Shown here one piece after another: positions 1-64,000 of a stretch of DNA of 64,000 nt (position 1 is its first letter; every line of letters begins with the position of its first letter). This DNA is from an uncultured Treponema sp. (GTDB taxonomy: Bacteria; Spirochaetota; Spirochaetia; Treponematales; Treponemataceae). A program made the translations under genes and the position numbers. The stretch is from assembly GCF_946187725.1 (NCBI RefSeq), contig NZ_CAMHSK010000005.1, forward strand, positions 62,001 through 126,000, read 5' to 3'. Below the pieces are notes generated by a model. It worked only from the letters and a program-made list of their open reading frames with translations, made no database searches and was not told the DNA's origin.

Positions 1-243
1 GCAGCGGCCTGTGAAAAAGCAGGAAGTTTCGATGTCGAAGCAGTTCGTGTCGCATCAAAAGGACTCAGCTTTACCGCTCCAGAAGGTGTCGTCACTATAG
101 ACGGCGGAAACCAGCATCTTTATAAGCAAGTCCGAATCGGCAAAATCAACGATAAAGGCTTGATTGATGAAGTTTGGGCAACCCCATCTGCAATCAAACC
201 TGATCCATATTTGAGTACCTATCCATGGGCCAGAGGATTGTAA
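1..243 (+). CDS. urtA: Urea ABC transporter substrate-binding protein, C-terminal end (partial)
   Basis: The window opens inside an open frame that ends at TAA 241-243. The 80 residues visible contain FDVEAVRVASKG, APEGVVTIDGGNQHLYK, VRIGKI and, at the end, KPDPYLSTYPWARGL. This is the usual C-terminus of UrtA, the periplasmic urea-binding protein of the UrtABCDE importer. The family normally has about 400 residues, so roughly four fifths of the gene lies to the left of the window. No other urt gene follows; the next gene is rarA, 8 bases downstream. The permease and ATPase genes must be elsewhere or upstream. Confidence 0.8.
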   Translation, partial: AAACEKAGSFDVEAVRVASKGLSFTAPEGVVTIDGGNQHLYKQVRIGKINDKGLIDEVWATPSAIKPDPYLSTYPWARGL

Positions 244-251
244 TTTAATTA

Positions 252-2711
252 ATGGCAGACCTTTTCGATTCTAGTAAACCAAAGCATGAACCTCTTGCAG
301 CACGAATGCGTCCCCGAAATCTTGATGAGTATATCGGACAGGATCATATCGTTGGAAAGGGGCGGCTTTTACGGCGGGCAATTGCAGCAGATCAGCTTTC
401 TTCTGTTATTTTTTACGGCCCGCCTGGAACTGGAAAAACAACCCTTGCCAGAGTCATCGCAAATCACACAAAATCAAATTTCATTACGCTTAATGCCGTT
501 CTCACAGGTGTTGCGGATATTCGTGCAGCCATCAAGACTGCCGATGATTTTTACAAGCTCTATAACCGAAGAACAATTCTTTTTGTCGATGAAGTTCACC
601 GATGGAACAAGGCCCAGCAGGACGCGCTTTTGCCATGGGTTGAAAACGGCACGATTATTCTGATTGGAGCCACCACAGAAAATCCATTTTTTGAAGTAAA
701 CAAAGCACTTGTAAGCCGAAGCCGAGTTTTCCAGCTCAAGGCTCTCACAAAAGAAGATTTGACAAAAGCGGCTCACATGGCACTTTCTGATGTGGAACGC
801 GGGTACGGTCACTGGAAGGTTGAATTTGAAAAAGGTGCTTTGGAACATCTTGTTGATACAGCCAACGGAGATGCCCGAAGTTTGCTCAATGCGCTGGAAC
901 TTGCCGTCGAAACCACTCCCGAAAAATGGAACCCCGAAGCAAGAATCCCGGAGCCTGCCTGGGGAAGCACGATTTACATTTCAAAAGAAACTGCCGAAGA
1001 GTCGATTCAGAAAAAGGTCGTGCTTTATGACCGCGACGGCGACTATCACTACGATATAATTTCAGCTTTCATAAAATCTTTGCGCGGGCGCGACCCGGAT
1101 GCGGCAATGTACTGGCTTGCCCGCATGATTCGAGCCGGGGAAGATCCGCATTTTATTTTCCGACGCATGTTGATTTCTGCCTGCGAGGACACAGGTTTGG
1201 CTGACCCTTACGCGCTCGGAGTCGTTACAAGTTGTGCTGATGCTTTTGACCGCGTAGGCTTGCCCGAAGGCCGTTATCATCTGGCACACGCCGCCCTTTA
1301 TCTTGCGACTGCCCCAAAATCAAATTCAAGCATGGCTTTCTTTGATGCGCTCGCCTCAGTCGAAAAGGAAGATGTCGAAGTTCCCAACCACCTGCGCGAT
1401 TCAAGCCGGGATGCAGAAGGATTCGGACACGGAGACGGCTACCTTTACCCCCACGCTTACCGTGACCACTGGGTCGCTCAGCAATATCTTCCGACAGAAC
1501 TTGTAGGACGCGTTTTCTACACACCGACGACACAGGGCTACGAAGCAAAAATCCGTGACGATGTACTGAGCCGAAGAGAAATGCAAATTTCTTCTATATT
1601 AGAGCACATTGAGCCGGAAAAGCCGGACACAGGTGCTAGCTGCGGAATGCATCCGCTTCCGCATTTTTCTGAGGATTACCAAAATCCGATTGGCGAATGG
1701 TGGATTAACAAAAATTTCAATCAGAACAATACGATCAAATCCGAAAATCTCACTTTTACGCCAAAAGATGAACGAAAAGAAAACGCTCTCGACCGTGCCG
1801 ACAAATCATGGAGAAGCCGCATAGATTCTAACCGTGCGGAAGTGCTGCTTTCAATCCGGGATGCTATGACGAATCTTGCCCAGCTCACACGACATACGCG
1901 CTCTCTTGTCTGGAACGCGGATGACGGACTTCTTTTGTGGGATGTCAGCAGAAAAACGCCTGAAGGAATTACATGCGGAATCTGCCGAAGCGAAAAAGGT
2001 CGTGAAATCATGGAGCAATACGGCCGCACTTTGGATGACCTTGACCGACCGATTCTAACAGTGCGCCCGCAAACCAGCGAAAACTATCTTTCAAGCGAGA
2101 ATTTCAAGGCAATACTAGAAGATTTTTCCAAAAAAGACATAATCTTCGACCGGATTTTCTTCCGGGACCCGTTCACAAGTCAGGATTCGGCGGATGTTTT
2201 GGCGTATGCGCTGAATGATTGCAGCACTCTTCTTTCAAACGACATTTCCGTAATAATTTCACAACGAATTCCGTCTCATGGGCAGAGAATCAGTGAACTT
2301 GTGCGAAATCAAGTTCTCTCAGGAAAAACCGATGATTTGCCCCAAAAATTCGAATATATATTGAAGAAAATGGAGCTTGCTGAAAACGAATTCTTCGGAG
2401 ATGCAGAAAATCCTCTCTTCAACTGGAACGCGCAGTCAATTTCCGATTGTTTCAAGAAGTATGGTTTTGAAGTAAAATCAGCATCAAAAATCGTAACCGA
2501 AAAACGCAGAATCACAGAAAGCGAAATCAACAAATGGTTCGATTCAAAGAATTCTGCCTACGGAATAGCACTTTCTGCTGCGGTCGGCAATGAAGACATC
2601 GAAAAAATCAAAAACCTTCTCGTCACCGCCGCCCAAAAAACGCTTTTCAACTGGAATACGGAAATAGAATTCTTGAAAGTGGAAAGTGGCAAACGGGAAA
2701 CGGAAAGTTGA
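252..2711 (+). CDS. rarA: RarA/MgsA-type AAA+ ATPase fused to a methyltransferase-like C-terminal domain
   Basis: RarA (MgsA) is a clamp-loader-like AAA+ ATPase that acts at stalled replication forks. Visible motifs are Walker A GPPGTGKT (residues 56-63), Walker B ILFVDEVH (109-116), sensor GATTEN (139-144) and an SRSR arginine finger (155-158), followed by the helical and tetramerisation regions to about residue 430. The protein has 819 residues against about 430 for ordinary RarA. The extra half has LVWNADDGLLLWDVSRKTPEG, which reads like a SAM-binding motif I, and FDRIFFRDPF. The same architecture is known as the RarA/unknown-domain fusion of cyanobacteria. The start at 252 is only 8 bases after urtA and has no strong ribosome site. 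The last codons run into a purine-rich GAAAGTGGAAA-like repeat, so the C-terminal tail may be recent. Confidence 0.85.
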   Translation: MADLFDSSKPKHEPLAARMRPRNLDEYIGQDHIVGKGRLLRRAIAADQLSSVIFYGPPGTGKTTLARVIANHTKSNFITLNAVLTGVADIRAAIKTADDFYKLYNRRTILFVDEVHRWNKAQQDALLPWVENGTIILIGATTENPFFEVNKALVSRSRVFQLKALTKEDLTKAAHMALSDVERGYGHWKVEFEKGALEHLVDTANGDARSLLNALELAVETTPEKWNPEARIPEPAWGSTIYISKETAEESIQKKVVLYDRDGDYHYDIISAFIKSLRGRDPDAAMYWLARMIRAGEDPHFIFRRMLISACEDTGLADPYALGVVTSCADAFDRVGLPEGRYHLAHAALYLATAPKSNSSMAFFDALASVEKEDVEVPNHLRDSSRDAEGFGHGDGYLYPHAYRDHWVAQQYLPTELVGRVFYTPTTQGYEAKIRDDVLSRREMQISSILEHIEPEKPDTGASCGMHPLPHFSEDYQNPIGEWWINKNFNQNNTIKSENLTFTPKDERKENALDRADKSWRSRIDSNRAEVLLSIRDAMTNLAQLTRHTRSLVWNADDGLLLWDVSRKTPEGITCGICRSEKGREIMEQYGRTLDDLDRPILTVRPQTSENYLSSENFKAILEDFSKKDIIFDRIFFRDPFTSQDSADVLAYALNDCSTLLSNDISVIISQRIPSHGQRISELVRNQVLSGKTDDLPQKFEYILKKMELAENEFFGDAENPLFNWNAQSISDCFKKYGFEVKSASKIVTEKRRITESEINKWFDSKNSAYGIALSAAVGNEDIEKIKNLLVTAAQKTLFNWNTEIEFLKVESGKRETES

Positions 2712-2735
2712 AAGTGGAAAACGCAATTTTCTATG

Positions 2736-2764
2736 TTTCATTATCAGATTTTCTGTGATATAAT
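2736..2764 (+). promoter_or_regulatory. Sigma70-type promoter of adk
   Basis: TTTCAT at 2736-2741 and a perfect TATAAT at 2759-2764 are 17 bases apart, 33 bases before the adk start codon. This leaves room for a short leader that carries the AAGGAG ribosome site. Confidence 0.6.
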
Positions 2765-2797
2765 GTGCAAAATATTTTTAAAGGAGATTTTACTCAC

Positions 2798-3430
2798 ATG
2801 AATTTTATTTTCTTGGGACCACCGGGAGCCGGTAAAGGTACACTTGCTAAAGAAGTTGCAGCTGCTTATGCAATTCCGCACATCTCAACTGGAGACATTT
2901 TCCGAGAGAACATCAAAAACGGCACAGAACTTGGCAAAAAGGCAAAGGCAATTATTGATGCCGGTGGACTTGTAAGTGATGAAATCACAATCGGCCTTGT
3001 AAAAGACCGTCTTTCAAAAGATGATACCAAAAACGGTTACATTCTCGATGGTTTCCCACGCACAATCCCACAGGCAGAAGCATTGGCAACATTCGCAAAA
3101 ATCGATGCAGCAGTTAATTTTGATATTGAGGACAATGCCGTAGTTGAACGCCTCGGCGGACGAATCTGCTGCAAAGACTGCGGTCAGATGTACCATGTCG
3201 TAAACAACAAGCCAAAAACTGAAGGCAAATGCGACAAATGCGGTGGCGAGCTTTACACCCGCGATGACGACAAACCTGAATCAATCAAACATCGTCTTGA
3301 AGTTTACCGCGAGTCAACAGCTCCGCTCATCGATTTCTACAAAGGAAAAGGAAATCTCGTTGATATCGATGCAAAAGGCAGCCCAGACAAAGTTCTTGCA
3401 GAATTCAAATCAAAATTCCCGAAAGCATAA
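2798..3430 (+). CDS. adk: Adenylate kinase
   Basis: Adenylate kinase converts ATP plus AMP to two ADP in the cytoplasm. The 210-residue protein begins MNFIFLGPPGAGKGT, the P-loop, followed by the AMP-binding HISTGDIFRENI and the DGFPRT motif. The LID domain carries four cysteines (CCKDCGQMYH and CDKCGGE), a zinc-binding long-form LID. The open frame extends upstream to 2765, but the ATG at 2798 has AAGGAG 11 bases before it and gives the normal N-terminus. A promoter lies just upstream and a hairpin terminator follows, so adk is probably transcribed alone. Confidence 0.95.
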   Translation: MNFIFLGPPGAGKGTLAKEVAAAYAIPHISTGDIFRENIKNGTELGKKAKAIIDAGGLVSDEITIGLVKDRLSKDDTKNGYILDGFPRTIPQAEALATFAKIDAAVNFDIEDNAVVERLGGRICCKDCGQMYHVVNNKPKTEGKCDKCGGELYTRDDDKPESIKHRLEVYRESTAPLIDFYKGKGNLVDIDAKGSPDKVLAEFKSKFPKA

Positions 3431-3442
3431 ATGGGTTTAGCA

Positions 3443-3500
3443 CACGGTCGGGTATCGACAAAAGCTATACTCGGCCGTGACCTTATCTCCCCCTTTTCTT
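3443..3500 (+). terminator. Rho-independent terminator after adk
   Basis: CACGGTCGGGTAT (3443-3455) pairs with ATACTCGGCCGTG (3467-3479) as a 13-bp stem with two G-U pairs. A pyrimidine-rich run with TTTTCTTCT follows at about 3488-3500. Confidence 0.6.
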
Positions 3501-3519
3501 CTATATATTATTTTTCACT

Positions 3520-3556
3520 TTACATTTCAAAAATTCTCATCGATAATATTTATAAT
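3520..3556 (+). promoter_or_regulatory. Possible promoter(s) of the chemotaxis receptor gene
   Basis: TTACATTT (3520-3527), 11 bases, then ATCGATAA (3539-3546) resembles the flagellar sigma28 pattern TAAAGTTT-N11-GCCGATAA in part. A perfect TATAAT at 3551-3556 offers a sigma70 alternative but has no good -35. Chemotaxis receptors are often sigma28 genes, so the first reading is attractive but unproven. Confidence 0.3.
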
Positions 3557-3584
3557 AGCTTAAAAAATATAGCGAGGTAATCTC

Positions 3585-5699
3585 ATGGCAAAAAAGATTG
3601 AAAACAATAAGTGGGTAAGAGGTAAAAAAGACATCCAAATTGCGACAAAACTTATTGCCCTTATTGGCGGTGTTATCGTTTTAAGTAGCGTTATCATTGC
3701 TGCAGTCAGTTTGACAGTTTTTGATAGAAAACAGGTTTCTGCAACAGAAGAACAACTCATCCATTCTGCAGAAGGCGCCAAGAGCATAATGGACGATTGG
3801 CTTGTTACATTAAGCGGCTATGGTGCAATCACTTCTATCCGCGGTGATGTAATCGGTTCAATGGTAGACAATGATACCGATATTCTTTCTGATATAGTTG
3901 ACCGCTACAGTGACCTTTTGGAACACGATATGGTTGCTTTTGTAGATAACAATGGAAAAATCATCGCAGGAAACGGTGAGCAGGGCTTCTCACCAAAAGC
4001 TGATTTATCAAGCTCTTATGCAGTACAAACATCCCTTACAGGCGTTGCTTCCCACTCTTTTGAAAGCATCGGAAATTGTGCTTATGCCGCCGTTTTCGCT
4101 TATCCACTAAAAGAATATGAAGACAGTGATGAAACTCTCGGCGCTGTAATTTTTGCCTATGATTTAACCACAGATTCTTTCACAAAATTAATTCAAAACT
4201 CTTATTCAGCAGAATGTACAATCTTCTCTGGAGATTTACGCGTAAAATCAACTTTGCCTGGTGTAGAAGGTACAACACTTGCTAATACTGAAATCGTTAA
4301 TATGGTTTTGGAAAACGGTGAAACTTATCGTGGAGAAAATAAAATAAAAGGAAAGAATTATTTCTCAGTTTACGCTCCACTCACAAATGATGACGGCCAT
4401 ATCACAGGTATGCTTTTCATCGCTAAATCTCTTGAAGAAATTGAAGCAATCCGAGTTACAACAATCAAAATCGTAATTCCTATCGCGATTGCAATTGCGG
4501 CAATTCTTATGTTCCTCAGCTATCTCTTTGTTCGATGGCTCATGTGGCGAATTTCAAATGTTTCACGACAGCTTGAAGAAATGGCTACTGGTGAAGCTGA
4601 TTTGACCAAACGAGTCACTCTCCGCGTAATTGATGAAGTCGGTATGCTTGTCATTAATTTCAATAAATTCTGCGACAAGTTGCAGCAGATTATCGGTGAA
4701 ACAAAACGCTCAAAAGACGAGCTCAGCGTTTCTGGCGAAAGCATGAGTGCAAGCACACAGGATACAGCAAGTGCAATCACTCAGATTATCGCAAACATCG
4801 ACAGCATTTCGCATCAAATCAACACTCAGACTTCAAGCGTACAGCAGACAGCTGGTGCAGTTGACGAAATTTCTTCAAATATCGAATCACTTAACCGCAT
4901 GATTGAAAATCAGTCTTCAGGTGTAAGCCAGGCAAGTGCAGCTGTCGAAGAGATGATTGGAAATATTTCTTCCGTAAATAATTCCGTCGAAAAAATGGCA
5001 TCTTCTTTCAAAGAACTTGAAGAAAATGCAAACACTGGATTCAAAATGCAGAACGATGTCAACGAACGAATTCAGCAGATTGAAACACAGAGCGAAATGC
5101 TTCAGGACGCTAACACGGCAATTTCTAGTATTGCAGAGCAAACAAACCTTCTCGCTATGAACGCAGCAATCGAAGCGGCTCATGCCGGTGAAGCAGGTAA
5201 GGGATTTGCGGTTGTTGCAGATGAAATCCGTAAACTTTCAGAAACTTCATCTGCACAGTCAAAAACAATTGGCGAGCAGCTTACAAAAATCAAATCTCAG
5301 ATTGGTGAAGTTGTTTCGGCTTCAAACGAATCAAGCCGCTCATTCGGTGTTGTTTCTCAGAAAATCCAGGAGACAGACCAGCTCGTTATGCAGATTCGGG
5401 CAGCAATGGACGAACAGAATCAAGGTTCACAGCAAATCACTGACGCGCTCAAAACAATGAATGACAGCACTCAGGAAGTCCGGGCCGCATCAATCGAAAT
5501 GGCAAACGGCAACAAAATGATTCTTGAAGAAGTTCAGCATTTGCAGTCGGCCACTCTTGAAATGAAGGGCAGCATGGATGAAATGTCACAGGGTGCAAGG
5601 AAAATCAACGAAACTGGTTCTGCACTCGCAGATATTTCTGGTCAGGTTCAAGATGCAATCGGAAAGATTGGTTCTCAAATCGACCTGTTCAAAGTCTAA
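3585..5699 (+). CDS. Methyl-accepting chemotaxis protein
   Basis: This transmembrane chemoreceptor signals to CheA/CheW. In order, it has a first membrane segment at about residues 22-45, a periplasmic Cache-like sensor region (about 50-290), a second membrane segment (about 294-318), a HAMP linker, and a long coiled-coil signalling domain. The conserved hairpin tip IAEQTNLLAMNAAIEAAHAGE is near residue 516-536. Length 704 is normal. The start ATG at 3585 is preceded by GCGAGGTAATCTC, a modest ribosome site. The ligand cannot be told from sequence. The gene is monocistronic: a terminator precedes it and another follows at 5718. No cheR or cheB lies nearby. Confidence 0.93.
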   Translation: MAKKIENNKWVRGKKDIQIATKLIALIGGVIVLSSVIIAAVSLTVFDRKQVSATEEQLIHSAEGAKSIMDDWLVTLSGYGAITSIRGDVIGSMVDNDTDILSDIVDRYSDLLEHDMVAFVDNNGKIIAGNGEQGFSPKADLSSSYAVQTSLTGVASHSFESIGNCAYAAVFAYPLKEYEDSDETLGAVIFAYDLTTDSFTKLIQNSYSAECTIFSGDLRVKSTLPGVEGTTLANTEIVNMVLENGETYRGENKIKGKNYFSVYAPLTNDDGHITGMLFIAKSLEEIEAIRVTTIKIVIPIAIAIAAILMFLSYLFVRWLMWRISNVSRQLEEMATGEADLTKRVTLRVIDEVGMLVINFNKFCDKLQQIIGETKRSKDELSVSGESMSASTQDTASAITQIIANIDSISHQINTQTSSVQQTAGAVDEISSNIESLNRMIENQSSGVSQASAAVEEMIGNISSVNNSVEKMASSFKELEENANTGFKMQNDVNERIQQIETQSEMLQDANTAISSIAEQTNLLAMNAAIEAAHAGEAGKGFAVVADEIRKLSETSSAQSKTIGEQLTKIKSQIGEVVSASNESSRSFGVVSQKIQETDQLVMQIRAAMDEQNQGSQQITDALKTMNDSTQEVRAASIEMANGNKMILEEVQHLQSATLEMKGSMDEMSQGARKINETGSALADISGQVQDAIGKIGSQIDLFKV

Positions 5700-5717
5700 A
5701 TCATAATTGTAATTAAG

Positions 5718-5749
5718 CCGCATTTCCAATGTGAAGTGCGGTTTTTTTT
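5718..5749 (+). terminator. Rho-independent terminator after the chemoreceptor gene
   Basis: CCGCATTTC pairs with GAAGTGCGG (one G-U) around a six-base loop. Eight Ts follow directly. Confidence 0.85.
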
Positions 5750-5779
5750 ACAATTATCCAATGATTTATTCTGACACTT

Positions 5780-5808
5780 TTGACAAAAATGTCATTTTAG
5801 TGTAGACT
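5780..5808 (+). promoter_or_regulatory. Promoter that predicts a leaderless mRNA (rlmL-like gene)
   Basis: A perfect TTGACA (5780-5785) and TAGACT (5803-5808) are exactly 17 bases apart. Only six bases separate the -10 from the ATG at 5815, and no ribosome site is present, so transcription should start on or beside the start codon. Confidence 0.65.
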
Positions 5809-5814
5809 GTCAGA

Positions 5815-7050
5815 ATGAATAATCTCGTTGCTTTATGTGCCGTGGGTGCAGAAAAAACTCTTGGAAATGAAATTAAATTATTGGGCTATAAACTGAATGG
5901 AAATGCCCCTGGCCGTGTATTTTTTATTGGTGATAATGACGCACTTTTCCGTGCAAATCTCTGTCTCCGTACTGCTGACCGTGTATATCTTGAACTTGCA
6001 CGCTATCACGCAGAAGATTTTGATCAGCTTTTTGACGGCGTTTATTCGGTTGCCTGGCAGGATTTCCTCAAAAAAGACTCAAAAGTCACCGTTGACAAAG
6101 TTCGAACTTACAAATCAACTTTAAATTCAGAACATGCTATTCAGGGCATTGTTCAGAAAGCAATTTATAAAAAACTCGGTGATGTATGGCATATGTCCAC
6201 TCTTCCAGAAAGCGGTGAAGAGACTGATATTCGTGTTTTTATCACTGAAGATGAAGCTCAAGTTTGTCTGGATTTGAGCGGTCTGCCTCTTCATAAACGA
6301 GGTTACCGTACAGACGGCGGCGTTGCTCCCCTTCGTGAAACAACAGCTTCCGTTATGCTTCAGCTTATGCTCTGGAGACGAAAAACTCCTCTCCATGACC
6401 CTTTCTGCGGTTCAGGAACACTGCCAATCGAAGCGTGCCTTTATGCACACAATGTTGCACCTGGATTCGGCCGCCGTTTTGCTATCGAGAATCTTCCAAT
6501 TTTCAATGCAAACCGTGCGCATGAAATCAAATGTGCCGAAGCTGAAAAAATCCGAACAGATGTCGAATGTCGAATTACAGGCACAGATATTGATCCATCT
6601 GCAATTCAAAGAGCAAGACTGAATGCAGAACATGCCTGTGTCATGGCAGGTCGTGCCCTCCAGATGCTCGGTTCTGATGCACGAATTGAACGCCCTGATT
6701 TTGATGTTTCTGATTTTAAAGATTTACATGCTCCTTATGAAAATGGCTTGATTATCTGCAATCCTCCTTACGGCGAACGACTTGGTGAAGAAGAGCAGGC
6801 AAAAGAACTCTATAAAGAAATGTCATCTCTCTTTACTGACTTCCCAAAATGGGAAATTGGCGTAATCACATCAAACAAACGATTCCAGGAATGCATCGGC
6901 CACTACGCAAGTACCCTCAAAGACCTCAAGGCCGGCAATCTTGATACCACCTTCTATATCTACAATGGCACAGAAAAAGCAAAAAATCATTCTGAAAACC
7001 ATCGTAAACCGTCTCGAAACAAATTTAATTCAAATCGAGGCTGGAAGTAA
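5815..7050 (+). CDS. THUMP-domain class I SAM-dependent RNA methyltransferase (RlmL/YpsC-like)
   Basis: The protein probably methylates guanine N2 in 23S rRNA, as RlmL and YpsC do. The N-terminal 160 residues are ferredoxin-like plus THUMP. The catalytic half has HDPFCGSGTLPIEA (SAM-binding motif I), TGTDIDPSAIQRARLNA and the NPPYGERLG catalytic motif. Length 411 fits the YpsC-type single-domain enzyme rather than the RlmKL fusion of gamma-proteobacteria. A basic tail (KPSRNKFNSNRGWK) could bind RNA. The stop codon overlaps the start of the downstream TetR gene by one base, so the two are co-transcribed and translationally coupled. Confidence 0.88.
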   Translation: MNNLVALCAVGAEKTLGNEIKLLGYKLNGNAPGRVFFIGDNDALFRANLCLRTADRVYLELARYHAEDFDQLFDGVYSVAWQDFLKKDSKVTVDKVRTYKSTLNSEHAIQGIVQKAIYKKLGDVWHMSTLPESGEETDIRVFITEDEAQVCLDLSGLPLHKRGYRTDGGVAPLRETTASVMLQLMLWRRKTPLHDPFCGSGTLPIEACLYAHNVAPGFGRRFAIENLPIFNANRAHEIKCAEAEKIRTDVECRITGTDIDPSAIQRARLNAEHACVMAGRALQMLGSDARIERPDFDVSDFKDLHAPYENGLIICNPPYGERLGEEEQAKELYKEMSSLFTDFPKWEIGVITSNKRFQECIGHYASTLKDLKAGNLDTTFYIYNGTEKAKNHSENHRKPSRNKFNSNRGWK

Positions 7051-7646
7051 TGGCAATCGTCGTCGAACATGATAAACGCAAGCATGAAATTCTCGAAAAA
7101 TCTCTCGAACTGTTCACTCGTGAAGGTTACGATGATGTGACTTTTCAGAAAATCGCTGATGCCTGCGGAATCACAAGAACAACACTTTACATATACTTCA
7201 AAAACAAGAAGGAAATTTTCACCTGGAGCATCAAACAGATGACAGGTGAACTTGAAGAAAAACTCATGGAAATTCTCGCCGATAAAACTTTATCTGCAGA
7301 AGAATGCCTGAGAAGAATCATGTATTGGGTAATCGACACTTGCGAACAAAACCGACCGCTTTTCAATGTTCTTTTGATTTATCTTATTAATTTGCAAAAA
7401 ACAGGGGCAAGTGCAGAAGAACGCGTAAATCGGCGTGTAATCCGAATCAAACATCTTCTCAGCATGATTATAATTGAAGGACAGAAACGCGGAGAATTTC
7501 AGAAAATTCCTGTGAAAAGCATAAATAATATGCTTTACTCACTCGTTGAATCTTCAATTTTTGAAATCGCCGTTCTTAATAAAAAAGATGTCTCAGATGT
7601 AAAAGCAAGCATTGATTTGGTAATTAGAGGAATTGTTAAAAACTAA
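7050..7646 (+). CDS. TetR/AcrR-family transcriptional regulator
   Basis: The N-terminus has the TetR helix-turn-helix: ILEKSLELFTREGYDDVTFQKIADACGITRTTLYIYFKNK (residues about 14-53; key positions are the G-Y turn, IADACGI and LYIYFKNK). The remaining 140 residues form the helical ligand-binding domain, whose ligand cannot be guessed. The start overlaps the stop of the methyltransferase gene (TAATG). A MATE exporter gene converges 10 bases downstream and is a plausible target, as TetR proteins often control exporters, but nothing in the DNA proves it. Confidence 0.88.
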   Translation: MAIVVEHDKRKHEILEKSLELFTREGYDDVTFQKIADACGITRTTLYIYFKNKKEIFTWSIKQMTGELEEKLMEILADKTLSAEECLRRIMYWVIDTCEQNRPLFNVLLIYLINLQKTGASAEERVNRRVIRIKHLLSMIIIEGQKRGEFQKIPVKSINNMLYSLVESSIFEIAVLNKKDVSDVKASIDLVIRGIVKN

Positions 7647-7656
7647 CGATAGATAG

Positions 7657-9030
7657 TTAAATTACTTTCTTATCAAGCCAACGATTTCTATGGAATCTAA
7701 TTCCAAAACACAATCCTCTGAAAATCCAGTCAATGTACATTCCAAACCAGATTCCATACAATGCAATCGCTGTATTTTCCGGGAACTTATAGAGGAGATA
7801 TTTTGAAATAAGGAAGCTGAAAAGTACCCGGAAAAGCCACATACTGATATTGCTGACTATCATCGTAAACTTTGCATCTCCAGAAGCACGAAGAATATTT
7901 GGCATTGTGAATGACATCGGCCAGAAGAAGATATTCGCTATCATACATGTCCGAATAACTCTTGTTGCAAGGATTCTTGCCTCATCCGAAAGATTAAAAG
8001 CCCGTACTAAAATCGGGGCAAGAAGGAAAATTGCCATTGCAACTGTAAACATTCCTAGATATGCCTCTTTCATCATTTTTCTTCCATAAGACTTTGCCTG
8101 CTGCTTTTCTCCCGCACCAATACATTGTCCTATTACGGTAACACTTGCCAAACCGATTGCCTGGGCTGGAATGTTTGAGAAACTTGCTATTGTATTTGTG
8201 ATTGCATTAGCTGCAATTGCAGCTAGTCCAAAGCCTGACATGAATGAATAGACAAGAATCTTTCCAATATGGAAAACTGAATTTTCGATTCCACTTGGAA
8301 TTGCAACTTTCAAGATTTTACGAATCATCTCACAGCTAATTTCGATTTTCCAAAGTTTTTCAAAATAAATTTGACCACTATTTTTAGCCGAAGGTCTTGC
8401 AAGAAGATAAATCATCACAAAAGCCGCTATTACGCGACTCGCCAAAGTTGCAATTCCAGCTCCAGCAACACCGATTTTTGCACCATAAATCAAAAGAGCA
8501 TTACCAGCAATATTGGTGAAATTCATCACAAGGCTCACCTTTAGCGAAACCTTACTGTTTCCCATTGAGCGATAAAGAGCCGCACAAGAATTGTAAATTG
8601 CAAGAAATGGAAATGAAAGCAAAACCCATACAAAATATACAAGTGCATTTTGCATAACTGCCTCTCCGGCACCACCGTAAATCATGCTTAAAATAATACG
8701 GCGCAGCGGAAGACAAAAAGCGATAATTATAACAGCGACAAAAGTGGAAATATTAAGAAGCTGACGGGCGGCAGAACGGGCTTTTTCATCTGATTTGTGT
8801 CCGAGATACTGACTTGAAACTACAGCGCCTCCAGTTGCGAAAGCCGCAAAAAGTTGTATAAAAAGCTGAGTAAGTTGATCAATAAGAGATACTCCAGAAA
8901 CTCCAGCTTCCCCTACAGAAGAAACCATAACAGTGTCACAAGCACCAATAGTCATCGCAAGAAACTGCTCCATAACTAGAGGAAGAATGAGACGGCGTAA
9001 ATCTTTTTTGGTGAATAATTTTTCTGGCAT
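7657..9030 (-). CDS. MATE-family multidrug/sodium efflux transporter
   Basis: A 457-residue protein with about 12 hydrophobic segments in two homologous halves. Family signatures are LPLVMEQFLAMTIGACDTVMVSSVG at the start of the first bundle, GGAVVSSQYLGH, and the matching second-half motif AQAIGLASVTVIGQCIGAGE. MATE proteins export cationic drugs by proton or sodium antiport. The open frame extends to 9081, but its first 17 codons lie in a GC-rich hairpin-containing repeat; the ATG at 9030 gives a normal start (MPEKLFTKKDLRRLILP). No clear ribosome site is visible for either start. Confidence 0.88.
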   Translation of the reverse strand: MPEKLFTKKDLRRLILPLVMEQFLAMTIGACDTVMVSSVGEAGVSGVSLIDQLTQLFIQLFAAFATGGAVVSSQYLGHKSDEKARSAARQLLNISTFVAVIIIAFCLPLRRIILSMIYGGAGEAVMQNALVYFVWVLLSFPFLAIYNSCAALYRSMGNSKVSLKVSLVMNFTNIAGNALLIYGAKIGVAGAGIATLASRVIAAFVMIYLLARPSAKNSGQIYFEKLWKIEISCEMIRKILKVAIPSGIENSVFHIGKILVYSFMSGFGLAAIAANAITNTIASFSNIPAQAIGLASVTVIGQCIGAGEKQQAKSYGRKMMKEAYLGMFTVAMAIFLLAPILVRAFNLSDEARILATRVIRTCMIANIFFWPMSFTMPNILRASGDAKFTMIVSNISMWLFRVLFSFLISKYLLYKFPENTAIALYGIWFGMYIDWIFRGLCFGIRFHRNRWLDKKVI

Positions 9031-9032
9031 AA

Positions 9033-9110
9033 AAATGGGGCGTTGCGGGCTCTCCCGCAGATGGGGGTGACGGGGCAACAAAGTGCCCCGCAGAGGGAAG
9101 GCTTTCCCCC
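9033..9110 (-). repeat. GC-rich hairpin cluster between MscS and MATE genes
   Basis: This 78-base stretch is much richer in G and C than its surroundings and holds three short inverted repeats: TGCGGG/CCCGCA, GGGGC/GCCCC and GGGGAAAG/CTTCCC (approximate). Read on the minus strand it ends in an AACGCCCCAT motif like that of the repeats at 19151 and 23571. It may be a distant member of that family. Confidence 0.4.
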
Positions 9111-10022
9111 TTATGCTTTAAATGAAAGTGAAGGGATTGTTTTATCAGTAAGCATAGAAACATCCAAACGATTGTAAGGAATGTTTATGCTATTCTCATT
9201 AAATGCTTTAACCACATTCTTGCAAACTTCAGTTTTCATGTCAAAGAAATTCTGTCGTTCACACCAAACAATGAGATTCATTCCAATTCCTGAATCACGG
9301 CAATCAGTAAGAAGAACTTTTGGAGCATAATTCGGATTGTCATTTACTACGAGGGAACAACGAGCCGGAACGCTTTTGAGAACATCAAGAGCTTTGTCTA
9401 AATCAGTAGAATAATCCACGCTAACATCAAAAACATAACGACGGTAGTCATAAGTAGAATAATTCTTCAGCTTTGTGTTGATAATTGCAGAACTTGGAAT
9501 TCGAATCAACTGATTGTCTGGGGTATGAACCATAATTGAAAGCAAGCTAACTTTATCGACTGTACCTGAAACACCATCTACCTCGATAAAATCACCAATT
9601 TTCATAGTTTTTTCTGTAACGATAAAAATCCCTGAAATCAAATTGCTGACAGTTGTTTGAGCTGCAAAACCTATTGCAACACCAGCAATTCCAGCAGCCC
9701 CCCAAATTGCCGTTAGTTTTATACCAAACAGTCCTAAAACATACATTACAATAAGAACATAGAAACAGTAAGCAACTGCTTTTGTAACCGTTTTAACTGT
9801 ATGTGGCTCTAATTTCCTTGAAGCACCTTTCTTTATAATATGCCTGATTAAGCGGTAAACAAGCCAAAAGATTAAAATCGCGATTACACTTGTTGCGACA
9901 CGAGCCAAATTACCGATAGTTAAATATGACGAAACTTCATCAACATGAATAAAATGTTTGATTTCCTCAATTGTACCGGTTCCAACAGTTTTTGCAATTT
10001 CTGCAGCCTTTGTTTCTTCCAT
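9111..10022 (-). CDS. Small-conductance mechanosensitive channel (MscS family)
   Basis: MscS channels open under membrane tension and release solutes during osmotic downshock. The 303-residue protein has three predicted membrane segments; the pore-lining third helix is in GIAGVAIGFAAQTTVSNLISGIFI (residues about 130-153), followed by the beta-domain motif IGDFIEVDGVSGTVDKVSL and the C-terminal alpha/beta cage. The start ATG at 10022 has AGGAG nine bases upstream. It lies in the same direction as nth, 26 bases downstream of it, and may share its transcript. Confidence 0.92.
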   Translation of the reverse strand: MEETKAAEIAKTVGTGTIEEIKHFIHVDEVSSYLTIGNLARVATSVIAILIFWLVYRLIRHIIKKGASRKLEPHTVKTVTKAVAYCFYVLIVMYVLGLFGIKLTAIWGAAGIAGVAIGFAAQTTVSNLISGIFIVTEKTMKIGDFIEVDGVSGTVDKVSLLSIMVHTPDNQLIRIPSSAIINTKLKNYSTYDYRRYVFDVSVDYSTDLDKALDVLKSVPARCSLVVNDNPNYAPKVLLTDCRDSGIGMNLIVWCERQNFFDMKTEVCKNVVKAFNENSINIPYNRLDVSMLTDKTIPSLSFKA

Positions 10023-10048
10023 TATAAAACTCCTATTTAATTATAATA

Positions 10049-10699
10049 TCATAATTCACTATTCAAGCAAATGTCGTGAATTATGCAAATTCCGCACTTT
10101 GGACTTCGGGCTGTGCAAACATAACGACCATGCAGAATCAACCAATGATGTGCATGTTCCATGAATTCATCCGGAACTCTCTCTAAAAGTGATTTTTCAA
10201 CTTTTTCCGGAGTATCACCCTCTGCAAGTCCGATTTTCGGAGCGATTCTGAGTAAATGCGTATCCACAGGCATAGTATGCTCACCCCAGACCACATTTAA
10301 GACAACATTCGCCGTTTTTCTTCCAACACCACTCAGACTCATCAAATCTTCTCTAGAACGAGGAACTTCCCCTCCAAAATCAGAAATAAGCTTTTCACAA
10401 AGAGAAATTAAATGCCTGGCTTTTGATTTATACAATCCAATAGATTTTATATAAGGAATTACACCGTCTTCACCAAGAGCAAGCATTTTTTGTGGTGTAT
10501 CAGCAATCTTAAAAAGTTCCTTTGTAGCAAGATTTACGCTTTTGTCCGTTGCTTGTGCTGAAAGAACAACAGCCACCAAAAGAGTAAATGGAGAAATCCA
10601 ATTCAGCTCAGATTTTGGCTCTGGGTTCTGCGCCTTAAAACGAGAAAAAACTTCAATGATTTGTGATTTAGAAAGCAGTTTCTTCATTTTCATTCCCAT
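10049..10699 (-). CDS. nth: Endonuclease III (DNA glycosylase/AP lyase)
   Basis: Endonuclease III removes oxidised pyrimidines and nicks the abasic site. The protein has the helix-hairpin-helix LSGVGRKTANVVL with the catalytic lysine, the catalytic aspartate in MPVDTHLLRIA, and the iron-sulfur loop C-X6-C-X2-C-X5-C at the C-terminus (CTARSPKCGICIIHDIC). Length 216 is normal. Three ATGs are packed together (10699, 10693, 10687); the true start is uncertain, and MKKLLSKSQIIEVF from 10687 would give the conventional N-terminus. A TAAAAT box overlaps the first ATG, which favours one of the later two. Confidence 0.93.
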   Translation of the reverse strand: MGMKMKKLLSKSQIIEVFSRFKAQNPEPKSELNWISPFTLLVAVVLSAQATDKSVNLATKELFKIADTPQKMLALGEDGVIPYIKSIGLYKSKARHLISLCEKLISDFGGEVPRSREDLMSLSGVGRKTANVVLNVVWGEHTMPVDTHLLRIAPKIGLAEGDTPEKVEKSLLERVPDEFMEHAHHWLILHGRYVCTARSPKCGICIIHDICLNSEL

Positions 10700-10754
10700 T
10701 TTATCACATTTCTTTCAGACATGCATATTTTTAAGAAATAAAACTAAAAAAAGA

Positions 10755-10783
10755 TTCAAAATTCCGCCTTCATAAAGTATAAT
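10755..10783 (+). promoter_or_regulatory. Promoter that predicts a leaderless mRNA (guaD-like gene)
   Basis: TTCAAA (10755-10760), a 17-base spacer and a perfect TATAAT (10778-10783) lie seven bases before the ATG at 10791. There is no room for, and no sign of, a ribosome-binding site. Confidence 0.6.
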
Positions 10784-10790
10784 ATTTTCC

Positions 10791-11243
10791 ATGAACTACA
10801 TGCTTGAAGCTATAAAAGAAGCTTACGATGGAATCAACAACAATCACGGAGGTCCTTTTGGAACCATAATCGTGAAAGACGGACAAATCATCGGACGAGG
10901 TCACAATAAAGTTTTACTTAACAAAGATCCAACATGCCACGGTGAAATGGAAGCCATTCGCGATGCTTGCAAACAAATAGGCACTCATGACTTAAAAGAT
11001 TCAATTCTCTACACAACTGCTGAACCATGCCCTATGTGTCTTGGCGCAATTTTATGGGCAAACATAAAAGATGTAAGGTTCGGCTGCACCGTTATGGATA
11101 CTGATAAAATTGGTTTTAGAGACGATGAATTTTATAAAAGCTTTGAAGGAAAAAATAAAAACTTCAGTCTAAAGGAAGAAAACAGAGCAGAGTGCCTTAA
11201 ACTCTTTTCTGATTATGAAAAACTAAATCGTGAACGATACTAA
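10791..11243 (+). CDS. guaD: Cytidine/deoxycytidylate-deaminase-fold nucleoside deaminase, probably guanine deaminase
   Basis: The zinc site is complete: CHGEMEAI (His and catalytic Glu) and PCPMCLGAI (two Cys). The overall text (GGPFGTIIVKDG, GHNKVLLNKDPTCHGEM, ILYTTAEPCPMCLGAILWA) and the C-terminal tyrosine match bacterial GuaD, which turns guanine into xanthine, better than the tRNA deaminase TadA. Length 150 is right for GuaD. The gene stands alone, read from a leaderless promoter, and shares a bidirectional terminator with metK, which it faces. Confidence 0.78.
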   Translation: MNYMLEAIKEAYDGINNNHGGPFGTIIVKDGQIIGRGHNKVLLNKDPTCHGEMEAIRDACKQIGTHDLKDSILYTTAEPCPMCLGAILWANIKDVRFGCTVMDTDKIGFRDDEFYKSFEGKNKNFSLKEENRAECLKLFSDYEKLNRERY

Positions 11244-11263
11244 CAAACGGTAATCAATCTTTA

Positions 11264-11300
11264 AAGTAAAAGGCGGGTAAATTTTACCCGCCTTTTACTT
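11264..11300. terminator. Bidirectional terminator between guaD and metK
   Basis: An 18-bp perfect inverted repeat, AAGTAAAAGGCGGGTAAA (11264-11281) with its complement at 11283-11300. The GC core GGCGGGT/ACCCGCC is flanked by A- and T-rich arms, so it can serve both converging genes. Its right arm touches the metK stop codon. Confidence 0.85.
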
Positions 11301-12481
11301 TATTTTACAGCAGCTTTCAATTCTTCAACTTTATCAGTCTTTTCCCAGCTGAACCCTTCGCGTCCGAAATGTCCATAATTGCTGGTTGCTCTGTAAATAG
11401 GTCTTCGCAAATCCAAAGTTTTTTCTATACCAGCTGGTGTACAATCAAAAACTTTTTTTACAGCTTCAACAATTTTCACTTCTTCTACCTTTCCTGTGCC
11501 AAATGTCTCAACCATAATCGAAACAGGATGAGGAACTCCAATTGCATACGAAAGCTGAATTTCTGCTCTGTCTGCAAGCCCAGCAGCAACAATATTTTTT
11601 GCAATATATCGAGCCATGTAAGCTGCAGAACGGTCAACTTTTGAAGGATCTTTTCCAGAAAAAGCACCGCCTCCATGTCGTCCCATGCCACCATAAGTAT
11701 CAACGATGATTTTTCGTCCTGTCAAACCAGCATCTCCATGCGGGCCTCCGACTACAAAGCGTCCTGTCGGGTTAATATAATATTTTGTTTCGCTGTCCAA
11801 GAGACCTGTCGGCTCAAGAACCGGCTTTACAATTTGCTCAATGATTGTCTTCTTGATTGTATCATAATCAACATCAGGATTATGCTGATGACTAACAACA
11901 ACTGCATCAATGCGAACAGGTTTATGATTCTCATCATACTCAATTGTAACCTGAGATTTTGAGTCCGGGCGAAGCCATGGAATTGTTCCGTTCTTTCGAA
12001 GTTCAGCAGCTCTTTTGAGAATTTTATGAGCATAAATCAGCGTCGCAGGCATGAATTCAGGAGTTTCATTTGTTGCGAAACCGAACATGATTCCCTGATC
12101 ACCAGCTCCCTGCTGTCCTTCGTACTCTTTAAGGCCGCTTCCGACAACACCTTGATTTATGTCCGGCGACTGATTGTGAATTGTGTTCAAAACAGCCATT
12201 GAATCTGCGGAAATACCGAAATCTTCGTCTGTGTAACCAATGCCACGAACTACATCGCGCACGACTTTCTGAAAATCAACATCTGCATGTGTTGTGATTT
12301 CACCACCAACCAAAACCATACCGGTCGTAGCATAAGTTTCGCAAGCAACATGAGAAGATGGATCAGCTTCAAGGCATGCGTCAAGAATAGCGTCAGAAAT
12401 CTGGTCACAAAGTTTGTCAGGATGACCTTCGCTTACTGATTCAGATGTAAAAAGATAGTGATTGTTAGATAAGATAGACAT
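11300..12481 (-). CDS. metK: S-adenosylmethionine synthetase
   Basis: MetK makes S-adenosylmethionine from methionine and ATP. Signatures are [19 protein letters not shown] (residues about 18-36), the ATP-binding [10 protein letters not shown], and the P-loop-like [19 protein letters not shown]. Length 393 is normal. The ATG at 12481 follows AGGAG by six bases, and that ribosome site is part of a SAM-II-like riboswitch immediately upstream, so the enzyme is probably repressed by its own product at the level of translation. Confidence 0.97.
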
Positions 12482-12487
12482 ATAAGT

Positions 12488-12560
12488 CTCCTATTTAGCA
12501 AGATTTAGCCGCCCATACGGGCAAGCCCACCAGTCTGCAAGTTGGATAAATCAACTGGTT
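12488..12560 (-). promoter_or_regulatory. SAM-II-type riboswitch in the metK leader
   Basis: Reading the minus strand, ACCAGT (12559-12554) pairs with ACTGGT to form P1. The loop reads GATTTATCCAACTTGCA, matching the SAM-II core GATTTA-CC-N4-TTGCA with the same length. The 3' part reads GCTAAATCTTGCTAAATAGG, aligning with the SAM-II pseudoknot strand (R-TAAAT-N3-GCTAAA-N-AGG). A small extra hairpin GCCC-GTAT-GGGC sits between P1 and the pseudoknot strand. The metK ribosome site AGGAG is at the 3' end of the pseudoknot strand, the arrangement needed for SAM-dependent translational repression. Identified by eye against remembered SAM-II sequence. Confidence 0.82.
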
Positions 12561-12581
12561 GCGGATATAATTTCATAATTG

Positions 12582-12610
12582 AATATAATGCAAATCTCTT
12601 GAAATGACAA
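12582..12610 (-). promoter_or_regulatory. metK promoter
   Basis: On the minus strand, TTGTCA (12610-12605) and TATATT (12587-12582) are 17 bases apart, each one mismatch from consensus. Transcription would begin near 12575, giving a leader of about 94 bases that contains the riboswitch. Confidence 0.7.
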
Positions 12611-12675
12611 GGATTTAAGGCAGAATTTTACACATAGTCCATGAGAAAAATCTTACCAAAAATCCTTTTGTGACA

Positions 12676-13602
12676 CTATTTCTCAATAGTTATACTTTGA
12701 TCTGCCGTAAAAGACTGCCCAGGTTCAAGAGAAATCAGTGCAGCTTTTTCTTCCCATTCATGATTTGTGTTTTCGGCATCAGCAGTTCCATACCATGGTT
12801 CAATACAGTTAAATCCATTGCCATTTATCCCTTCAGAACCATTTCCGCCCTGCCAAACCATCAAATACGGATATCCAGAACAATTTACTTTTACAAGCGA
12901 GCCATCTTTTTTATTACGCAATCCAACCCAATTCGAACTGAATGCTGTAAAGAAATGTCCGTTTCCAAAGCCTTCTGCTCCAATCGGAATAATACCAGCT
13001 TCCTTTTCGCCGTAGAGTTTTGTGCAAGGTGCAGTTCCTTCATCATCAACAGCAAGCTGGGCAGCATCATTCTGAAGAACCGTAACAAGCGGCTCCCGTT
13101 TTTCAAATTCATACTGATAATCTGCGTTTGTCGTACCTTCAGGATCCGTATTTCTCGGACAACAAAATGCAGTATGACTTCCCAAAGAAAAGAGCATTGT
13201 CGTTGTATCGGTATTTGTAACTGTCGTTGTAAAAATCAGACCATCATCTTTCAGCTCATAATGAGTCTTAAGGCTGAATTTCCATGGAAATTTATCAGCA
13301 GTTTCAGAACTTTCAGTAAGCTCAAAAGTCGCAGAAGTTTCAGTCTGCTCAATGAGTTTATGTTCTAAATCACGACTCATTCCATTGTTCACAAGATGAT
13401 ATTCCTTTCCATTAAAAGTGTAGAATCCATCTTTAATACGACTTACATGTGGAAATAAAACTGGTGCATGAAATTTCCATACACTTTCCGGACCTTCAAA
13501 CACATATTTTGTCCCATCATTAACGCTTCTAAACGAATTAATTTCGCCCCCATGTGTATTAAGGACTACTTCATAGTTTTTATTTTTAATAGTGATTGTC
13601 AT
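12676..13602 (-). CDS. Aldose 1-epimerase family protein (LacX/GalM-like)
   Basis: Mutarotase-fold protein that interconverts alpha and beta anomers of hexoses or hexose phosphates. The 308-residue text includes LNTHGGEINSFRS, HAPVLFPHVSRIKDG (the sugar-contacting region), LGSHTAFCCP with the conserved His, and the C-terminal CIEPWYGTADAEN with the catalytic-type Glu-Pro-Trp. The substrate is unknown. No ribosome site precedes the ATG at 13602; TTGCGG-17-TAAACT ends six bases before it, so the mRNA may be leaderless. The gene is separate from metK and has no sugar operon beside it. Confidence 0.85.
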   Translation of the reverse strand: MTITIKNKNYEVVLNTHGGEINSFRSVNDGTKYVFEGPESVWKFHAPVLFPHVSRIKDGFYTFNGKEYHLVNNGMSRDLEHKLIEQTETSATFELTESSETADKFPWKFSLKTHYELKDDGLIFTTTVTNTDTTTMLFSLGSHTAFCCPRNTDPEGTTNADYQYEFEKREPLVTVLQNDAAQLAVDDEGTAPCTKLYGEKEAGIIPIGAEGFGNGHFFTAFSSNWVGLRNKKDGSLVKVNCSGYPYLMVWQGGNGSEGINGNGFNCIEPWYGTADAENTNHEWEEKAALISLEPGQSFTADQSITIEK

Positions 13603-13662
13603 GAAATAAGTTTACACAATAGAAATAATTTCCGCAAATAAATATTCCGCAGATATTTTCTC

Positions 13663-13974
13663 TTATTCCTGAATATGCTCCAATCCCATGTTGAGAATTT
13701 TTGCAACATGGTCGTCACTAAGAGAGTATATCATTGATTTTCCTTCACGCCTGAATTTTACAAGGCCGTTTGCTTTTAGAATCCGCAGCTGATGACTGAT
13801 TGCACTTTGTGTCATCTTAAGGACTTCCGAAAGTTCTCCAACTGAATGTTCCTGCCCCAAAAGCGCAAAAAGAATCTTTATTCGAGTTGAATCACCAAAA
13901 ATTTTAAAGAGCTCTGCAAGGTCAAAAAGTAAATCCTCGTCGGGCAGATTTGATTCGCTTGAATAATTGTTCAT
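13663..13974 (-). CDS. ArsR/SmtB-family transcriptional regulator
   Basis: A 103-residue winged-helix repressor: LAELFKIFGDSTRIKILFALL, then EHSVGELSEVLKMTQSAISHQLRILKANGLV (the DNA-recognition helix), then the wing REGKSMIYSLSDDHVAKIL. The C-terminal helix DDHVAKILNMGLEHIQE resembles the alpha5 metal-binding helix of zinc sensors (Asp, His, His, Glu), so zinc sensing is plausible. The frame extends to 14028, but the ATG at 13974 is fixed by a near-consensus promoter whose -10 lies seven bases upstream. No metal exporter gene is adjacent. Confidence 0.87.
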   Translation of the reverse strand: MNNYSSESNLPDEDLLFDLAELFKIFGDSTRIKILFALLGQEHSVGELSEVLKMTQSAISHQLRILKANGLVKFRREGKSMIYSLSDDHVAKILNMGLEHIQE

Positions 13975-13981
13975 GTGTTTT

Positions 13982-14010
13982 ATGATATGCCTGAAAAATA
14001 GACATGTCAA
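13982..14010 (-). promoter_or_regulatory. Near-consensus promoter, leaderless start of the ArsR gene
   Basis: A perfect TTGACA (14010-14005) and TATCAT (13987-13982) have a 17-base spacer, and the -10 ends seven bases before ATG 13974. The best-supported leaderless case in the window. Confidence 0.75.
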
Positions 14011-14130
14011 GGACGGAACATAATCCACATAAAGAGACGGCTCTGTTCAAATTTACACAAAGCTTTTATCAAAAAATTTTGCGTTGTTATGTAAAATCTG
14101 TGATATAATAATAAATGGAGCGAAAAAGAT

Positions 14131-14592
14131 ATGAAAGTAATCGGAAGAAAAGATGACGATGAATTCTTTATAAAATGGGATCCAAAATACAAAATTGGTA
14201 TTCCTGTTATTGATGCACAGCACGAACATCTTGTAAAGCTTTGTAATGATTTTTATCAAAGTCTCTTAAAAAACAATGATTTTGAAAACTATCAATCGTT
14301 AGTAAAACAAACTCTCGAAAAATGTCTTTCTTATGCTTCAACTCATTTCAAAGAAGAAGAAAGGCTTATGCTTGCCGCAAAATTCGAAGGCTACAAACAG
14401 CACAAGGCAAGTCATGATGCTTTCACCCAAAAATGTGAAATTAATTATGGATTCATTGATAAATTGCCAGCCGCTGAAGCCATAAAATTCGCACATTTTT
14501 TATATGATTGGATTCATACCCATATCGCTCACGAAGACCGCCTCTATTTGCCAGCTCTAGTTGAATTCTTAAAGAAGAATCAAAGTAAATAG
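14131..14592 (+). CDS. Bacteriohemerythrin
   Basis: A 153-residue four-helix protein that binds oxygen at a di-iron centre. The ligand set is complete: DAQHEHLV, HFKEEE, HKASHDAF and HIAHEDR (five His plus Glu and Asp). The start at 14131 follows TGGAGCGAAAAAGAT, a good ribosome site, and a perfect TATAAT lies at about 14103. In chemotactic anaerobes hemerythrins protect from or sense oxygen. Here the protein is stand-alone, with no receptor domain. Confidence 0.93.
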   Translation: MKVIGRKDDDEFFIKWDPKYKIGIPVIDAQHEHLVKLCNDFYQSLLKNNDFENYQSLVKQTLEKCLSYASTHFKEEERLMLAAKFEGYKQHKASHDAFTQKCEINYGFIDKLPAAEAIKFAHFLYDWIHTHIAHEDRLYLPALVEFLKKNQSK

Positions 14593-14621
14593 AAACAAAA
14601 AAGCCGGGCTTCATACCCGGC
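14593..14621 (-). terminator. Terminator of the rpmH-jag block
   Basis: GCCGGG/CCCGGC stem with a seven-base loop (14603-14621). On the minus strand six Ts follow directly, so it ends the transcript that includes jag. Confidence 0.8.
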
Positions 14622-14632
14622 AATCTTAAAAC

Positions 14633-15340
14633 TTAGTAGTTTCCTTTGTAAATTACGCGAACCTGTTTATACAGACCTTCACCTTCGCTCTTTGTCTCGA
14701 TGTCAGAGAAGTCATTGAGCGTTGTGTGAATCAATCTTCTCTCAAATGGATTCATCGGTTCAAGAAGAATAGAAGTTCTCTTTGTACGAACCTTATCTGC
14801 TGTTGTGTAAGCAAGATGAACAAGATTTTCCTCACGGCGAACACGATAGTTTTCTGTATCAAGAATAACACGAACATCTTCACGACCAAGATGACCAGCA
14901 TAAACATTTACAAGAAGCTGGAGCGCATCAAGATTCTTTCCTTTGCGACCAATAAGAATTGAAGAACTTTCCGAAGTTAACTTAAGACCAATCTTTTTCT
15001 CTTCACGGAAAAGAATTTCTACACCTGCTTCATAACCCATCTTAGTGATAATTTCCGAAACGAAAGTTGTAAGTTTTTGCTCGAACTCATCCTGTGGAAT
15101 CGGGTTGCCCATAACGCGTTTTGCTGTTTCAGATGGTGAATCATTATCATCATCATCATATTTCACGCCAGGAGCAGCTTCATCTGTATGAACTCGAATT
15201 TTGACATATCCTGATTTGAACAATGTCTTTTTCTGTGTTTCGATAATTTCAACATCAAACTGGTCACTTTCAAGACCAAGTTCAATAGTTGCCTTTTCAA
15301 TGGCATCTTTTTCAGTTTTTCCCTCAAATTCGTAAGTCAT
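14633..15340 (-). CDS. jag: Jag/KhpB RNA-binding protein (SpoIIIJ-associated)
   Basis: A 235-residue protein with an N-terminal Jag_N domain (MTYEFEGKTEKDAIEKA), a KH domain around VGILFREEKKIGLKLTSE..SSILIGRKGKNLDALQLLV (positions about 120-165, broken here), and a C-terminal R3H domain (EPMNPFERRLIHTTL). KhpB binds RNA with its partner KhpA and affects cell division and envelope growth. The frame runs to 15373, but the ATG at 15340 has AAGGAG upstream. It follows yidC by four bases, the standard yidC-jag order. Confidence 0.94.
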   Translation of the reverse strand: MTYEFEGKTEKDAIEKATIELGLESDQFDVEIIETQKKTLFKSGYVKIRVHTDEAAPGVKYDDDDNDSPSETAKRVMGNPIPQDEFEQKLTTFVSEIITKMGYEAGVEILFREEKKIGLKLTSESSSILIGRKGKNLDALQLLVNVYAGHLGREDVRVILDTENYRVRREENLVHLAYTTADKVRTKRTSILLEPMNPFERRLIHTTLNDFSDIETKSEGEGLYKQVRVIYKGNY

Positions 15341-15344
15341 ATAT

Positions 15345-17201
15345 TTATCTCCTTTTTGTATTCTTACTAACAATTGTTAGTTCTTTTCCTTTCATCATTT
15401 TGTTAATTACAATCTGCTGTCCAAGCTGGAAGATGTTGCTGACGGTCCAATACAAAAGCAAACCGGCTGGGGCATTGTAGAACATAAAGAAGAACATAAT
15501 CGGCATTCCGTACATCAGCATTTTCATCTGACCTGCGTTCTGGCTTGCAGATGTAGTTCCACCGTTTCCAGTAATTTTTCCGAACAAAAGCTGTGAAATA
15601 ACATAAATCACCGGTAAAATGCGGATTTGGTTCCAGCCAAGGAATGGCAAACCTGTTTCAAAAGTTTTACCGATATGATCACCAACTGAAAGATCATCAA
15701 TCCAGCCCTTAATAAATGAAGCACCACGGAATTCAAAGTAGTTGTTGAAAAGATTGTACATCGCAAACAAAATTACGAACTGGAAAATCATTGGCAAACA
15801 TCCGCTCATAGGATTATAGCCGATTTCCTTATACATTTTTGCTGTTTCAACCTGAAGTTTCTGAGGATCACCCTTATACTTTGCCTGAAGTTCCTGCATT
15901 TTAGGCTGGAATTTCTGCATTTTTTGGGTACCTTCCAAACTCTTCTTTGTAATTGGGAAAAGCGCCATCTTCAAGATGATTGTAACAATGATAATTGAAA
16001 CACCCCAGTTATGAACAACTTTATTGACAGTTTCCAAAAGGAATTTCAGAACGACTTCAAGCCAGTACAAAAATCCTGAAGTTTGCAAACTCTCATTAAA
16101 GTGAACCCCGCTTAGTTTCCATTCATTTTTATCTTCAGCAACATACTTTTTAAGTTCTGATTCATTTCGCGGACCAGCGTAAATATAATAACTATCGTTA
16201 GTCTGATTTTTATCAATAGACTTTCGCGTTACTTTTATTTGAGCATTTGTTCCTTCACCAGATTCAACTTCAGAAGTGTAAACAACTGTACTTGACATCG
16301 AGGTTTTGTTTTCTGGATAAACGATGAACTCAAAGTATTTTCCTGCAAGAGCCGACCACATCCAGTCTCGCTCATAATTTTTTGTCTGTTTTTGACCGAT
16401 GTTAGTCTTTTTGACTTTTTCACCATTGAAAGAAACAATCTGACGATATTCATATCGATCAGTTTTTGGATTATATTTCGGACCAATTTGAGGAGCGGTA
16501 CGAAGTGTGTAAGCAGCACCACTCAAATCAAGACCCTTAAAGTTCTCTCCGCCATCAATTGTGATATCAAGCTTGAAAGTGTAGTCATTCGGTTTGAAAG
16601 TATATGTTTTTACAAGAGTAAATTCTGAATCAGTTCCATCTGCATTTTTATAAGAATATTTCTTGAAAAAACCGATTTTTTCATCACCATTTGATTCTTT
16701 CCACTGCTTTGAGTTGAAAAGATCATTGATAATTTCACGCTGTGCACCACCGAGAGAAAGAGAGAAAGCACGGTTTTTGGCAGTAACATTTTCAATAAGT
16801 TCTACACCACGATTTGTATCTGCATCACGGTTTTTGAGATTTCCACGCTCATCCTTTTCGATTAACTCGTAGCTGATAATATCGCCACCACGGTTCGTGA
16901 AAGTTACTGCAACATTATTGGTAGTAATTGTGAATTTTTCTTCTGTAAGATTGATATTTTCAATTTCTGATGAAAACTCTGAAGAAGGAAGGATTTTTTG
17001 ATTCTCAGAAATCTGCGAATCGTTAGAAAGATTTGAAGGTTCTGAATTCTCTGACTGTTTTTCCTGAACATTTGAAGCTTGTTCGTTTTGATTTTCAGCA
17101 GACTGATTCGGTTTGGGTGGGAACAAAAAAGTCTGTGCCGCAAAAAAACCGACCAGAACCACAGTTGAAAGGCCAATGGCCCAAACAGTATTTTTTTCCA
17201 T
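15345..17201 (-). CDS. yidC: Membrane protein insertase YidC
   Basis: YidC inserts proteins into the inner membrane with or without Sec. The 618-residue protein has an N-terminal anchor (WAIGLSTVVLVGFFAAQTFLF), a long periplasmic domain (about 60-370) as in Gram-negative-type YidC, and the conserved C-terminal insertase core with WGVSIIIVTIILKMALFPITKKS and YNPMSGCLPMIFQFVILFAMY. The ATG at 17201 follows AAAGGA; the upstream extension to 17243 overlaps yidD and is unlikely. Low-complexity Asn/Gln/Ser sequence follows the anchor. Confidence 0.96.
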   Translation of the reverse strand: MEKNTVWAIGLSTVVLVGFFAAQTFLFPPKPNQSAENQNEQASNVQEKQSENSEPSNLSNDSQISENQKILPSSEFSSEIENINLTEEKFTITTNNVAVTFTNRGGDIISYELIEKDERGNLKNRDADTNRGVELIENVTAKNRAFSLSLGGAQREIINDLFNSKQWKESNGDEKIGFFKKYSYKNADGTDSEFTLVKTYTFKPNDYTFKLDITIDGGENFKGLDLSGAAYTLRTAPQIGPKYNPKTDRYEYRQIVSFNGEKVKKTNIGQKQTKNYERDWMWSALAGKYFEFIVYPENKTSMSSTVVYTSEVESGEGTNAQIKVTRKSIDKNQTNDSYYIYAGPRNESELKKYVAEDKNEWKLSGVHFNESLQTSGFLYWLEVVLKFLLETVNKVVHNWGVSIIIVTIILKMALFPITKKSLEGTQKMQKFQPKMQELQAKYKGDPQKLQVETAKMYKEIGYNPMSGCLPMIFQFVILFAMYNLFNNYFEFRGASFIKGWIDDLSVGDHIGKTFETGLPFLGWNQIRILPVIYVISQLLFGKITGNGGTTSASQNAGQMKMLMYGMPIMFFFMFYNAPAGLLLYWTVSNIFQLGQQIVINKMMKGKELTIVSKNTKRR

Positions 17202-17217
17202 TTTTTTTTCCTTTATG

Positions 17218-17439
17218 TCACGGAACGGGATCGTAACCGCCACTGTGTAAAGGATTACATTTCAAGATTCGCTTTGTCGAAAGATACATACCTCTGACAG
17301 CACCATGCTTATTTAAAGCTTCCAAAGCATAAGCTGAGCAAGTAGGGTAGAACCGGCAACAAGCTGGCTTGAATGGAGAAATGAATTTACGATAAAACCG
17401 AATCGGCAAACACAAAATGAATACAATTAACTTCTTCAT
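17218..17439 (-). CDS. yidD: Membrane protein insertion efficiency factor YidD
   Basis: A 73-residue protein with the family core [32 protein letters not shown] and the ending [13 protein letters not shown]. YidD sits at the inner face of the membrane and assists YidC. Its start overlaps the rnpA stop by four bases (ATGA), and yidC follows 16 bases later, the conserved order. Confidence 0.95.
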
Positions 17440-17789
17440 TTTTTGAGCAAACCGGCTTTTTCACACAATGTACGAAATTGAACACACCGCGTGCTGAACG
17501 AGTCTTTCTCGGAAGAAGGGTATACTAAAAAGAGTATATCATATCCGGTGTTCAGGTGTGCTTTAAAATTACGATAGGTTTCGCGACTGAATCGTTTGGC
17601 ACGATTGCGCTGAACTGCATTGCCAAAACCACGGGGAAGGGGAAAACCGATTCGATTGAATCCAAGCTCATTAGGCAAATAAAATAACTTTGCACCAAAT
17701 ACGCTAGCCCTTTTCCCGTTTTTGAACAGATTTTTAAAATCAGCAGGGCGTTTTATGTGCTCTTCGCGTGTAAAACTTGCTGATTTCAT
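17436..17789 (-). CDS. rnpA: Ribonuclease P protein component
   Basis: RnpA helps the RNase P RNA cut tRNA 5' leaders. The 117-residue product has the RNR signature [18 protein letters not shown]. The frame stays open upstream to 17903, but those codons are rpmH read in another frame. The ATG at 17789, four bases after the rpmH stop, gives the normal N-terminus ([18 protein letters not shown]). No ribosome site is seen, so it probably depends on coupling to rpmH translation. Confidence 0.93.
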
Positions 17790-17793
17790 TTGT

Positions 17794-17950
17794 TTAGTAT
17801 TTCTTGTGCTCGTCACAAACTGAGAGCTTCTTGCGGCCCTTTGCTCTTCGGCGAGCGAGAACCAGGCGACCACCACGAGTTGCCATGCGAGCGCGGAATC
17901 CAAATTTTCTGTTTCGTTTTACTTTACTTGGCTGGTATGTTCGTTTCATA
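17794..17950 (-). pseudogene. rpmH: 50S ribosomal protein L34 gene with an apparent one-base insertion
   Basis: The codons [24 protein letters not shown] onward (shown here by key parts: [35 protein letters not shown], ending HKKY) are an intact L34 body ending at TAA 17796-17794. The ATG at 17950, with AAGGAG eight bases upstream, gives MKR and then shifts out of frame: three As (plus-strand Ts at 17940-17942) stand where two would give MKRTYQP. From that ATG translation stops after eight codons. No other start precedes the body in frame. L34 is normally present in every bacterium, so a sequencing or assembly error in a short homopolymer is the likeliest cause. Confidence 0.88.
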
Positions 17951-18055
17951 GAACATTCTCCTTATTTTGTGGGAATATTCCCTAAGTTTTGATAAAATTT
18001 GAGCAATTTTGCAAGGACTTCCTTTATCCAGCAAAATTTTTGGTAGTGGAAATTA

Positions 18056-18085
18056 AGTTTAGCAAATTTATTCATTATTGGTCAA
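18056..18085 (-). promoter_or_regulatory. Promoter of the rpmH-rnpA-yidD-yidC-jag transcript
   Basis: On the minus strand, TTGACC (18085-18080), 18 bases, and TAAACT (18061-18056) with an extended TGC just before it. The predicted leader to the rpmH ATG is about 100 bases and AT-rich; no known leader element was recognised in it. Confidence 0.6.
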
Positions 18086-18134
18086 CAGATAATACGATAG
18101 TCACCAAGAAAATTTTGCTTAAAAATACAAATAA

Positions 18135-18695
18135 CTATTTCTTTTCTTCTTCCATCATGTCTTTTTTAAGTCTATCTAGAATCTTACGCAAATTTTCTGG
18201 CATTTCTCTTTTTTCCGACAAGTTTGTCTCGTTGTGAAGAGTAGAATTTTCTCTATTTGCATCAAATTTCTGAATAATTTCATCATCCCTTTCTACTTTT
18301 GATTTAATCTCATCCCGAATCTTTTCTTCTGAAATCTGATTATGAAGTTCTACTTTCGTACCACGAAGTCTGAATGCCAGCGAAGAGATTTTTACATCTG
18401 GCACGCCACGCTTTAATCCAATAAGAATATATTTTTGATAAATACGCAAAGTCTGAATCCATGCAGGATGATCCGCTTCAACAAGAAGAATGCCGTTTTT
18501 AAAATCGATAACACGAGAATGTGAGAAAAGATTCGTGCCAAGATTTTCACCATTCTTTGCATTAGAACGAATTGATTCCAGCGTGGCACGCCATGTTTTG
18601 AGAAGCTTATTGTTTTTTTCGACTTCCGTGCGCTCAATATTCGTGACCGTCGTCATTATCATTTCCTGAGCGGAAATCAAGTTGTCACCATACAT
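18135..18695 (-). CDS. dciA: DciA-like DUF721 protein (replicative helicase loader)
   Basis: The middle of this 186-residue protein (about 28-105) has the DUF721 pattern: LLKTWRATLESI, GTNLFSHSRVIDFKNGILLVEADHPAWIQTLRIYQKYIL. DciA proteins load the DnaB helicase in bacteria that lack DnaC or DnaI. The C-terminal third is a charged, probably disordered tail (EEKIRDEIKSKVERDDE and similar). It lies five bases after the CoA-binding gene and upstream of rpmH, near the origin, as is common. The start at 18695 has no clear ribosome site, so a later ATG (18659, MIMTTV) is possible. Confidence 0.78.
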   Translation of the reverse strand: MYGDNLISAQEMIMTTVTNIERTEVEKNNKLLKTWRATLESIRSNAKNGENLGTNLFSHSRVIDFKNGILLVEADHPAWIQTLRIYQKYILIGLKRGVPDVKISSLAFRLRGTKVELHNQISEEKIRDEIKSKVERDDEIIQKFDANRENSTLHNETNLSEKREMPENLRKILDRLKKDMMEEEKK

Positions 18696-18700
18696 AAATC

Positions 18701-19075
18701 TTAGTCACCTACAGATTTTTTCTTCGCGTACACACTCAGCCCCACAAGCACACAGCCCTCGATATACGGAAGATTTTTCTCGTTGAGATAAGAAAGCAAT
18801 TCCTCGCTCTCCGCGCCCGGCTGAATTACGATGCACTTGAAAGGCTTTGTACATTCTTTTATGAGCGCCAGCCCTTTCACCGGATTAATACAAAGATCGA
18901 TGATGTCAATGTCGCCAGGAATGTCGTTAAAACTAGCAAGCTCCTTCCCAACGGAATGAACCGTGTAGCCGTGCTCCAAAAGCCCCTGCTTGATTTTGTA
19001 AGCATATTTCTCAGGATTGAGTGTATCGCCTGCAACGGCAAAAACCTGCTGCTGCATGATTTCTGGTAATTCCAT
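18701..19075 (-). CDS. CoA-binding domain protein (YccU-like)
   Basis: A 124-residue Rossmann-fold protein with VFAVAGDTLNPEKYAYKIKQGLLEHGYTVHSVGK (nucleotide-binding first half; a normal YccU start) and the typical IDIIDLCINPVKGLALIKE and CIVIQPGAESEELLSYL. The family is like the CoA-binding half of succinyl-CoA synthetase; its cell role is not known. The reading frame extends to 19117, but the ATG at 19075 is set by an extended -10 six bases upstream, suggesting a leaderless mRNA. dciA follows five bases after its stop. Confidence 0.85.
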   Translation of the reverse strand: MELPEIMQQQVFAVAGDTLNPEKYAYKIKQGLLEHGYTVHSVGKELASFNDIPGDIDIIDLCINPVKGLALIKECTKPFKCIVIQPGAESEELLSYLNEKNLPYIEGCVLVGLSVYAKKKSVGD

Positions 19076-19081
19076 GCAGGT

Positions 19082-19095
19082 AGTGTAGCATAAAA
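19082..19095 (-). promoter_or_regulatory. Extended -10 promoter motif TTTTATGCTACACT
   Basis: The motif's TACACT (19087-19082) ends six bases before ATG 19075. The same 14-mer, or one base different, precedes recF, yoaK and a toxin-antitoxin pair. Confidence 0.6.
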
Positions 19096-19150
19096 GTACG
19101 AAATTAGGAATGAGCAATGCGGAAAGGGAGAAAAAAAAGAGAAAAAACAG

Positions 19151-19268
19151 ATGGGCGCACCCGCCGACAAGCGGCGGTCGGGCTTTTCGGGGTTACGCTA
19201 CCGCTGCATTGCGTCGTTCGCTGCGCTCTCTAAGCAACGGCTACGCCGCCCCTACAATCCCTTGCGCT
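19151..19268 (-). repeat. Dispersed GC-rich repeat, copy A
   Basis: A GC-rich island in AT-rich DNA. On the minus strand it shares AGAGAGCG, a CCCGAAAAG motif, CCCGACC followed by a perfect hairpin (CCGCCG/CGGCGG), and a GCGCCCAT end with the elements at 23571 and 46181. It fills the gap between two genes and encodes nothing recognisable. Confidence 0.6.
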
Positions 19269-19288
19269 TGAGAGAAAATATAGAAGAA

Positions 19289-20179
19289 TTATTCTGTAAT
19301 GACTATAGACTTTACTTTATAATCTTTTTCAAAATCACTAGAAAAATTCACTTTCTCAACTGTGCCAGAAATTTCTATAAATTGATCATCTTTCAAATCG
19401 ATATAGGCATCATTATTGCTGTAAACAGTAATAAGCGGCATGTCCTCAGCTTTGTTCAGAACAGACATACCTTCGAGCTTATATGCATAACCTGCTTTTT
19501 TGCTCTCGTCAATGTTTGAAACATAAAACGAAAGTTTCTCAACCTTTTTTCCTTCAATAGGATGCTCGCCGTACCATTTTTTTGCTTTGAGTCGATTAGC
19601 CGAGAAGCGTCCAACTGCAGCATATACTGTAAGATTATAGGTTGCCTTTTCAAGCCACTGCTCATAACCGTCTTTTTTCAGTGCGGCAGCGCGTTCTTCA
19701 AGTTCTTTCGCAACATTTGCAGAATTTTTACTCCAGCTTGATTTCGGATTCTGCTCGCTATCTCTCACAGTGTTTTTTGATGTAACTTTCTGTCCGTTTT
19801 TATCGACATTATATGTCCTCATATCCAAAGTTTCGACAGTGAAAGTGTTTCCGCTTCCAGTAATTTTAAGCTTTGTTTCCTGACCTTGAAGACCAAGCCC
19901 AAATTTATAAATCAGAACTTGTGTAAACTCATACTCGTTGTTGATGACATCAAGTTTTCCAAAATTCTTGATTTGTCGAACTGTTTTATCACCTTCAGCA
20001 GATTCTGCATAAAGAAGATTCCAAACAACTGGCAAAAGCTCAACATTATCAGGTAATGTTCCTGTAGCAGGTTTCGCCTCGTCAGAAGAAAGGAGACTTT
20101 TTCCTAAATTCCCCAAGGGACCTGCAAAAACAGAAAACGACATAAAAGCTGCCAAAACTACAGCAATCACTTTTTTCAT
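19289..20179 (-). CDS. Secreted hypothetical protein
   Basis: The N-terminus MKKVIAVVLAAFMSFSVFAG is a classic Sec signal peptide, cleaved after the Ala at about residue 19, with no lipobox cysteine, so the product is periplasmic or exported. The mature part of about 277 residues is mixed alpha/beta with many Lys and Asn and ends in ISGTVEKVNFSSDFEKDYKVKSIVITE, which looks like a small OB-type beta stretch. I do not recognise a family. The start ATG at 20179 has TAGGAGG eight bases upstream. The gene stands alone. Confidence 0.7.
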   Translation of the reverse strand: MKKVIAVVLAAFMSFSVFAGPLGNLGKSLLSSDEAKPATGTLPDNVELLPVVWNLLYAESAEGDKTVRQIKNFGKLDVINNEYEFTQVLIYKFGLGLQGQETKLKITGSGNTFTVETLDMRTYNVDKNGQKVTSKNTVRDSEQNPKSSWSKNSANVAKELEERAAALKKDGYEQWLEKATYNLTVYAAVGRFSANRLKAKKWYGEHPIEGKKVEKLSFYVSNIDESKKAGYAYKLEGMSVLNKAEDMPLITVYSNNDAYIDLKDDQFIEISGTVEKVNFSSDFEKDYKVKSIVITE

Positions 20180-20359
20180 AAAATCCTCCTAGATTTATGT
20201 TTGATACCGTAAAATAAATTAAGATTTCGTTATTTTTTTTATGAAACCTTGATTTTATACAGTATTATTACATTATTTTATTAAAACTATCAACTGTATA
20301 TCAAAAATTCTTAATATTGTTCTGTAATTTTTATAATAATAAATCGTCATTCTTAATGC

Positions 20360-20683
20360 ATGAATTCAATTAGAGAAACATTCGTGAACAATCTCAAATA
20401 CTACCGAAAACAAAAAGGCATTTCCCAAGAAAAACTTTCTTACGCAGTCGAAAAAAGTATTGCCTACATAAATCAAATAGAAAATAAAATATCCTGGCCT
20501 CAACCTGAGATGGTGGATAAAATAGCACTCGCCCTCGGAATTCCTTCTTCCGCTCTTTTTGAAGAAAACACCTGCCCTGAGAACAAAAAAGCTGTGTTTG
20601 AGAGTAACTTCGGAAAATCGATTGAAGCAGAACTTCTTTCACGAATTGAGAAAGATATACGGGAGGTATGCAAATTGGTGTAA
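20360..20683 (+). CDS. XRE-family helix-turn-helix regulator
   Basis: Residues 8-65 form a Cro/CI helix-turn-helix: FVNNLKYYRKQKGISQEKLSYAVEKSIAYINQIE..., with the dimerising helix after it (MVDKIALALGIPSSALFEE). The rest (70-107) is a short helical tail. A perfect TATAAT lies at 20332-20337, 22 bases before the start, and no ribosome site is visible. It diverges from the secreted-protein gene across 180 bases and converges on the RNase III-like gene. Its target is unknown. Confidence 0.85.
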   Translation: MNSIRETFVNNLKYYRKQKGISQEKLSYAVEKSIAYINQIENKISWPQPEMVDKIALALGIPSSALFEENTCPENKKAVFESNFGKSIEAELLSRIEKDIREVCKLV

Positions 20684-20710
20684 ATCCTTAAAACGAAGGA
20701 TGCCCTTATT

Positions 20711-21637
20711 TCAAAACGCTTCTTTTCGTAAAATCATCGCCCGCTTCAACAATCCGATTCCAATGAGTTTTCTCGATGGAATAGATTTTTCTTCCTGTTT
20801 TGAATTTTCTAGAAAATTCAGCATGGCCTTAGCCGCCGCATGCTTTGCCTTTTTGACATACTTTAGGTTAAGCATTTCAACCGATGTCAAAGATTTTTTC
20901 GAAATGCTTATTTCCTTCGTTTGGTCAACAGTCTGCTTTTTTGTGACATTCTGCGTACTCAGATAACCGTATGCCAATTCTGCCGCCATATTTTGTGCTT
21001 CTTCCGCTGAATTGCCGTTTCCAACAAACAACTCGTTAACAGTTTGAACAGAAACAGCACAATCATAACGAGTTCCATTATTCCAAAAAGAGTATGTCGG
21101 CAAACACAACCCTTTTCCTTCACAATAATTATGCAATTTTTCCGTAGCATTTTCCGCACTTTTGTCGTATTTCAGCAGTTCCGAAGCAACACGCGACAAA
21201 ACTTCCATATTCCATTTTGAATCTATCGCAACCGCTCCCAAAACAGACTCAATCAAATCACCTTTCTTGTTCTTTCTGTCATGTAAAAAATAAGCGTGAG
21301 CACGCTCTAGATAAGAATCGAATTCAAGGACATTTGAGCAATGTGCTAGTTTCTCATTTTTGACCAACCGAGTTTTTTCTTCAGAAAGATTTCCTTCCGT
21401 TACCGAAGAAACAAACTGTCCGCTTGCATCAACATAGCAAAACTCAGAAGCGAGATTCTTAACTACAGCAACCCCCAGAACCGCATCACCTATGAATTCC
21501 AAAATCTGATAATTCTGTACCCGATTCTGTGTGGCGGCTGAGAGAGAAGAGGAGATAAAAGCCTGCTTAAGAAGTACAGGATTAACAAACTGATAACCTA
21601 TTTTCTGCTGAATGAAAAAAAGTGTTGTCTCGTCCAT
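20711..21637 (-). CDS. Ribonuclease III-like protein with double-stranded-RNA-binding region
   Basis: The first 150 residues have the RNase III signature ILEFIGDAVLG (Glu and Asp of the active site) and the second acidic pair in KKGDLIESVLGA, so catalysis looks possible. A dsRNA-binding domain follows (LPTYSFWNNG ... GNGNSAEEAQNMAAELAYGYL), and a second partial one may end at KHAAAKAMLNFL. Length 308 exceeds housekeeping RNase III (about 230-250). The frame extends to 21670, but ATG 21637 has TTGTGC-17-TACAGT ending six bases upstream, again leaderless. Whether this is the cell's main rnc or an accessory enzyme cannot be told. Confidence 0.78.
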   Translation of the reverse strand: MDETTLFFIQQKIGYQFVNPVLLKQAFISSSLSAATQNRVQNYQILEFIGDAVLGVAVVKNLASEFCYVDASGQFVSSVTEGNLSEEKTRLVKNEKLAHCSNVLEFDSYLERAHAYFLHDRKNKKGDLIESVLGAVAIDSKWNMEVLSRVASELLKYDKSAENATEKLHNYCEGKGLCLPTYSFWNNGTRYDCAVSVQTVNELFVGNGNSAEEAQNMAAELAYGYLSTQNVTKKQTVDQTKEISISKKSLTSVEMLNLKYVKKAKHAAAKAMLNFLENSKQEEKSIPSRKLIGIGLLKRAMILRKEAF

Positions 21638-21677
21638 ATCGTAACTGTAGAATCTCCAAGTATATTGCACAAGGAAA

Positions 21678-22136
21678 TCACTGTAAAATTCCCCCCGGTC
21701 TTCGTTTTCTTTTTGAAGCTATTGCAGCCACAGTTGCCAATCTCTCACAATTTGTGACCGGTTTTGATTCGCCTTCTGCAGTATCTTCTTTAGGAAGAAT
21801 CTTTTTTGTAATAAGAATAAGATCGTCTTCCTTATCTTCAATCATTTTAATTCGTGCAACAGGATTATCCTTTTCCACAAGCAGAATTTGAGAAGATTTT
21901 TTAGCCGTCTTTCGTAAAGACTCCGCATTTAGTTCTGAAAGCTCCAGATGCTCAGCCATCATATCCGAAAGAATATGATTCACCACATTATCCACGCTTT
22001 GATTAGACTTTTCCGCGAGTTGATTCAAATAGTCTATAGCGATTTTATCCAATTCTAATTCTGTATCAATCCAGCGTTCCAGCGGTGTGATGATCACCTT
22101 GTCGAAGTTAATTTTTACATCTTTCGTAATTTTCAT
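21678..22136 (-). CDS. Hypothetical protein with a ribbon-helix-helix-like segment
   Basis: A 152-residue protein of unknown function. The segment KIAIDYLNQLAEKSNQSVDNVVNHILSDMM (about 32-61) has the spacing of a ribbon-helix-helix DNA-binding motif, and the tail ends in a basic patch (SKRKRRPGG). ATG 22136 is chosen because AAAAGGAG lies seven bases upstream; the TTG at 22142 is inside that site. The gene lies between the ORF6N gene and the RNase III-like gene, all on the minus strand. Its 3' end contains one of the GGTCACAA-type palindromes. Confidence 0.6.
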   Translation of the reverse strand: MKITKDVKINFDKVIITPLERWIDTELELDKIAIDYLNQLAEKSNQSVDNVVNHILSDMMAEHLELSELNAESLRKTAKKSSQILLVEKDNPVARIKMIEDKEDDLILITKKILPKEDTAEGESKPVTNCERLATVAAIASKRKRRPGGILQ

Positions 22137-22183
22137 GTGCAACTCCTTTTACCATATCGCAATCTGCGATGAGTCATATTTTG

Positions 22184-22208
22184 AACTGGTCACAATTTGT
22201 GACCAGTT
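22184..22208. repeat. Perfect palindrome between ORF6N gene and its downstream neighbour
   Basis: AACTGGTCACAA (22184-22195) and its complement (22197-22208) around one central base. A shorter palindrome of the same sort, ATCGCA/TGCGAT, lies at 22156-22170. Both share the core of the palindromes inside the ORF6N gene. Confidence 0.75.
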
Positions 22209-22211
22209 ACA

Positions 22212-22910
22212 TCAATCGTTTGTAAATCCGATTTTGCGTTCTGACTTTGGCTCTTCAATCAGATTGTTTAGTACTTGAATAATCTGACTAATTTTTCTAT
22301 CCTGCTCGAAGAACTTTTTGTCACAATGGTCGATGTGAAGCAGAAGCAAGCGACGAATTTCTGCAAGTTCAGCCTTATCGTCCGTTTTGACAATCTGCGA
22401 ACTGACATAGTGCCTTAGCTGAACAAAAGCATTCATGATACGGATACTCACTTGAACCGCTGTTTCACTACGCAGAACAGCTGAAAGCATGGCTACACCT
22501 TGCACGGTAAAGACATAGGGAAGATATTTTGAATGTTTACCACGCAGACTGTCGTTTTCATCGTTTAAGGTCGAAATTTGCGACCTTAGAGAATCATTTT
22601 CGCTGTTTAAGGTCACAGATTGTGATTTTAAAGAATCATTTTCCATTTTTGAGGTCACAGACTGTGACCTCAAAACTTCATCCGGCTTTGAGGTCGCAAA
22701 TTGCGACCTCAAAAAATCGTATTCTTCTGAAGTCAACTGAAATCGAAATTCTTCTGGAAATCGCTCAATATTTCTCTTTACGGCTTCAGTAATTCGTTTC
22801 GTCTCCACGCCGTACAGTTCTGCCAAGTCACGGTCAATCATAACCTGCTTGCCACGAATGAGAAAAATCTTGCTCTCAACCAAAATTGGGGTAATATCCT
22901 CATTTTTCAT
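22212..22910 (-). CDS. ORF6N-domain DNA-binding protein with a tandem repeat insertion
   Basis: The N-terminal 90 residues are the ORF6N (KilA-N-like) domain, frequent in phage and mobile-element proteins: IFLIRGKQVMIDRDLAELYGVETKRITEAVKRN and ERFPEEFRFQLTSEEY. The usual single LRSQ-V-TS motif is followed in relatives by YLPYVFTEQGVAML; here it occurs four times, every 13-14 residues (about 68-121), before KYLPYVFTVQGVAMLSAVL. The C-terminus is a long helical region with a RRLLLLHIDHCDKKFFEQD motif. A TAAAAT box ends six bases before ATG 22910 with no ribosome site. Function in this host is unknown. Confidence 0.85.
   Translation of the reverse strand: MKNEDITPILVESKIFLIRGKQVMIDRDLAELYGVETKRITEAVKRNIERFPEEFRFQLTSEEYDFLRSQFATSKPDEVLRSQSVTSKMENDSLKSQSVTLNSENDSLRSQISTLNDENDSLRGKHSKYLPYVFTVQGVAMLSAVLRSETAVQVSIRIMNAFVQLRHYVSSQIVKTDDKAELAEIRRLLLLHIDHCDKKFFEQDRKISQIIQVLNNLIEEPKSERKIGFTND
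22565..22713 (-). repeat. Four tandem palindromic repeat units inside the ORF6N gene
   Basis: Each unit of about 42 bases encodes LRSQ-x-x-T and carries a palindrome. The two best are TTTGAGGTCGCAA with its complement around one base (22687-22713, 13-bp arms) and TTTTGAGGTCACAG with its complement (22647-22675, 14-bp arms). The other two (22606-22632, 22565-22588) are degenerate copies. Confidence 0.8.
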
Positions 22911-22942
22911 AGTCTGATTTTACATCGACTGAAATCGAAAAA

Positions 22943-22966
22943 CATTAAGTTACTAACTTAATGACA
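22943..22966. repeat. Palindromic motif upstream of ORF6N and XRE genes, copy 1
   Basis: CATTAAGTTA and its exact complement around one base, followed by ATGACA. A copy with 22 of 24 bases identical is at 30578-30601. It lies over the expected -35 region of the ORF6N gene. Confidence 0.6.
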
Positions 22967-23045
22967 AAGGTCAAAAATTGTGCTTCACTGCGAAAGTCTT
23001 CCACAAAACACTTGCCGTTTCTGAAAATGATTATTATCTTCAATA

Positions 23046-23453
23046 ATGATGGCAACTTACAAAATCAGTCCAAATTTCTCAATTCCCGTAATTGATGTCC
23101 CTGCGACCTCAAAGAATCTCAAATCTTTGCGTGAAAGTCACAATATTACCGTTGCACAGGTTCAAAAACTTTTAGGGATGGAGAATCCGCAATCAATTTA
23201 CAGCTGGGAAAATTCAGAAAACAAATATTTGCCCCGTCTGGATAACCTTGTTTTTCTTGCAAAACTTTATAAAGTTTCAATTGATGAGTTGCTTGTAATC
23301 AAAATGGAGAAAACAGATGGCATGGCTGTCTGTGAGCCGGGAATGCCGTTTGGGATTCTGCAAGAAACTTTGGAATTCATTACACAAACGACAAGTCCTG
23401 CTACGAAGATTGCTATTGAGAAATATTACGGATTTTCACTTGGAGTACAATAA
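23046..23453 (+). CDS. XRE-family helix-turn-helix regulator
   Basis: Residues about 22-85 are a Cro/CI-type helix-turn-helix: KNLKSLRESHNITVAQVQKLLGMENPQSIYSWEN, with PRLDNLVFLAKLYKVSIDELL behind it. The tail (PFGILQETLEFITQTTSPATKIAIEKYYGF) is probably helical. Start is ATG 23046 or the ATG at 23049. TTGCCG and TTATCT, 16 bases apart, end six bases before 23046, again without a ribosome site. It diverges from the ORF6N gene. Confidence 0.82.
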   Translation: MMATYKISPNFSIPVIDVPATSKNLKSLRESHNITVAQVQKLLGMENPQSIYSWENSENKYLPRLDNLVFLAKLYKVSIDELLVIKMEKTDGMAVCEPGMPFGILQETLEFITQTTSPATKIAIEKYYGFSLGVQ

Positions 23454-23570
23454 GATTGTACACATTAAGGAGATTCCGACCTGTCGCAAAATGTTTACAT
23501 TGTTATTAAAGTTGTTGTTAAAAAATTACGCCAGTGACTGATATTCCAAGAGGTGTGAAGAAAACTCAGC

Positions 23571-23693
23571 GTTAGGCTATGGAGCACCGTAGTTCCGAAG
23601 CGAACAAAGAGAGCGTAGGAATGAAGCGACAGCGGAAGTGCGGAACAGCCGACCCGAAAAGAGCGAAGCGACTGTAGGGTAACGCCCATCGTT
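23571..23693 (+). repeat. Dispersed GC-rich repeat, copy B
   Basis: Shares TATGGAGC-CCG-AGT, GCGGAACA-CCGACC and the GTAGGGTAACGCCCAT end with copies at 46181 (plus) and 19151 (minus). It occupies most of the 267-base gap between the XRE gene and the RQC-minor gene. The rest of that gap shows nothing recognisable. Confidence 0.65.
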
Positions 23694-23720
23694 TTCTTTG
23701 TTATTTGAACGCCCAAATAT

Positions 23721-24329
23721 TTACTCTTGTTCTTGCTCGTTCTTCCCCCGAATCCGGTTTATCACCCCACCGATTTTGCCAGAAACTTTCTTTACCTCAA
23801 CGATTTTCCATTCTTCAAGAAGCGGAATAAAACTTTCGCTGCCGTTCTCCGCAATTTTATCCAGAAGAAGCAAAATGACCTGACGATTCCGGGTTTTCAG
23901 AATCTCGATGAAAGCCTTTCGCCTCTCCAAGTCCGAAATCTCGCACATAATCTCACGGAAGTTCTCAAAAAGCTCGTTAGTGTAAGTTTCTTTTTCGATT
24001 TCCCAGCCAGCGGGAGTGAACACAATAAGCGGAAGTTTCTTCGAATATTCAATAGCGAGGTAGTCGTGCTCAATCGCCCAGTCCACACGGTTCGAGACTT
24101 CCTCCGCCGAAAGTTCGGAAAACGCACCATACGCAGGGCTTTTGTCCAGCTGATATTCCAAGATTTTCTTGTCCTTAGAACCTTTCAGAATCTTGGTGAG
24201 CATCGACCGACCGCCAGTCGCAATAATTTCGTCAGCTGCACGGAGAATCATACGCAATTCTTCATCTGAGAGTTTTCGGATTTTCCCGCTGTCGAGAGAG
24301 TAGGGAAATCGCTTTTGGTTTCGGGACAT
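23721..24329 (-). CDS. RQC-minor-1-like DNA-binding protein
   Basis: The region around residues 24-125 (ELRMILRAADEIIATGGRSMLTKILKGSKDKKILEYQLDKSPAYGAF ... VDWAIEHDYLAIEYSKKLPLIVFTPAGWEI; key parts ILKGSKDKK, VDWAIEHDYL and FTPAGWEI) matches the RQC-type winged helix of the RQC-minor-1 family, named for its likeness to the DNA-binding domain of RecQ helicases. The C-terminal 75 residues are helical with a basic end. Such proteins occur alone in many gut bacteria; no function is established. Ribosome site AGGAG is 9-10 bases before ATG 24329. Confidence 0.72.
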   Translation of the reverse strand: MSRNQKRFPYSLDSGKIRKLSDEELRMILRAADEIIATGGRSMLTKILKGSKDKKILEYQLDKSPAYGAFSELSAEEVSNRVDWAIEHDYLAIEYSKKLPLIVFTPAGWEIEKETYTNELFENFREIMCEISDLERRKAFIEILKTRNRQVILLLLDKIAENGSESFIPLLEEWKIVEVKKVSGKIGGVINRIRGKNEQEQE

Positions 24330-24401
24330 TTTGAGACTCCTGCTGATGAGTTTCTGGAAAAATTATAGCATCGACAAAGGATTTTAGATACAATTTGATA
24401 C

Positions 24402-24953
24402 ATGGGAAAGACAACTGCAAAAGACCTGACCATCGCACAACTCAAAAAAATGCTGACTGAAAAATCAAAAGAAGAAATAATCTATTTTCTTGCAAATTTG
24501 TACAAATATTCCCCAAGTGTGAAGCAAGCCGTGAACATAAACTTCAATCCACAATATGGCGAAAAACTTCTGGCCGAAGCACAATCAAAAATCGACAAAC
24601 TCTGCTTTCCGAACACAAAGAGTGGAATCCCATACAATTTTTCCATTTCGGGCATAAAAGCTATCGTAAAAGACTTCAAGAATGTCTGCAATGATGAAAA
24701 ACTGATAGCCCAACTCAATCTTCACTGTGCAAAAAATCTTATAGAATTCACCAACACTTTCGGTGACATTGACGAGTCTTTTTACAATGCCCTCGAACGC
24801 TATTTCTATGATGCAGCTATAATCATTGGAAGTTATGACGATATGTACGAGAAATATTTCCAGAGTTTGGAAAACCTTTGGGAGCAGACTTACGATGTTG
24901 GATGGGGATTATACGATGAACTTTCGGATACGCTGGACAGGATACGGAGATAA
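24402..24953 (+). CDS. DUF6155-like hypothetical protein
   Basis: A 183-residue soluble, helical protein: LTIAQLKKMLTEKSKEEIIYFLANLYKYSPSVKQAVNINFNPQYGEKLLAEAQSKIDKLCF (key parts TEKSKEEII, LYKYSPSVK, NPQYGEKLL) fits the pattern of the DUF6155 family, which has no known function. TACAAT (24389-24394) ends seven bases before ATG 24402 and there is no ribosome site, so the message may be leaderless, though the -35 is poor. It diverges from the RQC-minor gene across 72 bases. The 121 bases after it hold nothing recognisable. Confidence 0.6.
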   Translation: MGKTTAKDLTIAQLKKMLTEKSKEEIIYFLANLYKYSPSVKQAVNINFNPQYGEKLLAEAQSKIDKLCFPNTKSGIPYNFSISGIKAIVKDFKNVCNDEKLIAQLNLHCAKNLIEFTNTFGDIDESFYNALERYFYDAAIIIGSYDDMYEKYFQSLENLWEQTYDVGWGLYDELSDTLDRIRR

Positions 24954-25074
24954 GACAAATTTAACGATAATTGGAGTTTAAGAGGACTTTGTTTTCCATT
25001 TTTACTGTTCCAATGTCTTTATCCGTATATTTTTTCGAAAAAATCTTTTAGTTTCATGAGAATAAGAGAGGTAG

Positions 25075-26202
25075 TTATAGAAATTCCTTGAAATCATCGA
25101 GATATGTTTCCCTGATTTTCTTTATTGCGTCAATCGTCGGTCGCAATGTCTTTTTGTCTTGGCTTTCCGGGTTCTTTACGATTCTTTTCGCCTGTATGTC
25201 CGCCGCAAAGAGTGCGATGAGTTTCTGCGTCCTACACTTTGACTTGACGCGCTTCTTGAAAGTGCCGTTGGTCATATAGCACGCTCCCGCACAAGTCCTG
25301 CAAATCGGGTAGATATAGCAGTTGTTGTAACAATCTTCGTCTATGAAGTTGTCAATATTTTTATAGTCTATTTCCTGCAGCTTAGAAATTTGCTCTCGTG
25401 AAAATGTCATAGGAGTTATGAACGGACACGGATATTTCTGACCGTCCACGTCAAAAAATATCGCACCATCGCCAATTCCGCACCATTTCTTTCTCTCGAA
25501 TGGTTTTCTCTCGCAATAATGAAGGTTGAGGTTGAGCATTTGGTCGAGTTCCAGAGTATCATTTTCGACATAGAAAGTAGAGAGTTCTTTTAGTTGAGCG
25601 GCAAGATCTTTTATGTATTCGTCCTTGTCCCAATTGAAATCGCCTTCGAATTCGTTGACTCCACCTATCAGAAATCCTAGCGAATGAACAAATTTTATAT
25701 TGTGTGCCAAATGTTTCAGAGAATAATCGGAGAGAGTCATTTTTATGCTTTGCTCTTTCCAGTTGTTTCTGAAAAAATCAATATCGATTTTATTAAAAGA
25801 ATTCGAGCGGTTGTGGTTGTGCGTGTCCATATCGCCGTCCAAACTCAATCCAAGCCAGAAATGTCTTTTGTTTTGGGCGAACCAAACTTTCATTTCCTCT
25901 GTCAAAAGAGTTCCATTCGTTGTTGCATAAAATAAATACGGATAAGATGGGTTCAACTGTCTTGCGTATTCAAACATCTGTTTAATGAGTTTGAATTCTA
26001 AAAGAGGTTCTCCACCAATTAGACCGATTTCAACTTCTTTCATGTTACTTGGAACATTCTGGAAAATCCAGTCTATGACTTTTTTTGCGGTGTCGAATGT
26101 CATTCTAGCAGTACAATCATGCTTCTGATAGCAATAAATGCAATTCAAATTACAATTATGGGTAATACAAATTGTTGGTGAGAATCTATATTTTCTACTC
26201 AT
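25075..26202 (-). CDS. Radical SAM peptide maturase with SPASM-type C-terminus, CXXX-repeat target type
   Basis: The N-terminus holds the radical SAM cluster motif CX3CX2C in ITHNCNLNCIYCYQKH, then GGEPLLEF (SAM-binding). The C-terminal 130 residues are a SPASM-type region with at least nine cysteines (KWCGIGDG, YPCPF, EDCYNNCYIYPICRTCAGACY, SKCRTQ), able to hold two auxiliary [4Fe-4S] clusters. Such enzymes cross-link cysteines or other side chains in ribosomal peptides. The only upstream neighbour, 15 bases away, encodes a cysteine-rich peptide with CXXX repeats, so this is very probably its maturase. The TTG at 26211 is in frame but ATG 26202 gives the usual start. Confidence 0.88.
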   Translation of the reverse strand: MSRKYRFSPTICITHNCNLNCIYCYQKHDCTARMTFDTAKKVIDWIFQNVPSNMKEVEIGLIGGEPLLEFKLIKQMFEYARQLNPSYPYLFYATTNGTLLTEEMKVWFAQNKRHFWLGLSLDGDMDTHNHNRSNSFNKIDIDFFRNNWKEQSIKMTLSDYSLKHLAHNIKFVHSLGFLIGGVNEFEGDFNWDKDEYIKDLAAQLKELSTFYVENDTLELDQMLNLNLHYCERKPFERKKWCGIGDGAIFFDVDGQKYPCPFITPMTFSREQISKLQEIDYKNIDNFIDEDCYNNCYIYPICRTCAGACYMTNGTFKKRVKSKCRTQKLIALFAADIQAKRIVKNPESQDKKTLRPTIDAIKKIRETYLDDFKEFL

Positions 26203-26217
26203 ATAATACAATCTATT

Positions 26218-26412
26218 TTATCGAGATGAATCAAAACAACCGCTAGAACAATCTCCTGAACAACCTCCGTCACAACCTCCTTCACAACTTCCTGTACAGC
26301 CCCAGCATGAATCGTGTTCATCTGAAAACTCATATTTGATAGTGAAATCTGTTAATGTTTCTTGTATTGTAGTTAATTTTTCCATTATCAAATTATCCAA
26401 AACTGTAGTCAT
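26218..26412 (-). CDS. RiPP precursor peptide with CXXX repeats
   Basis: A 64-residue peptide. Residues 1-34 form a plausible helical leader (MTTVLDNLIMEKLTTIQ and on). The C-terminal core has CX2C followed by five CX3 steps: C-TGS, C-EGG, C-DGG, C-SGD, C-SSG, C, then FDSSR; seven cysteines in 21 residues with many glycines. This is the pattern of CXXX-repeat peptides, targets of dedicated radical SAM maturases. ATG 26412 follows AAGGAG by six bases. Read with the maturase gene 15 bases downstream. No transporter or protease gene is adjacent, so export is unexplained. The product's structure and activity are unknown. Confidence 0.85.
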   Translation of the reverse strand: MTTVLDNLIMEKLTTIQETLTDFTIKYEFSDEHDSCWGCTGSCEGGCDGGCSGDCSSGCFDSSR

Positions 26413-26443
26413 TGATGTCTCCTTCTAAAAGTTTATAACTAAA

Positions 26444-26508
26444 ATCATATATTCATATATCAAAACTGTCAATAAAAATTATATACGATTATATCTAAAT
26501 TGATATAA
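26444..26508. promoter_or_regulatory. Divergent promoter/operator region of the RiPP locus
   Basis: For the precursor (minus): a perfect TTGACA (26472-26467), 17 bases, TATGAT (26449-26444). The spacer holds repeated TCATATAT units. For the divergent XRE gene (plus): a perfect palindrome TTATATC-N6-GATATAA (26489-26508) reaches into its ribosome site. These AT-rich symmetrical repeats are good candidates for binding by that XRE protein. Confidence 0.65.
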
Positions 26509-26514
26509 GGAAAA

Positions 26515-26829
26515 ATGAGCTTAGAAAAAACTGTTATTGATAACATAAAGAGAATTCGCAAAGAAAAAGGCATTACACAGGAACAACTAGCTGAAGCCTG
26601 CAACACCGCAACAAGCTATATTGGTCTTATGGAAATCTATAAGAATGTACCGAAATTATCCACGATTGAGAAAATCGCAATCGCTCTTGGCGTTGAACCG
26701 CAAGTTCTCTTTCAGAAAACAGAACCAGATTCAGACAACGAAAAGAAAATAGAAATGATAAAGAATAATGTTTTACAAACTTTAGAAAAAGAGCTGATTC
26801 GCTCACTAAGGGAAAATTTTACTTTGTAA
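26515..26829 (+). CDS. XRE-family regulator divergent from the RiPP genes
   Basis: A 104-residue protein whose residues 8-66 are a Cro/CI helix-turn-helix: IKRIRKEKGITQEQLAEACNTATSYIGLME, then PKLSTIEKIAIALGVEPQVLFQ. ATG 26515 follows ATAAGGAAAA, a usable ribosome site. Position, divergent direction and palindromes in the shared 102-base gap make it the likely repressor or activator of the RiPP operon and of itself. Its last 24 bases overlap the end of the convergent helicase gene, so the two transcripts are antisense to each other at their 3' ends. Confidence 0.83.
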   Translation: MSLEKTVIDNIKRIRKEKGITQEQLAEACNTATSYIGLMEIYKNVPKLSTIEKIAIALGVEPQVLFQKTEPDSDNEKKIEMIKNNVLQTLEKELIRSLRENFTL

Positions 26830-29796
26830 AATCTCCCCCTCAATTTCCGAGACAATCGCCGGGTTCACAATTCGCATGGCACATTCTTCCGTCTCACTAT
26901 AGCCCAAAAAGTTGATATTTCCATACCACAAAACTTTTTCATCAATGATTGCAATTTTTTGGGAGACATTTTCTTTCTGTATAACTGTAATACCTGCGTT
27001 TTCGAGAAGATTTAAGCATGTTTGTAGTTTTTTGAATTTCCATTCATCATCCGGCTTTCGTACAAAAATCTGAATTCCAACTCCATTGGTAAGAAGTTTT
27101 GATGCAAGTAGTGTAAAAGTTTGAGTTTCAGATATTGATAGATATGGTGCAGTTATAATGATTCTGTTTTTCGTCCCCACAATGTCTTTTTCAAAAATAG
27201 GACGATAATCTTGCATAGAAAATAATTTTGAAACAACATCATTTTCTTTTATATTTTCGCTACAAGTTTCAGATTTTATCGTATAACCCAGTTGCTTGTA
27301 GCCTTTTAAGCGGTTCTGATACATTCTGTCAAAAATAGATATCCTAAAATCAACATAGTCGTAAATCCTAACATCATCTTTTCCTTTAAAATTTCTGTGA
27401 AGCCGACCGCAATATTGGGCAAGAGTTCCTTTCCAAGAAAATGGCATTACGAGCATGAGCGTATCGATTTTTGGAAAGTCAAAACCTTCTCCTGCGTATT
27501 TTCCTGTTGAAAGAATTATCAAACTTTCATCAGTCTGAACCGAATTCAATTTTTCAAGTTGTTCTTTCTTTTGCTTTTGAGTTCCGCGACCTGTTATCAG
27601 AATCACATTTTTCGCACAATCAACTAGCCGTTCCTTAAGCGTTTTCAAATGCTCTATTCTGTCTGAGAGAATCAGAGGTGTTCTGCTTTCCAAAACCGCA
27701 TTTTTCACATCCTCGATAATCAGATTGTTTCTTGCTTCATTTGAAACAAGTTTTTCATAATATTCGTTTATCTTAGGATTTTCACTGTCACTGTTTATCT
27801 GCACATAATGAAAACTCGAAAACCTCGGAACTAGATAATGAGCAAAATTCTGACTTTGATTCATCTGCTTTGCGGTCGTTGAATACAAAATCTGCCCGCA
27901 CTGATAGAAAATGATTTTCTGATGTCCGTCTCGGCGAATTGGTGTCGCCGTCAGTCCGTAAACATACTTCACCCTAAAACTCGCAACAAGATTTTCCGTC
28001 GTGAATGCAGAAACATGATGGCACTCGTCCACAATCAACATTCCGTATTTTTGGGTACGAGGTTTCACTTCGTCAGATTTTTTTTCTGTCAGTGAATTTA
28101 CAATGGCAACATCGATTATTCCTGTAGATTTATCTTTTCCGGCGGCAATTGTTCCAGTATCAATATTCAGAAATTTCTTCACCGATTTTTTCCATTGTTC
28201 AAGAAGGGCATGAGACTGAACAAGAATCAGCGTATTCGTTTTTCGCTCCGCAATCAAAGCCATAGCAACAACAGTTTTTCCAAAGCCTGTTCCCGCAGAA
28301 AGAATTCCTGTTTCTGATTTGAACATTGCATTCAGGGCTTCGCGCTGCTCATCATAAAGTTTTTCGAAAAATGTAGCATTTATTTTCGTGCCTGTTTCTC
28401 GATTGTCCGTGATTTCATATTCAGCATTTGCATTTTCAATTTTTTCAAGTACTTGATTCAGATTTCCACGAGGAAGAAGCAGAGATTTTTCGTTCTCTTT
28501 TGAGCAGTCGATAAACCGTGGTATGTTGTACAACGGAAGGTGCATTCTCAGATTTTTGAAGTATTCTGGATTTAGAAAAACGGCAGTTCTTCTAAAAACA
28601 CCTAAAGTCTTTTCGGAAATTCCTGATTTTTCAATTTCAACATAGTTTGTAAGCTTGATTTTGATTTTTTGCGGGAAATCTTCTTTTGCGAGAAGGTCTT
28701 TTACATCCGCTTTTGAAATTGATTTGCTTATCTTTTCATTTTCGCTCCCATCTTTCTCTACGAAGTTTGGAATCTGATTTTCGATTTCTGTAATAATTTT
28801 TCTGACAGTTCTTTCGTCTACTTTCTGGATTCTAGTTAAAAACTCCCACTGGTCATCATAGGGCATAAAATTCTCATCAACAAAAACAGAATACCCTTGT
28901 TTCACAGCTCGCCCCTGTAGTGGAAGCGCAATCAGATTTCCGTATCCGCCTTTCGGAACTTCATCCTGATTCGGAAACATTCGGTCAAAAGTCGCAAAAG
29001 AAATCGAGTGCCTATTCTGCATGGATGCCTTAATAATTCCACTTCCAAGATTTCGAGCAATACTGGCAGAAACATTTTCCGAAAAGAAAATCCACAAATG
29101 CCCGCCATTCCCAGAACGAGAAATTTCGATATAGCTTGATACTCCAAAATCAGTACAAGTTTTATGAACGGCGAGAATGTCGTCTTTCCAAAAATTGCCT
29201 TCATTCGTATGCGCATACGCCGTTTTCGCGTCGTTTGCATGAGTGGAAACTATTGACGTTTGCTCCTTCGGAGCATGCGCATCAAAATCCATCGCTAAAA
29301 AGCGACAGACATTTCCATCCATCAAAGGATAAACTCCTATTACATCACGACAAAACTCGTCACGCCCTGCAAGATGATTAAAAATGTAACTATCATCCAA
29401 TTTCACTGGCGATTTATAAGGGCAAGTCGCACAGGAATATTTCTTTAAGTCGCATTTTCCTACAACCCATTTATTTGCACAGACTGGTGAATATCCACTT
29501 CTCCCTGATTTTGTATTATACCAGCGAAACGCAAAAACATCTTGCCGACCGACAAAAAGTGATTTATACAGGTTAATTTTTTCTTGGGGTGTACTTTTTC
29601 GGGAAACGAGTCTTTGATTGTCCAACACTACAGATTGCTCTTGCAAGGCAGATTCACGAACTTTTTTTTGTTGTTGGATTTTTGACATTTTTTGAAGTAG
29701 GAAATCTTTCACCTCTCTTTGGTTATCAGCAAGTTGCATGAGAAGTGAAATCAAATCTTCTTTTGAAAGGGATGCAAGATACTCTTTTAGGGGCAC
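26806..29796 (-). CDS. TOTE-type primase-helicase with degenerate PLD nuclease domain
   Basis: A 996-residue three-part protein. Residues about 70-330 match the archaeo-eukaryotic-primase-like domain of TOTE conflict systems: cysteine cluster KCDLKKYSCATC, FLAMDFDAH with catalytic-type Asp, and SYIEISRSGNGGHLWIFF. Residues about 480-860 are a superfamily 2 helicase: AGTGFGKT, VDECHH, GLTATPIRRDG, and motif VI YCGRLHRNFKG. The C-terminal 120 residues resemble phospholipase-D nucleases (KIAIIDEKVLWYGNINFLG), but the motif's histidine is Gln, so nuclease activity is doubtful. Starts with GTG 29796, five bases after TGCTATAAT. It stands alone without other TOTE genes. Confidence 0.83.
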   Translation of the reverse strand: MPLKEYLASLSKEDLISLLMQLADNQREVKDFLLQKMSKIQQQKKVRESALQEQSVVLDNQRLVSRKSTPQEKINLYKSLFVGRQDVFAFRWYNTKSGRSGYSPVCANKWVVGKCDLKKYSCATCPYKSPVKLDDSYIFNHLAGRDEFCRDVIGVYPLMDGNVCRFLAMDFDAHAPKEQTSIVSTHANDAKTAYAHTNEGNFWKDDILAVHKTCTDFGVSSYIEISRSGNGGHLWIFFSENVSASIARNLGSGIIKASMQNRHSISFATFDRMFPNQDEVPKGGYGNLIALPLQGRAVKQGYSVFVDENFMPYDDQWEFLTRIQKVDERTVRKIITEIENQIPNFVEKDGSENEKISKSISKADVKDLLAKEDFPQKIKIKLTNYVEIEKSGISEKTLGVFRRTAVFLNPEYFKNLRMHLPLYNIPRFIDCSKENEKSLLLPRGNLNQVLEKIENANAEYEITDNRETGTKINATFFEKLYDEQREALNAMFKSETGILSAGTGFGKTVVAMALIAERKTNTLILVQSHALLEQWKKSVKKFLNIDTGTIAAGKDKSTGIIDVAIVNSLTEKKSDEVKPRTQKYGMLIVDECHHVSAFTTENLVASFRVKYVYGLTATPIRRDGHQKIIFYQCGQILYSTTAKQMNQSQNFAHYLVPRFSSFHYVQINSDSENPKINEYYEKLVSNEARNNLIIEDVKNAVLESRTPLILSDRIEHLKTLKERLVDCAKNVILITGRGTQKQKKEQLEKLNSVQTDESLIILSTGKYAGEGFDFPKIDTLMLVMPFSWKGTLAQYCGRLHRNFKGKDDVRIYDYVDFRISIFDRMYQNRLKGYKQLGYTIKSETCSENIKENDVVSKLFSMQDYRPIFEKDIVGTKNRIIITAPYLSISETQTFTLLASKLLTNGVGIQIFVRKPDDEWKFKKLQTCLNLLENAGITVIQKENVSQKIAIIDEKVLWYGNINFLGYSETEECAMRIVNPAIVSEIEGEILQSKIFP

Positions 29797-29857
29797 GGTT
29801 TATTATAGCACAAGATATCAATGTCTATCAAAACGCAGATTGTTTTATTCGCATTTT

Positions 29858-30286
29858 TCAATTTATTATTTTATTTTGCTCTACGAGGGCTAAGAACTCG
29901 GCAGGAGACATAATCCGTACCACAGAATGTTTGTAATCCTGTTGATTTCTCGTGATAATAATGTCCGCTTTTATTTGTTGTGCAACTTCATGCTGAACAG
30001 AATCTTCAAAATCGCTCCAATCAGATTCTAGCGCATTGCGAATACAAACTTCATCAACCCCAGCAATTGAAACAGTCGTCAGAAGATTCCTCATTACCGC
30101 TTTCGTTGCTTCCATATCATGTAAAGTGCGTTTTGCAATATAAAAAATATCTGTGCAAGAAGCCGCTGAAATGTAAAAATCATATCCCTTGTCACAATAA
30201 GAAAGGACTGCATTCGATTCATCATAAAAATCAGGATTCGCAAGCATAACATCAAGAACGAGATTTGTATCTAAAAACACAATCAT
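29858..30286 (-). CDS. PIN-domain toxin (VapC-like ribonuclease)
   Basis: A 142-residue PIN-domain protein. MIVFLDTNLVLDVML carries the first acidic residue, DIFYI and SDFEDSVQHEVA carry others, and ADIIITRNQQDY is the fourth PIN motif. VapC-type toxins cut tRNA or rRNA. The longer frame to 30346 is rejected because ATG 30286 overlaps the stop of the antitoxin gene by four bases (ATGA), the normal coupling of these modules. Confidence 0.83.
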   Translation of the reverse strand: MIVFLDTNLVLDVMLANPDFYDESNAVLSYCDKGYDFYISAASCTDIFYIAKRTLHDMEATKAVMRNLLTTVSIAGVDEVCIRNALESDWSDFEDSVQHEVAQQIKADIIITRNQQDYKHSVVRIMSPAEFLALVEQNKIIN

Positions 30287-30522
30287 AATCCGTACCGCTC
30301 CTTTAAACGCTCTTCCCGGATTTCTGCAATACTCGTCGGACGGCATGTTTTTAAAACACCTTGTATTGCTTGCAGGGCTTTCTGTCGCTCACTTCCTGCT
30401 GAAGTTTTATTCTTGGGTTTATCCACAAGTCGGATTAAAATTTCACTTCCATTGAAATTACGCAAACTGTCATCAATTGCAACAAGCGTGTTATCATCGA
30501 TATATCCGTTTACAGCTATCAT
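30283..30522 (-). CDS. Antitoxin partner of the PIN toxin
   Basis: A 79-residue small protein that starts MIAVNGYIDDNTLVAIDDSLRNFNGSEILIRLVD and ends in a charged helix (IAEIREERLKERYGL), typical of antitoxins with an N-terminal beta region and a C-terminal toxin-binding helix. ATG 30522 follows AAGGGGG, a good ribosome site; TATAAT on the minus strand is at 30552-30547. The order antitoxin-then-toxin with a four-base overlap supports the call. Antitoxin-type autoregulation through the palindrome at 30578 is possible. Confidence 0.78.
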   Translation of the reverse strand: MIAVNGYIDDNTLVAIDDSLRNFNGSEILIRLVDKPKNKTSAGSERQKALQAIQGVLKTCRPTSIAEIREERLKERYGL

Positions 30523-30577
30523 ATCGCACCCCCTTTCTCAAATCTGATTATATCATACCACGATTTAGGGAATTTCG

Positions 30578-30601
30578 CATTAAGTTAGTAACTTATTGAC
30601 A
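30578..30601. repeat. Palindromic motif upstream of the toxin-antitoxin pair, copy 2
   Basis: TAAGTTA and TAACTTA around one base, inside a 24-base stretch that matches 22943-22966 at 22 positions. It lies between the divergent antitoxin and DNA-glycosylase genes. Confidence 0.55.
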
Positions 30602-30705
30602 TAATAATAGAGTTTTATTTTCTGAACTTTTCCCACACATCAAGCGAAAAACTATTTCGCATAATTTTCTTCTTGCGTCCTTATTTTCGTGCTATAATCT
30701 CCCCA

Positions 30706-31230
30706 ATGAAATCATCTTCCTACACAGTCGTCAAACATCCGCTTGAGCCAGTCTGGTCGCCAGAAAGCACTGTGCTTCTTTTGGGTACGATGCCTTCACC
30801 AGCAAGCAGAGAAATTGGATTTTATTACATGCATCCGCAAAACCGATTCTGGCAAGTTCTCCCGGCTATTTTTGGGGCAACACTTTCACTCCCGAACAAC
30901 TCACCCGATACAACATCCGCCATTGCCGAACGAAAAGATTTTATTTTACGGCACAATCTCGCCCGCTGTCAGATTGAAGGAGCCTCTGATTCTTCAATAA
31001 AACAAGAGATTCCGAACGATTTTACGAAGATTTTTTCAAATTCAAAAATCTGCCGTGTCTTTTTTACCGGGAAAACGGCCGCTGCCCTTTGGAAAAAGCA
31101 CTGCACATCTTATGAAAAACAATTCGGACTAACTTGCACATGCCTTCCGAGCACAAGCCCGGCAAACGCACGATTCACGATGGAAAAATTGATTGAGGAA
31201 TATAAAATTGTGAGAGATTTTGAAAAATAA
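30706..31230 (+). CDS. DNA-deoxyinosine glycosylase (hypoxanthine-DNA glycosylase, UDG family 6)
   Basis: A 174-residue uracil-DNA-glycosylase-fold enzyme that removes deaminated adenine from DNA. Family marks are LLLGTMPSPASREIGFYYMHPQNRFW (residues about 21-46; key parts GTMPSPASR and YYMHPQNRFW), the conserved HNLARCQIEGASDSSI with Asn, and LPSTSPANA at the C-terminus. ATG 30706 is favoured over the frame's earlier start because TATAAT (30693-30698) ends seven bases before it, probably leaderless. Genes on both sides are unrelated. Confidence 0.85.
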   Translation: MKSSSYTVVKHPLEPVWSPESTVLLLGTMPSPASREIGFYYMHPQNRFWQVLPAIFGATLSLPNNSPDTTSAIAERKDFILRHNLARCQIEGASDSSIKQEIPNDFTKIFSNSKICRVFFTGKTAAALWKKHCTSYEKQFGLTCTCLPSTSPANARFTMEKLIEEYKIVRDFEK

Positions 31231-31245
31231 GCAGAGCTTCGGAAT

Positions 31246-31605
31246 TTACTTCCAATTTTCCCAGACTTTCTGCGCCATTCCCACGGTGGCATCAGTCTTA
31301 CCGTTTCGGCAAATTGGCTGTTTCAAAAGTTTTGCCTGATTCTCAAAGAGTTTTTCTTCCTTTTCGCTGTCGTCAAGGTATGCAATCGAGGCATAGTCTT
31401 TTGATTTCTTGTCAATCATTGCCTCAATCGCTTGTGCACGACTGCCTTCCGTCCGTGCAACTGCGCTCACAACCGAATCAAATTCACCTTCGCTCATTTC
31501 TTTTTCTTTGAGATCAACGAACTGAAATGCAATCCGCCGTTCCTTGAAAAATCTCTGCGCGCTCTTCGTATCAAAAGATTTGTTAGTTCCAAAAATCTGA
31601 ATCAT
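31246..31605 (-). CDS. ArsC-family thioredoxin-fold protein without the catalytic cysteine
   Basis: A 119-residue protein that begins MIQIFGTNKSFDTKSAQRFFKERRIAFQFVDLKE, the fold of arsenate reductase/Spx proteins. In true reductases a cysteine follows the first strand; here it is Lys-Ser-Phe-Asp, so arsenate reduction by that route is not expected. ATG 31605 lies two bases after the stop of the upstream Spx-like gene, so they form an operon and may be an ancient duplication. Function unknown. Confidence 0.75.
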   Translation of the reverse strand: MIQIFGTNKSFDTKSAQRFFKERRIAFQFVDLKEKEMSEGEFDSVVSAVARTEGSRAQAIEAMIDKKSKDYASIAYLDDSEKEEKLFENQAKLLKQPICRNGKTDATVGMAQKVWENWK

Positions 31606-31607
31606 GA

Positions 31608-31964
31608 TTATACTCCCAGTACTTCCTTCCATTCTGATTCTTTGAAGCCAGTGCAAACAGCATTATCTGTCACAAGCAAAGGCCTTTTTACCAGCATTCC
31701 GTCACTTGCAAGAAGTTTGAACTGTTCGTCCTCGCTCATGCCGGGCAATTTTTGCGAAAGATTCTGCTCACGATACAACATTCCGCTTGTGTTGAAGAAC
31801 TTTTTGAGCGGAAGTCCGCTTTTTTTGTGAAGTTCACGCAAAGTTGCTTCGTCAGGATGGTCACCTTTGATGTCAATTTTCTCATATTTCACGCCATTTG
31901 AATCGCACCAGGCCAACGCTTTTTTGCAGGTCGTGCATCGGTCGTAACAGTAGATTTTTGTCAT
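31608..31964 (-). CDS. Spx/MgsR-type ArsC-family protein
   Basis: A 118-residue thioredoxin-fold protein with the CX2C redox switch in MTKIYCYDRCTTCKKALAWCDSNGVKYEKIDIKGD and the later PLLVTDNAVCTGFKESEW. Spx-like members in Firmicutes bind RNA polymerase; others reduce arsenate with glutathione or thioredoxin. Sequence alone cannot decide. ATG 31964 follows TAGGAGG. The downstream partner gene encodes a cysteine-less relative. Confidence 0.85.
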   Translation of the reverse strand: MTKIYCYDRCTTCKKALAWCDSNGVKYEKIDIKGDHPDEATLRELHKKSGLPLKKFFNTSGMLYREQNLSQKLPGMSEDEQFKLLASDGMLVKRPLLVTDNAVCTGFKESEWKEVLGV

Positions 31965-31980
31965 AGTTCCTCCTATCTCT

Positions 31981-32262
31981 TCACATGTCGTTTGCTAGTG
32001 ATTTACTTCCCGATATATCGCATTGAGAAATTACAGCAATCGTCTCCTGCGAACAAGGTTTTATCGCGGCTGTAAAAACCGCGTCTTCATCATCTTCTGG
32101 AATATTATGATTCTGAAGAAATTCCGAATATTTTTCACAGGTCTGATTCCAAAGATTTTCAGCAATTTCAGAATTAAAATGCTTATTTAAAACCGTTTTT
32201 ACATTTTCTTCAAAAGTTCCACCATACGCATTTTTAAGCAATTCTGTTGGATTTACCGACAT
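31981..32262 (-). CDS. Small conserved-looking hypothetical protein
   Basis: A 93-residue acidic protein (MSVNPTELLKNAYGGTFEENVKTVLNKHF ... ending SLANDM) with helical character and no recognised motif. ATG 32262 is preceded by GGGAGAAGAGAAA; an upstream in-frame TTG lies inside that site. Its start overlaps the end of the upstream DUF3795-acetyltransferase gene by ten bases, so the two are probably translated together, and it may be that protein's partner. Unknown function. Confidence 0.6.
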   Translation of the reverse strand: MSVNPTELLKNAYGGTFEENVKTVLNKHFNSEIAENLWNQTCEKYSEFLQNHNIPEDDEDAVFTAAIKPCSQETIAVISQCDISGSKSLANDM

Positions 32263-33149
32263 TTTCTCTTCTCCCAATAATCCTTATAAGCATACCCGTC
32301 CATGCTGCCAATCAAAAATTCCTCAGACTTCACGAATCCGCGCGCCTCAAAAGCTGCCATACGCTCGACCGCATAGACAGGGACTTTCGTAATAAGCCGC
32401 TCCGTGCCAAAAAGCTCATAAGAGTCCTTTTCAATAAGGCCTGCAATCTCTTCAATTACATCGTGATTTTCATAATCACTCCGCAAATCAAGCCGCAAAA
32501 CCGCACAATGATTAAAATAATCGTCTGCCTCTCGGTGAAAAAGTTCTATCGTGCCGACAACTTCCGCGCTCGCCTTATCAATCACCGCCCACCGCACAAA
32601 CCATTTGCTCTTATATGATTTGAGCCAGAAATCCACAGCCTGATTCATCCTTTCAATCGTCGGATAATAAAAATTGTCGCCATGACAGTTGTCGCTGTTA
32701 AAAAAAGGAAGTGCATTTTTGTCGCTGTAAACTTTGAGCAAATCCGCCGCGTCCTCTTCTTTCACAAACCGCAGAAGATATTTTTCATTTTCAAAACCCG
32801 GAACTGATTCATAAACATTGGTCATAAAATTCTCCAGCACGGAAGGATTATTCTTGATAATCGCCCCGATTTTCTCGCAAGATTCCATCTTCCCGCATTT
32901 TCCGCAGTTTTCGATTTTCTTGCTCAAAGCACATTGTCGTATCGGGCAAAGCGATTCACAGTAAGGCGTTTTTACTCCGTCAATCCTGCAGCCAGTGCAG
33001 TTTATCATTTCTGGAGTGATTTTAACACCGTTCAGTTCCGACCATTTCCTTGCAACTTTTCCACGAAGTCCATCATCATTATTCACAGTCGCAAGCCGTG
33101 CCTCACAAGTTTCACAATCAAGTCCGCAATATGCAATAAAATCGTTCAT
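32253..33149 (-). CDS. DUF3795 cysteine-rich domain fused to a GNAT acetyltransferase
   Basis: A 298-residue two-part protein. Residues 1-110 are a DUF3795-type cysteine-rich domain (YCGLDCETCEAR, NCTGCRIDG, CESLCPIRQCALSKKIENCGKCGKMESCEKIG), probably metal-binding. Residues about 125-298 are a RimJ/RimL-type acetyltransferase: YLLRFVKEEDAADLLKVY, VVGTIELFHRE, YELFGTERLITKVPVYAVERMAAFEARGFV. ATG 33149 follows GGAGG. The target of acetylation is unknown. The fusion suggests that the cysteine domain steers the enzyme. Confidence 0.83.
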   Translation of the reverse strand: MNDFIAYCGLDCETCEARLATVNNDDGLRGKVARKWSELNGVKITPEMINCTGCRIDGVKTPYCESLCPIRQCALSKKIENCGKCGKMESCEKIGAIIKNNPSVLENFMTNVYESVPGFENEKYLLRFVKEEDAADLLKVYSDKNALPFFNSDNCHGDNFYYPTIERMNQAVDFWLKSYKSKWFVRWAVIDKASAEVVGTIELFHREADDYFNHCAVLRLDLRSDYENHDVIEEIAGLIEKDSYELFGTERLITKVPVYAVERMAAFEARGFVKSEEFLIGSMDGYAYKDYWEKRKCR

Positions 33150-33190
33150 TTTTTTCCTCCAGTTATCTGCATTTTGCATTCCCAATTATA

Positions 33191-33401
33191 TTATTCAACA
33201 GTCCATTCCGTCCAATCAATATGATTATACTGCATCACATCATCAGAATTTTTCATTCCAAGGCTTTCGTAAAAAGGAATCGCATTTTCGTTCATAAAAT
33301 CTTTCTTTTGGATATTGTGAACCTAAATTCGTCCGCTTAAGAAAATCAATATAATCTTCTGCTCTGATTCGTTCTTCTTCTATGGTAATATTATTTTTCA
33401 T
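33191..33401 (-). pseudogene. GNAT acetyltransferase remnant with internal deletion
   Basis: The start reads MKNNITIEEERIRAEDYIDFLKRTNLGSQYPKERF, a typical GNAT N-terminus of a family common in gut bacteria. After that the frame changes and the text NENAIPFYESLGMKNSDDVMQYNHIDWTEWTVE, the normal C-terminus of the same family, appears in another frame to a TAA at 33193. About 80 residues containing the acetyl-CoA site are missing at the junction near 33295. A good ribosome site (AAGGAAGCTAAATG) survives. Confidence 0.85.
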
Positions 33402-33551
33402 TTAGCTTCCTTCTCGTAAAACTACAAATCCTTCATATAAAGCACTTCGTCTTCCACCACTTTTCCCATAACCGTCTTTGTAAACGCTTTTAGTATCAAC
33501 ATCTTCCAGCGTCATCTCACGAAGAAAAAGTCGTTCTGTTTCTAATATCAT
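33402..33551 (-). pseudogene. Remnant of a RimJ/RimL-type acetyltransferase N-terminus
   Basis: MILETERLFLREMTLEDVD is the standard N-terminus of RimJ/RimL-type acetyltransferases. After residue 19 the sequence becomes unrelated (SVYKDGYGKSGGRRSALYE) and ends at residue 49. The first codons are repeated almost base for base at 34938-34985. Probably a truncated gene joined to other DNA. Confidence 0.7.
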
Positions 33552-33562
33552 ATTTTCCTGCC

Positions 33563-34391
33563 CTAAGACAAAAGCAAATCTTTTTTATGCAAAAGAAAAT
33601 CTTCAATATTCAAATGAATTATCCCGTCGTGTGAAAGATCCATCTTATCAAGCGAAAGAACATACTTTGGTGAAGCATCTTTTATAGGTTTGAAAGCTTC
33701 GAATTCTCTTCGGATTATTTCTTCAGTCGGCATAAGATAAGAAACCTGAATAAAGCATTTTTTATTTCCGTCAATCGCAACAAAATCAATTTCACCTTTG
33801 TATGTTTTTCCCGTATAAACCGAATAACCTCGCAAAATTAACTCATTGTAAATTATATTTTCCAAAAAAAAAGTATCTTCATAATTTACAAGATTCGTAT
33901 TGATTGTCCTGAATCCCGAATCGATTGCATACTGTTTTTCTATCGTCTTTAAGATTTCTTCTCCAACAATATTAAATCGCTTTACTCTGGAAATAAGATA
34001 TGCCTTTTCGAGTTTTTCAAGATAATTGTAAATTGTTTTTTTTTCAAAATTTTTTTTGTTTGCTTCGTTAGTATTATTATAGAAGTTCACAATATTCTGT
34101 GCGGAAAACTCTTTCCCGGCATTTGAAAGGATATATCCAGAAATCGTATTGAATTTATATTTTTCAATTTCAGAATCGCGCTTGTAAATATCCTTTTCTA
34201 CGATGCCCTTGAAAACACTTTCGATATAAGATTTTATATCTTTTTCTTCTGAAAACTCAAAACGCTGCGGAAGTCCACCCCATTTGATGTAGTCATAAAT
34301 AAAATCCTACACCTGTTAGGACTTTGATTAAATCAAGCTCGTAATATTTTCGTATCTGAGAGAGGTATATTTCTCTTTTTATCTGAACCAT
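33563..34391 (-). pseudogene. AAA-ATPase/DUF4143 gene remnant lacking its ATPase core
   Basis: ATG 34391 starts MVQIKREIYLSQIRKYYELDLIKVLTGVG, the N-terminus of the AAA_14/DUF4143 ATPase family, but it breaks exactly where the P-loop (normally GVRRCGKS) should begin and stops at TGA. In another frame the C-terminal half continues from DYIKWGGLPQRFEF through LEKAYLISRVKRFNI, YEDTFFLENIIYNELILRGY and EIDFVAI to a stop at 33563. So the central 150 or more residues are deleted. The intact part begins at an in-frame ATG 34090, but alone it has no ATPase. Confidence 0.82.
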
Positions 34392-34604
34392 ATAAAAGAT
34401 TTTACACTAATTCAAAAAAAATACAAGTTTGTGTAAAATGTTTTCGTTTCTGACAGTTCCTTGCCTGCTTCGCACTCGGTCGGGATTAGCCTGCTTATTG
34501 AATTTTGCCTATTACACGACAAAAATTCACAACCTGCTCAGAAATCAAGTTTCCAAGCAGGTTCTCCAAAAATCATTTAAGTACTGTCATGTGATTACTT
34601 CTTT

Positions 34605-34742
34605 CTAACTTCTGTTCATTGGACACTCATCATCTGCACAATGACAGCACTTTTCCGGCTCATCTTCATAATCCATACAACATGCACCAAAACTCGGATC
34701 ATCCCATTCCTCATTTTCTTCGCAATCAAATTCATCACTCAT
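34605..34742 (-). CDS. Small acidic cysteine-rich protein
   Basis: A 45-residue open frame: MSDEFDCEENEEWDD, then GACCMDY, EKCCHC and ECPMNRS. Seven cysteines (C7, CC21-22, CC32-33, C35, C40) and 16 acidic residues suggest a small metal-binding protein. ATG 34742 follows a strong ribosome site (AGGAGGTATTT), which is the main evidence that it is real. Too short for the usual ORF length limit. It lies alone amid gene remnants. Function unknown. Confidence 0.6.
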   Translation of the reverse strand: MSDEFDCEENEEWDDPSFGACCMDYEDEPEKCCHCADDECPMNRS

Positions 34743-34754
34743 AAATACCTCCTG

Positions 34755-34919
34755 AACACTCTAGATTATTACCAAAAAGAAATAATTTCTTTTTCAGGAT
34801 TGTCAAATAAAGAAGTTGCTACCCGTTCTGGAATTACATTTCGATCTCTTGTTAGCTATATCAGCGAGCAGTCATGTATGCCTGTAGCAGCAGAAGACAT
34901 TTCAAAATGCCTAAAATAA
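34755..34919 (+). pseudogene. Fragment of an XRE helix-turn-helix gene
   Basis: Without a start codon of its own, this frame reads LDYYQKEIISFSGLSNKEVATRSGITFRSLVSYISE ... AAEDISKCLK, the spacing of an XRE domain (helix 2-turn-helix 3 at SNKEVATRSGITFRSLVSY). Upstream, the frame only runs through the complement of the small cysteine-rich gene. Probably a decayed regulator. Confidence 0.5.
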
Positions 34920-34937
34920 ACTCTTAAAAATTATATG

Positions 34938-34985
34938 CTAAAGTAAAGTTTGTCGAAGAAAAAGTCGTTCAGTTTCAATTATCAA
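34938..34985 (-). pseudogene. Second acetyltransferase N-terminal scrap
   Basis: From TTG 34985 the frame reads IIETERLFLRQ and stops after 15 codons. The DNA GAAGAAAAAGTCGTTC (plus strand) matches 33522-33537, so this is a partial duplicate of the remnant at 33402. It directly follows the stop of the GNAT gene at 34988. Confidence 0.6.
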
Positions 34986-34987
34986 CC

Positions 34988-35458
34988 TCACTCTCCCTGA
35001 GGAACTTCATCATTCAAGCTTTTATTTCTGTAATTTAAATTTGTTCTTAAAGTATACCCCTGATTTTCCCAGAAAGAATTTGCAGCATCATTATCCTTAA
35101 AAACAAAACCAATTATTTTATTTATCCCTTCTTTGCGCAAAGCCTCTTCTGCCTTTTTTACAAGAAGAGTCGCTATTCCTTCCCGCCTGTAAGAAGGATG
35201 AACACACATATGATGAATCAGCGCACGCCTGCCATCATGTCCTGTAAGAATTACCCCCGCAAGCTCCGGCGCATCTCCGCTTTCGTCTTTTACCTCAGCC
35301 AGAAAACAGGTTGTCGGATTTCTTTTTAAATACTTCTCAATGCCCTCACGGCTGTCATCAACAGGATTCAGCGCTCTCTTACTTTGCTCCGTACTGCACC
35401 AAAGTTCATAAATTTTATCATAATCCTCGATTGTCACAATTCTGATTGAGACATTCAT
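34988..35458 (-). CDS. GNAT-family N-acetyltransferase
   Basis: A 156-residue single-domain acetyltransferase. The acetyl-CoA loop is HHMCVHPSYRREGIATLLVKKAEEAL (motif A, with R-R-E-G-I-A), preceded by ELAGVILTGHDGRRALI and followed by FVFKDNDAANSFWENQGY. The substrate is unknown. It leads a minus-strand series of small modifying enzymes that reaches 37.9 kb. Confidence 0.9.
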   Translation of the reverse strand: MNVSIRIVTIEDYDKIYELWCSTEQSKRALNPVDDSREGIEKYLKRNPTTCFLAEVKDESGDAPELAGVILTGHDGRRALIHHMCVHPSYRREGIATLLVKKAEEALRKEGINKIIGFVFKDNDAANSFWENQGYTLRTNLNYRNKSLNDEVPQGE

Positions 35459-35497
35459 TTTTCACCCCTTTTCCAGCAGTTCCAGTCTGTCGCGATT

Positions 35498-36142
35498 TTA
35501 CATGCCAAGCCGCTTTTTCAATTCTTCTTTCACAATTTCCAAATCACTGCTCGTCAAAATCGGAATCATCGAATCAATTTCTTCAATCGATTTATCCCAC
35601 CATTTGAAGAGTTCGAGCAACTCTATCAGCTCATCATCAAACCGTTTGCGGATTTTCCGGGCAGGATTTCCGACCACAACAGAATACGGCTCAATATCGC
35701 TTCCAACAACAGCATTTGCTCCGATAATCGCACCATCGCCAATATGCACGCCTGGCAAAATCACTGCATTCTGACCAATCCATACATCATTCCCGATTAC
35801 AGTGTCGCCTTTTAGTGGCATGTCGTTCGGAATAGGTGGATTCGCATTCCAGCCCTCAAGCGTGAAAAAGGGGAAAGTCGTAACTGCGTTCATCTGGTGA
35901 TTTGCACCATTCATCACGAATTCCACGCCCGCTGCAATCTGGCAGAATTTGCCGATTATGAGCTTGTCGCCGTTCCACTCGTACAAATGCGTAACATGGC
36001 TTTCAAAATCGCTGTCCGCAATGTAAGTAAAATCGCCCACGATAATCTGCGGATTTTTAATCGTCGGCTTCACATAGATTTCTTTGTCGTAATTTGCAAT
36101 CGGATGAATTGTCATCGGATCTGGCTGCTTATCGTTTTTCAT
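35498..36142 (-). CDS. CatB/Vat-type hexapeptide-repeat O-acetyltransferase
   Basis: A 214-residue left-handed beta-helix acetyltransferase: IIVGDFTYIADSDFESHVTHLYEW, MNGANHQMNAVTTFPFF (with the catalytic-type His), then hexapeptides VIGNDVWIGQNAVILPGVHIGDGAIIGANAVVG and PARKIRKRF. The closest named group is streptogramin A (Vat) and xenobiotic acetyltransferases. Whether this copy confers resistance cannot be told. ATG 36142 overlaps the flavodoxin stop by four bases. Confidence 0.87.
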   Translation of the reverse strand: MKNDKQPDPMTIHPIANYDKEIYVKPTIKNPQIIVGDFTYIADSDFESHVTHLYEWNGDKLIIGKFCQIAAGVEFVMNGANHQMNAVTTFPFFTLEGWNANPPIPNDMPLKGDTVIGNDVWIGQNAVILPGVHIGDGAIIGANAVVGSDIEPYSVVVGNPARKIRKRFDDELIELLELFKWWDKSIEEIDSMIPILTSSDLEIVKEELKKRLGM

Positions 36143-36639
36143 TTTTTTATTCTTTCTGCGAATGCCTTTAACTTTGTTAAAGATTCTTCCTGCTTTTTCA
36201 ATGGATTACAAAAATCTTCTTCCGCAACTAGATTTCCGCCTTTTTCGGTTACAGTTTCACGCATGATTGAAAGACATTTTTTTGAGTTTCCTCCACCACT
36301 TGAAGCAAAAATACTCACATTCTTTCCAGAAAAATCTGCCGAATCAAAAAATGTATTCATCGGTGGAACAGGTTTAGCCGCCCAAACAGGAGTGCCCAGA
36401 ATCACACTGGAATATTTTGACAAATCAGGAAGGGCTGTTTTAAGCTCCGGCTTAATGCCATAAACGACATCCTTTCCGCCGTGGAAAAACTTCGCGAGTC
36501 CTTTTTTGGGATATTCCTTCACGGTCTCCAAACGGCACAAATCCGCACCAAGTTCCTTAGAAAGTTCCTTAGAAAGTTCCTTTGCTAAAAAATCAACATT
36601 TCCTTCAAGCGAATAATAAATGATTATTGTGTCTGCCAT
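36139..36639 (-). CDS. Flavodoxin-family protein
   Basis: A 166-residue FMN-binding-type electron carrier. IIIYYSLEGNVDFLAKEL is the phosphate loop (variant, S-L-E-G-N), and VILGTPVWAAKPVPPMNTFF the flavin-contacting loop. A 12-base unit is repeated three times near codons 20-31 (KELSKELSKELG), a small in-frame expansion of the first helix. ATG 36639 follows GGGAG. Co-transcribed with the acetyltransferase downstream (ATGA overlap). Confidence 0.87.
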   Translation of the reverse strand: MADTIIIYYSLEGNVDFLAKELSKELSKELGADLCRLETVKEYPKKGLAKFFHGGKDVVYGIKPELKTALPDLSKYSSVILGTPVWAAKPVPPMNTFFDSADFSGKNVSIFASSGGGNSKKCLSIMRETVTEKGGNLVAEEDFCNPLKKQEESLTKLKAFAERIKK

Positions 36640-36707
36640 TTTTATCTCCCATAAAATTATTATAATCTCTATTTTGAAAATATTTCACCAAAATCAATCA
36701 GCGCCTT

Positions 36708-37211
36708 TTAAATTCCTTTTTCCATCAGATAAAACAGACCCTTTCGCCAGTTTGCTTCGCCTGTTTTGAAATAACCCGCATGCTCATACAGTTTTAACGA
36801 GAACGGATTTTTGCTGAACACATCAAGTCGGATGCTCCGAACCCCGATTTTAGCAAGATTTTTCTCTATATGAATCAGAGTTTCTTTTGCAATTCCCCGA
36901 TTTTGAAAATCAGGATGAACGCAAAGACGATGAATTACGCGATAATCACCATCAACGCTCCAGACAGCTTTTTTGTACTCATCATCACTTTCTTTGTTCA
37001 CTGCATAAATCACGGCAATCCGCTTTTTCCCACCTTCACAAACTTCACCTGCAAAAAGCGAGTTTGATTTTATGTCGTTCAAAAAATCATCAGCTGTCGG
37101 ATAAATCTCATCCCACTGAAAAATCTCGTTCCGCTCCATTTCTGAAATCGCCGCTTTCACAAGAGAACAAATCTCGCTCAAATCCGCTTCCGTTGCAAGT
37201 CTAAAGTTCAT
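36708..37211 (-). CDS. GNAT-family N-acetyltransferase
   Basis: A 167-residue protein with MNFRLATEADLSEICSLV at the start, IFQWDEIYPTADDFLNDI, and motif A in VIHRLCVHPDFQNRGIAKETLIHIE; then IRLDVFSKNPFSLKLYEHAGY. These are typical of small YjgM/RimI-like acetyltransferases. The start overlaps the stop of the RibD-like gene by four bases, so they are in one operon. The substrate is unknown. Confidence 0.9.
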   Translation of the reverse strand: MNFRLATEADLSEICSLVKAAISEMERNEIFQWDEIYPTADDFLNDIKSNSLFAGEVCEGGKKRIAVIYAVNKESDDEYKKAVWSVDGDYRVIHRLCVHPDFQNRGIAKETLIHIEKNLAKIGVRSIRLDVFSKNPFSLKLYEHAGYFKTGEANWRKGLFYLMEKGI

Positions 37212-37885
37212 TTTACAACCTCATATCTAAGTCTTAAATACGAATCTTTCAGCACCTTGCAGTCAATCAATTTCAGCACGCCAAGACCAGAAAGTTCTGT
37301 CTCACTCGTCAAAGATTTTCCGTCAATCAGCGTCACCGTGTCTTTTCCGCCGATTAAAACAGGAGCAACGATAATATCTACAAAATCAAAGAGTTTTTTC
37401 CTCAAAAACAAAGAATTGACCGTACCGCCCGACTGCACAGTAAGCCGCTCGCAGCCAAGCGAATACAAATACTCCAACGCTTCTTCTAAAGAAAAATTTT
37501 CTTTGTAAAAAATATGAAGATTCTCTTCTTTTACATTAAATGCACAGTGATTTTTATTCGATGTCAGAAGCACGAATTCTTTTGATTTGGCACAAAAATA
37601 CTTCACACCGTTTTCGTTCAAATGCGTATTATCCAAAAGAACAAAAGATACAGGAGTTTTTGAAGGCAACGGCTTTTCATTTACGCCCATTTTCTCCTGC
37701 ACTCTGCCTGTATTGAAACTCCACAAATCCGTCGTTTGCTCAATTTCGTAGTATTGGTTCAAGCCCTCTTTAACACCGTCGATTTTCGGAAAATCCTTGT
37801 CCACATCAAGATTGTCAGTCGCACCCGTGCTGATTTTTCCATCAACGCTCATCAGCATGAATAAAGTTGTAACCGGTCTTTTCAT
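37208..37885 (-). CDS. RibD C-terminal/dihydrofolate-reductase-like protein
   Basis: A 225-residue single-domain protein of the RibD reductase fold: TLFMLMSVDGKISTGATDNLD at the start (NADPH side), then LGCERLTVQSGGTVNSLFLRKKLFDFVDIIVAPVLIGGKDT at the C-terminus. Free-standing members act on riboflavin precursors or on unknown pterin-like substrates. No riboflavin genes are near. It lies first in a small operon with a GNAT gene. The membrane-protein gene ends three bases upstream of its start. Confidence 0.85.
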   Translation of the reverse strand: MKRPVTTLFMLMSVDGKISTGATDNLDVDKDFPKIDGVKEGLNQYYEIEQTTDLWSFNTGRVQEKMGVNEKPLPSKTPVSFVLLDNTHLNENGVKYFCAKSKEFVLLTSNKNHCAFNVKEENLHIFYKENFSLEEALEYLYSLGCERLTVQSGGTVNSLFLRKKLFDFVDIIVAPVLIGGKDTVTLIDGKSLTSETELSGLGVLKLIDCKVLKDSYLRLRYEVVK

Positions 37886-37888
37886 TTT

Positions 37889-38812
37889 TTATCCCTCAAA
37901 GTTCATAATCTTTCGCCAACCAAGAGCAAAAATCGTAAGCACAAAAATTCCAGCCGCAACTTGCACAGGGTAAAACATAACCGCACTTTCTGGAATCAAA
38001 AGAGCGAGAACACTCATAGCAGCGGCAGGCGGAAAGGGGAGTGCAAAAATTTTAACGAAAATCTGAACGCATATACAAGCCACAAAAGCCACCATCGTAA
38101 GAGGAAAATACGGAATCGATGAAAACGAAATCCTGCACACAGCACCACAAAGCGCACAAAGCGAAACCAAAGTCACCACCGAAAAAGGCCTTTTTGCAGC
38201 CCCGCTATTCTTGTTCGTAAGCTCGGTGAACGCAACCAAAAGAGGTGGAGCCACACAAAACCGCCAATCAAATCGAATGCAGAAAAATGAAATCAAAGCC
38301 ACAGAAATGACTCGGAACGCATTGACCGAAAGGACATAACGAATATTAGAAATCACAGGCTCATAATGATTTTCTTCTTTCAAGTGCATTTTTTCGAGCA
38401 AAAGACTCAAAGAACAAACTAAAACAGTGAGTCCGATTGCAGCAATTACATAAACAAAACTCCGCGTCTGAATCAAAACTGGAAGGGCAATCGCAGAAAT
38501 CAACGGTGCAAAACTCGTGCGTGAAAAATAAAGAACAATCTGCCCAATCACGAATGCAATCACGAACTGCCACCATAACGACAACGGCACAAAAATCACG
38601 ATAAGAACACCGAGCAATGCACAAAGTGAAATGACCAGAATCATCCTAAAATAAGAAGTTTTCCAAACAAGAAATGGCGTAAGAAAACACCCTACTGAAA
38701 GTGCCGCAACCTCAGGAAAAATGATTTCCTTTTCACCAGTGAATTCCGCCAGAAAGACCATGACAAGAACGACAAGGAACATAGATAATCGACCAAACAG
38801 AGTTGATTTCAT
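37889..38812 (-). CDS. Multi-pass membrane protein (HPP-like)
   Basis: A 307-residue protein with about 10 hydrophobic segments in two similar halves; the second ends PFPPAAAMSVLALLIPESAVMFYPVQVAAGIFVLTIFALGW, which recalls the pattern of HPP-family membrane proteins (key parts PFPPAAAMS and ALLIP). HPP proteins are linked to nitrite or other small-solute transport in some organisms. ATG 38812 has GGAG upstream; the alternative start at 38824 lies inside that site. The YoaK gene ends two bases upstream, so both belong to one transcript. Confidence 0.65.
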   Translation of the reverse strand: MKSTLFGRLSMFLVVLVMVFLAEFTGEKEIIFPEVAALSVGCFLTPFLVWKTSYFRMILVISLCALLGVLIVIFVPLSLWWQFVIAFVIGQIVLYFSRTSFAPLISAIALPVLIQTRSFVYVIAAIGLTVLVCSLSLLLEKMHLKEENHYEPVISNIRYVLSVNAFRVISVALISFFCIRFDWRFCVAPPLLVAFTELTNKNSGAAKRPFSVVTLVSLCALCGAVCRISFSSIPYFPLTMVAFVACICVQIFVKIFALPFPPAAAMSVLALLIPESAVMFYPVQVAAGIFVLTIFALGWRKIMNFEG

Positions 38813-38813
38813 T

Positions 38814-39458
38814 TTATTCTCCAAAATTGACTAATGCCAGGGTAACGCCCGCACACGGAATAATCACGAACAAAAATCCTGCATTACCCAAAAAATGCCA
38901 AAGAATCCAGCTTAATGTAACTCCAAAATGGAACGAAAGGAGCGTGATTCCGAAGAATTTTGCTTTAAGCGAAAAAGACTTATCCCCGTTGAAAAAAATT
39001 TCCGTAAGCGAAGAAATAAATTGCCTAAAATTATTTGAAGAAAAAATCGTAGAACTTGTAAAACCATAAGCTCCTTTAAAAGCACACCATTGAAAGGACA
39101 TTGCAAAAAAAGTGGGATAAAGATAAACCGTAAGAGGAAGTTTTTTTGGAATCGGAAAAAGCCACATCACAACAGCTGCAGTAATATCAACAATCATTGC
39201 AAGAATTTTTACATTCGCCTTCGTATGTTTGGGAATAAAAGTCACAAGAAAAATTGCAAAGGCATACAAAAAAACTCCAATCGCATGGAATAGAACAGAA
39301 TATCCTTCGCATTTAAGAAAACCAATAATTATATCAATCAAATTCACAGTCTGTGCTGAACCAAAAAAATGAGCAGCGTTCACAATCGGAAAAATCCCCA
39401 AAAATCCACCTATAAACGCGACCGTATAATGTATTTGAGCCTCACGATTTAGATTCAT
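38814..39458 (-). CDS. YoaK/DUF1275-family membrane protein
   Basis: A 214-residue membrane protein with six hydrophobic stretches. The family pattern is visible in YTVAFIGGFLGIFPIVNAAHFFGSAQTVNLIDI and in FFAMSFQWCAFKGAYGFTSSTIFSSNNFRQFISSL (key parts AFIGGFLG, HFFGSAQT, MSFQWCAF and TSSTIFSSN). No function is established for the family. ATG 39458 lies six bases after the extended -10 motif TTTTATGTTACACT and has no ribosome site, so the transcript is probably leaderless. Confidence 0.8.
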   Translation of the reverse strand: MNLNREAQIHYTVAFIGGFLGIFPIVNAAHFFGSAQTVNLIDIIIGFLKCEGYSVLFHAIGVFLYAFAIFLVTFIPKHTKANVKILAMIVDITAAVVMWLFPIPKKLPLTVYLYPTFFAMSFQWCAFKGAYGFTSSTIFSSNNFRQFISSLTEIFFNGDKSFSLKAKFFGITLLSFHFGVTLSWILWHFLGNAGFLFVIIPCAGVTLALVNFGE

Positions 39459-39464
39459 GCGGAG

Positions 39465-39478
39465 AGTGTAACATAAAA
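39465..39478 (-). promoter_or_regulatory. Extended -10 promoter motif TTTTATGTTACACT (yoaK)
   Basis: TACACT at 39470-39465 ends six bases before ATG 39458. One base differs from the same motif at 19082, 40617 and 41350. Confidence 0.6.
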
Positions 39479-39515
39479 TTATTTGGAATTTAACTAGTTT
39501 TGAAGATTCTTCCTT

Positions 39516-40610
39516 CTAGCTTTTTAGTTCCCACTTTCCGCCGTTAATCGCATAAATCTTCGTGGTGCTCTTCTTGTAACGCTCATATGGTTCGCCAGGC
39601 AAAAATGTACAGAAAAGCTGGTCATAATCTGGAAGAAGAGTGGTAACCGACTGTCTTTTATCAGGATCAAGCTCAAGCATAACATCATCCATGAGAAGAA
39701 CAGGTTTTTTTTCAGTAACTTGAGTGTAATAAATCGCCTGCGCTATTCTAAGCAAAATTGCAAGAAGGCGTCTTTGGCCGGTTGAGGCATTCGGCACGAA
39801 ATTCTTTCCGCCACGAACAAATACAATCCTGTCTCGGTGAGGACCGCTCATCGTAGTTTGAATTACTTTGTCCATTTCCCGTTTCTGCTGCAAAACAGAA
39901 AGTGCAAATTCAATCGTAATCCGCTGATTTTCTTCTGTTCTCCAGCTCGGAACATATTTTATCGAAACACCGTCAATTCCTGTAATCTGCTCGTAAAGCT
40001 TCCCAAAAATCTGATTGAACTTAAAAATCGTATCGCTGCGTTTTTTCTGAATCCCGATTCCATCTTGGGCAAGCTGCTGATCAAAAATGTCGAGCATTTC
40101 ATATTTTTTTTCTTTGAGCGAAATATTCCGGCTTTTAAGGATTTTTTTGTAACGGCGGTTCAAATCTATGTAAAGAACATCGTACATAGAAAGGCACTGG
40201 TCTATAAAAAAGCGTTTTTTTTCAGGCTCGCCGGTCGCATAGTCCAAATCATCATGACAGAAAAGCACGCAGGGCATAGTATTAATCAGTTCCTTGCGGT
40301 CTTTTATAGTCTTTCCGTTTTTTTCAATGCGCTTTTTCTGATTCTCGTAAGTAAAAAAAAGATTCGCCGTATTTCCGTTTTCTTCGCGATACAAGGTCTT
40401 CACGCTGAATGATTTTTCGCCTTCCTTTACGATTTCAGCATCAGCGCGTGTTCTAAAAGAATTTCCGTAAGCAGAGAAATAAATTGATTCAAGAAGATTA
40501 CTCTTTCCCTGACCGTTTTCACCAACAAAATAGACCTCCTTTGAAAGAAGGTCTATAGTCTTGTTTTCGAGATTTCGGTAATTCACATAAGAAACAGAAA
40601 GGACAGGCAT
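39516..40610 (-). CDS. recF: DNA replication/repair ATPase RecF
   Basis: RecF helps load RecA at gaps in DNA. Walker A is GENGQGKS (residues 30-37), the ABC-type signature is in NASTGQRRLLAILLRIA, and Walker B is VLLMDDVMLELD. Length 364 is normal. ATG 40610 is six bases after TTTTATGCTACACT and has no Shine-Dalgarno, so RecF is probably made from a leaderless mRNA. A PIN toxin-antitoxin pair separates it from dnaN, with which it is usually adjacent. Confidence 0.95.
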   Translation of the reverse strand: MPVLSVSYVNYRNLENKTIDLLSKEVYFVGENGQGKSNLLESIYFSAYGNSFRTRADAEIVKEGEKSFSVKTLYREENGNTANLFFTYENQKKRIEKNGKTIKDRKELINTMPCVLFCHDDLDYATGEPEKKRFFIDQCLSMYDVLYIDLNRRYKKILKSRNISLKEKKYEMLDIFDQQLAQDGIGIQKKRSDTIFKFNQIFGKLYEQITGIDGVSIKYVPSWRTEENQRITIEFALSVLQQKREMDKVIQTTMSGPHRDRIVFVRGGKNFVPNASTGQRRLLAILLRIAQAIYYTQVTEKKPVLLMDDVMLELDPDKRQSVTTLLPDYDQLFCTFLPGEPYERYKKSTTKIYAINGGKWELKS

Positions 40611-40616
40611 AGGGCT

Positions 40617-40630
40617 AGTGTAGCATAAAA
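40617..40630 (-). promoter_or_regulatory. Extended -10 promoter motif TTTTATGCTACACT (recF)
   Basis: TACACT (40622-40617) ends six bases before the recF ATG. TTTTCA lies 17 bases upstream of it as a possible -35. Confidence 0.65.
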
Positions 40631-40668
40631 ATGGAAAGTTGAAAACGAAAAGAGGAAAGATTAGATCT

Positions 40669-41088
40669 TTAGTCTAAATCTCCTAAATATAGGACTTTTG
40701 CTTCTGAAACTTGTTTTAATTGTTTATCATTCGTAAAAAAAACATCACAGTTACAATCAATGCTTGAAGCTAACTGCAAAGCATCCGCAAGTTTTATGTC
40801 TGGATATTTTGCACGAATATGAGCCGCCTTTTCTGCAACCTGTTCACTTATAAAACACTTCAAAAAATCCAGCTGTTTCAAACAAGTTTTATATTTTTCA
40901 ACCTGTTCAATATTATTTTCTAAAAAAGGTTTTATAAGAACTTCCGCATCGGTAATAGTAGATGTATAAAATTCTGCATCTTCATCAATACAGACAGAAA
41001 GAAATTTTAAAACTTTGCTATGATATGGTTCTTGATTACCAACAAGATAAATAAGTGGATTTGTGTCGATAAAAACTTTCTTAGCCAA
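40669..41088 (-). CDS. PIN-domain toxin (VapC-like)
   Basis: A 139-residue PIN-domain protein with all four acidic positions: FIDTNPLIYLV, TDAEVLIKPF, KLADALQLASSI and FFTNDKQLKQV. VapC toxins are RNases. Its start overlaps the antitoxin gene by eight bases. The pair lies between recF and dnaN, interrupting the usual dnaA-dnaN-recF series. Confidence 0.87.
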   Translation of the reverse strand: MAKKVFIDTNPLIYLVGNQEPYHSKVLKFLSVCIDEDAEFYTSTITDAEVLIKPFLENNIEQVEKYKTCLKQLDFLKCFISEQVAEKAAHIRAKYPDIKLADALQLASSIDCNCDVFFTNDKQLKQVSEAKVLYLGDLD

Positions 41089-41326
41089 TACTTCTTTCCT
41101 CTCTCATTTTTCTTTGATATTCAAGAACATCAACATCAGTCCAAATATCTTTCATACTACCAGAAATTTGAGAAAGTGCTTCTAGTCTTTTTTGCTTACG
41201 AGACTCTTTTTTCTTATTTTCCAGAGTTTTCTGCTGTTTTTGTACGAGATACATCATAAAATCATACACTTCTTGTTGTGCAGTTAAACTCAATGCATTA
41301 TAAACTTCTGCTACAGCTTGTGGCAT
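41081..41326 (-). CDS. Antitoxin of the PIN toxin (DUF2281-like)
   Basis: An 81-residue protein: AVAEVYNALSLTAQQEVYDFMMYLVQKQ is like the DUF2281 antitoxin start, followed by a very basic stretch (NKKKESRKQKRLEALSQ) and the end TDVDVLEYQRKMREERSIG, the toxin-binding-type tail. ATG 41326 follows AGGAGGTGTTTT, a strong ribosome site, and an extended -10 lies 23 bases upstream. Confidence 0.78.
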   Translation of the reverse strand: MPQAVAEVYNALSLTAQQEVYDFMMYLVQKQQKTLENKKKESRKQKRLEALSQISGSMKDIWTDVDVLEYQRKMREERSIG

Positions 41327-41349
41327 AAAACACCTCCTACTTTACTTAT

Positions 41350-41363
41350 AGTGTAGCATAAAA
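41350..41363 (-). promoter_or_regulatory. Extended -10 motif TTTTATGCTACACT (toxin-antitoxin pair)
   Basis: The same 14-mer as before recF, but here 23 bases before the ATG with a real ribosome site between them. It shows that the motif is a promoter and not part of a coding start. Confidence 0.6.
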
Positions 41364-41376
41364 AAATTGAATTGTC

Positions 41377-41407
41377 ATAAAAAAAATCCCCACCATCAGG
41401 CAGGGAC
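41377..41407 (-). terminator. Probable terminator after dnaN
   Basis: On the minus strand a TCCC...GGGA stem with an inner GG/CC pair and a two-base internal loop is followed by eight Ts. It starts about ten bases after the dnaN stop. Confidence 0.6.
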
Positions 41408-41415
41408 TTTCTTGC

Positions 41416-42528
41416 TTATTCCGCACTCATCGGCATCAAAATATGGAAGTAATCAGCAGCAGGTTCCGGTCTGAGTGTTACGGCTCTCATCACCTCTGTG
41501 AACTCAAAAGTGATATACTCGCTGTTCATAACTTTGAGAGGCGCATCAATGTGTTTATAATTCATCGAAATAGAAATTTCTTCGCCATCATACTGACACG
41601 GAATTTCTTCTTTTGCGTCACCCAAATCTGTAGATTTTGAAGTAACAACAAGAACACCTGGAGTCAAGTTAAAAATAATTCTGCCAGTTTTATCAAGCAT
41701 GATTGAGATTCGTTTTAAAGCATCCACAAATTCAGTTTTAAGAACCTTAAATGAGTGTGCCTGATTTTCTGGAATTACACGGTTATAATTTGGATACTGA
41801 CCGTCAATCAAAGTAGCAGAGAATTCATAATTTGCAAAATTGAAGAAAATCATTTTGTCAACGATTGCGACAGAAATATTTCCTTCATCAGCAGAATGTT
41901 TTGCAACGATATTAAGAATCTTTGGATGAACAATTGCTGCAGGGAAATCAGGAACGCCGGCAAGAACTGATTTTTCTGCATAAGCAAGGCGTCGACCGTC
42001 AGTTGCAACAAGAACAAGTTTTTCTTCTTTTTTCTCAAAATAAACGCCATTCATAAAGTAACGGGTTTCATCATCGCTGACAGCAAAACTTGTTTGAGTA
42101 ATCATTGATTTTAGTTCTTTTGCTGGAACATCAAAGAACGATACTTTTTCTGCAACGGCAATTTCAGGGAACTTGTCCTGAGAAGTGCAGTTAAGCTGAA
42201 ATTTAATCTTTTTTGTTGTATGGCGAATTACTGCAGAAATAAGATTGTCTCTATCCTGCAAGAAGAATTCGATTTCTCCTTCTGGAAGGGCAGACAAAAT
42301 TCCCATGAACTTATCACAAAGAACTGTGGTTGAACCTTCTTCTTCAATATCAACAGGAATTTTTGTTTGGAAATTTACTTTAATATCAGTTGCTTTTATT
42401 GTAAGAGAATTTCCTTCTGCAATTAAAAGCACATTTGAAAGAACTGACAAAGCATTTTTTGTGGAAATGATTTCTTGCGCAATGGAAATTTCATTAATCA
42501 TTGCGTTTCTATCGAAAGTAAATTTCAT
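41416..42528 (-). CDS. dnaN: DNA polymerase III sliding clamp (beta subunit)
   Basis: A 370-residue clamp of three similar domains, beginning MKFTFDRNAMINEISIAQEIISTKNALSVLSNVLL and ending FHILMPMSAE. Motifs TDIKVNFQTKIP, LVATDGRRLAYAEKSV and LFNLTPGVLVVTSKS-like text (here IIFNLTPGVLVVTSKS) fit DnaN. ATG 42528 follows AAGGAGATATAG. The clamp holds DNA polymerase III on DNA. dnaA lies 246 bases upstream, in the same direction. Confidence 0.97.
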   Translation of the reverse strand: MKFTFDRNAMINEISIAQEIISTKNALSVLSNVLLIAEGNSLTIKATDIKVNFQTKIPVDIEEEGSTTVLCDKFMGILSALPEGEIEFFLQDRDNLISAVIRHTTKKIKFQLNCTSQDKFPEIAVAEKVSFFDVPAKELKSMITQTSFAVSDDETRYFMNGVYFEKKEEKLVLVATDGRRLAYAEKSVLAGVPDFPAAIVHPKILNIVAKHSADEGNISVAIVDKMIFFNFANYEFSATLIDGQYPNYNRVIPENQAHSFKVLKTEFVDALKRISIMLDKTGRIIFNLTPGVLVVTSKSTDLGDAKEEIPCQYDGEEISISMNYKHIDAPLKVMNSEYITFEFTEVMRAVTLRPEPAADYFHILMPMSAE

Positions 42529-42615
42529 CTATATCTCCTTCTGTAAACTTTTTTTAACATCTTTACTAAATTTTAAATTTTAAAGAATTTAGTAATAGTA
42601 ATAATAAGGGCTGTG

Positions 42616-42740
42616 AATTTGTTGATAAGTGATTTATTTTCTTGTTATAAATGAAATTAGTAATCTGAAAACTTGCTGAAATAAATCCACAAGTTTTCCA
42701 CAATTCCACAATTTTGCAAGTTTTCCACAACTTATCGACA
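42616..42740. other. DnaA-box cluster between dnaA and dnaN
   Basis: Near-consensus 9-mers: TTTTCCACA at 42694-42702 and 42721-42729, TTATCGACA at 42732-42740, and on the other strand TTATCAACA at 42620-42628, with weaker CCACA sites between. None is a perfect TTATCCACA. Likely a DnaA-binding site for regulation or a secondary origin element. The rest of this 246-base gap is AT-rich without other visible structure. Confidence 0.6.
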
Positions 42741-42774
42741 AGATTTTATCATATTATGCACATTATTTCCAATA

Positions 42775-44250
42775 TTATTTATATTCCTTTATTTGTTTTT
42801 TAAGGACTTTGATAGTATCACCAATCATAGAATCAATTTTAAGCTGATTTTCTATTTTGCTGATAGAATTCATCACGGTAGTATGATCACGCCCGCCAAA
42901 TTCATCACCAATTTCCATTAAAGAATATTCAGTTAAATTTCTTGCTAGGAAAATTGCAATATGACGCGGAACAGCTACTGTTTTTTTGCGGGTATCACTT
43001 TTTAAATCATCTACAGAAACATTATAATAGTTAGAAACAACTTTCTGGATGATTTCTATTGTAACGATACCGTTTTCTGCAGAATTAATTGAATCCGAAA
43101 GCTGCTCCTTAGCAATTTCAATGGTCAAATCCTTGTGCATAAGCTCTGCATAGCCAATCATCTTGGAAAGTGCACCTTCAAGTTCACGAACATTTGACTG
43201 GAAAGTTTGAGCAATGAGTTCCTTTACATCCTGTGGAATATCTTTACCCTGGAATTCGAGTTTTTTATCGATAATGGCAAGACGAGTCTCATAATTCGGA
43301 ACTTTCAAATCAATATTTTGTCCGCGTCCGAAACGAGTTTTAAGCCTTTCTACAATTCCGTTGATTTCTTTAAGCGGACGGTCACTTGTGAATACAATCT
43401 GACCTTTTCTATTGTAGATTTCGTCAAAAGTATAGAAAAGTTCGTCCTGAAGTTTCTCTGATTTTTCAAGGAACTGAATATCATCAAGAAGAAGAACATC
43501 AAGCTTGCGGTATTTTTTTGTGAATTTGTCGGTTGTTCTCTCTCTTAAAGAGGCAGTAAATTCATTCATCAAAGATTCAGTAGTAATGTAAGCAATTTTG
43601 AGTTTTGGATTTTGAGAATAAATATAATTTCCGATTGCAACCATTAGATGTGATTTTCCAACTCCAGACGGACCATAGAGAAGAATAGGATTGTAGTTTC
43701 TGTTTCCAGGAGATTTTGCAGCAGCTTCACAAACAGAAAAAGCATACTGACTGTTATCGCCCGGAACGAAATTATCAAAAGTAAATTCTTCAAGCAGCTG
43801 AGGATGACTTTCTACAGGATGCTGACGATTAATTGGATTCGATTGAAAGCTATTATTTTCAGTGTATTCAAAATTCTTTGACTGGGAATCATAATTTTCA
43901 TTAGAAATAGAATCTTTTTGATTGGCAGAGATAGCAGAGTTGCTTTGAATAATAGAAGAATTTATTGAAACTGGTTCAGCCGGTTTTGAAGTGAAAACAG
44001 GAGAAAGCTTTATTTTCTGACCCATGAGTTCACATATTTTGGACTGGACTTTTTCAATATTGCCTTTCTGATACATTCTGTCCCATAAAAACTTTGAAGG
44101 AACAGAGACTTTTATTTCAGAAATAGTGTCTTCAATATAATCTAATTTGAAAAAAAGTGTAAAATCATTTTCTTTGCCCACAGATTTGTACTCATCGCGG
44201 ATCTGGTTCATTGCTTCTTCAAAAACTTCTTTGTAATTCTGTTCTGACAT
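42775..44250 (-). CDS. dnaA: Chromosomal replication initiator DnaA
   Basis: A 491-residue initiator with all four domains: the N-terminal interaction domain, a variable Asn/Ser-rich linker (about 105-155), the AAA+ core with LLYGPSGVGKSHL (near residue 190-202) and LLLDDIQFLEKSE, and the C-terminal DNA-binding domain with FGGRDHTTVMNSISKIE. The start codon at 44250 has no Shine-Dalgarno; TGGAAA-17-TAAAAT ends seven bases upstream, so dnaA may be leaderless too. Self-regulation through the DnaA boxes nearby is plausible. Confidence 0.97.
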   Translation of the reverse strand: MSEQNYKEVFEEAMNQIRDEYKSVGKENDFTLFFKLDYIEDTISEIKVSVPSKFLWDRMYQKGNIEKVQSKICELMGQKIKLSPVFTSKPAEPVSINSSIIQSNSAISANQKDSISNENYDSQSKNFEYTENNSFQSNPINRQHPVESHPQLLEEFTFDNFVPGDNSQYAFSVCEAAAKSPGNRNYNPILLYGPSGVGKSHLMVAIGNYIYSQNPKLKIAYITTESLMNEFTASLRERTTDKFTKKYRKLDVLLLDDIQFLEKSEKLQDELFYTFDEIYNRKGQIVFTSDRPLKEINGIVERLKTRFGRGQNIDLKVPNYETRLAIIDKKLEFQGKDIPQDVKELIAQTFQSNVRELEGALSKMIGYAELMHKDLTIEIAKEQLSDSINSAENGIVTIEIIQKVVSNYYNVSVDDLKSDTRKKTVAVPRHIAIFLARNLTEYSLMEIGDEFGGRDHTTVMNSISKIENQLKIDSMIGDTIKVLKKQIKEYK

Positions 44251-44402
44251 AACGGATATTTTAGAATGAATAGAGAAAATTTTCCACTATAATGAATCTT
44301 AAAAATTCGAAAGACTAATACTTCTCAAATCTAACAAAAAATTATCTCTTTACATTGCCGAAAATGCACTTTTTTTGCAAATAAATATGTGAGAGGTATG
44401 AA

Positions 44403-44537
44403 ATGACCGAAAAGGAAAATTCACGACAAAATATTATAGAATGGCTTAAAGAAGCGGAACAAAAAGCTGATGAACTTTGGAAAAATTGTTCTCTTTGCTT
44501 CAACTTACAAACAACCAGAATTCAGATTAAAAAGTAA
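44403..44537 (+). CDS. Small hypothetical ORF
   Basis: A 44-residue frame (MTEKENSRQNIIEWLKEAEQ, then KADELWKNCSLCFNLQTTRIQIKK) with a GAGAGG ribosome-like site eight bases before its ATG. It is helical and charged, with one CX2C. It may be a real small protein or the start of a decayed gene; no family is recognised. Confidence 0.35.
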   Translation: MTEKENSRQNIIEWLKEAEQKADELWKNCSLCFNLQTTRIQIKK

Positions 44538-44544
44538 GCGTTAT

Positions 44545-44658
44545 AAAAAAATAACTCCTGCAAGCAAGCAGGAGCAATAAACATCGTTAGAGGGCAGCAC
44601 TCCTCTGTCACAGAATCCAAAAGGAAACGCCGCAGTGGCTATCTCTGTCGTAAACGAT
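44545..44658 (-). ncRNA. Candidate small structured RNA upstream of dnaA
   Basis: A near-perfect promoter on the minus strand points to a start at about 44658, and a strong terminator (CTCCTGC/GCAGGAG followed by TTATTTTTTT) ends it at 44545: about 114 bases. The first six bases, ATCGTT, pair with AACGAT at 44588-44583, closing one large domain before the terminator; inner parts include AGAG/CTCT next to that stem. No protein fits the region well. No known RNA class was recognised. Confidence 0.65.
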
Positions 44659-44664
44659 AATTTA

Positions 44665-44692
44665 AATATAGCAGATTTTTTGATTTTGTCAA
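44665..44692 (-). promoter_or_regulatory. Strong promoter of the dnaA-upstream small RNA
   Basis: A perfect TTGACA (44692-44687), 16 bases, TATATT (44670-44665) with TGC in front (extended -10), just after the end of the XRE gene at 44707. Confidence 0.75.
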
Positions 44693-44706
44693 TTCCGTAT
44701 ATGTTT

Positions 44707-45027
44707 TTAATATTTTTCGTTAATCGCATTTACCACCGTAAGAATTGCGTTTAAGTCATTCTGCGAAAAACGCCGCAATTTGTTCTCAATTTCTGAAATC
44801 TGCTGGTTCGATGCGTTTTGATTCGGCTCCTCGTTCATGTCGAGAAGATAGTCGAGAGAAATCCCAAGAAAACGGGCGACTTTGAGGGCAGTATCGGCAT
44901 ATGGAATACTATTTCTTTTTATTCCAAAACTTATATTAGCTGCGTCAAATCCAACTGCAACTGCAAGTTCTTTTCGTGTTTTTCCTAAAAATTTAAGTTC
45001 GCTATCAACTCTTTTCCAAAAGTTCAT
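44707..45027 (-). CDS. XRE-family helix-turn-helix regulator
   Basis: A 106-residue protein with a Cro/CI domain: VDSELKFLGKTRKELAVAVGFDAANISFGIKRNSIP, ADTALKVARFLGISLDYLLDMNEE (residues about 6-67). The tail NQQISEIENKLRRFSQNDLNAILTVVNAINEKY is helical, probably for dimer contact. CATAAT ends seven bases before ATG 45027; no ribosome site is seen. It lies between the small RNA and the lipoprotein genes. Confidence 0.83.
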   Translation of the reverse strand: MNFWKRVDSELKFLGKTRKELAVAVGFDAANISFGIKRNSIPYADTALKVARFLGISLDYLLDMNEEPNQNASNQQISEIENKLRRFSQNDLNAILTVVNAINEKY

Positions 45028-45166
45028 AATTTAAATTATGACAAAAGATATATTTCTACTTGTAAAAATTAAGTAATGATATATAATTGAATTAGAAATT
45101 AAGTAGAGTTAATTGAAATCGATTTTCAAATGACAAAACTTAAATTTAGAAAGTTAGGAGTTTTTT

Positions 45167-45529
45167 ATGAAATCAAAAAAAATATTTGCAGATATAATTG
45201 CATGTTTTATTATTCTTGTTTTTTTAAGTAGTTGTGTTACTGAAACAAGTGTTTATTTCACTTCCGATGAGAGTGCAGATGGTGCTACTCTTTATATTGA
45301 TGGCAGAACCTATGGAACAATTCCAACACAAGTTAGGTTAAGTAATGCGGTATGGGAAAATCCAGATATACTTCTAAAAAAAGAAGGTTATAGAGATTTA
45401 CATACTGATTTGAAAAAAGAAATAAAGGGTGTAAATCTTGTCTGTGGATTACTTTTATGGTGGCCGTCTCTTTTATGGGTTTATGGACCAAAACCTTTTC
45501 AGTATTATAATTTAACTCTTGATAAATAA
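45167..45529 (+). CDS. Lipoprotein with PEGA-like domain
   Basis: MKSKKIFADIIACFIILVFLSSC is a lipoprotein signal with lipobox LSSC (Cys 23). The mature part has DGATLYIDGRTYGTIPTQVRLSNAVWENPDILLKKEGYRD, the pattern of PEGA surface domains (key parts LYIDGRTYGTIPTQV and LLKKEGY), and near the end a hydrophobic GLLLWWPSLLWVYG. Membrane-anchored, function unknown. ATG 45167 follows TTAGGAG. Followed closely by another small lipoprotein gene. Confidence 0.75.
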   Translation: MKSKKIFADIIACFIILVFLSSCVTETSVYFTSDESADGATLYIDGRTYGTIPTQVRLSNAVWENPDILLKKEGYRDLHTDLKKEIKGVNLVCGLLLWWPSLLWVYGPKPFQYYNLTLDK

Positions 45530-45551
45530 AACACAGTCTTTACTGAATAAT

Positions 45552-45923
45552 ATGAATAAAAATTTTTTCTTACTTTTTATTTTATTATTCTTGGTTAGTA
45601 TTTCATGTTCTCGGTCTTATAAAATAATTGGACAATGGGAAAATGAAGAGAGAATTCTTGTATTTAATGATTATGATGAATTTAAAATAAAATATAAGAA
45701 TCCGAAACAAATAAAATCTCTTTCTGGAAAATTCCTTGTAAATAAAAATAAGGTAGTTCTTAGTTTTGAGAATTTTGAAACAGTAGATGGATTTCAAGGT
45801 TATACAGATATTACCGATTTATCAGGATATGAAGAGATTATGGAATTTTATGTTAAGGAAAATGTTTTATTTACAAAAATTACTACAACTGGAAATGAGT
45901 ATTGCTATAAATTACTCCGTTGA
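45552..45923 (+). CDS. Small lipoprotein
   Basis: A 123-residue product starting MNKNFFLLFILLFLVSISC, a lipoprotein signal with Cys 19. The mature domain (IIGQWENEERILVFNDYDEFKIKY..., ending NEYCYKLLR) reads like a small lipocalin-type or calycin beta-barrel (GQW start), but no family is certain. The frame extends to 45519, overlapping the upstream gene; ATG 45552 restores the signal peptide. No clear ribosome site. Confidence 0.65.
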   Translation: MNKNFFLLFILLFLVSISCSRSYKIIGQWENEERILVFNDYDEFKIKYKNPKQIKSLSGKFLVNKNKVVLSFENFETVDGFQGYTDITDLSGYEEIMEFYVKENVLFTKITTTGNEYCYKLLR

Positions 45924-45931
45924 GGTGATAA

Positions 45932-46174
45932 ATGCTTTATCCGATTCCAGTTACTGTTAAGCCTATCGAAGATTATCAACTTCTCGTTACATTCAAAACT
46001 GGAGAAAAACGAATTTACGATGCAAAACCTTTGATAAAAGGCGATTGGTTCGGGCAACTTAAGGACATATCAAAATTCAACACGGCAAAAATTGTTTCAA
46101 ATACAATAGAATGGGCTGATGGGCAAGACATAGCCCCAGACGAATTGTATTTTGCAAGCAAATCAATTGTTTAA
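45932..46174 (+). CDS. DUF2442-family protein
   Basis: An 80-residue protein: VTVKPIEDYQLLVTFKTGEKRIYDAKPLI, GDWFGQLKDISKFNTAKI, IEWADGQDIAPDELY. This is the DUF2442 pattern, seen in small antitoxin-like or phage-related proteins. ATG 45932 follows TTGAGGTGATAA. No toxin-like neighbour is present. A dispersed repeat begins directly after it. Confidence 0.8.
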   Translation: MLYPIPVTVKPIEDYQLLVTFKTGEKRIYDAKPLIKGDWFGQLKDISKFNTAKIVSNTIEWADGQDIAPDELYFASKSIV

Positions 46175-46180
46175 ACTACT

Positions 46181-46275
46181 GGGCTAGGGTATGGAGCCCC
46201 GAAGTAGCCGTAGGCTATGAGCGTGAGCGAAGGGCGGAACACCCGACCTGCCGACAGGCAGGTAGCCCCCAATTT
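46181..46275 (+). repeat. Dispersed GC-rich repeat, copy C
   Basis: Shares TATGGAGC-CCG-AGT, GCGGAACA-CCGACC, a hairpin (CCTGCC/GGCAGG) and a GTAGCCCCCAAT end with the copies at 23571 and 19151. It fills the gap before the gyrB promoter. Confidence 0.65.
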
Positions 46276-46313
46276 CTAATTGCTCATCCCTGATTCCTAA
46301 TTTTTCCTTATCC

Positions 46314-46342
46314 TTGTTTCTTTTTAAAAATTCTACTATAAT
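46314..46342 (+). promoter_or_regulatory. gyrB promoter
   Basis: TTGTTT (46314-46319), 17 bases, perfect TATAAT (46337-46342). The leader to ATG 46413 is about 64 bases and ends in AAGGAAATAAAA. Confidence 0.65.
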
Positions 46343-46412
46343 ATTCTTCTCTAAAAGTCTTTTCATGTCTTTTATCTAAAATCATAAATCTTTAATTTAC
46401 AAGGAAATAAAA

Positions 46413-48380
46413 ATGGCTGCTAATTATTCGGCGGGTAGTATTCAGGTTTTGAAGGGTCTTGAGGCTGTTCGCAAACGACCTGGTATGTATATTGGTTCAA
46501 CTGGTCCGAAAGGCTTGCATCATCTTGTTTATGAGACTGTAGACAACTGTATCGATGAAGCTATGGCAGGCTATTGTGATAATATCGGGGTTGCGCTTGA
46601 AAAGGACGATATTGTTCGTGTTGAAGATAACGGACGAGGAATTCCTGTTGATATTCATCCTACAGAGAAAATTTCTGCCCTGGAACTTGTTTTGACCCGT
46701 CTTCATGCGGGCGGTAAATTCGATAAAAATGCTTATAAAGTTTCAGGCGGTTTGCATGGTGTAGGTGTTTCCTGCGTAAATGCTCTTTCTGACTGGCTTG
46801 AAGCTACTGTCTGCCGTGACGGTCACATCTATCGTCAGAAGTACGAGCGCGGAATTCCTGTTACAAAAGTTGAAGTCATCGGCGACACTCAGGCTCACGG
46901 AACTACAATCCGATGGAAGGCCGACAAAACCATTTTCACTGAGACTACTACTTATGATTTTGACGTTCTTTTGCAGCGACTCAAAGAGCTTGCCTTCCTG
47001 AACAGCGGAATTGTGATTACTTTCCGGGACGAGCGACTTGAGACTCCAAAAGAAGATGTTCTCAAATATGAGGGCGGTATCGTTCATTATGTAAAGGAAA
47101 TAAACGCCAACAAAAAAAGCAAGTTCTATTATCCTGAGGAACCTATTTACATCACTGGCGAAAAGGACAACGTAATCACTGAGCTTGCTTTCCAGTACAA
47201 CGATTCTTATTCAGAAGATATTCATACTTATGTAAACGACATCAACACCCGCGATGGTGGTACTCATCTTGACGGATTCAGAACTGCTTTGCTCTGGGTC
47301 TTGAACAAGGCTCTTGACGGCAACGAAAAAATGAAAAAAAAGATGCCTGACCGTGACGGCAAATTTGAACCGGGCGAGGACAAAAAAGAAAAGCTTACTG
47401 GTGAAGATGTTCGCGCGGGATTGGCGGCCGTTCTTTCAATGAAAGTTCCTGAGCCTGAATTCGTTGGTCAGACAAAAGATAAACTTGGAAACACAGAAGT
47501 CCGAACAATCGTTGATTCTCTCGTAAAGGAAAAACTTACAATTTTCTTTGAGTTGAATCCGACCGTGCTTGAAAAAGTGCTTGAAAAGGCCGTGGGTGAG
47601 GCAGCCGCGCGAGTCGCCGCCCGAAAGGCAAAGGAAGCCACCCGCAAAAAGACCGTTGGTGCCGGTTTCCAGAAGCCAGAAAAACTTTCTGACTGTTCAA
47701 TCAAAGATAATCCAGAAATTTGCGAAGTCTACATAGTCGAGGGTGATTCGGCTGGTGGTTCTGCAAAGAAGGGCCGTGATTCAAAGACTCAGGCAATTCT
47801 TCCTTTGTGGGGAAAAATGCTCAATGTCGAAAAGGTCAGCGCAGAAAAGGTCATGGGTAACGACAAACTTGACCCTGTTATCAAGACTCTCGGAACTGGT
47901 TTTGGAAAAGATTTCAATATCGAAAAGCTCCGCTACCATAAAATCATCATCATGGCCGATGCCGATGTCGACGGAAGCCATATCCGCACGCTTTTGCTCA
48001 CATTCTTCTTCCGATATATGCCACAGTTGATTGAGCATGGCTATGTTTATCTTGCGATGCCTCCGCTCTTTAAAGTCCAGTACGGAAAGAAAGAGCCTGT
48101 TTATTGTTATTCTGATGCTGAACGCGATGCCGCCCTTGCAGAATATGATGAAGAGACCCGCAAAAAGGTTGATGTTCAGCGTTACAAAGGTCTTGGTGAA
48201 ATGGACGGAAAACAGCTTTGGGAAACGACAATGGATCCTGCTCACAGAAAAATGCGCGTCGTTACGATTCCTGATGCTGAAGCCGCTGACAAAATCTTCA
48301 CCGTTTGTATGGGTGAAGAAGTAGAGCCGCGCCGTGAATTCATTGAAAGCAATTCAAGTTACGCAAATCTGGATATTTAG
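46413..48380 (+). CDS. gyrB: DNA gyrase subunit B
   Basis: The ATPase subunit of gyrase. The GHKL ATP site is in YETVDNCIDEAMAGYC, VEDNGRGIPVDIHP and KVSGGLHGVGVSCVNALS; the TOPRIM part has VEGDSAGGSAKKGRD and MADADVDGSHIRTLLLTF; it ends with the PHRxFI-like EPRREFIESNSSYANLDI. Length 655 is normal. ATG 46413 has AAGGA upstream. Unlike the usual layout, four non-gyrase genes stand between it and gyrA. Confidence 0.97.
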   Translation: MAANYSAGSIQVLKGLEAVRKRPGMYIGSTGPKGLHHLVYETVDNCIDEAMAGYCDNIGVALEKDDIVRVEDNGRGIPVDIHPTEKISALELVLTRLHAGGKFDKNAYKVSGGLHGVGVSCVNALSDWLEATVCRDGHIYRQKYERGIPVTKVEVIGDTQAHGTTIRWKADKTIFTETTTYDFDVLLQRLKELAFLNSGIVITFRDERLETPKEDVLKYEGGIVHYVKEINANKKSKFYYPEEPIYITGEKDNVITELAFQYNDSYSEDIHTYVNDINTRDGGTHLDGFRTALLWVLNKALDGNEKMKKKMPDRDGKFEPGEDKKEKLTGEDVRAGLAAVLSMKVPEPEFVGQTKDKLGNTEVRTIVDSLVKEKLTIFFELNPTVLEKVLEKAVGEAAARVAARKAKEATRKKTVGAGFQKPEKLSDCSIKDNPEICEVYIVEGDSAGGSAKKGRDSKTQAILPLWGKMLNVEKVSAEKVMGNDKLDPVIKTLGTGFGKDFNIEKLRYHKIIIMADADVDGSHIRTLLLTFFFRYMPQLIEHGYVYLAMPPLFKVQYGKKEPVYCYSDAERDAALAEYDEETRKKVDVQRYKGLGEMDGKQLWETTMDPAHRKMRVVTIPDAEAADKIFTVCMGEEVEPRREFIESNSSYANLDI

Positions 48381-48394
48381 GTCTGGAGAGAAAA

Positions 48395-48613
48395 ATGAGT
48401 CAGACAGAAATGGATAAAAATCTTCTCGTTGTGACCGCAATTCAAGGTTATGCAGAAAATCACCATATTTCTGAATCTGAGGCATTTGATAAATTTTCAC
48501 GGCACAATATTCAAAACTTGATTCGAGACCAATATGATGCCCTGCATACTCAACCTTTGGAAGAAACCATTGATTTTGTTGAGGATGTAATGAAACGCTA
48601 TGAAGGAGAATAA
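48395..48613 (+). CDS. DUF3791-family small protein
   Basis: A 72-residue protein: LLVVTAIQGYAENHHISESEAFDKFSRHNIQNLIRDQYDALHTQPLEETIDFVEDVMKRY (key parts AIQGYAENHHIS, YDALHTQ and ETIDFVED) matches DUF3791, a small family coded beside DUF3990 genes. It starts 14 bases after gyrB with TGGAGAG upstream, so it rides on the gyrB transcript. Probably an antitoxin-like partner of the next gene, by analogy with the pair elsewhere. Confidence 0.8.
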   Translation: MSQTEMDKNLLVVTAIQGYAENHHISESEAFDKFSRHNIQNLIRDQYDALHTQPLEETIDFVEDVMKRYEGE

Positions 48614-48618
48614 GAAAA

Positions 48619-49092
48619 ATGTTTTTGTATCATGGAACTAATGCAGCTTTCTCAAAAATAGATTTTTCTCATTCAAAAGACAAGCGTGATTTCGGCAAAG
48701 GATTTTATACAACTACAATTTACGAGCAAGCCGAAAAATGGGCAAAAAACCAGTTTATTCGTTTTGGCGGAGACGGGAGATTTGTAAAGATTTTTGATTT
48801 CAATCCAACAAAAGATTTAAAAGTTTTAGAATTCAATCAAATGAATTCCGCTTGGCTTGAATTCGTAAAGAAAAATCGTACAAAGGGAGGAGCCTTTCAC
48901 GATTATGATATTGTGAAAGGTCCTGTAGCAAATGACAATACAATGCGTACAATAGCCTTGTATATTTCAGGAATTTATACAACAGAACAGGCAATACAGC
49001 AGCTTTCATTTTTTAAAGTGAATGACCAGATTTCTTTTCATACCGAAAAAGCTTTGTCTTGTCTAAAATGGAAAGAGGACAGAGAGATCTAA
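48619..49092 (+). CDS. DUF3990-family protein (ADP-ribosyltransferase-like)
   Basis: A 157-residue protein that starts MFLYHGTNAAFSKIDFSHSKDKRDFGKGFYTTTIYEQAEKWA (key parts LYHGTN and FGKGFYTTT). Histidine-Gly-Thr and the GKGFY-TT segment are the NAD-binding marks shared by DUF3990 and ADP-ribosyltransferase-fold proteins. Likely the toxin or effector of a small two- or three-gene cassette with DUF3791-type partners on both sides. The following gene begins on the base after its stop codon. Confidence 0.78.
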   Translation: MFLYHGTNAAFSKIDFSHSKDKRDFGKGFYTTTIYEQAEKWAKNQFIRFGGDGRFVKIFDFNPTKDLKVLEFNQMNSAWLEFVKKNRTKGGAFHDYDIVKGPVANDNTMRTIALYISGIYTTEQAIQQLSFFKVNDQISFHTEKALSCLKWKEDREI

Positions 49093-49311
49093 ATGCCACA
49101 TTATATTTGGAACAATCAAGATATAACATTAGATATTCTCATGAAGATTGAACAGGTTGTCCGTATTTTGTCAGAAAAACTGAAAAAACCTTTTGACGAG
49201 CAGTTGAAGGATTTCTATAAATCAAGAACCTTCCGGGCTTTGAAAAATACGCAGTCAGAAATGTGGGCGGAAAGTGCGGAATTCATCGCGGATGAATTTG
49301 AGAGGGAGTAG
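49093..49311 (+). CDS. Small partner protein, DUF3791-like
   Basis: A 72-residue helical protein (LMKIEQVVRILSEKLKKPFDEQLKDFYKSRTFRALKNTQSEMWAESAEFIADEFERE; key parts VVRILSEKL, DFYKSRTFRAL and MWAESAEFI). It resembles small helical proteins coded next to DUF3990 genes, but I am not certain of the family. No gap separates it from the DUF3990 gene, and the next gene starts seven bases later. Confidence 0.55.
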   Translation: MPHYIWNNQDITLDILMKIEQVVRILSEKLKKPFDEQLKDFYKSRTFRALKNTQSEMWAESAEFIADEFERE

Positions 49312-49317
49312 TAAGAT

Positions 49318-50289
49318 ATGCAAAATCAATATACTTTTTTTGATTTGATTATTGATGTTTTTACAATAGTAAAAACCCCTCTGTCTCCTGATGAGATTTG
49401 GGAAAAAGCCATTGAACTTGGATTTGACAAAAAACTTGGTTCTTTAGGAAAAACTCCTTCTGCAACTGTTGGCGCACGATTATATGTTGATGTAAAAGAA
49501 AATGGAGAAAATAGCAGATTTATTCAGGTTTCAAAAAGACCTTCTAGATTTTTACTTAGGAGTTTAAGTTTAAATAAAAAAGAAATTGAATCTGAAATTG
49601 AGAAAATAGAAAAGAAGGAATACACAGAAGAAAAAAACTATAAAGAAAGTAACTTCAATGAGCGAGATTTACATCCTCTTCTTGTAAAATATGTTAAAGA
49701 AAATTCTCATTTTCACTGTTTTGCAAAAACTATCTATCAAGAAAATTCTGTTCGAAAAGTAAAAGGTGCTAATGAATGGTTGCATCCTGATTTGGTTGGA
49801 GTTTATTTTCCTTTTGGAGATTATTCACCAGAAACAACAAAACTTCAAAAATCTATGAATGTGAATTCAATAAAGCTTTTTTCTTTTGAAATGAAAAAGC
49901 ATTTGGATTATGCAAATTTAAGACAATGTTTTTTTCAAGCGGTTTCAAATTCTAGTTGGGCAAATGAAGGTTATTTGGTTTGCTTGAAGATAAATAATGA
50001 TTCTGATTTTCGAAATGAACTTCAAAGACTTTCAAATGCTTTTGGAATAGGGATAATAAAATTAAATGCACAAGATATAAATGATTCGGAAATAGTTTGT
50101 CAGGCAAGATATAATGAAAATATAGATTGGGATACACTCAATCGACTTGCTGAAGATTCACCTGATTTTAAAAGGTTCATTTCTGATTTAACGGAAGATA
50201 TTGCGCTTGGAAAAGTAAAAAGCAATTATGATAAAGTTATTTCAGATGAGAAATATGATAACTATCTAAAAGAGAAAAAAATTATATAA
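49318..50289 (+). CDS. HrgA-like protein with HARE-HTH domain
   Basis: A 323-residue protein. Residues 1-75 (FFDLIIDVFTIVKTPLSPDEIWEKAIELGFDKKLGSLGKTPSATVGARLYVDV; key parts PLSPDEIWEKA, GKTPSATVGARLY) form a HARE-HTH winged helix of the sort found in restriction and chromatin proteins. After a charged linker, residues about 115-285 (HPLLVKYVKEN, WLHPDLVGVYFPFGD, KLFSFEMKKHLDYANLRQCFFQAVSNSSWANEGYLV) look like the HrgA C-terminal part and could be a PD-(D/E)XK nuclease-like fold (D...E-x-K). HrgA was first described at a restriction locus of Helicobacter. Last of four inserted genes before gyrA. Confidence 0.75.
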   Translation: MQNQYTFFDLIIDVFTIVKTPLSPDEIWEKAIELGFDKKLGSLGKTPSATVGARLYVDVKENGENSRFIQVSKRPSRFLLRSLSLNKKEIESEIEKIEKKEYTEEKNYKESNFNERDLHPLLVKYVKENSHFHCFAKTIYQENSVRKVKGANEWLHPDLVGVYFPFGDYSPETTKLQKSMNVNSIKLFSFEMKKHLDYANLRQCFFQAVSNSSWANEGYLVCLKINNDSDFRNELQRLSNAFGIGIIKLNAQDINDSEIVCQARYNENIDWDTLNRLAEDSPDFKRFISDLTEDIALGKVKSNYDKVISDEKYDNYLKEKKII

Positions 50290-50301
50290 AAGGAAATATA
50301 A

Positions 50302-52815
50302 ATGTTAGAAGAAGAAAAAACACCGGAAGGTGGAACGGTCATAAAGATTCCGATTGAGGATGAGGTCAAGCAGGCTTACATCGACTATTCTATGTCGGTA
50401 ATTGTTCAGCGAGCTTTGCCTGATGTCCGCGATGGTCTCAAACCTGTTCACCGGCGAATCATGTATGCGATGGACACTTTGCACCTGGCTTCGGGCGGGA
50501 AGACTAAAAAATGCGCTACCATTGTCGGTGAAGTTTTGGGTCACTATCATCCGCACGGAGACGCTTCTGTTTATGATGCCCTTGTACGCTTGGGTCAGGA
50601 TTTTTCTCAGCGATATACAACTGTAACTCCGCAGGGTAACTTTGGTACGATTGCGGGAGATCCTCCTGCGGCTTACCGATACACTGAGGCAAAGATGTCA
50701 AAAATCACCGAAGAGATGGTTTCTGACATTTCAAAGAACACGGTCGACATGGTGGCAAACTTTGACGACACCACAAAAGAACCGGCTGTTCTTCCGGCAA
50801 ACTTTCCGTTCCTTCTTTGTAACGGTACGACAGGTATTGCCGTCGGTATGGCGACTAACATGCCGACCCACAACCTTCGTGAAGTTGCTTCTGCAATTGC
50901 GGCTTACATCGACAATCCTGAGATTTCAATTGATGAGTTGATGAAGCACATCAAAGGTCCGGATTTTCCGACTGGCGGCATCATTTATGGTCGTGAAGGA
51001 ATCAAAAAGGCTTATAGAACAGGCCGTGGTAAAATCACAATCCGCTCAAAATTCACTATTGAAACTGATAAGCGCGGACACGAAAAAATCGTCTTTACCG
51101 AAGTTCCGTACGGCGTAAACACAACCAACATCATCAAGAAAATAAACCAGCTCAAAGATGACAAAATCATCGAGGGAATTGCTGATGCAAACGACGAGAC
51201 TTCAGACCGCGTTGGTATGCGTCTTGTCGTCGAGCTTAAAAAGAACGCGATTACAAAAATCGTTTTGAATCAGCTTTTCTCAAAGACAGAGCTTCAGTCA
51301 AATTTCGGTGTAATCAATCTTGCTCTTGTTCCAGTCAATAAAGATTCGGGCGTGCGCTATGACGAGCCTGGAATGCTTACTCTGCCGGACGTTTACTTGA
51401 AGCCGCAGATTCTCAACTTGAAGCAGCTCATTCAGTATTTCGTAAATCATCGTGATGAAGTTATCACACGCCGCACGATTTATGATCTCAAAGTTGCTAA
51501 GCACCGAATGCACATTTTGCAGGCTTTGATTACTGCAATCAACAACATCGACGAAGTAATCAAGATTATCCGCGGAAGCGACACCACAGAGCAGGCTAAG
51601 CTCCGTTTGGAAGAAAGATTTAATTTTGATGATGAGCAGGCACAGGCAATCGTCGATATGCAGCTCAAACGCCTTACTCATTTGCAGATTGAAGATTTGC
51701 AGAAAGAAATCCGCGAACTTCAGGCATTGATTGATCACTTGGAAGATTTGCTTGCTCACCATGAGAAGATTCTTGCTCTTATCAAAGACGAGACAAATGC
51801 GCTTGCTGATAAATACGGCGATGACAGACGAACTGACATCGTTGCTGATGAAGTCGAAGAAATCAACACAGAGGACATGATTAAAGAAGAAGAAGTCGTC
51901 GTAATGATTTCTAAGATGGGTTACATTAAGCGAGTTCCTCTTACACTTTATAAAGCTCAGGCAAAAGGCGGAAAAGGAAGTCTCAGTGCAAACCTTATCG
52001 AAGACGATTACATTAATCAGATTTTCATTGCTACGACAAAATCTTACATTACTTTCATGACAAATGAAGGAAAGGCTTACTGGATTAAAGTTCACGAGAT
52101 TCCTGAGTCAGGCAGAAGCAGTCGTGGTTCAAGCGTTAAGTCACTGCTTCAGGTTTCTGCTGATGAAGAAATTACAACTATCGTAACGATGAAAGAATTT
52201 TCTGACGATTTGTTCATTTTCATGGCAACTGCAAATGGTGTTGTAAAAAAATGTCAGGTAACAGAGTTTTCAAATGCAAAAACACGCGGCGTAATCGCAA
52301 TTAAGCTAAAAGATGGTGATAAATTAGTATCTTCTATTTTGACAAGTGGTAATCATGAAGTTATGCTAGTCACCCGTAGAGGTCAAGCACTTCGAATAAA
52401 TGAGGAAGATGTCAGACCAATGGGTCGCGCTAGTTCAGGTGTAACTGGAATCAGACTGAGCCAGGGAGATGAACTTGCGGCCGCAATCTGTGTTGAAGAA
52501 GGAAAAGACGCACTTGTAATCACCGAAAAAGGAATAGGAAAACGCGTTGATTTCGAAGAATTTGGTCAGCATGGTAGAGGAACTGGTGGACAGCGAATTT
52601 TTGGTAATACAGATAACAAAGGTGAGATAATCGGTGCTCTTGCTGTTTCAGAAGAGGCAGAACTTATCTGTATGACAGGTCAGGGTAAAACTCTTCGAAT
52701 AAAAGCTGCAACTGTATCGAAGCAGGGTAGGGGTGCATCTGGAACAAGAGTCATAAATATTGATTCTCCAGATTATGTAGTTGGTTTCGATAGTGTTGTA
52801 CAGGAGAAGGAATAA
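50302..52815 (+). CDS. gyrA: DNA gyrase subunit A
   Basis: The DNA-cutting subunit of gyrase. The catalytic tyrosine is Tyr105 in FSQRYTTVTPQGNFG. The quinolone region reads HPHGDASVYDALVRLG, with Ala88 where E. coli has Ser83. The C-terminal six-bladed wrapping domain is complete, with the GyrA box QAKGGKGSL (near residue 552-560). Length 837 is normal. ATG 50302 has AAGGAAATATAA upstream. It follows the inserted cassette by 12 bases and must be read from gyrB or a cassette promoter. Confidence 0.97.
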   Translation: MLEEEKTPEGGTVIKIPIEDEVKQAYIDYSMSVIVQRALPDVRDGLKPVHRRIMYAMDTLHLASGGKTKKCATIVGEVLGHYHPHGDASVYDALVRLGQDFSQRYTTVTPQGNFGTIAGDPPAAYRYTEAKMSKITEEMVSDISKNTVDMVANFDDTTKEPAVLPANFPFLLCNGTTGIAVGMATNMPTHNLREVASAIAAYIDNPEISIDELMKHIKGPDFPTGGIIYGREGIKKAYRTGRGKITIRSKFTIETDKRGHEKIVFTEVPYGVNTTNIIKKINQLKDDKIIEGIADANDETSDRVGMRLVVELKKNAITKIVLNQLFSKTELQSNFGVINLALVPVNKDSGVRYDEPGMLTLPDVYLKPQILNLKQLIQYFVNHRDEVITRRTIYDLKVAKHRMHILQALITAINNIDEVIKIIRGSDTTEQAKLRLEERFNFDDEQAQAIVDMQLKRLTHLQIEDLQKEIRELQALIDHLEDLLAHHEKILALIKDETNALADKYGDDRRTDIVADEVEEINTEDMIKEEEVVVMISKMGYIKRVPLTLYKAQAKGGKGSLSANLIEDDYINQIFIATTKSYITFMTNEGKAYWIKVHEIPESGRSSRGSSVKSLLQVSADEEITTIVTMKEFSDDLFIFMATANGVVKKCQVTEFSNAKTRGVIAIKLKDGDKLVSSILTSGNHEVMLVTRRGQALRINEEDVRPMGRASSGVTGIRLSQGDELAAAICVEEGKDALVITEKGIGKRVDFEEFGQHGRGTGGQRIFGNTDNKGEIIGALAVSEEAELICMTGQGKTLRIKAATVSKQGRGASGTRVINIDSPDYVVGFDSVVQEKE

Positions 52816-52835
52816 AACAAAAAGAGAATTTATAA

Positions 52836-52870
52836 AGCATAAATTTGAGAAAAAAAGTTAAATTTATGCT
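52836..52870 (+). terminator. Hairpin after gyrA (weak terminator or processing site)
   Basis: AGCATAAATTT and its exact complement AAATTTATGCT with a 13-base A-rich loop. No T-run follows, so it may be a weak terminator or an mRNA-end stabiliser. Its right arm overlaps the -35 of the next RNA. Confidence 0.5.
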
Positions 52871-52897
52871 GACAAAAGTTCGTTTGTAATATACAAT
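52869..52897 (+). promoter_or_regulatory. Promoter of the gyrA-downstream small RNA
   Basis: CTGACA (52869-52874), 17 bases, TACAAT (52892-52897), each one mismatch from consensus. The predicted start is the G-run at 52904. Confidence 0.7.
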
Positions 52898-52903
52898 ACT
52901 TTT

Positions 52904-53007
52904 GGGGATAGGTAGTGGCATCAATCACTTTCTTCTTCGTTCATATCTAGTGATTGATAATAACCATCAGGCGACCGTAGAGACTTCAGAGTCTCTACGG
53001 TTTTTTT
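52904..53007 (+). ncRNA. Candidate small RNA between gyrA and the origin region
   Basis: About 104 bases from a good promoter to a very strong terminator. The body has a 10-bp stem ATCAATCACT/AGTGATTGAT with a 19-base pyrimidine-rich loop. The terminator is CCGTAGAGACT/AGTCTCTACGG (11 bp, loop TCAG, 52975-53000) with seven Ts. There is no ribosome site or open frame of note. No known RNA family was recognised. It may regulate another gene or only be the end of gyrA transcription with an extra promoter. Confidence 0.65.
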
Positions 53008-53098
53008 ATGGCTTGGTGGATTTTAGTTTAAGTTTGATATTAGCTATTAGTCAAATGATTTATTACATCTCTTAATAAATATATTTTATGTTCCACAT

Positions 53099-53142
53099 GA
53101 AACAATTTTTTATCCACAAATTCTTAATAACTTGGGGATAAG
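53099..53142 (+). repeat. Duplicated parS/DnaA-box module, copy 1
   Basis: From GAAACAATTTTTTATCCACA onward about 44 bases match 53897-53940 except one base (GGGGATAAG here, GTGGATAAG there). Each copy joins the right half of a parS-like site to two DnaA boxes facing each other. Confidence 0.85.
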
Positions 53143-53896
53143 TATGTTTTTCAACAATATATGCACATTTTGTGGATAAGTTTGTTTCACATGAAACATT
53201 AAGTTATCCACAATTTTTTCACAAAATGTGGATAAATAACTTATAGGATTAGGAGTTCGTTTGTTTAATTGGTAGAATGCTGAAATGAAATCTAATGTTT
53301 CCTTTGAAACAAAAGCATTATTTTGAAAGTATAATTGAGAGCTTATGTTTTCAATTTCTCTGTTCTAGGGATTAACTAATTTAAGAGTTGATAAAACTTA
53401 CAAAAGAAGGGTGTAATTATCTAGTATCTAGGGATAGTGTTTTTTTGTTCGTTAGTTCATTGATTTTTATATGTTATTTGTGTTTCATGTGGAACATTTT
53501 ATTTTTCTTGTTACTAAATTTTAAACAAATAAGGAAGTTTACTGAAAGAACATGATGAGATATTTGTTTCGATTATCGCCAATTTCAAAACAAATTGAAT
53601 TTCAAAAAATTTTATGGGATATTGAGTCTGTTGCAATTTCTTTTCTAGAATGAATTCTTCTGAAATTCGTAAATTGTTTCTTTAATAGTCTTTTAGTAGT
53701 GAAGGTGTTTATGCAAATCTTTGGTCATAAAATAATCATTTTCTTGTTCTTGTTTTTTTTCTTTATGTTTCATGTGAAACGAATTAGTCAGCTGAACAAA
53801 TATCTAATACATTTGGGAAAATAGATGTTGTTGCTATTTGGCTGAGTATTTAATTCATTATTGAAATTAAGAAGTGTCTTATCTGCGTTTCATGTG

Positions 53897-53940
53897 AAAC
53901 AATTTTTTATCCACAAATTCTTAATAACTTGTGGATAAGT
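53897..53940 (+). repeat. Duplicated parS/DnaA-box module, copy 2
   Basis: The second copy, 798 bases from the first. Both DnaA boxes are perfect here (53907-53915 plus, 53930-53938 minus); in copy 1 the second box has one mismatch. Confidence 0.85.
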
Positions 53941-54175
53941 CTCTTTTTATCAACATGTTTTACACAATTTGTGGAAAAGTCTTGATAAAGAAAGATATGA
54001 ATCTTTCCGTTAAGTGTAGAATGAATATAAAGTCAAATAGACTATGACTTGCCAGTTTTTCTGAATTTTTGAAAGTTTCATATGAAACAACAATTTGTAA
54101 AATTTTTATTGCTCTGGATTCCTGCGTTATTCGATATACAAACTGATTTAATGGTTTGTCCTGTCTGTATATGCG

Positions 54176-54445
54176 TTAACTAAAGTTTGTAAGAGTTTAA
54201 GTAATTGAGGAGTTAAATTCTCGTATTCTTAACTAAAGTTTGTGCGGATATTTGTGAATTCCTTTTATATAGAGATTCGGGATAAGATTCTAACTAAAGA
54301 TTGCCTGATAAAAAAAACGCGATGTTTGAATCAAAAAATCTCAATCCAGATAATAAACATTTTCTAGTTTGATTTTTCTTTTTCCAATTCATCGCGTTTG
54401 AAGGAATATGATGTGTTATCCTGGAATTAACTAAGGTTTGTGCGC
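54176..54445 (+). repeat. Iteron-like repeat TTAACTAAAGTTTGTGCG
   Basis: Copies at 54176-54190 (first 15 bases), 54229-54246 (full), 54290-54304 (two or three changes) and 54427-54444 (one change). All face the same way, 53, 61 and 137 bases apart, between the DnaA boxes and the next gene. They do not match DnaA or ParB sites and their role is unknown. Confidence 0.65.
54315..54399. repeat. Long-range inverted repeat beside the iterons
   Basis: AAACGCGATG (54315-54324) and its exact complement CATCGCGTTT (54390-54399) enclose 65 AT-rich bases. It may be a terminator for the fructosamine kinase gene read from the right, or an origin structure. Confidence 0.5.
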
Positions 54446-54449
54446 TTTT

Positions 54450-55361
54450 TTAGTCAATGAACTCCGAAACAATTGTTTTTACCGAGGTTAGATAAGTGGC
54501 ACCAAACATATTTAAATGATTTAGAAGGTGATAAAGGTTGTATAAGTCTCTTCTTTCGTTATAGCCAGGAAGAATTGGATTTGATTCTTTATATGCGTCA
54601 TAGAATTCTTTTGGAAATCCACCGAATAGTTCTGTCATGGCTAAATCTGCTTCGGCATTTCCAACATAGCATGCTGGGTCAATAAGCCACGCTTTTCCAT
54701 CTGAACCACACATTATATTTCCGCTCCATAAGTCTCCATGAAGAATAGATGCTTTTTCTGGTTCAATTAGAAAATCTTCAAGATGATCCAACAGTTTTGT
54801 AATTTTAGCGCGGTCGGTTTCATCAAAATATGATTCTGCACTTTTAAATTGAGGGACTAGTCGGTTATCTCTGAAAAATGAAATCCAGCTATCGTCCGCT
54901 GAATTTTTTTGAACTCTTGCTCCGATAAAGTTGTCTTCTATAAATCCGAACTTTCCCCCGGTAACGAATTCTCTTGTGTCTGCTTTGTGCATTGCTGCAA
55001 GATCTTGTGCAAACAGTTCCCAATAATTAGATTTTTTTATTGCCGGTTCAATATAGTCTAAAAAAAGAAAGCTGTAACCGACCTCTTGTCCTTCATCTGT
55101 GCCGGTGCAAAGAATTTTTGGTGTAGCGATAGTTTTTGTTTCTGCAATTGCAGAAAGGCCTTTTGCTTCTGCGGTGAAGAAAGCAGCATTTTCTTTTGCA
55201 TTTGCCTTCATAAAAATTGATTTTCCATTATTCAGATGAAGTGCATAGGCTTTGTTAATATCGCCTCCTGAAAGTCTGTCTGTTCGTACAATAGAAATCG
55301 AATTCCCGAAAAGCGAGACAAGAGCCTCTGCAAGTGATTTGAAATTTGCTGGTGTAGTCAT
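54450..55361 (-). CDS. Fructosamine kinase family protein
   Basis: A 303-residue kinase of the FN3K group, which phosphorylates sugar-amine adducts so that they can be removed from proteins. Marks: LSGGDINKAYALHL (glycine loop), SIFMKANAKENAAFFTAEAKGL (Lys and Glu of the ATP site; key parts FMKAN and FTAEAKGL), and the catalytic loop ILHGDLWSGNIMCG with AWLIDPACYVGNAEADLAM. ATG 55361 has no ribosome site; TTGACC-18-AAGAAT ends five bases upstream, so it may be leaderless. The only minus-strand gene in this part. Confidence 0.9.
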   Translation of the reverse strand: MTTPANFKSLAEALVSLFGNSISIVRTDRLSGGDINKAYALHLNNGKSIFMKANAKENAAFFTAEAKGLSAIAETKTIATPKILCTGTDEGQEVGYSFLFLDYIEPAIKKSNYWELFAQDLAAMHKADTREFVTGGKFGFIEDNFIGARVQKNSADDSWISFFRDNRLVPQFKSAESYFDETDRAKITKLLDHLEDFLIEPEKASILHGDLWSGNIMCGSDGKAWLIDPACYVGNAEADLAMTELFGGFPKEFYDAYKESNPILPGYNERRDLYNLYHLLNHLNMFGATYLTSVKTIVSEFID

Positions 55362-55532
55362 GTTTTATTCTTGCATTGAATTGATTTTTGGGTCAAGGTC
55401 TGTTTTTTTAGTCTTTAGGAGAGAGTGTGTTTTTTTCTATAATATGGGGTGGTTTCTTAAAATTTTTCTTGTTGAATTTCAAATTCTGTTGCATAATAGT
55501 TTAGCAGTTTTATAGTTTCTTTAAGGATTGTT

Positions 55533-58025
55533 ATGTTTAAGCAAAAGAATCTTATTTTAGCAAGAAATATATTTATCACTTTAGGCTTCATGTGTCTCTT
55601 ACTTACACTTGTATTTCTGTTAAGATTTGTGACGATTAGAATCGAGAAAAATACTCTCATGCAGGCACCTGTTGAAGTATCCCATCGAGTTCTATTCATT
55701 AGTTCTTATAATCCGCTTTATTTTACTTATGAGTCGCAGAAAAAAGGACTTGATAAAAGTCTTTATCCACATGGAATAGAATATGATGTTTTTTTTATGG
55801 ATTCAATTGCACGAGGAAATTCAAATTTCTCGATGCTGTATCAAGTCATGAAGGCTAAGCTTGTTAATGTGAAAAAGTATGAGGCAATCCTTCTTGGAGA
55901 CGATGCTGCACTTCGATTTGCACTGGCCTATCATGATGAGCTTTTCCCCAAAATGCCGATGATTTTTTTCGGTATAAATGATTACGACCTTGCTGTAAAA
56001 GCATCCCAAACACCATATTTTACAGGTCTGTATGAAAACGATTATCTTGAAGAAACGATGATGCTTGCCATGAAGCTTTTTCCTGAGAGAAAAACTTTTG
56101 TCGCCCTGCATGATCAAACGGAATCTGGACTTGAAGATATAAACATTTTCTGGTCTTTCCGAGACAAATTTCCCCAGTATGCGTTTGTTGATTTGAACAC
56201 ATCGTTGCTTACAAAAAATGAGTTGATTTTTTTACTTGAATCCCTTCCGAAAGATGCACTTCTTTTTTACATGAACTGTTATTCCGATAAAACTGGAAAT
56301 ATCTATTCAATTCGTTCGCGTACAAGTCTTGTCGTTCGTTCTGCTCATGTTCCGATTTTCCGAAACTATGTTGGTGGTGAAGGAATGGGCATTCTCGGCG
56401 GTGTTGTTATGGATGTTGAAGAACAGTGCAATATGGCCGGAAATATGCTTGTTCGACTTTTTTCTGGTGAGGATCTGGAAAATATAGATTTTATTGAAAA
56501 AACACCAAGTAGAACAATTTTTGATTATTCACTATTAAATGAATACAAATTAGATTTGAAACTTCTTCCTGTGGATACTCTTTTTTATAACCGCCCGATT
56601 TCTTTTATGGAGCAATATGGTGACATTCTTCCTGTTGTAATCATGCTTGTAACTACGCTCCTTATGCTTGTGTTATCGTCGCGAATCGGTTCTCATGTAG
56701 CAAAAAAACTTGTAAAAGATTTGAGTGTATCCCGTGACAAACTTCTTGCGTCTGAAGAGCAATTGCGTTATCAGGCCGAGTATGATGAAGTTCTTGATAT
56801 TTACAACCGACGGACTGTTACGAACTGGCTCGTTAATACCATGACAGAAAAAGATATTTACTCTGTCCTTATTATTGATATTGATGATTTCAAGATGCTT
56901 AATGAAAATTACGGTCATTCGCTCGCAGACAGTATTTTGCAGTATCTGGTTGCTTTGATAAAAGGCATGGCGGAAGATGGGGATTGGAAAGTTGCAAGGT
57001 TTGGTGGAGATGAATTTCTTATCGTTATTCCGAATGAACAACTTACAATGGAATGTCAGACTGTAAAAAAACTTTTCGCAGCTTTGAGAGAGCCTATTCC
57101 TCTTGGGGATGAGACTCTTGCAATTACGGCATCTATAGGCGCTTCTTGTTCTGACGGAATAACTTCACCGGACCAGCATATTGTTAATGCTGAAGGTGCG
57201 ATGTATGAAGCCAAAAATCGTGGAAAAAATGGAATTGTCATTTATGACGATGAAATGAAGAAAAAGGCAATCGATGAAATTCGAATCAAAGATAAACTTC
57301 TTCATGCTTTTGAAAACGATGGATTCCAAATGGTTTATCAGCCGCAAATCGATTCACAGACAAAATTAGTCAGTGGATATGAAGCTCTGGTACGAATGAA
57401 GGAGCCGGGGATTTATCCAGGTCAGTTTATCCCTGTTGCTGAACGAAGCGGTTGGATTTGGAAAATCGGACGAATTACAACAGAGCTTGTAATTAAACAA
57501 CTTGCAGCCTGGCGTGATGCTGGAAAAGAACTTCATCCGGTTTCAGTTAACTTTTCTGGCAATCAGCTCAATGATCATGGTTATATAGATTTTGTTGAGG
57601 ATTTGCTTAAAAAATATGATATTCCGCCGCATTTCCTGGAGATTGAAATTACCGAAGGCTTATTCCTTGAAAAGAGTGCTTTAGCAGATGAAATTTTCAA
57701 ACGTTTTAAGGCCCTTGGAATCCGCTTGCTCATGGATGATTTTGGTACTGGTTATTCGTCACTTGGTTATCTGACTTATATTCCTGTTGATGTTATAAAA
57801 CTCGATAAGTCTCTAGTTGACACATATCTGGTCGATGGAAAAGATTCGTTTATCAAAAACATTATTCATCTCATGCATGATTTGAATAAGGATATGATTA
57901 TCGAAGGTGTTGAGGAAGAATGGCAGTTTAAGCGTCTCCGAGAATTTGGTGCGGATACGATTCAGGGCTATTACTTCTCTAAACCGATTCCGCCTGGCGA
58001 AGCTATTGATTTTAAGGTCAAATAG
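55533..58025 (+). CDS. Membrane GGDEF-EAL protein with periplasmic binding-protein-like sensor
   Basis: An 830-residue c-di-GMP enzyme. An N-terminal membrane segment (about 12-34) is followed by a periplasmic domain (about 45-340) like ABC-type solute-binding proteins (VLFISSYNPLYFTYESQKKGL, key part SSYNPLYFTY), a second membrane segment (about 365-388), a GGDEF domain with intact RFGGDEFL (near residue 489-496), and an EAL domain with intact YEALVRM, NFSGNQL, EITEGLFLE, DDFGTGYSSLGYL. Both synthesis and breakdown of c-di-GMP look possible. ATG 55533 follows AAGGATTGTT. The ligand is unknown. Confidence 0.92.
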   Translation: MFKQKNLILARNIFITLGFMCLLLTLVFLLRFVTIRIEKNTLMQAPVEVSHRVLFISSYNPLYFTYESQKKGLDKSLYPHGIEYDVFFMDSIARGNSNFSMLYQVMKAKLVNVKKYEAILLGDDAALRFALAYHDELFPKMPMIFFGINDYDLAVKASQTPYFTGLYENDYLEETMMLAMKLFPERKTFVALHDQTESGLEDINIFWSFRDKFPQYAFVDLNTSLLTKNELIFLLESLPKDALLFYMNCYSDKTGNIYSIRSRTSLVVRSAHVPIFRNYVGGEGMGILGGVVMDVEEQCNMAGNMLVRLFSGEDLENIDFIEKTPSRTIFDYSLLNEYKLDLKLLPVDTLFYNRPISFMEQYGDILPVVIMLVTTLLMLVLSSRIGSHVAKKLVKDLSVSRDKLLASEEQLRYQAEYDEVLDIYNRRTVTNWLVNTMTEKDIYSVLIIDIDDFKMLNENYGHSLADSILQYLVALIKGMAEDGDWKVARFGGDEFLIVIPNEQLTMECQTVKKLFAALREPIPLGDETLAITASIGASCSDGITSPDQHIVNAEGAMYEAKNRGKNGIVIYDDEMKKKAIDEIRIKDKLLHAFENDGFQMVYQPQIDSQTKLVSGYEALVRMKEPGIYPGQFIPVAERSGWIWKIGRITTELVIKQLAAWRDAGKELHPVSVNFSGNQLNDHGYIDFVEDLLKKYDIPPHFLEIEITEGLFLEKSALADEIFKRFKALGIRLLMDDFGTGYSSLGYLTYIPVDVIKLDKSLVDTYLVDGKDSFIKNIIHLMHDLNKDMIIEGVEEEWQFKRLREFGADTIQGYYFSKPIPPGEAIDFKVK

Positions 58026-58105
58026 GCTGGCTGAAAATGTTTGAAAAATGAACAAATCTTTCGAAAAAGCCTGAAACTCTAACGCGCTGTTACAATTGTA
58101 AGATA

Positions 58106-58134
58106 AAGACAAATCCACCTTAATGGGGTATAAT
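58106..58134 (+). promoter_or_regulatory. Promoter that predicts a leaderless ettA mRNA
   Basis: AAGACA (58106-58111), 17 bases, perfect TATAAT (58129-58134); six bases remain before ATG 58141. The ATG at 58123 lies upstream of this -10 and so is not the start. Confidence 0.65.
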
Positions 58135-58140
58135 AAAACT

Positions 58141-59904
58141 ATGGCTAAGACATTTGATGATAAAAAAATAATTTACACGATGGATCGTGTTTCTCGCGCG
58201 TATGGAACAAAGGTTGTTTTAAAAGACATTTCTATTTCTTATTATTATGGTGCGAAAATCGGTGTTATCGGTGAAAACGGTGCAGGTAAATCATCCCTTT
58301 TTAAGATTTTTGCTGGAATCGACAAAGACTATACAGGTGAAACAAAACTTCTTCCTGGTTATTCAATGGGATATTTGGAACAGGAGCCTTATCTTGAACC
58401 TGGTAAAACTGTTCTTGAAGTAGTAAAAGAAGGTGTAAAACCGATTACAGATTTACTTGCGGAATTCGATAAGGTAAATGAAGCTTTTGGTGATCCAGAT
58501 GCTGATTTTGACAAACTTTGTGCTCGGCAGGCAGAAATTCAGGAAAAGCTTGATGCAGCAGATGCCTGGAATCTTGATGCAAATCTGGAACTTGCAATGG
58601 ACGCTCTTCGTTGTCCTCCTGGTGATCAGGTAGTTGATGTTCTTTCTGGTGGTGAACGCCGTCGTGTTGCTTTGTGTCGTCTGCTTTTGCAGAAGCCGGA
58701 TATTCTTCTTCTTGACGAACCTACCAACCATCTTGATGCTGAAACAGTTGCATGGCTTGAACGCCATTTGAAAGATTATCCTGGTACTATCATTGCAATT
58801 ACCCATGACCGCTATTTCCTTGACAATGTTGCCGGATGGATTCTTGAAATGGATCGTGGTGAAGGTTATCCGTTCAAAGGCAATTATTCACAATGGCTTG
58901 AAGCTAAAGAAAAACGCCTTGCTCTTGAAGAGAAGCAGGCTTCTACGCGTCGCCGTGAAATGCAGGAAGAGTTGGAATGGATTCATGCTGGTGCTAAAGG
59001 TCGGCAGGCAAAGCATAAGGAACATATCACTAAATATGAAGCTTTGCTTGCAGAAGAAAGCAAGCGTGTTCAGCTTAAAGACACACAGATTTCAATTCCT
59101 GCAGGTCCGCGACTCGGTTCTGTTGTAATTGATGCAGAAAAACTTACAAAGTCATTTGATGATAAACTTCTTTTTGAGAACCTTGATTTCCATATTCCTG
59201 CTGGAAGTGTTGTCGGAATTGTAGGTCCGAACGGTGCTGGTAAGACAACTCTGTTCAAGATGATTGCCAGTGCTGCTGGCCAGGAAATTGAACTACCCAA
59301 CGGTAGTTTTGGGAAGGAACTCCCAGATGCTGGTGCAATCAAGGTAGGCGATACAGTTAAACTCGTTTATGTTGACCAGATGAGGAGCAAGCTTGATCCT
59401 AATAAAACCATCTATGAAATGCTTAGTGGCGGTAGCGACTTGGTTAAGCTTGGTGCCGTGGATGAAAAAGGTCGGCCGGTAAATGGCGCTATCCGTGAAA
59501 TCAATGCACATGCTTACTGTTCATGGTTCAACTTCAACTCTGCAGAACAAAATAAAAAAATTTCAGTTCTTTCTGGCGGTGAAAAAAACCGTCTTAATAT
59601 GGGAATGATGTTTAAGGAAGCTGGCAATGTTCTTCTTCTTGATGAACCGACCAACGATCTGGACATCACTACAACACGAAGTCTTGAGGAGGCTATCAAC
59701 TCTTTCGCGGGCGTTGTCATGGTAATCAGTCATGACCGATACTTCCTTGACCGAATCTGTACACATATCCTTGCATTTGAAAACAATTCAGATGTTCACT
59801 TCGTTGAGGGCAGTTGGAGCGATTATGTCGAGTGGCGAAAGAATGTCCTTGGCATTGACGATGATGTTCCGCACAAGACTGTCTATAGGAAGCTTACGAG
59901 GTAG
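58141..59904 (+). CDS. ettA: Energy-dependent translational throttle protein EttA (ABC-F)
   Basis: An ABC-F ATPase that binds the ribosomal E site and links translation to energy state. Two ABC units: IGENGAGKSS and LSGGERRRVALCRLL with DEPTNHLD; then VGPNGAGKTT and LSGGEKNRLNMGMMF with DEPTNDLD. The arm and the P-site tRNA-interaction motif region lie between them (ASTRRREMQEELEWI). 587 residues; near the second P-loop there is an insertion (about residues 380-410) relative to E. coli EttA. ATG 58141 is chosen because TATAAT lies six bases upstream. Confidence 0.92.
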   Translation: MAKTFDDKKIIYTMDRVSRAYGTKVVLKDISISYYYGAKIGVIGENGAGKSSLFKIFAGIDKDYTGETKLLPGYSMGYLEQEPYLEPGKTVLEVVKEGVKPITDLLAEFDKVNEAFGDPDADFDKLCARQAEIQEKLDAADAWNLDANLELAMDALRCPPGDQVVDVLSGGERRRVALCRLLLQKPDILLLDEPTNHLDAETVAWLERHLKDYPGTIIAITHDRYFLDNVAGWILEMDRGEGYPFKGNYSQWLEAKEKRLALEEKQASTRRREMQEELEWIHAGAKGRQAKHKEHITKYEALLAEESKRVQLKDTQISIPAGPRLGSVVIDAEKLTKSFDDKLLFENLDFHIPAGSVVGIVGPNGAGKTTLFKMIASAAGQEIELPNGSFGKELPDAGAIKVGDTVKLVYVDQMRSKLDPNKTIYEMLSGGSDLVKLGAVDEKGRPVNGAIREINAHAYCSWFNFNSAEQNKKISVLSGGEKNRLNMGMMFKEAGNVLLLDEPTNDLDITTTRSLEEAINSFAGVVMVISHDRYFLDRICTHILAFENNSDVHFVEGSWSDYVEWRKNVLGIDDDVPHKTVYRKLTR

Positions 59905-59918
59905 GAGGCTTTGCTTTA

Positions 59919-62096
59919 GTGAGGCACAAAGCAAAATATGTCAGGATTCTGATTTTTCTCTCTCTTGTTTCGATATTCTTTTGTTCATGCGGGCCAGAAG
60001 TCGGAAAAAAGATAGAGCTTGGTGACAGATTTTATTATTGGGAATGTACTGCAGAATCATCTCCGCAGGATGCAATGATGAATGCTGTCCGCTTCAAGAA
60101 ACTTGAAGATAAATCAATTGAAAATCTAAAGCATGTTTTGGGCGATGGTACGCACTTTGTCTGGGTTCGGGCTGAATTTGAAATTCCCCCCGAATTCAGG
60201 AACCAGCCGCTTGGAATGGTTGTGCCTCATTTAAAATTTGCAGAGCAAGTTTATCTTAACAAAGTCTTCATTTCGCAGTATGGTGCTTTTCCTCCGAACG
60301 AACAGTCCACTCTTTTCAAAGCCCACTTCTTCAGTTTTCCAGTAAACATTCTTAATCAGGAAGGAACAAACACCGTTCTTATAAAAATATATGCACAAGG
60401 AAAGAGTGGCATTTCAAGTCATTCTTTTATCACTCTTTCAAGATTTGCATACCCAAGTTTTGAGATTATAAATTTTCATCATACAAGAGTTTATATTTTC
60501 CTGGTTGGATTCTTAATCTTCACTTTTGTCTTGTATATTAGTTTTTATCTTAGTCAGAGGGTCTTTAAGGAATTCCGGGATTTTGCACTTGTAAATATTT
60601 TTACATCAATCTTCCTTATTCCATTCTTTGCAACGGAACTTCCTCTTTATACGAGCGGCTTAATTCCGTTTACGCTCTTCTATAAATTAATGATGTGCAT
60701 ACCGGCTTATCTGATTATTTATTTTGCAACGCTATTTGCACAAGATTTCCAGCATGCAAAATTTCCGAAAGTCATTGAAGTTTTCCGTATTGTTATACTT
60801 TCGGTTCAAATCATTTCAACTATTCTGGCACCGCGCTATACTTCTTTAATAAAAATCGCTCCATTTATGCTTGCTTTGTTGGGAATTCAGGGATTGATTG
60901 GTGCGGTTTATGTTGTCCTTGGAATCAAAAATTCAGAACGAAGAAAGCCGGCTATTCAATTTTCAGTGAGTTTTTTGCCGTTTACATTTTCAATCCTTTT
61001 TGATTTGCTGATTCGTATTCATGATGATACACAAACTTATCCATATTATTCACTTTTTGGATGGCTGTTTGTAATCGCTATTTTCATAATCATTCTTGCC
61101 ATGCGTTTTTCTCATCTTTATAAACGGAACGAACGCCTTTCAAATCATCTTCTTGAAGAGGTTTCTAAGCGTACGCATGAACTTGAGGATGCTAACTACG
61201 AACTTTCGATTTTAAATGAACGGCTTGAAAAAGAAAAACATCGTTCAGATATGGATCTTGAAATGGCCTCTCTTGTGCAGAGGAATTTTTTACCGCAGCC
61301 GAATATGCACTTCAAGGGGTGGGAAATTGCCATCTGGTATAACCCGCAAGCAAAGGTTTCTGGTGACCTTTACGATTACTACAATTTCAATGACACATTA
61401 AACGGATTCTCGCTTTTTGATGTTTCTGGTCATGGTCTTTCAGCAAGTCTTGTCACTATGCTTTCAAAAAATATTATCGGGCATTTATTCCAGCAAGGAT
61501 TCCGAAATAAAGTTCCTCTTGATAAAATCCTCACGAAAATCAACAATCAAATTCTTGCTGAAAAGGGCGAAATAGACAATTATATGACAGGTGTAATTTG
61601 TCGATTTACAGATATTGAGAATTCGGATAAGTGTAAGGTCGAACTTGGAAATGCTGGTCATCCATATCCATTGAAATTCAGCGTGGAAGACAACGAAATT
61701 TTTGAACTGATGGGAAATGACGGTAAAAAGCATTATGGTGCTATCGGTATGAACGGAATTACGGTTTCGTTTGCAAAATCAAATTTTGTCATGTCTGCCG
61801 GCGATATCTTGGTTTGCTATACGGATGGTATTACTGAAGCTTCAAACTCAAAATTTGAGCAGTTTGGTCTTTCTCAATTGCGACAGATTGTTAAGCAGAA
61901 TCACGAAAAATCATCTAACGAAATTTTGCAGTTAATAATGGATTCTCTTTATAAATTCATCAACGATAAGCCTCTTGAAGATGATATCACGCTCGTAATT
62001 GCTAAACGAACGAATGTTAGTAATTACATCGAGCATAACGAACATGATGATGATTTTGATGATACGATTGAAGAACTTGAGGTTCTGGATGAATAA
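59919..62096 (+). CDS. Membrane-anchored SpoIIE-type PP2C serine phosphatase with 7TM sensor
   Basis: A 725-residue protein. The N-terminus ILIFLSLVSIFFCSC is a lipoprotein-like signal. Residues about 30-180 are a 7TMR-DISM-type extracellular jelly-roll domain, followed by seven membrane helices (about 190-405), a coiled coil (KRNERLSNHLLEEVSKRTHEL), and a PP2C/SpoIIE domain with GDLYDYY, FDVSGHGLSAS, YTDGITEAS and EDDITLVIA, the metal-binding aspartates. A GTG start at 59919 follows AGGAGG by ten bases. Such proteins act on anti-sigma-factor antagonists; the partner is not in the window. It follows ettA by 14 bases. Confidence 0.9.
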   Translation: MRHKAKYVRILIFLSLVSIFFCSCGPEVGKKIELGDRFYYWECTAESSPQDAMMNAVRFKKLEDKSIENLKHVLGDGTHFVWVRAEFEIPPEFRNQPLGMVVPHLKFAEQVYLNKVFISQYGAFPPNEQSTLFKAHFFSFPVNILNQEGTNTVLIKIYAQGKSGISSHSFITLSRFAYPSFEIINFHHTRVYIFLVGFLIFTFVLYISFYLSQRVFKEFRDFALVNIFTSIFLIPFFATELPLYTSGLIPFTLFYKLMMCIPAYLIIYFATLFAQDFQHAKFPKVIEVFRIVILSVQIISTILAPRYTSLIKIAPFMLALLGIQGLIGAVYVVLGIKNSERRKPAIQFSVSFLPFTFSILFDLLIRIHDDTQTYPYYSLFGWLFVIAIFIIILAMRFSHLYKRNERLSNHLLEEVSKRTHELEDANYELSILNERLEKEKHRSDMDLEMASLVQRNFLPQPNMHFKGWEIAIWYNPQAKVSGDLYDYYNFNDTLNGFSLFDVSGHGLSASLVTMLSKNIIGHLFQQGFRNKVPLDKILTKINNQILAEKGEIDNYMTGVICRFTDIENSDKCKVELGNAGHPYPLKFSVEDNEIFELMGNDGKKHYGAIGMNGITVSFAKSNFVMSAGDILVCYTDGITEASNSKFEQFGLSQLRQIVKQNHEKSSNEILQLIMDSLYKFINDKPLEDDITLVIAKRTNVSNYIEHNEHDDDFDDTIEELEVLDE

Positions 62097-62128
62097 AAAA
62101 ACCGTCACTGTGTGTGAAGTGACGGTTT
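62094..62128. terminator. Terminator between the phosphatase gene and putP
   Basis: AAACCGTCACT/AGTGACGGTTT, 11 bp, loop of eight. Seven As before the left arm are a T-run for the minus-strand putP transcript; toward the plus side only a short T-stretch is present. Confidence 0.8.
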
Positions 62129-62158
62129 ATCAATAAGTTTCCTAAAATTGATTTTTAA

Positions 62159-63727
62159 TTAGTCGGCCATCTTTTTATAGTTGTCGAATTCAGTAAGCAT
62201 CTCTGCGTCTTTATTTTTATCAATGAGTGAAACGACTACACTGAAAATAAAGCAGATAATAAATCCAGGAACAATTTCATAGAGACCGAAAATTTGGTGA
62301 ACGCTTGCCGGAACATTGTGCCATAATACAACAGAAATGAATCCTGTGATGAGGCCTGCGATTGCACCTTTTGCTGTTATGCCACGCCAATAAAGAGCGA
62401 GGAGTACAAGTGGTCCGAATGTTGCGCCGAAACCAGCCCATGCGTATGATACGAGTCCGAAAATTGAAGAATTTGGATTGAGTGAAAGGAAAAGAGCAAT
62501 CAAAGCAATCAAGAAAACAGTAAAGCGGCTGATATTGAGAACTGTTTTTTCATCAGCATCTTTATTTATGATACCTTTGTAAATATCCTGACCAACGGCA
62601 CTTGAGGCAGCGAGAAGCTGTGAGTCTGCGGTTGACATTGAAGCTGCAAGAATTGCACAGAGGAAAATTCCGCCAATGAATGCCGGATACATTTTGAGCA
62701 TTGTAGCACTGAAAACAGTTTCTGCATCGCCGAATTGAGTAACGCCTTCAACTATAACATTTTCTGAGCCAGTTCCAAGAAGAACTCCATGATTCAAAAG
62801 ATAAGCTGTTCCCAAAGTTCCGATTAAGAATGTTCCAATATAAGAAATGACCATCCATACAGTACCTATTCTTCGTGCTTTTTTGATTTCTGCATTTGAG
62901 CGGATTCCCATAAATCGAACGATAATGTGAGGCATACCGAAGTAACCCAAACCCCAGGCAAGAGCTGAAATGATAGACATTCCTTTGTAAGTCTGATTGC
63001 CTGCAAATGACTTTCTGATGCTTTCGCCAAATTCGTTTGCAAGAGCGCGTGCATCAAAAGCCTGAACCTGAGTCATTGCTTCTGTTGGGCCGCCCAAACT
63101 GATGACTGCAATTGTTGCTGAGAAAACGAATGCTACGAAAATCAATGCACCCTGTACGAAATCTGTTGTACAGACGGCTGTGTAACCGCCAGTGATTGTG
63201 TAACAAAGAATTACAACAAGACCGATTGCGAGACCTGCGTGATAAGGAAGGCCGAAAACTGAGTTGAAAAGTTTTGCACAAGCAACGAATCCTGATGCGG
63301 TGTAAATCGTAAAGAAGAATACGATGAAAACGACTGAAAGAATTGAAAGTATGTGAGACTTATCTTTGAAGCGGTTCGTAAAGAATTCCGGAATTGTGAT
63401 TGAATCGCCGAAAGAAACAGAGCATTTGCGTAATGGTTTTGCTACAAAAAGCCAGTTGAGGTAAGTTCCTACGATAAGGCCAAGTGCGGTCCAAAAGGTT
63501 TCCTTAACGCCGCCAAGATAGCACAGGCCAGGTAAGCCCATTAAAAGCCATGCAGAAGAATCTGAAGCTTCTGCAGAAAGTGCTGTAACCCAGGGGCCGA
63601 CTTTTCGGCCACCCAAGAAAAAGTCTGATGAACTGTTGTTTTTATTCGCGTTCCGTAAGCCAATGTAAATCATAAAGCCAAGGTAAAGCACGAAAGCAAC
63701 AAGTTTTGCAATCATTGTTGAATCCAT
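62159..63727 (-). CDS. putP: Sodium/proline symporter
   Basis: A 522-residue sodium:solute symporter with 13 membrane helices. Marks of the PutP group: DFFLGGRKVGPWVTALSAEASDSSAWLLMGLPG (helix 2, sodium site; key part SAEASDSSAWLLMGLPG), ITGGYTAVCTTDFVQG, GLGYFGMPHIIVRFMGI and AASMSTADSQLLAASSAVGQD. Proline uptake is the expected role. ATG 63727 follows AGGAGTCAAAA. A terminator lies after its stop. Confidence 0.93.
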   Translation of the reverse strand: MDSTMIAKLVAFVLYLGFMIYIGLRNANKNNSSSDFFLGGRKVGPWVTALSAEASDSSAWLLMGLPGLCYLGGVKETFWTALGLIVGTYLNWLFVAKPLRKCSVSFGDSITIPEFFTNRFKDKSHILSILSVVFIVFFFTIYTASGFVACAKLFNSVFGLPYHAGLAIGLVVILCYTITGGYTAVCTTDFVQGALIFVAFVFSATIAVISLGGPTEAMTQVQAFDARALANEFGESIRKSFAGNQTYKGMSIISALAWGLGYFGMPHIIVRFMGIRSNAEIKKARRIGTVWMVISYIGTFLIGTLGTAYLLNHGVLLGTGSENVIVEGVTQFGDAETVFSATMLKMYPAFIGGIFLCAILAASMSTADSQLLAASSAVGQDIYKGIINKDADEKTVLNISRFTVFLIALIALFLSLNPNSSIFGLVSYAWAGFGATFGPLVLLALYWRGITAKGAIAGLITGFISVVLWHNVPASVHQIFGLYEIVPGFIICFIFSVVVSLIDKNKDAEMLTEFDNYKKMAD

Positions 63728-63810
63728 TTTTGACTCCTACTTTAAGTTTATCCAAAGATTAACATATATCAGCAGAAGTTTCTATAATAAGAAGAAAATA
63801 CATGAGATTG

Positions 63811-64000
63811 CTACTCGGTTTCTTTCCAGTATTTAATGTCTACAAGATGTTCGCTTTTCGCAACGATAGTGGTTACTACAACATCACCTAGACAGTTGCA
63901 CATGCATACAAACATGCCAACCAAAGGTCCGATTCCCATTACAATGCTAATTGCCTCAGCAGGAACTTTTAACAGCGAGAGCAGGGCTGAAAGGCAGATT
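63811..64000 (-). CDS. Dicarboxylate/amino acid:cation symporter, C-terminal end (partial)
   Basis: The minus-strand frame enters from the right edge and ends at TAG 63811. The 62 residues visible include VPAEAISIVMGIGPLVGMFVCMCNCLGDVVVTTIVAKSEH, the C-terminal core of the SDF (glutamate/aspartate, GltP-like) symporters, in which the N-x-x-GD motif near helix 8 contacts substrate and sodium (key part CNCLGDVVVTTIVAKSE). The start lies outside the window. No ribosome site or promoter can be judged. Confidence 0.8.
   Translation of the reverse strand, partial: ICLSALLSLLKVPAEAISIVMGIGPLVGMFVCMCNCLGDVVVTTIVAKSEHLVDIKYWKETE

Follow-up and report, generated by a model that had tools for sequence, protein, structure and literature searches.

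The leader of metK in the window (the whole stretch of 64,000 nucleotides analysed) contains a conserved and covarying RNA element, which is homologous to SAM-II and has a fixed place on the ribosome site of the gene. In the best reading of the sequence comparisons, it represents a spirochaetal branch of the SAM-II/SAM-V superfamily that is missing from Rfam and was not found in the papers searched. It probably functions as a cis-acting, translational OFF riboswitch of this superfamily that controls metK, a reading to which we give a probability of about 0.9; SAM as the ligand, the OFF direction and the detailed contacts are its predicted parts.

The element lies on the minus strand from nt 12559 to 12488 and consists of P1, a SAM-II-type loop (GATTTATCC-AAC-TTGCA), P3 and the 3′ strand GCTAAATAGGAG (nt 12499–12488). 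Downstream of the promoter, the minus strand reads ACCAGTT-GATTTA-TCC-AAC-TTGC-A-GACTGGT-[GGGCTTGCCCGTATGGGCGGCT]-AAATCTT-GCTAAA-TAGGAG-ACTTAT-ATG. The parts are as follows.

12582–12610, minus strand: promoter TTGTCA-17-TATATT, 10 of 12 consensus bases
12553–12559, minus strand: P1 5′ arm ACCAGTT, read from the sequence, with P1 covariation in relatives
12547–12552, minus strand: GAUUUA third strand; U12550, U12549 and U12548 are U10, U11 and U12 of metX SAM-II (contacts after PMC6061858 and PMC11508383)
12544–12546, minus strand: P2a 5′ strand UCC, partner of the GGA of the ribosome site (12491–12489)
12536–12540, minus strand: P2 pseudoknot 5′ strand UUGCA, whose last position (12536) pairs with 12500
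12529–12535, minus strand: P1 3′ arm GACTGGT, from sequence and covariation
12507–12527, minus strand: P3 hairpin GGCTTGCCCGTATGGGCGGCT with a GUAU loop, from folding of the segment and 39 copies
12488–12500, minus strand: P2/P2a 3′ strand U-GCUAAAUAGGAG, including the metK Shine-Dalgarno, from sequence and from homology to L058 and L074 as aligned by RF00521; within it, by the same homology, U12497 is the predicted SAM adenine contact and A12494 the predicted aminoacyl contact
11300–12481, minus strand: metK, S-adenosylmethionine synthetase, 393 aa (Pfam PF00438, PF02772, PF02773)

The ATG of metK is at nt 12481–12479, and all three S-AdoMet_synt domains (N, M and C) are detected in its product. 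The original prediction described a near-consensus promoter just upstream of the leader, P1 arms ACCAGT/ACTGGT, a hairpin GCCC-GTAT-GGGC, and a 3′ strand that matches the SAM-II pseudoknot strand and holds the metK ribosome site, and each of these was found. The arms form the six-pair Watson-Crick part of a stem that reaches seven pairs (ACCAGTT/GACTGGT) with a terminal U.G, and the hairpin lies within the longer P3. The loop enclosed by the U.G pair indeed measures 17 nt (GATTTATCCAACTTGCA), but the spacer between CC and TTGCA is three nucleotides (AAC) and not the four first described. The sequence GGAG stands immediately 3′ of GCUAAAUA, and its GGA is complementary to the UCC of the loop. 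A TTGnnn-17-TATATT-like site precedes P1 in most relatives. A scan for terminator-like sites found no intrinsic terminator in the leader.

The folding energy of the window leader is ordinary against background (z -0.52). Since the single-sequence fold gave no signal, a comparison with relatives was needed, and it is this comparison that argues against chance, as dozens of relatives form P1 and P3 from different bases. The metK gene was located in 92 of 98 related genomes, and 95 leaders were compared, 94 of metK (a few genomes supplying two) and one of ahcY-metK. The same element is present in 56 of the 95, before metK or ahcY-metK. The pattern used in collecting the copies demanded GA[T/G]TT, TTGC and GCTAAA, and left P1, P3, P2a and the fifth P2 pair free. 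The invariance of the P2 core (UUGC, GCUAAA) therefore comes partly from the pattern, and four of the five P2 pairs carry no covariation evidence.

The 56 copies display 14 distinct P1 5′ arms, with forms such as CCAGTT/GACTGG, TCCGTT/AACGGA, CCCGCC/GGCGGG, AATGCT/GGCATT and ACCGCC/GGCGGT. In a model-free comparison the P1 stem has 5.86 pairs on average, against 4.21 (maximum 4.71 in 500 trials) when the arms are mispaired between sequences. A MAFFT alignment placed the P1 3′ arm one base off in the copies with an extra G or A; structure parsing and a model-fitted alignment were used instead. A model, R1, was trained on 28 spirochaetal copies and includes no structure other than P1. Alignments based on R1 are biased towards P1; in the model-fitted alignment of 74 sequences used for covariation, 95.6% of cells are paired overall and 97.6% in P1, and all six P1 pairs show changes on both sides. 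Double-change cells over the structure number 88, versus 25.5 in shuffles, and none of 500 shuffles reached any of five covariation measures. Sliding the partners by 1–3 columns lowers the pairing to 36–53%.

The fifth P2 pair (12536/12500) is A-U in 36, G-C in 11, G-U in 7 and C-G in 1 of the 74 sequences, and unpaired in 19. Both the six P1 pairs and the pseudoknot pair A24-U41/G24-C41 covary, and the compensatory changes that the original prediction demanded in relatives are clearly present. In P2a, 93.2% of helix cells are paired; each of the two C-G pairs with the Shine-Dalgarno GGA is kept in 72 of the 74 sequences, and the outer pair is broken in 14. The P3 segment of the window folds at -11.7 kcal/mol (z -3.0). 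A P3 segment of at least 20 nt occurs in 39 of the 56 copies with a mean z of -2.9, its letters varying while the stem is kept, and its loop is often CGUAUG among relatives. P3 is absent from L009, L010, L013, L033, L058, L074 and L083–L090.

Assignment to a family by the standard library gave a divided answer. At the curators' cut-off, Rfam has zero matches in the 64 kb window, and in the 501 bases around the leader no SAM family appears at E up to 10; weak matches to mir-1422 and snoR130 near the element are due to chance. The SAM-II model RF00521, on the other hand, weakly matches the element in relatives. When RF00521 was run blind on the 98 whole genomes, 8 of the 9 best matches, and 9 of the best 13, lay directly upstream of metK or ahcY-metK. 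Its alignments are in register, residue by residue, at the GAUUU strand, UUGC and GCUAAA-AGG. No match in the 98 genomes reached the gathering cut-off of 36 bits, the best spirochaetal copy scoring 30.0 bits, and the element fails formal SAM-II membership at that cut-off. In the opposite direction, R1 recognises the alphaproteobacterial L128 with 45.5 bits, an element that RF00521 accepts as SAM-II with 42.6 bits, and it matches SAR11 SAM-II-like elements at 53–54 bits.

The anatomy contains SAM-II features: P1 closing a loop with GAUUUR and UUGCA, a UUGCA/GCUAA pseudoknot whose bulged U is the expected contact of the SAM adenine (a sequence in all copies), and P2a between the loop and the sequence 3′ of GCUAAA, here as UCC/GGA. 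It also contains SAM-V features, namely a P3 stem-loop 3′ of P1 in 39 of the 56 copies and P2a on the Shine-Dalgarno. The contact residues of SAM-II are described in PMC11508383, and those of SAM-V are U8, U9, U10, A18, U19, U20, U47, A48 and A50 (PMC6061858). Their counterparts by alignment are U12550, U12549, U12548, C12541, U12540, U12539, U12497, A12496 and A12494. The sole differing contact is the counterpart of A18, which is C in the window and in the Rfam consensus, and A in 50 of the 56 copies. Based on the RF00521 ranking, the cross-detection by R1, the contacts and the P3 and P2a traits, the element is most aptly described as a SAM-II-type RNA carrying a SAM-V-like P3.

An assignment to SAM-V in place of SAM-II was weighed against this, and we consider it unlikely. 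A P3 in the same place and a P2a on the ribosome site are traits of SAM-V (PMC6061858). However, among the matches listed, the metK leaders of relatives are picked out by RF00521 and not by RF01826; P2 has one extra pair yet falls short of the full SAM-V set; and P3 is missing from several families (L009, L013, L033, L083). The stretch from U12 to the base before UUGC is 6 nt in 42 of the 56 copies, including the window, as in the metX SAM-II sequence. The same stretch is 7 nt in metY SAM-V (numbering of PMC6061858). As SAM-II and SAM-V share the binding core, the border between them is partly a matter of naming. The treponeme copies with and without P3, in three gene layouts, are natural material for asking whether the two are one class.

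Compared with SAM-II (RF00521, SAM_alpha; metX, PDB 2QWY), the SAM-II-type element has the same P1, GAUUUR strand, UUGCA/GCUAAA core, metX loop length and contact residues, and the same association with methionine and SAM genes. It differs in having P3 in most copies, in its place before metK or ahcY-metK with a predicted translational control, in scoring below the Rfam cut-off, and in a P2a of 3 pairs made with the Shine-Dalgarno, where most SAM-II have about 5 pairs (PMC6061858). With SAM-V (RF01826; metY) it shares the H-type pseudoknot core, P3 beside P1, the short P2a on the ribosome site and the translational OFF model; in contrast to SAM-V, the loop is one base shorter in most copies, P2 is shorter, P3 is optional and longer, the host is spirochaetal, and RF01826 is blind to the element. 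The extra stem that had been predicted is present but not entirely novel as a feature, since SAM-V carries a P3 in the corresponding position (PMC6061858).

Betaproteobacteria also have SAM-II-like elements that contain a small hairpin and are not called by Rfam (L111 5928–6125, L108, L110, L145, L179 and others). They resemble the treponeme element in the short loop, the small hairpin between P1 and GCUAAA and the GGAG in the 3′ strand, but have a long P2 (GCCGC/GCGGC) and often stand near SAM-I/IV riboswitches. Several are close to such a riboswitch, and L111 is a direct tandem; tandems of SAM-I/-IV with SAM-II have been reported (PMC9481103).

A mechanism can be proposed by homology. In the absence of SAM, P1 and P3 would be formed and the AGGAG ribosome site would be free. 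In its presence, the GAUUUA strand would occupy the major groove of P2 (UUGCA with U-GCUAA), SAM would sit between U12497 and A12494, its sulfonium beside a U-A.U triple, and P2a (UCC with the Shine-Dalgarno GGA) would be locked, leaving metK untranslated. Because metK makes SAM, such a switch would be feedback repression of translation, that is, product feedback on SAM synthesis. For SAM-V and the translational metX SAM-II, it was proposed that SAM stabilises the P2 triplex and closes P2a over the Shine-Dalgarno (PMC6061858), and the treponeme anatomy has the same arrangement. The gene logic (metK, ahcY-metK), the lack of a terminator and the ribosome site within the pseudoknot speak for the riboswitch reading as a whole. 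For the unbound state, an alternative helix GAUUUA/UAAAUC, perfect in the window, was considered and rejected; by eye, copies with GAGUU retain AAAUC or AAAUU and lack the matching change, and the helix has no covariation support.

The same fold may bind a changed ligand, such as SAH or both SAM and SAH. The gene ahcY is first in the operon in L090 and L268–L270, and GAGUU replaces GAUUU in 10 of the 56 copies (L025, L035, L046, L060, L083, L085–L089), a change in the base layer contacting the SAM adenine, so that ligand preference might differ there. Nevertheless, the window and most copies keep the SAM-II contacts, including both uracils beside the sulfonium, and an OFF switch on metK suits SAM better than SAH, which makes a changed ligand quite improbable. 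It is barely credible that the element, which does abut the start codon and whose binding of SAM is a prediction, is a conserved site for protein binding or autoregulation or a mere extended ribosome site instead of a ligand-binding RNA, given its SAM-II core, spacing and pseudoknot, the covarying P1, the kept P3 stem and the detection of an Rfam-accepted SAM-II by the spirochaete-trained model.

The SAM-II-type element is widespread in treponemes. Across the phylum, R1 has matches in 57 of 393 genomes, which belong to 23 of the 167 genera, and within the treponeme genus in 123 of 200 genomes, usually once per genome. A SAM-II-type switch would thus be carried by about 60% of the sampled genomes of this genus while unseen by the standard library, and annotations consequently lack one branch of the regulation of SAM synthesis. 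Named records with the pattern, among the matches listed, include Treponema bryantii, T. zioleckii, Treponema sp. JC4, many Betaproteobacteria and SAR11. The original prediction expected a spirochaete copy to widen a class best known from alphaproteobacteria; SAM-II had already been reported from Bacteroidetes and from alpha-, beta- and gammaproteobacteria (PMC2704228, PMC2258182). Riboswitches have been called rare in spirochetes (PMC2258182). In the literature searched, which covered few subscription papers, no report of SAM-II in Treponema or spirochaetes was found, and priority is not claimed.

Families f3 and f4 show three layouts: the element directly on metK, the element on a short ORF followed by metK, and the element on a short ORF followed by ahcY-metK. 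The short ORF has 22–34 codons and stops near or across the metK start in L013, L015, L017, L025, L033 and L058; a similar one of 18–35 codons precedes ahcY-metK in L090 and L268–L270. Counted from the G of GCTAAA, these ORFs begin 17–20 nt downstream, as metK itself does, and their peptides are not conserved, which suggests that they may be translationally coupled to metK or ahcY. The metA SAM-II of S. meliloti likewise requires a Shine-Dalgarno of its own for translation that begins at a distant start (PMC9373788).

Other metK leaders were noticed in treponemes. Some of these genomes (L068–L073) have a second metK paralogue, about 62% identical, whose leader has no element. A different conserved metK leader (GCGGACGCGCTCGCCACATGCC...AGGAG) occurs in treponemes without the SAM-II-type element (L018, L019, L021, L036; L309–L319), in 11 of 200 genomes. 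Rfam gave no convincing match for this leader, which is possibly another regulatory RNA.

Secondary, weaker R1 matches precede sigma-70-family ORFs in five genomes, that of the window included, as candidate elements. In the same genome as the window, a candidate SAM-II-like element (G000:C25:16301-16372, minus strand, L223; 26.9 bits, E 0.0047 with R1) directly precedes a sigma-70-family ORF (10580–11296, minus strand, L274). It shows P1 GACCGC/GCGGTC, P3 CCAGA/TCTGG and GCTAAAAGGAGG, followed by ATG. It is a tentative proposal, to which we lean somewhat less than even odds, that the spirochaetal branch both bridges SAM-II and SAM-V (with the SAM-II core, an optional SAM-V-like P3 and the Shine-Dalgarno as P2a) and also precedes sigma-70-family and other non-methionine genes, which would let SAM determine a transcription programme. 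If the copies before sigma factors are real, they would connect SAM with the control of transcription.

Other sigma-70-family ORFs with similar candidate elements are in L323, L325, L326 and L328. At three sigma loci (L323, L326, L328), the element is separated from the sigma ORF by a small ORF and by another pseudoknot-like motif, the identical GGCTGTTTTATAGCACCTACTTAGCAGCCATAAAAAATAAAGGGGG on the ribosome site; the motif also occurs in L339. It had no Rfam match and is present in only 4 of 196 genomes. We take it to resemble the preQ1-I pseudoknot. Similar candidate elements precede HTH/WYL regulator-like ORFs, ORFs of unknown family and AAA ATPases (L254, L257, L258, L260, L264, L324, L330), and L324 has two elements about 230 bases apart.
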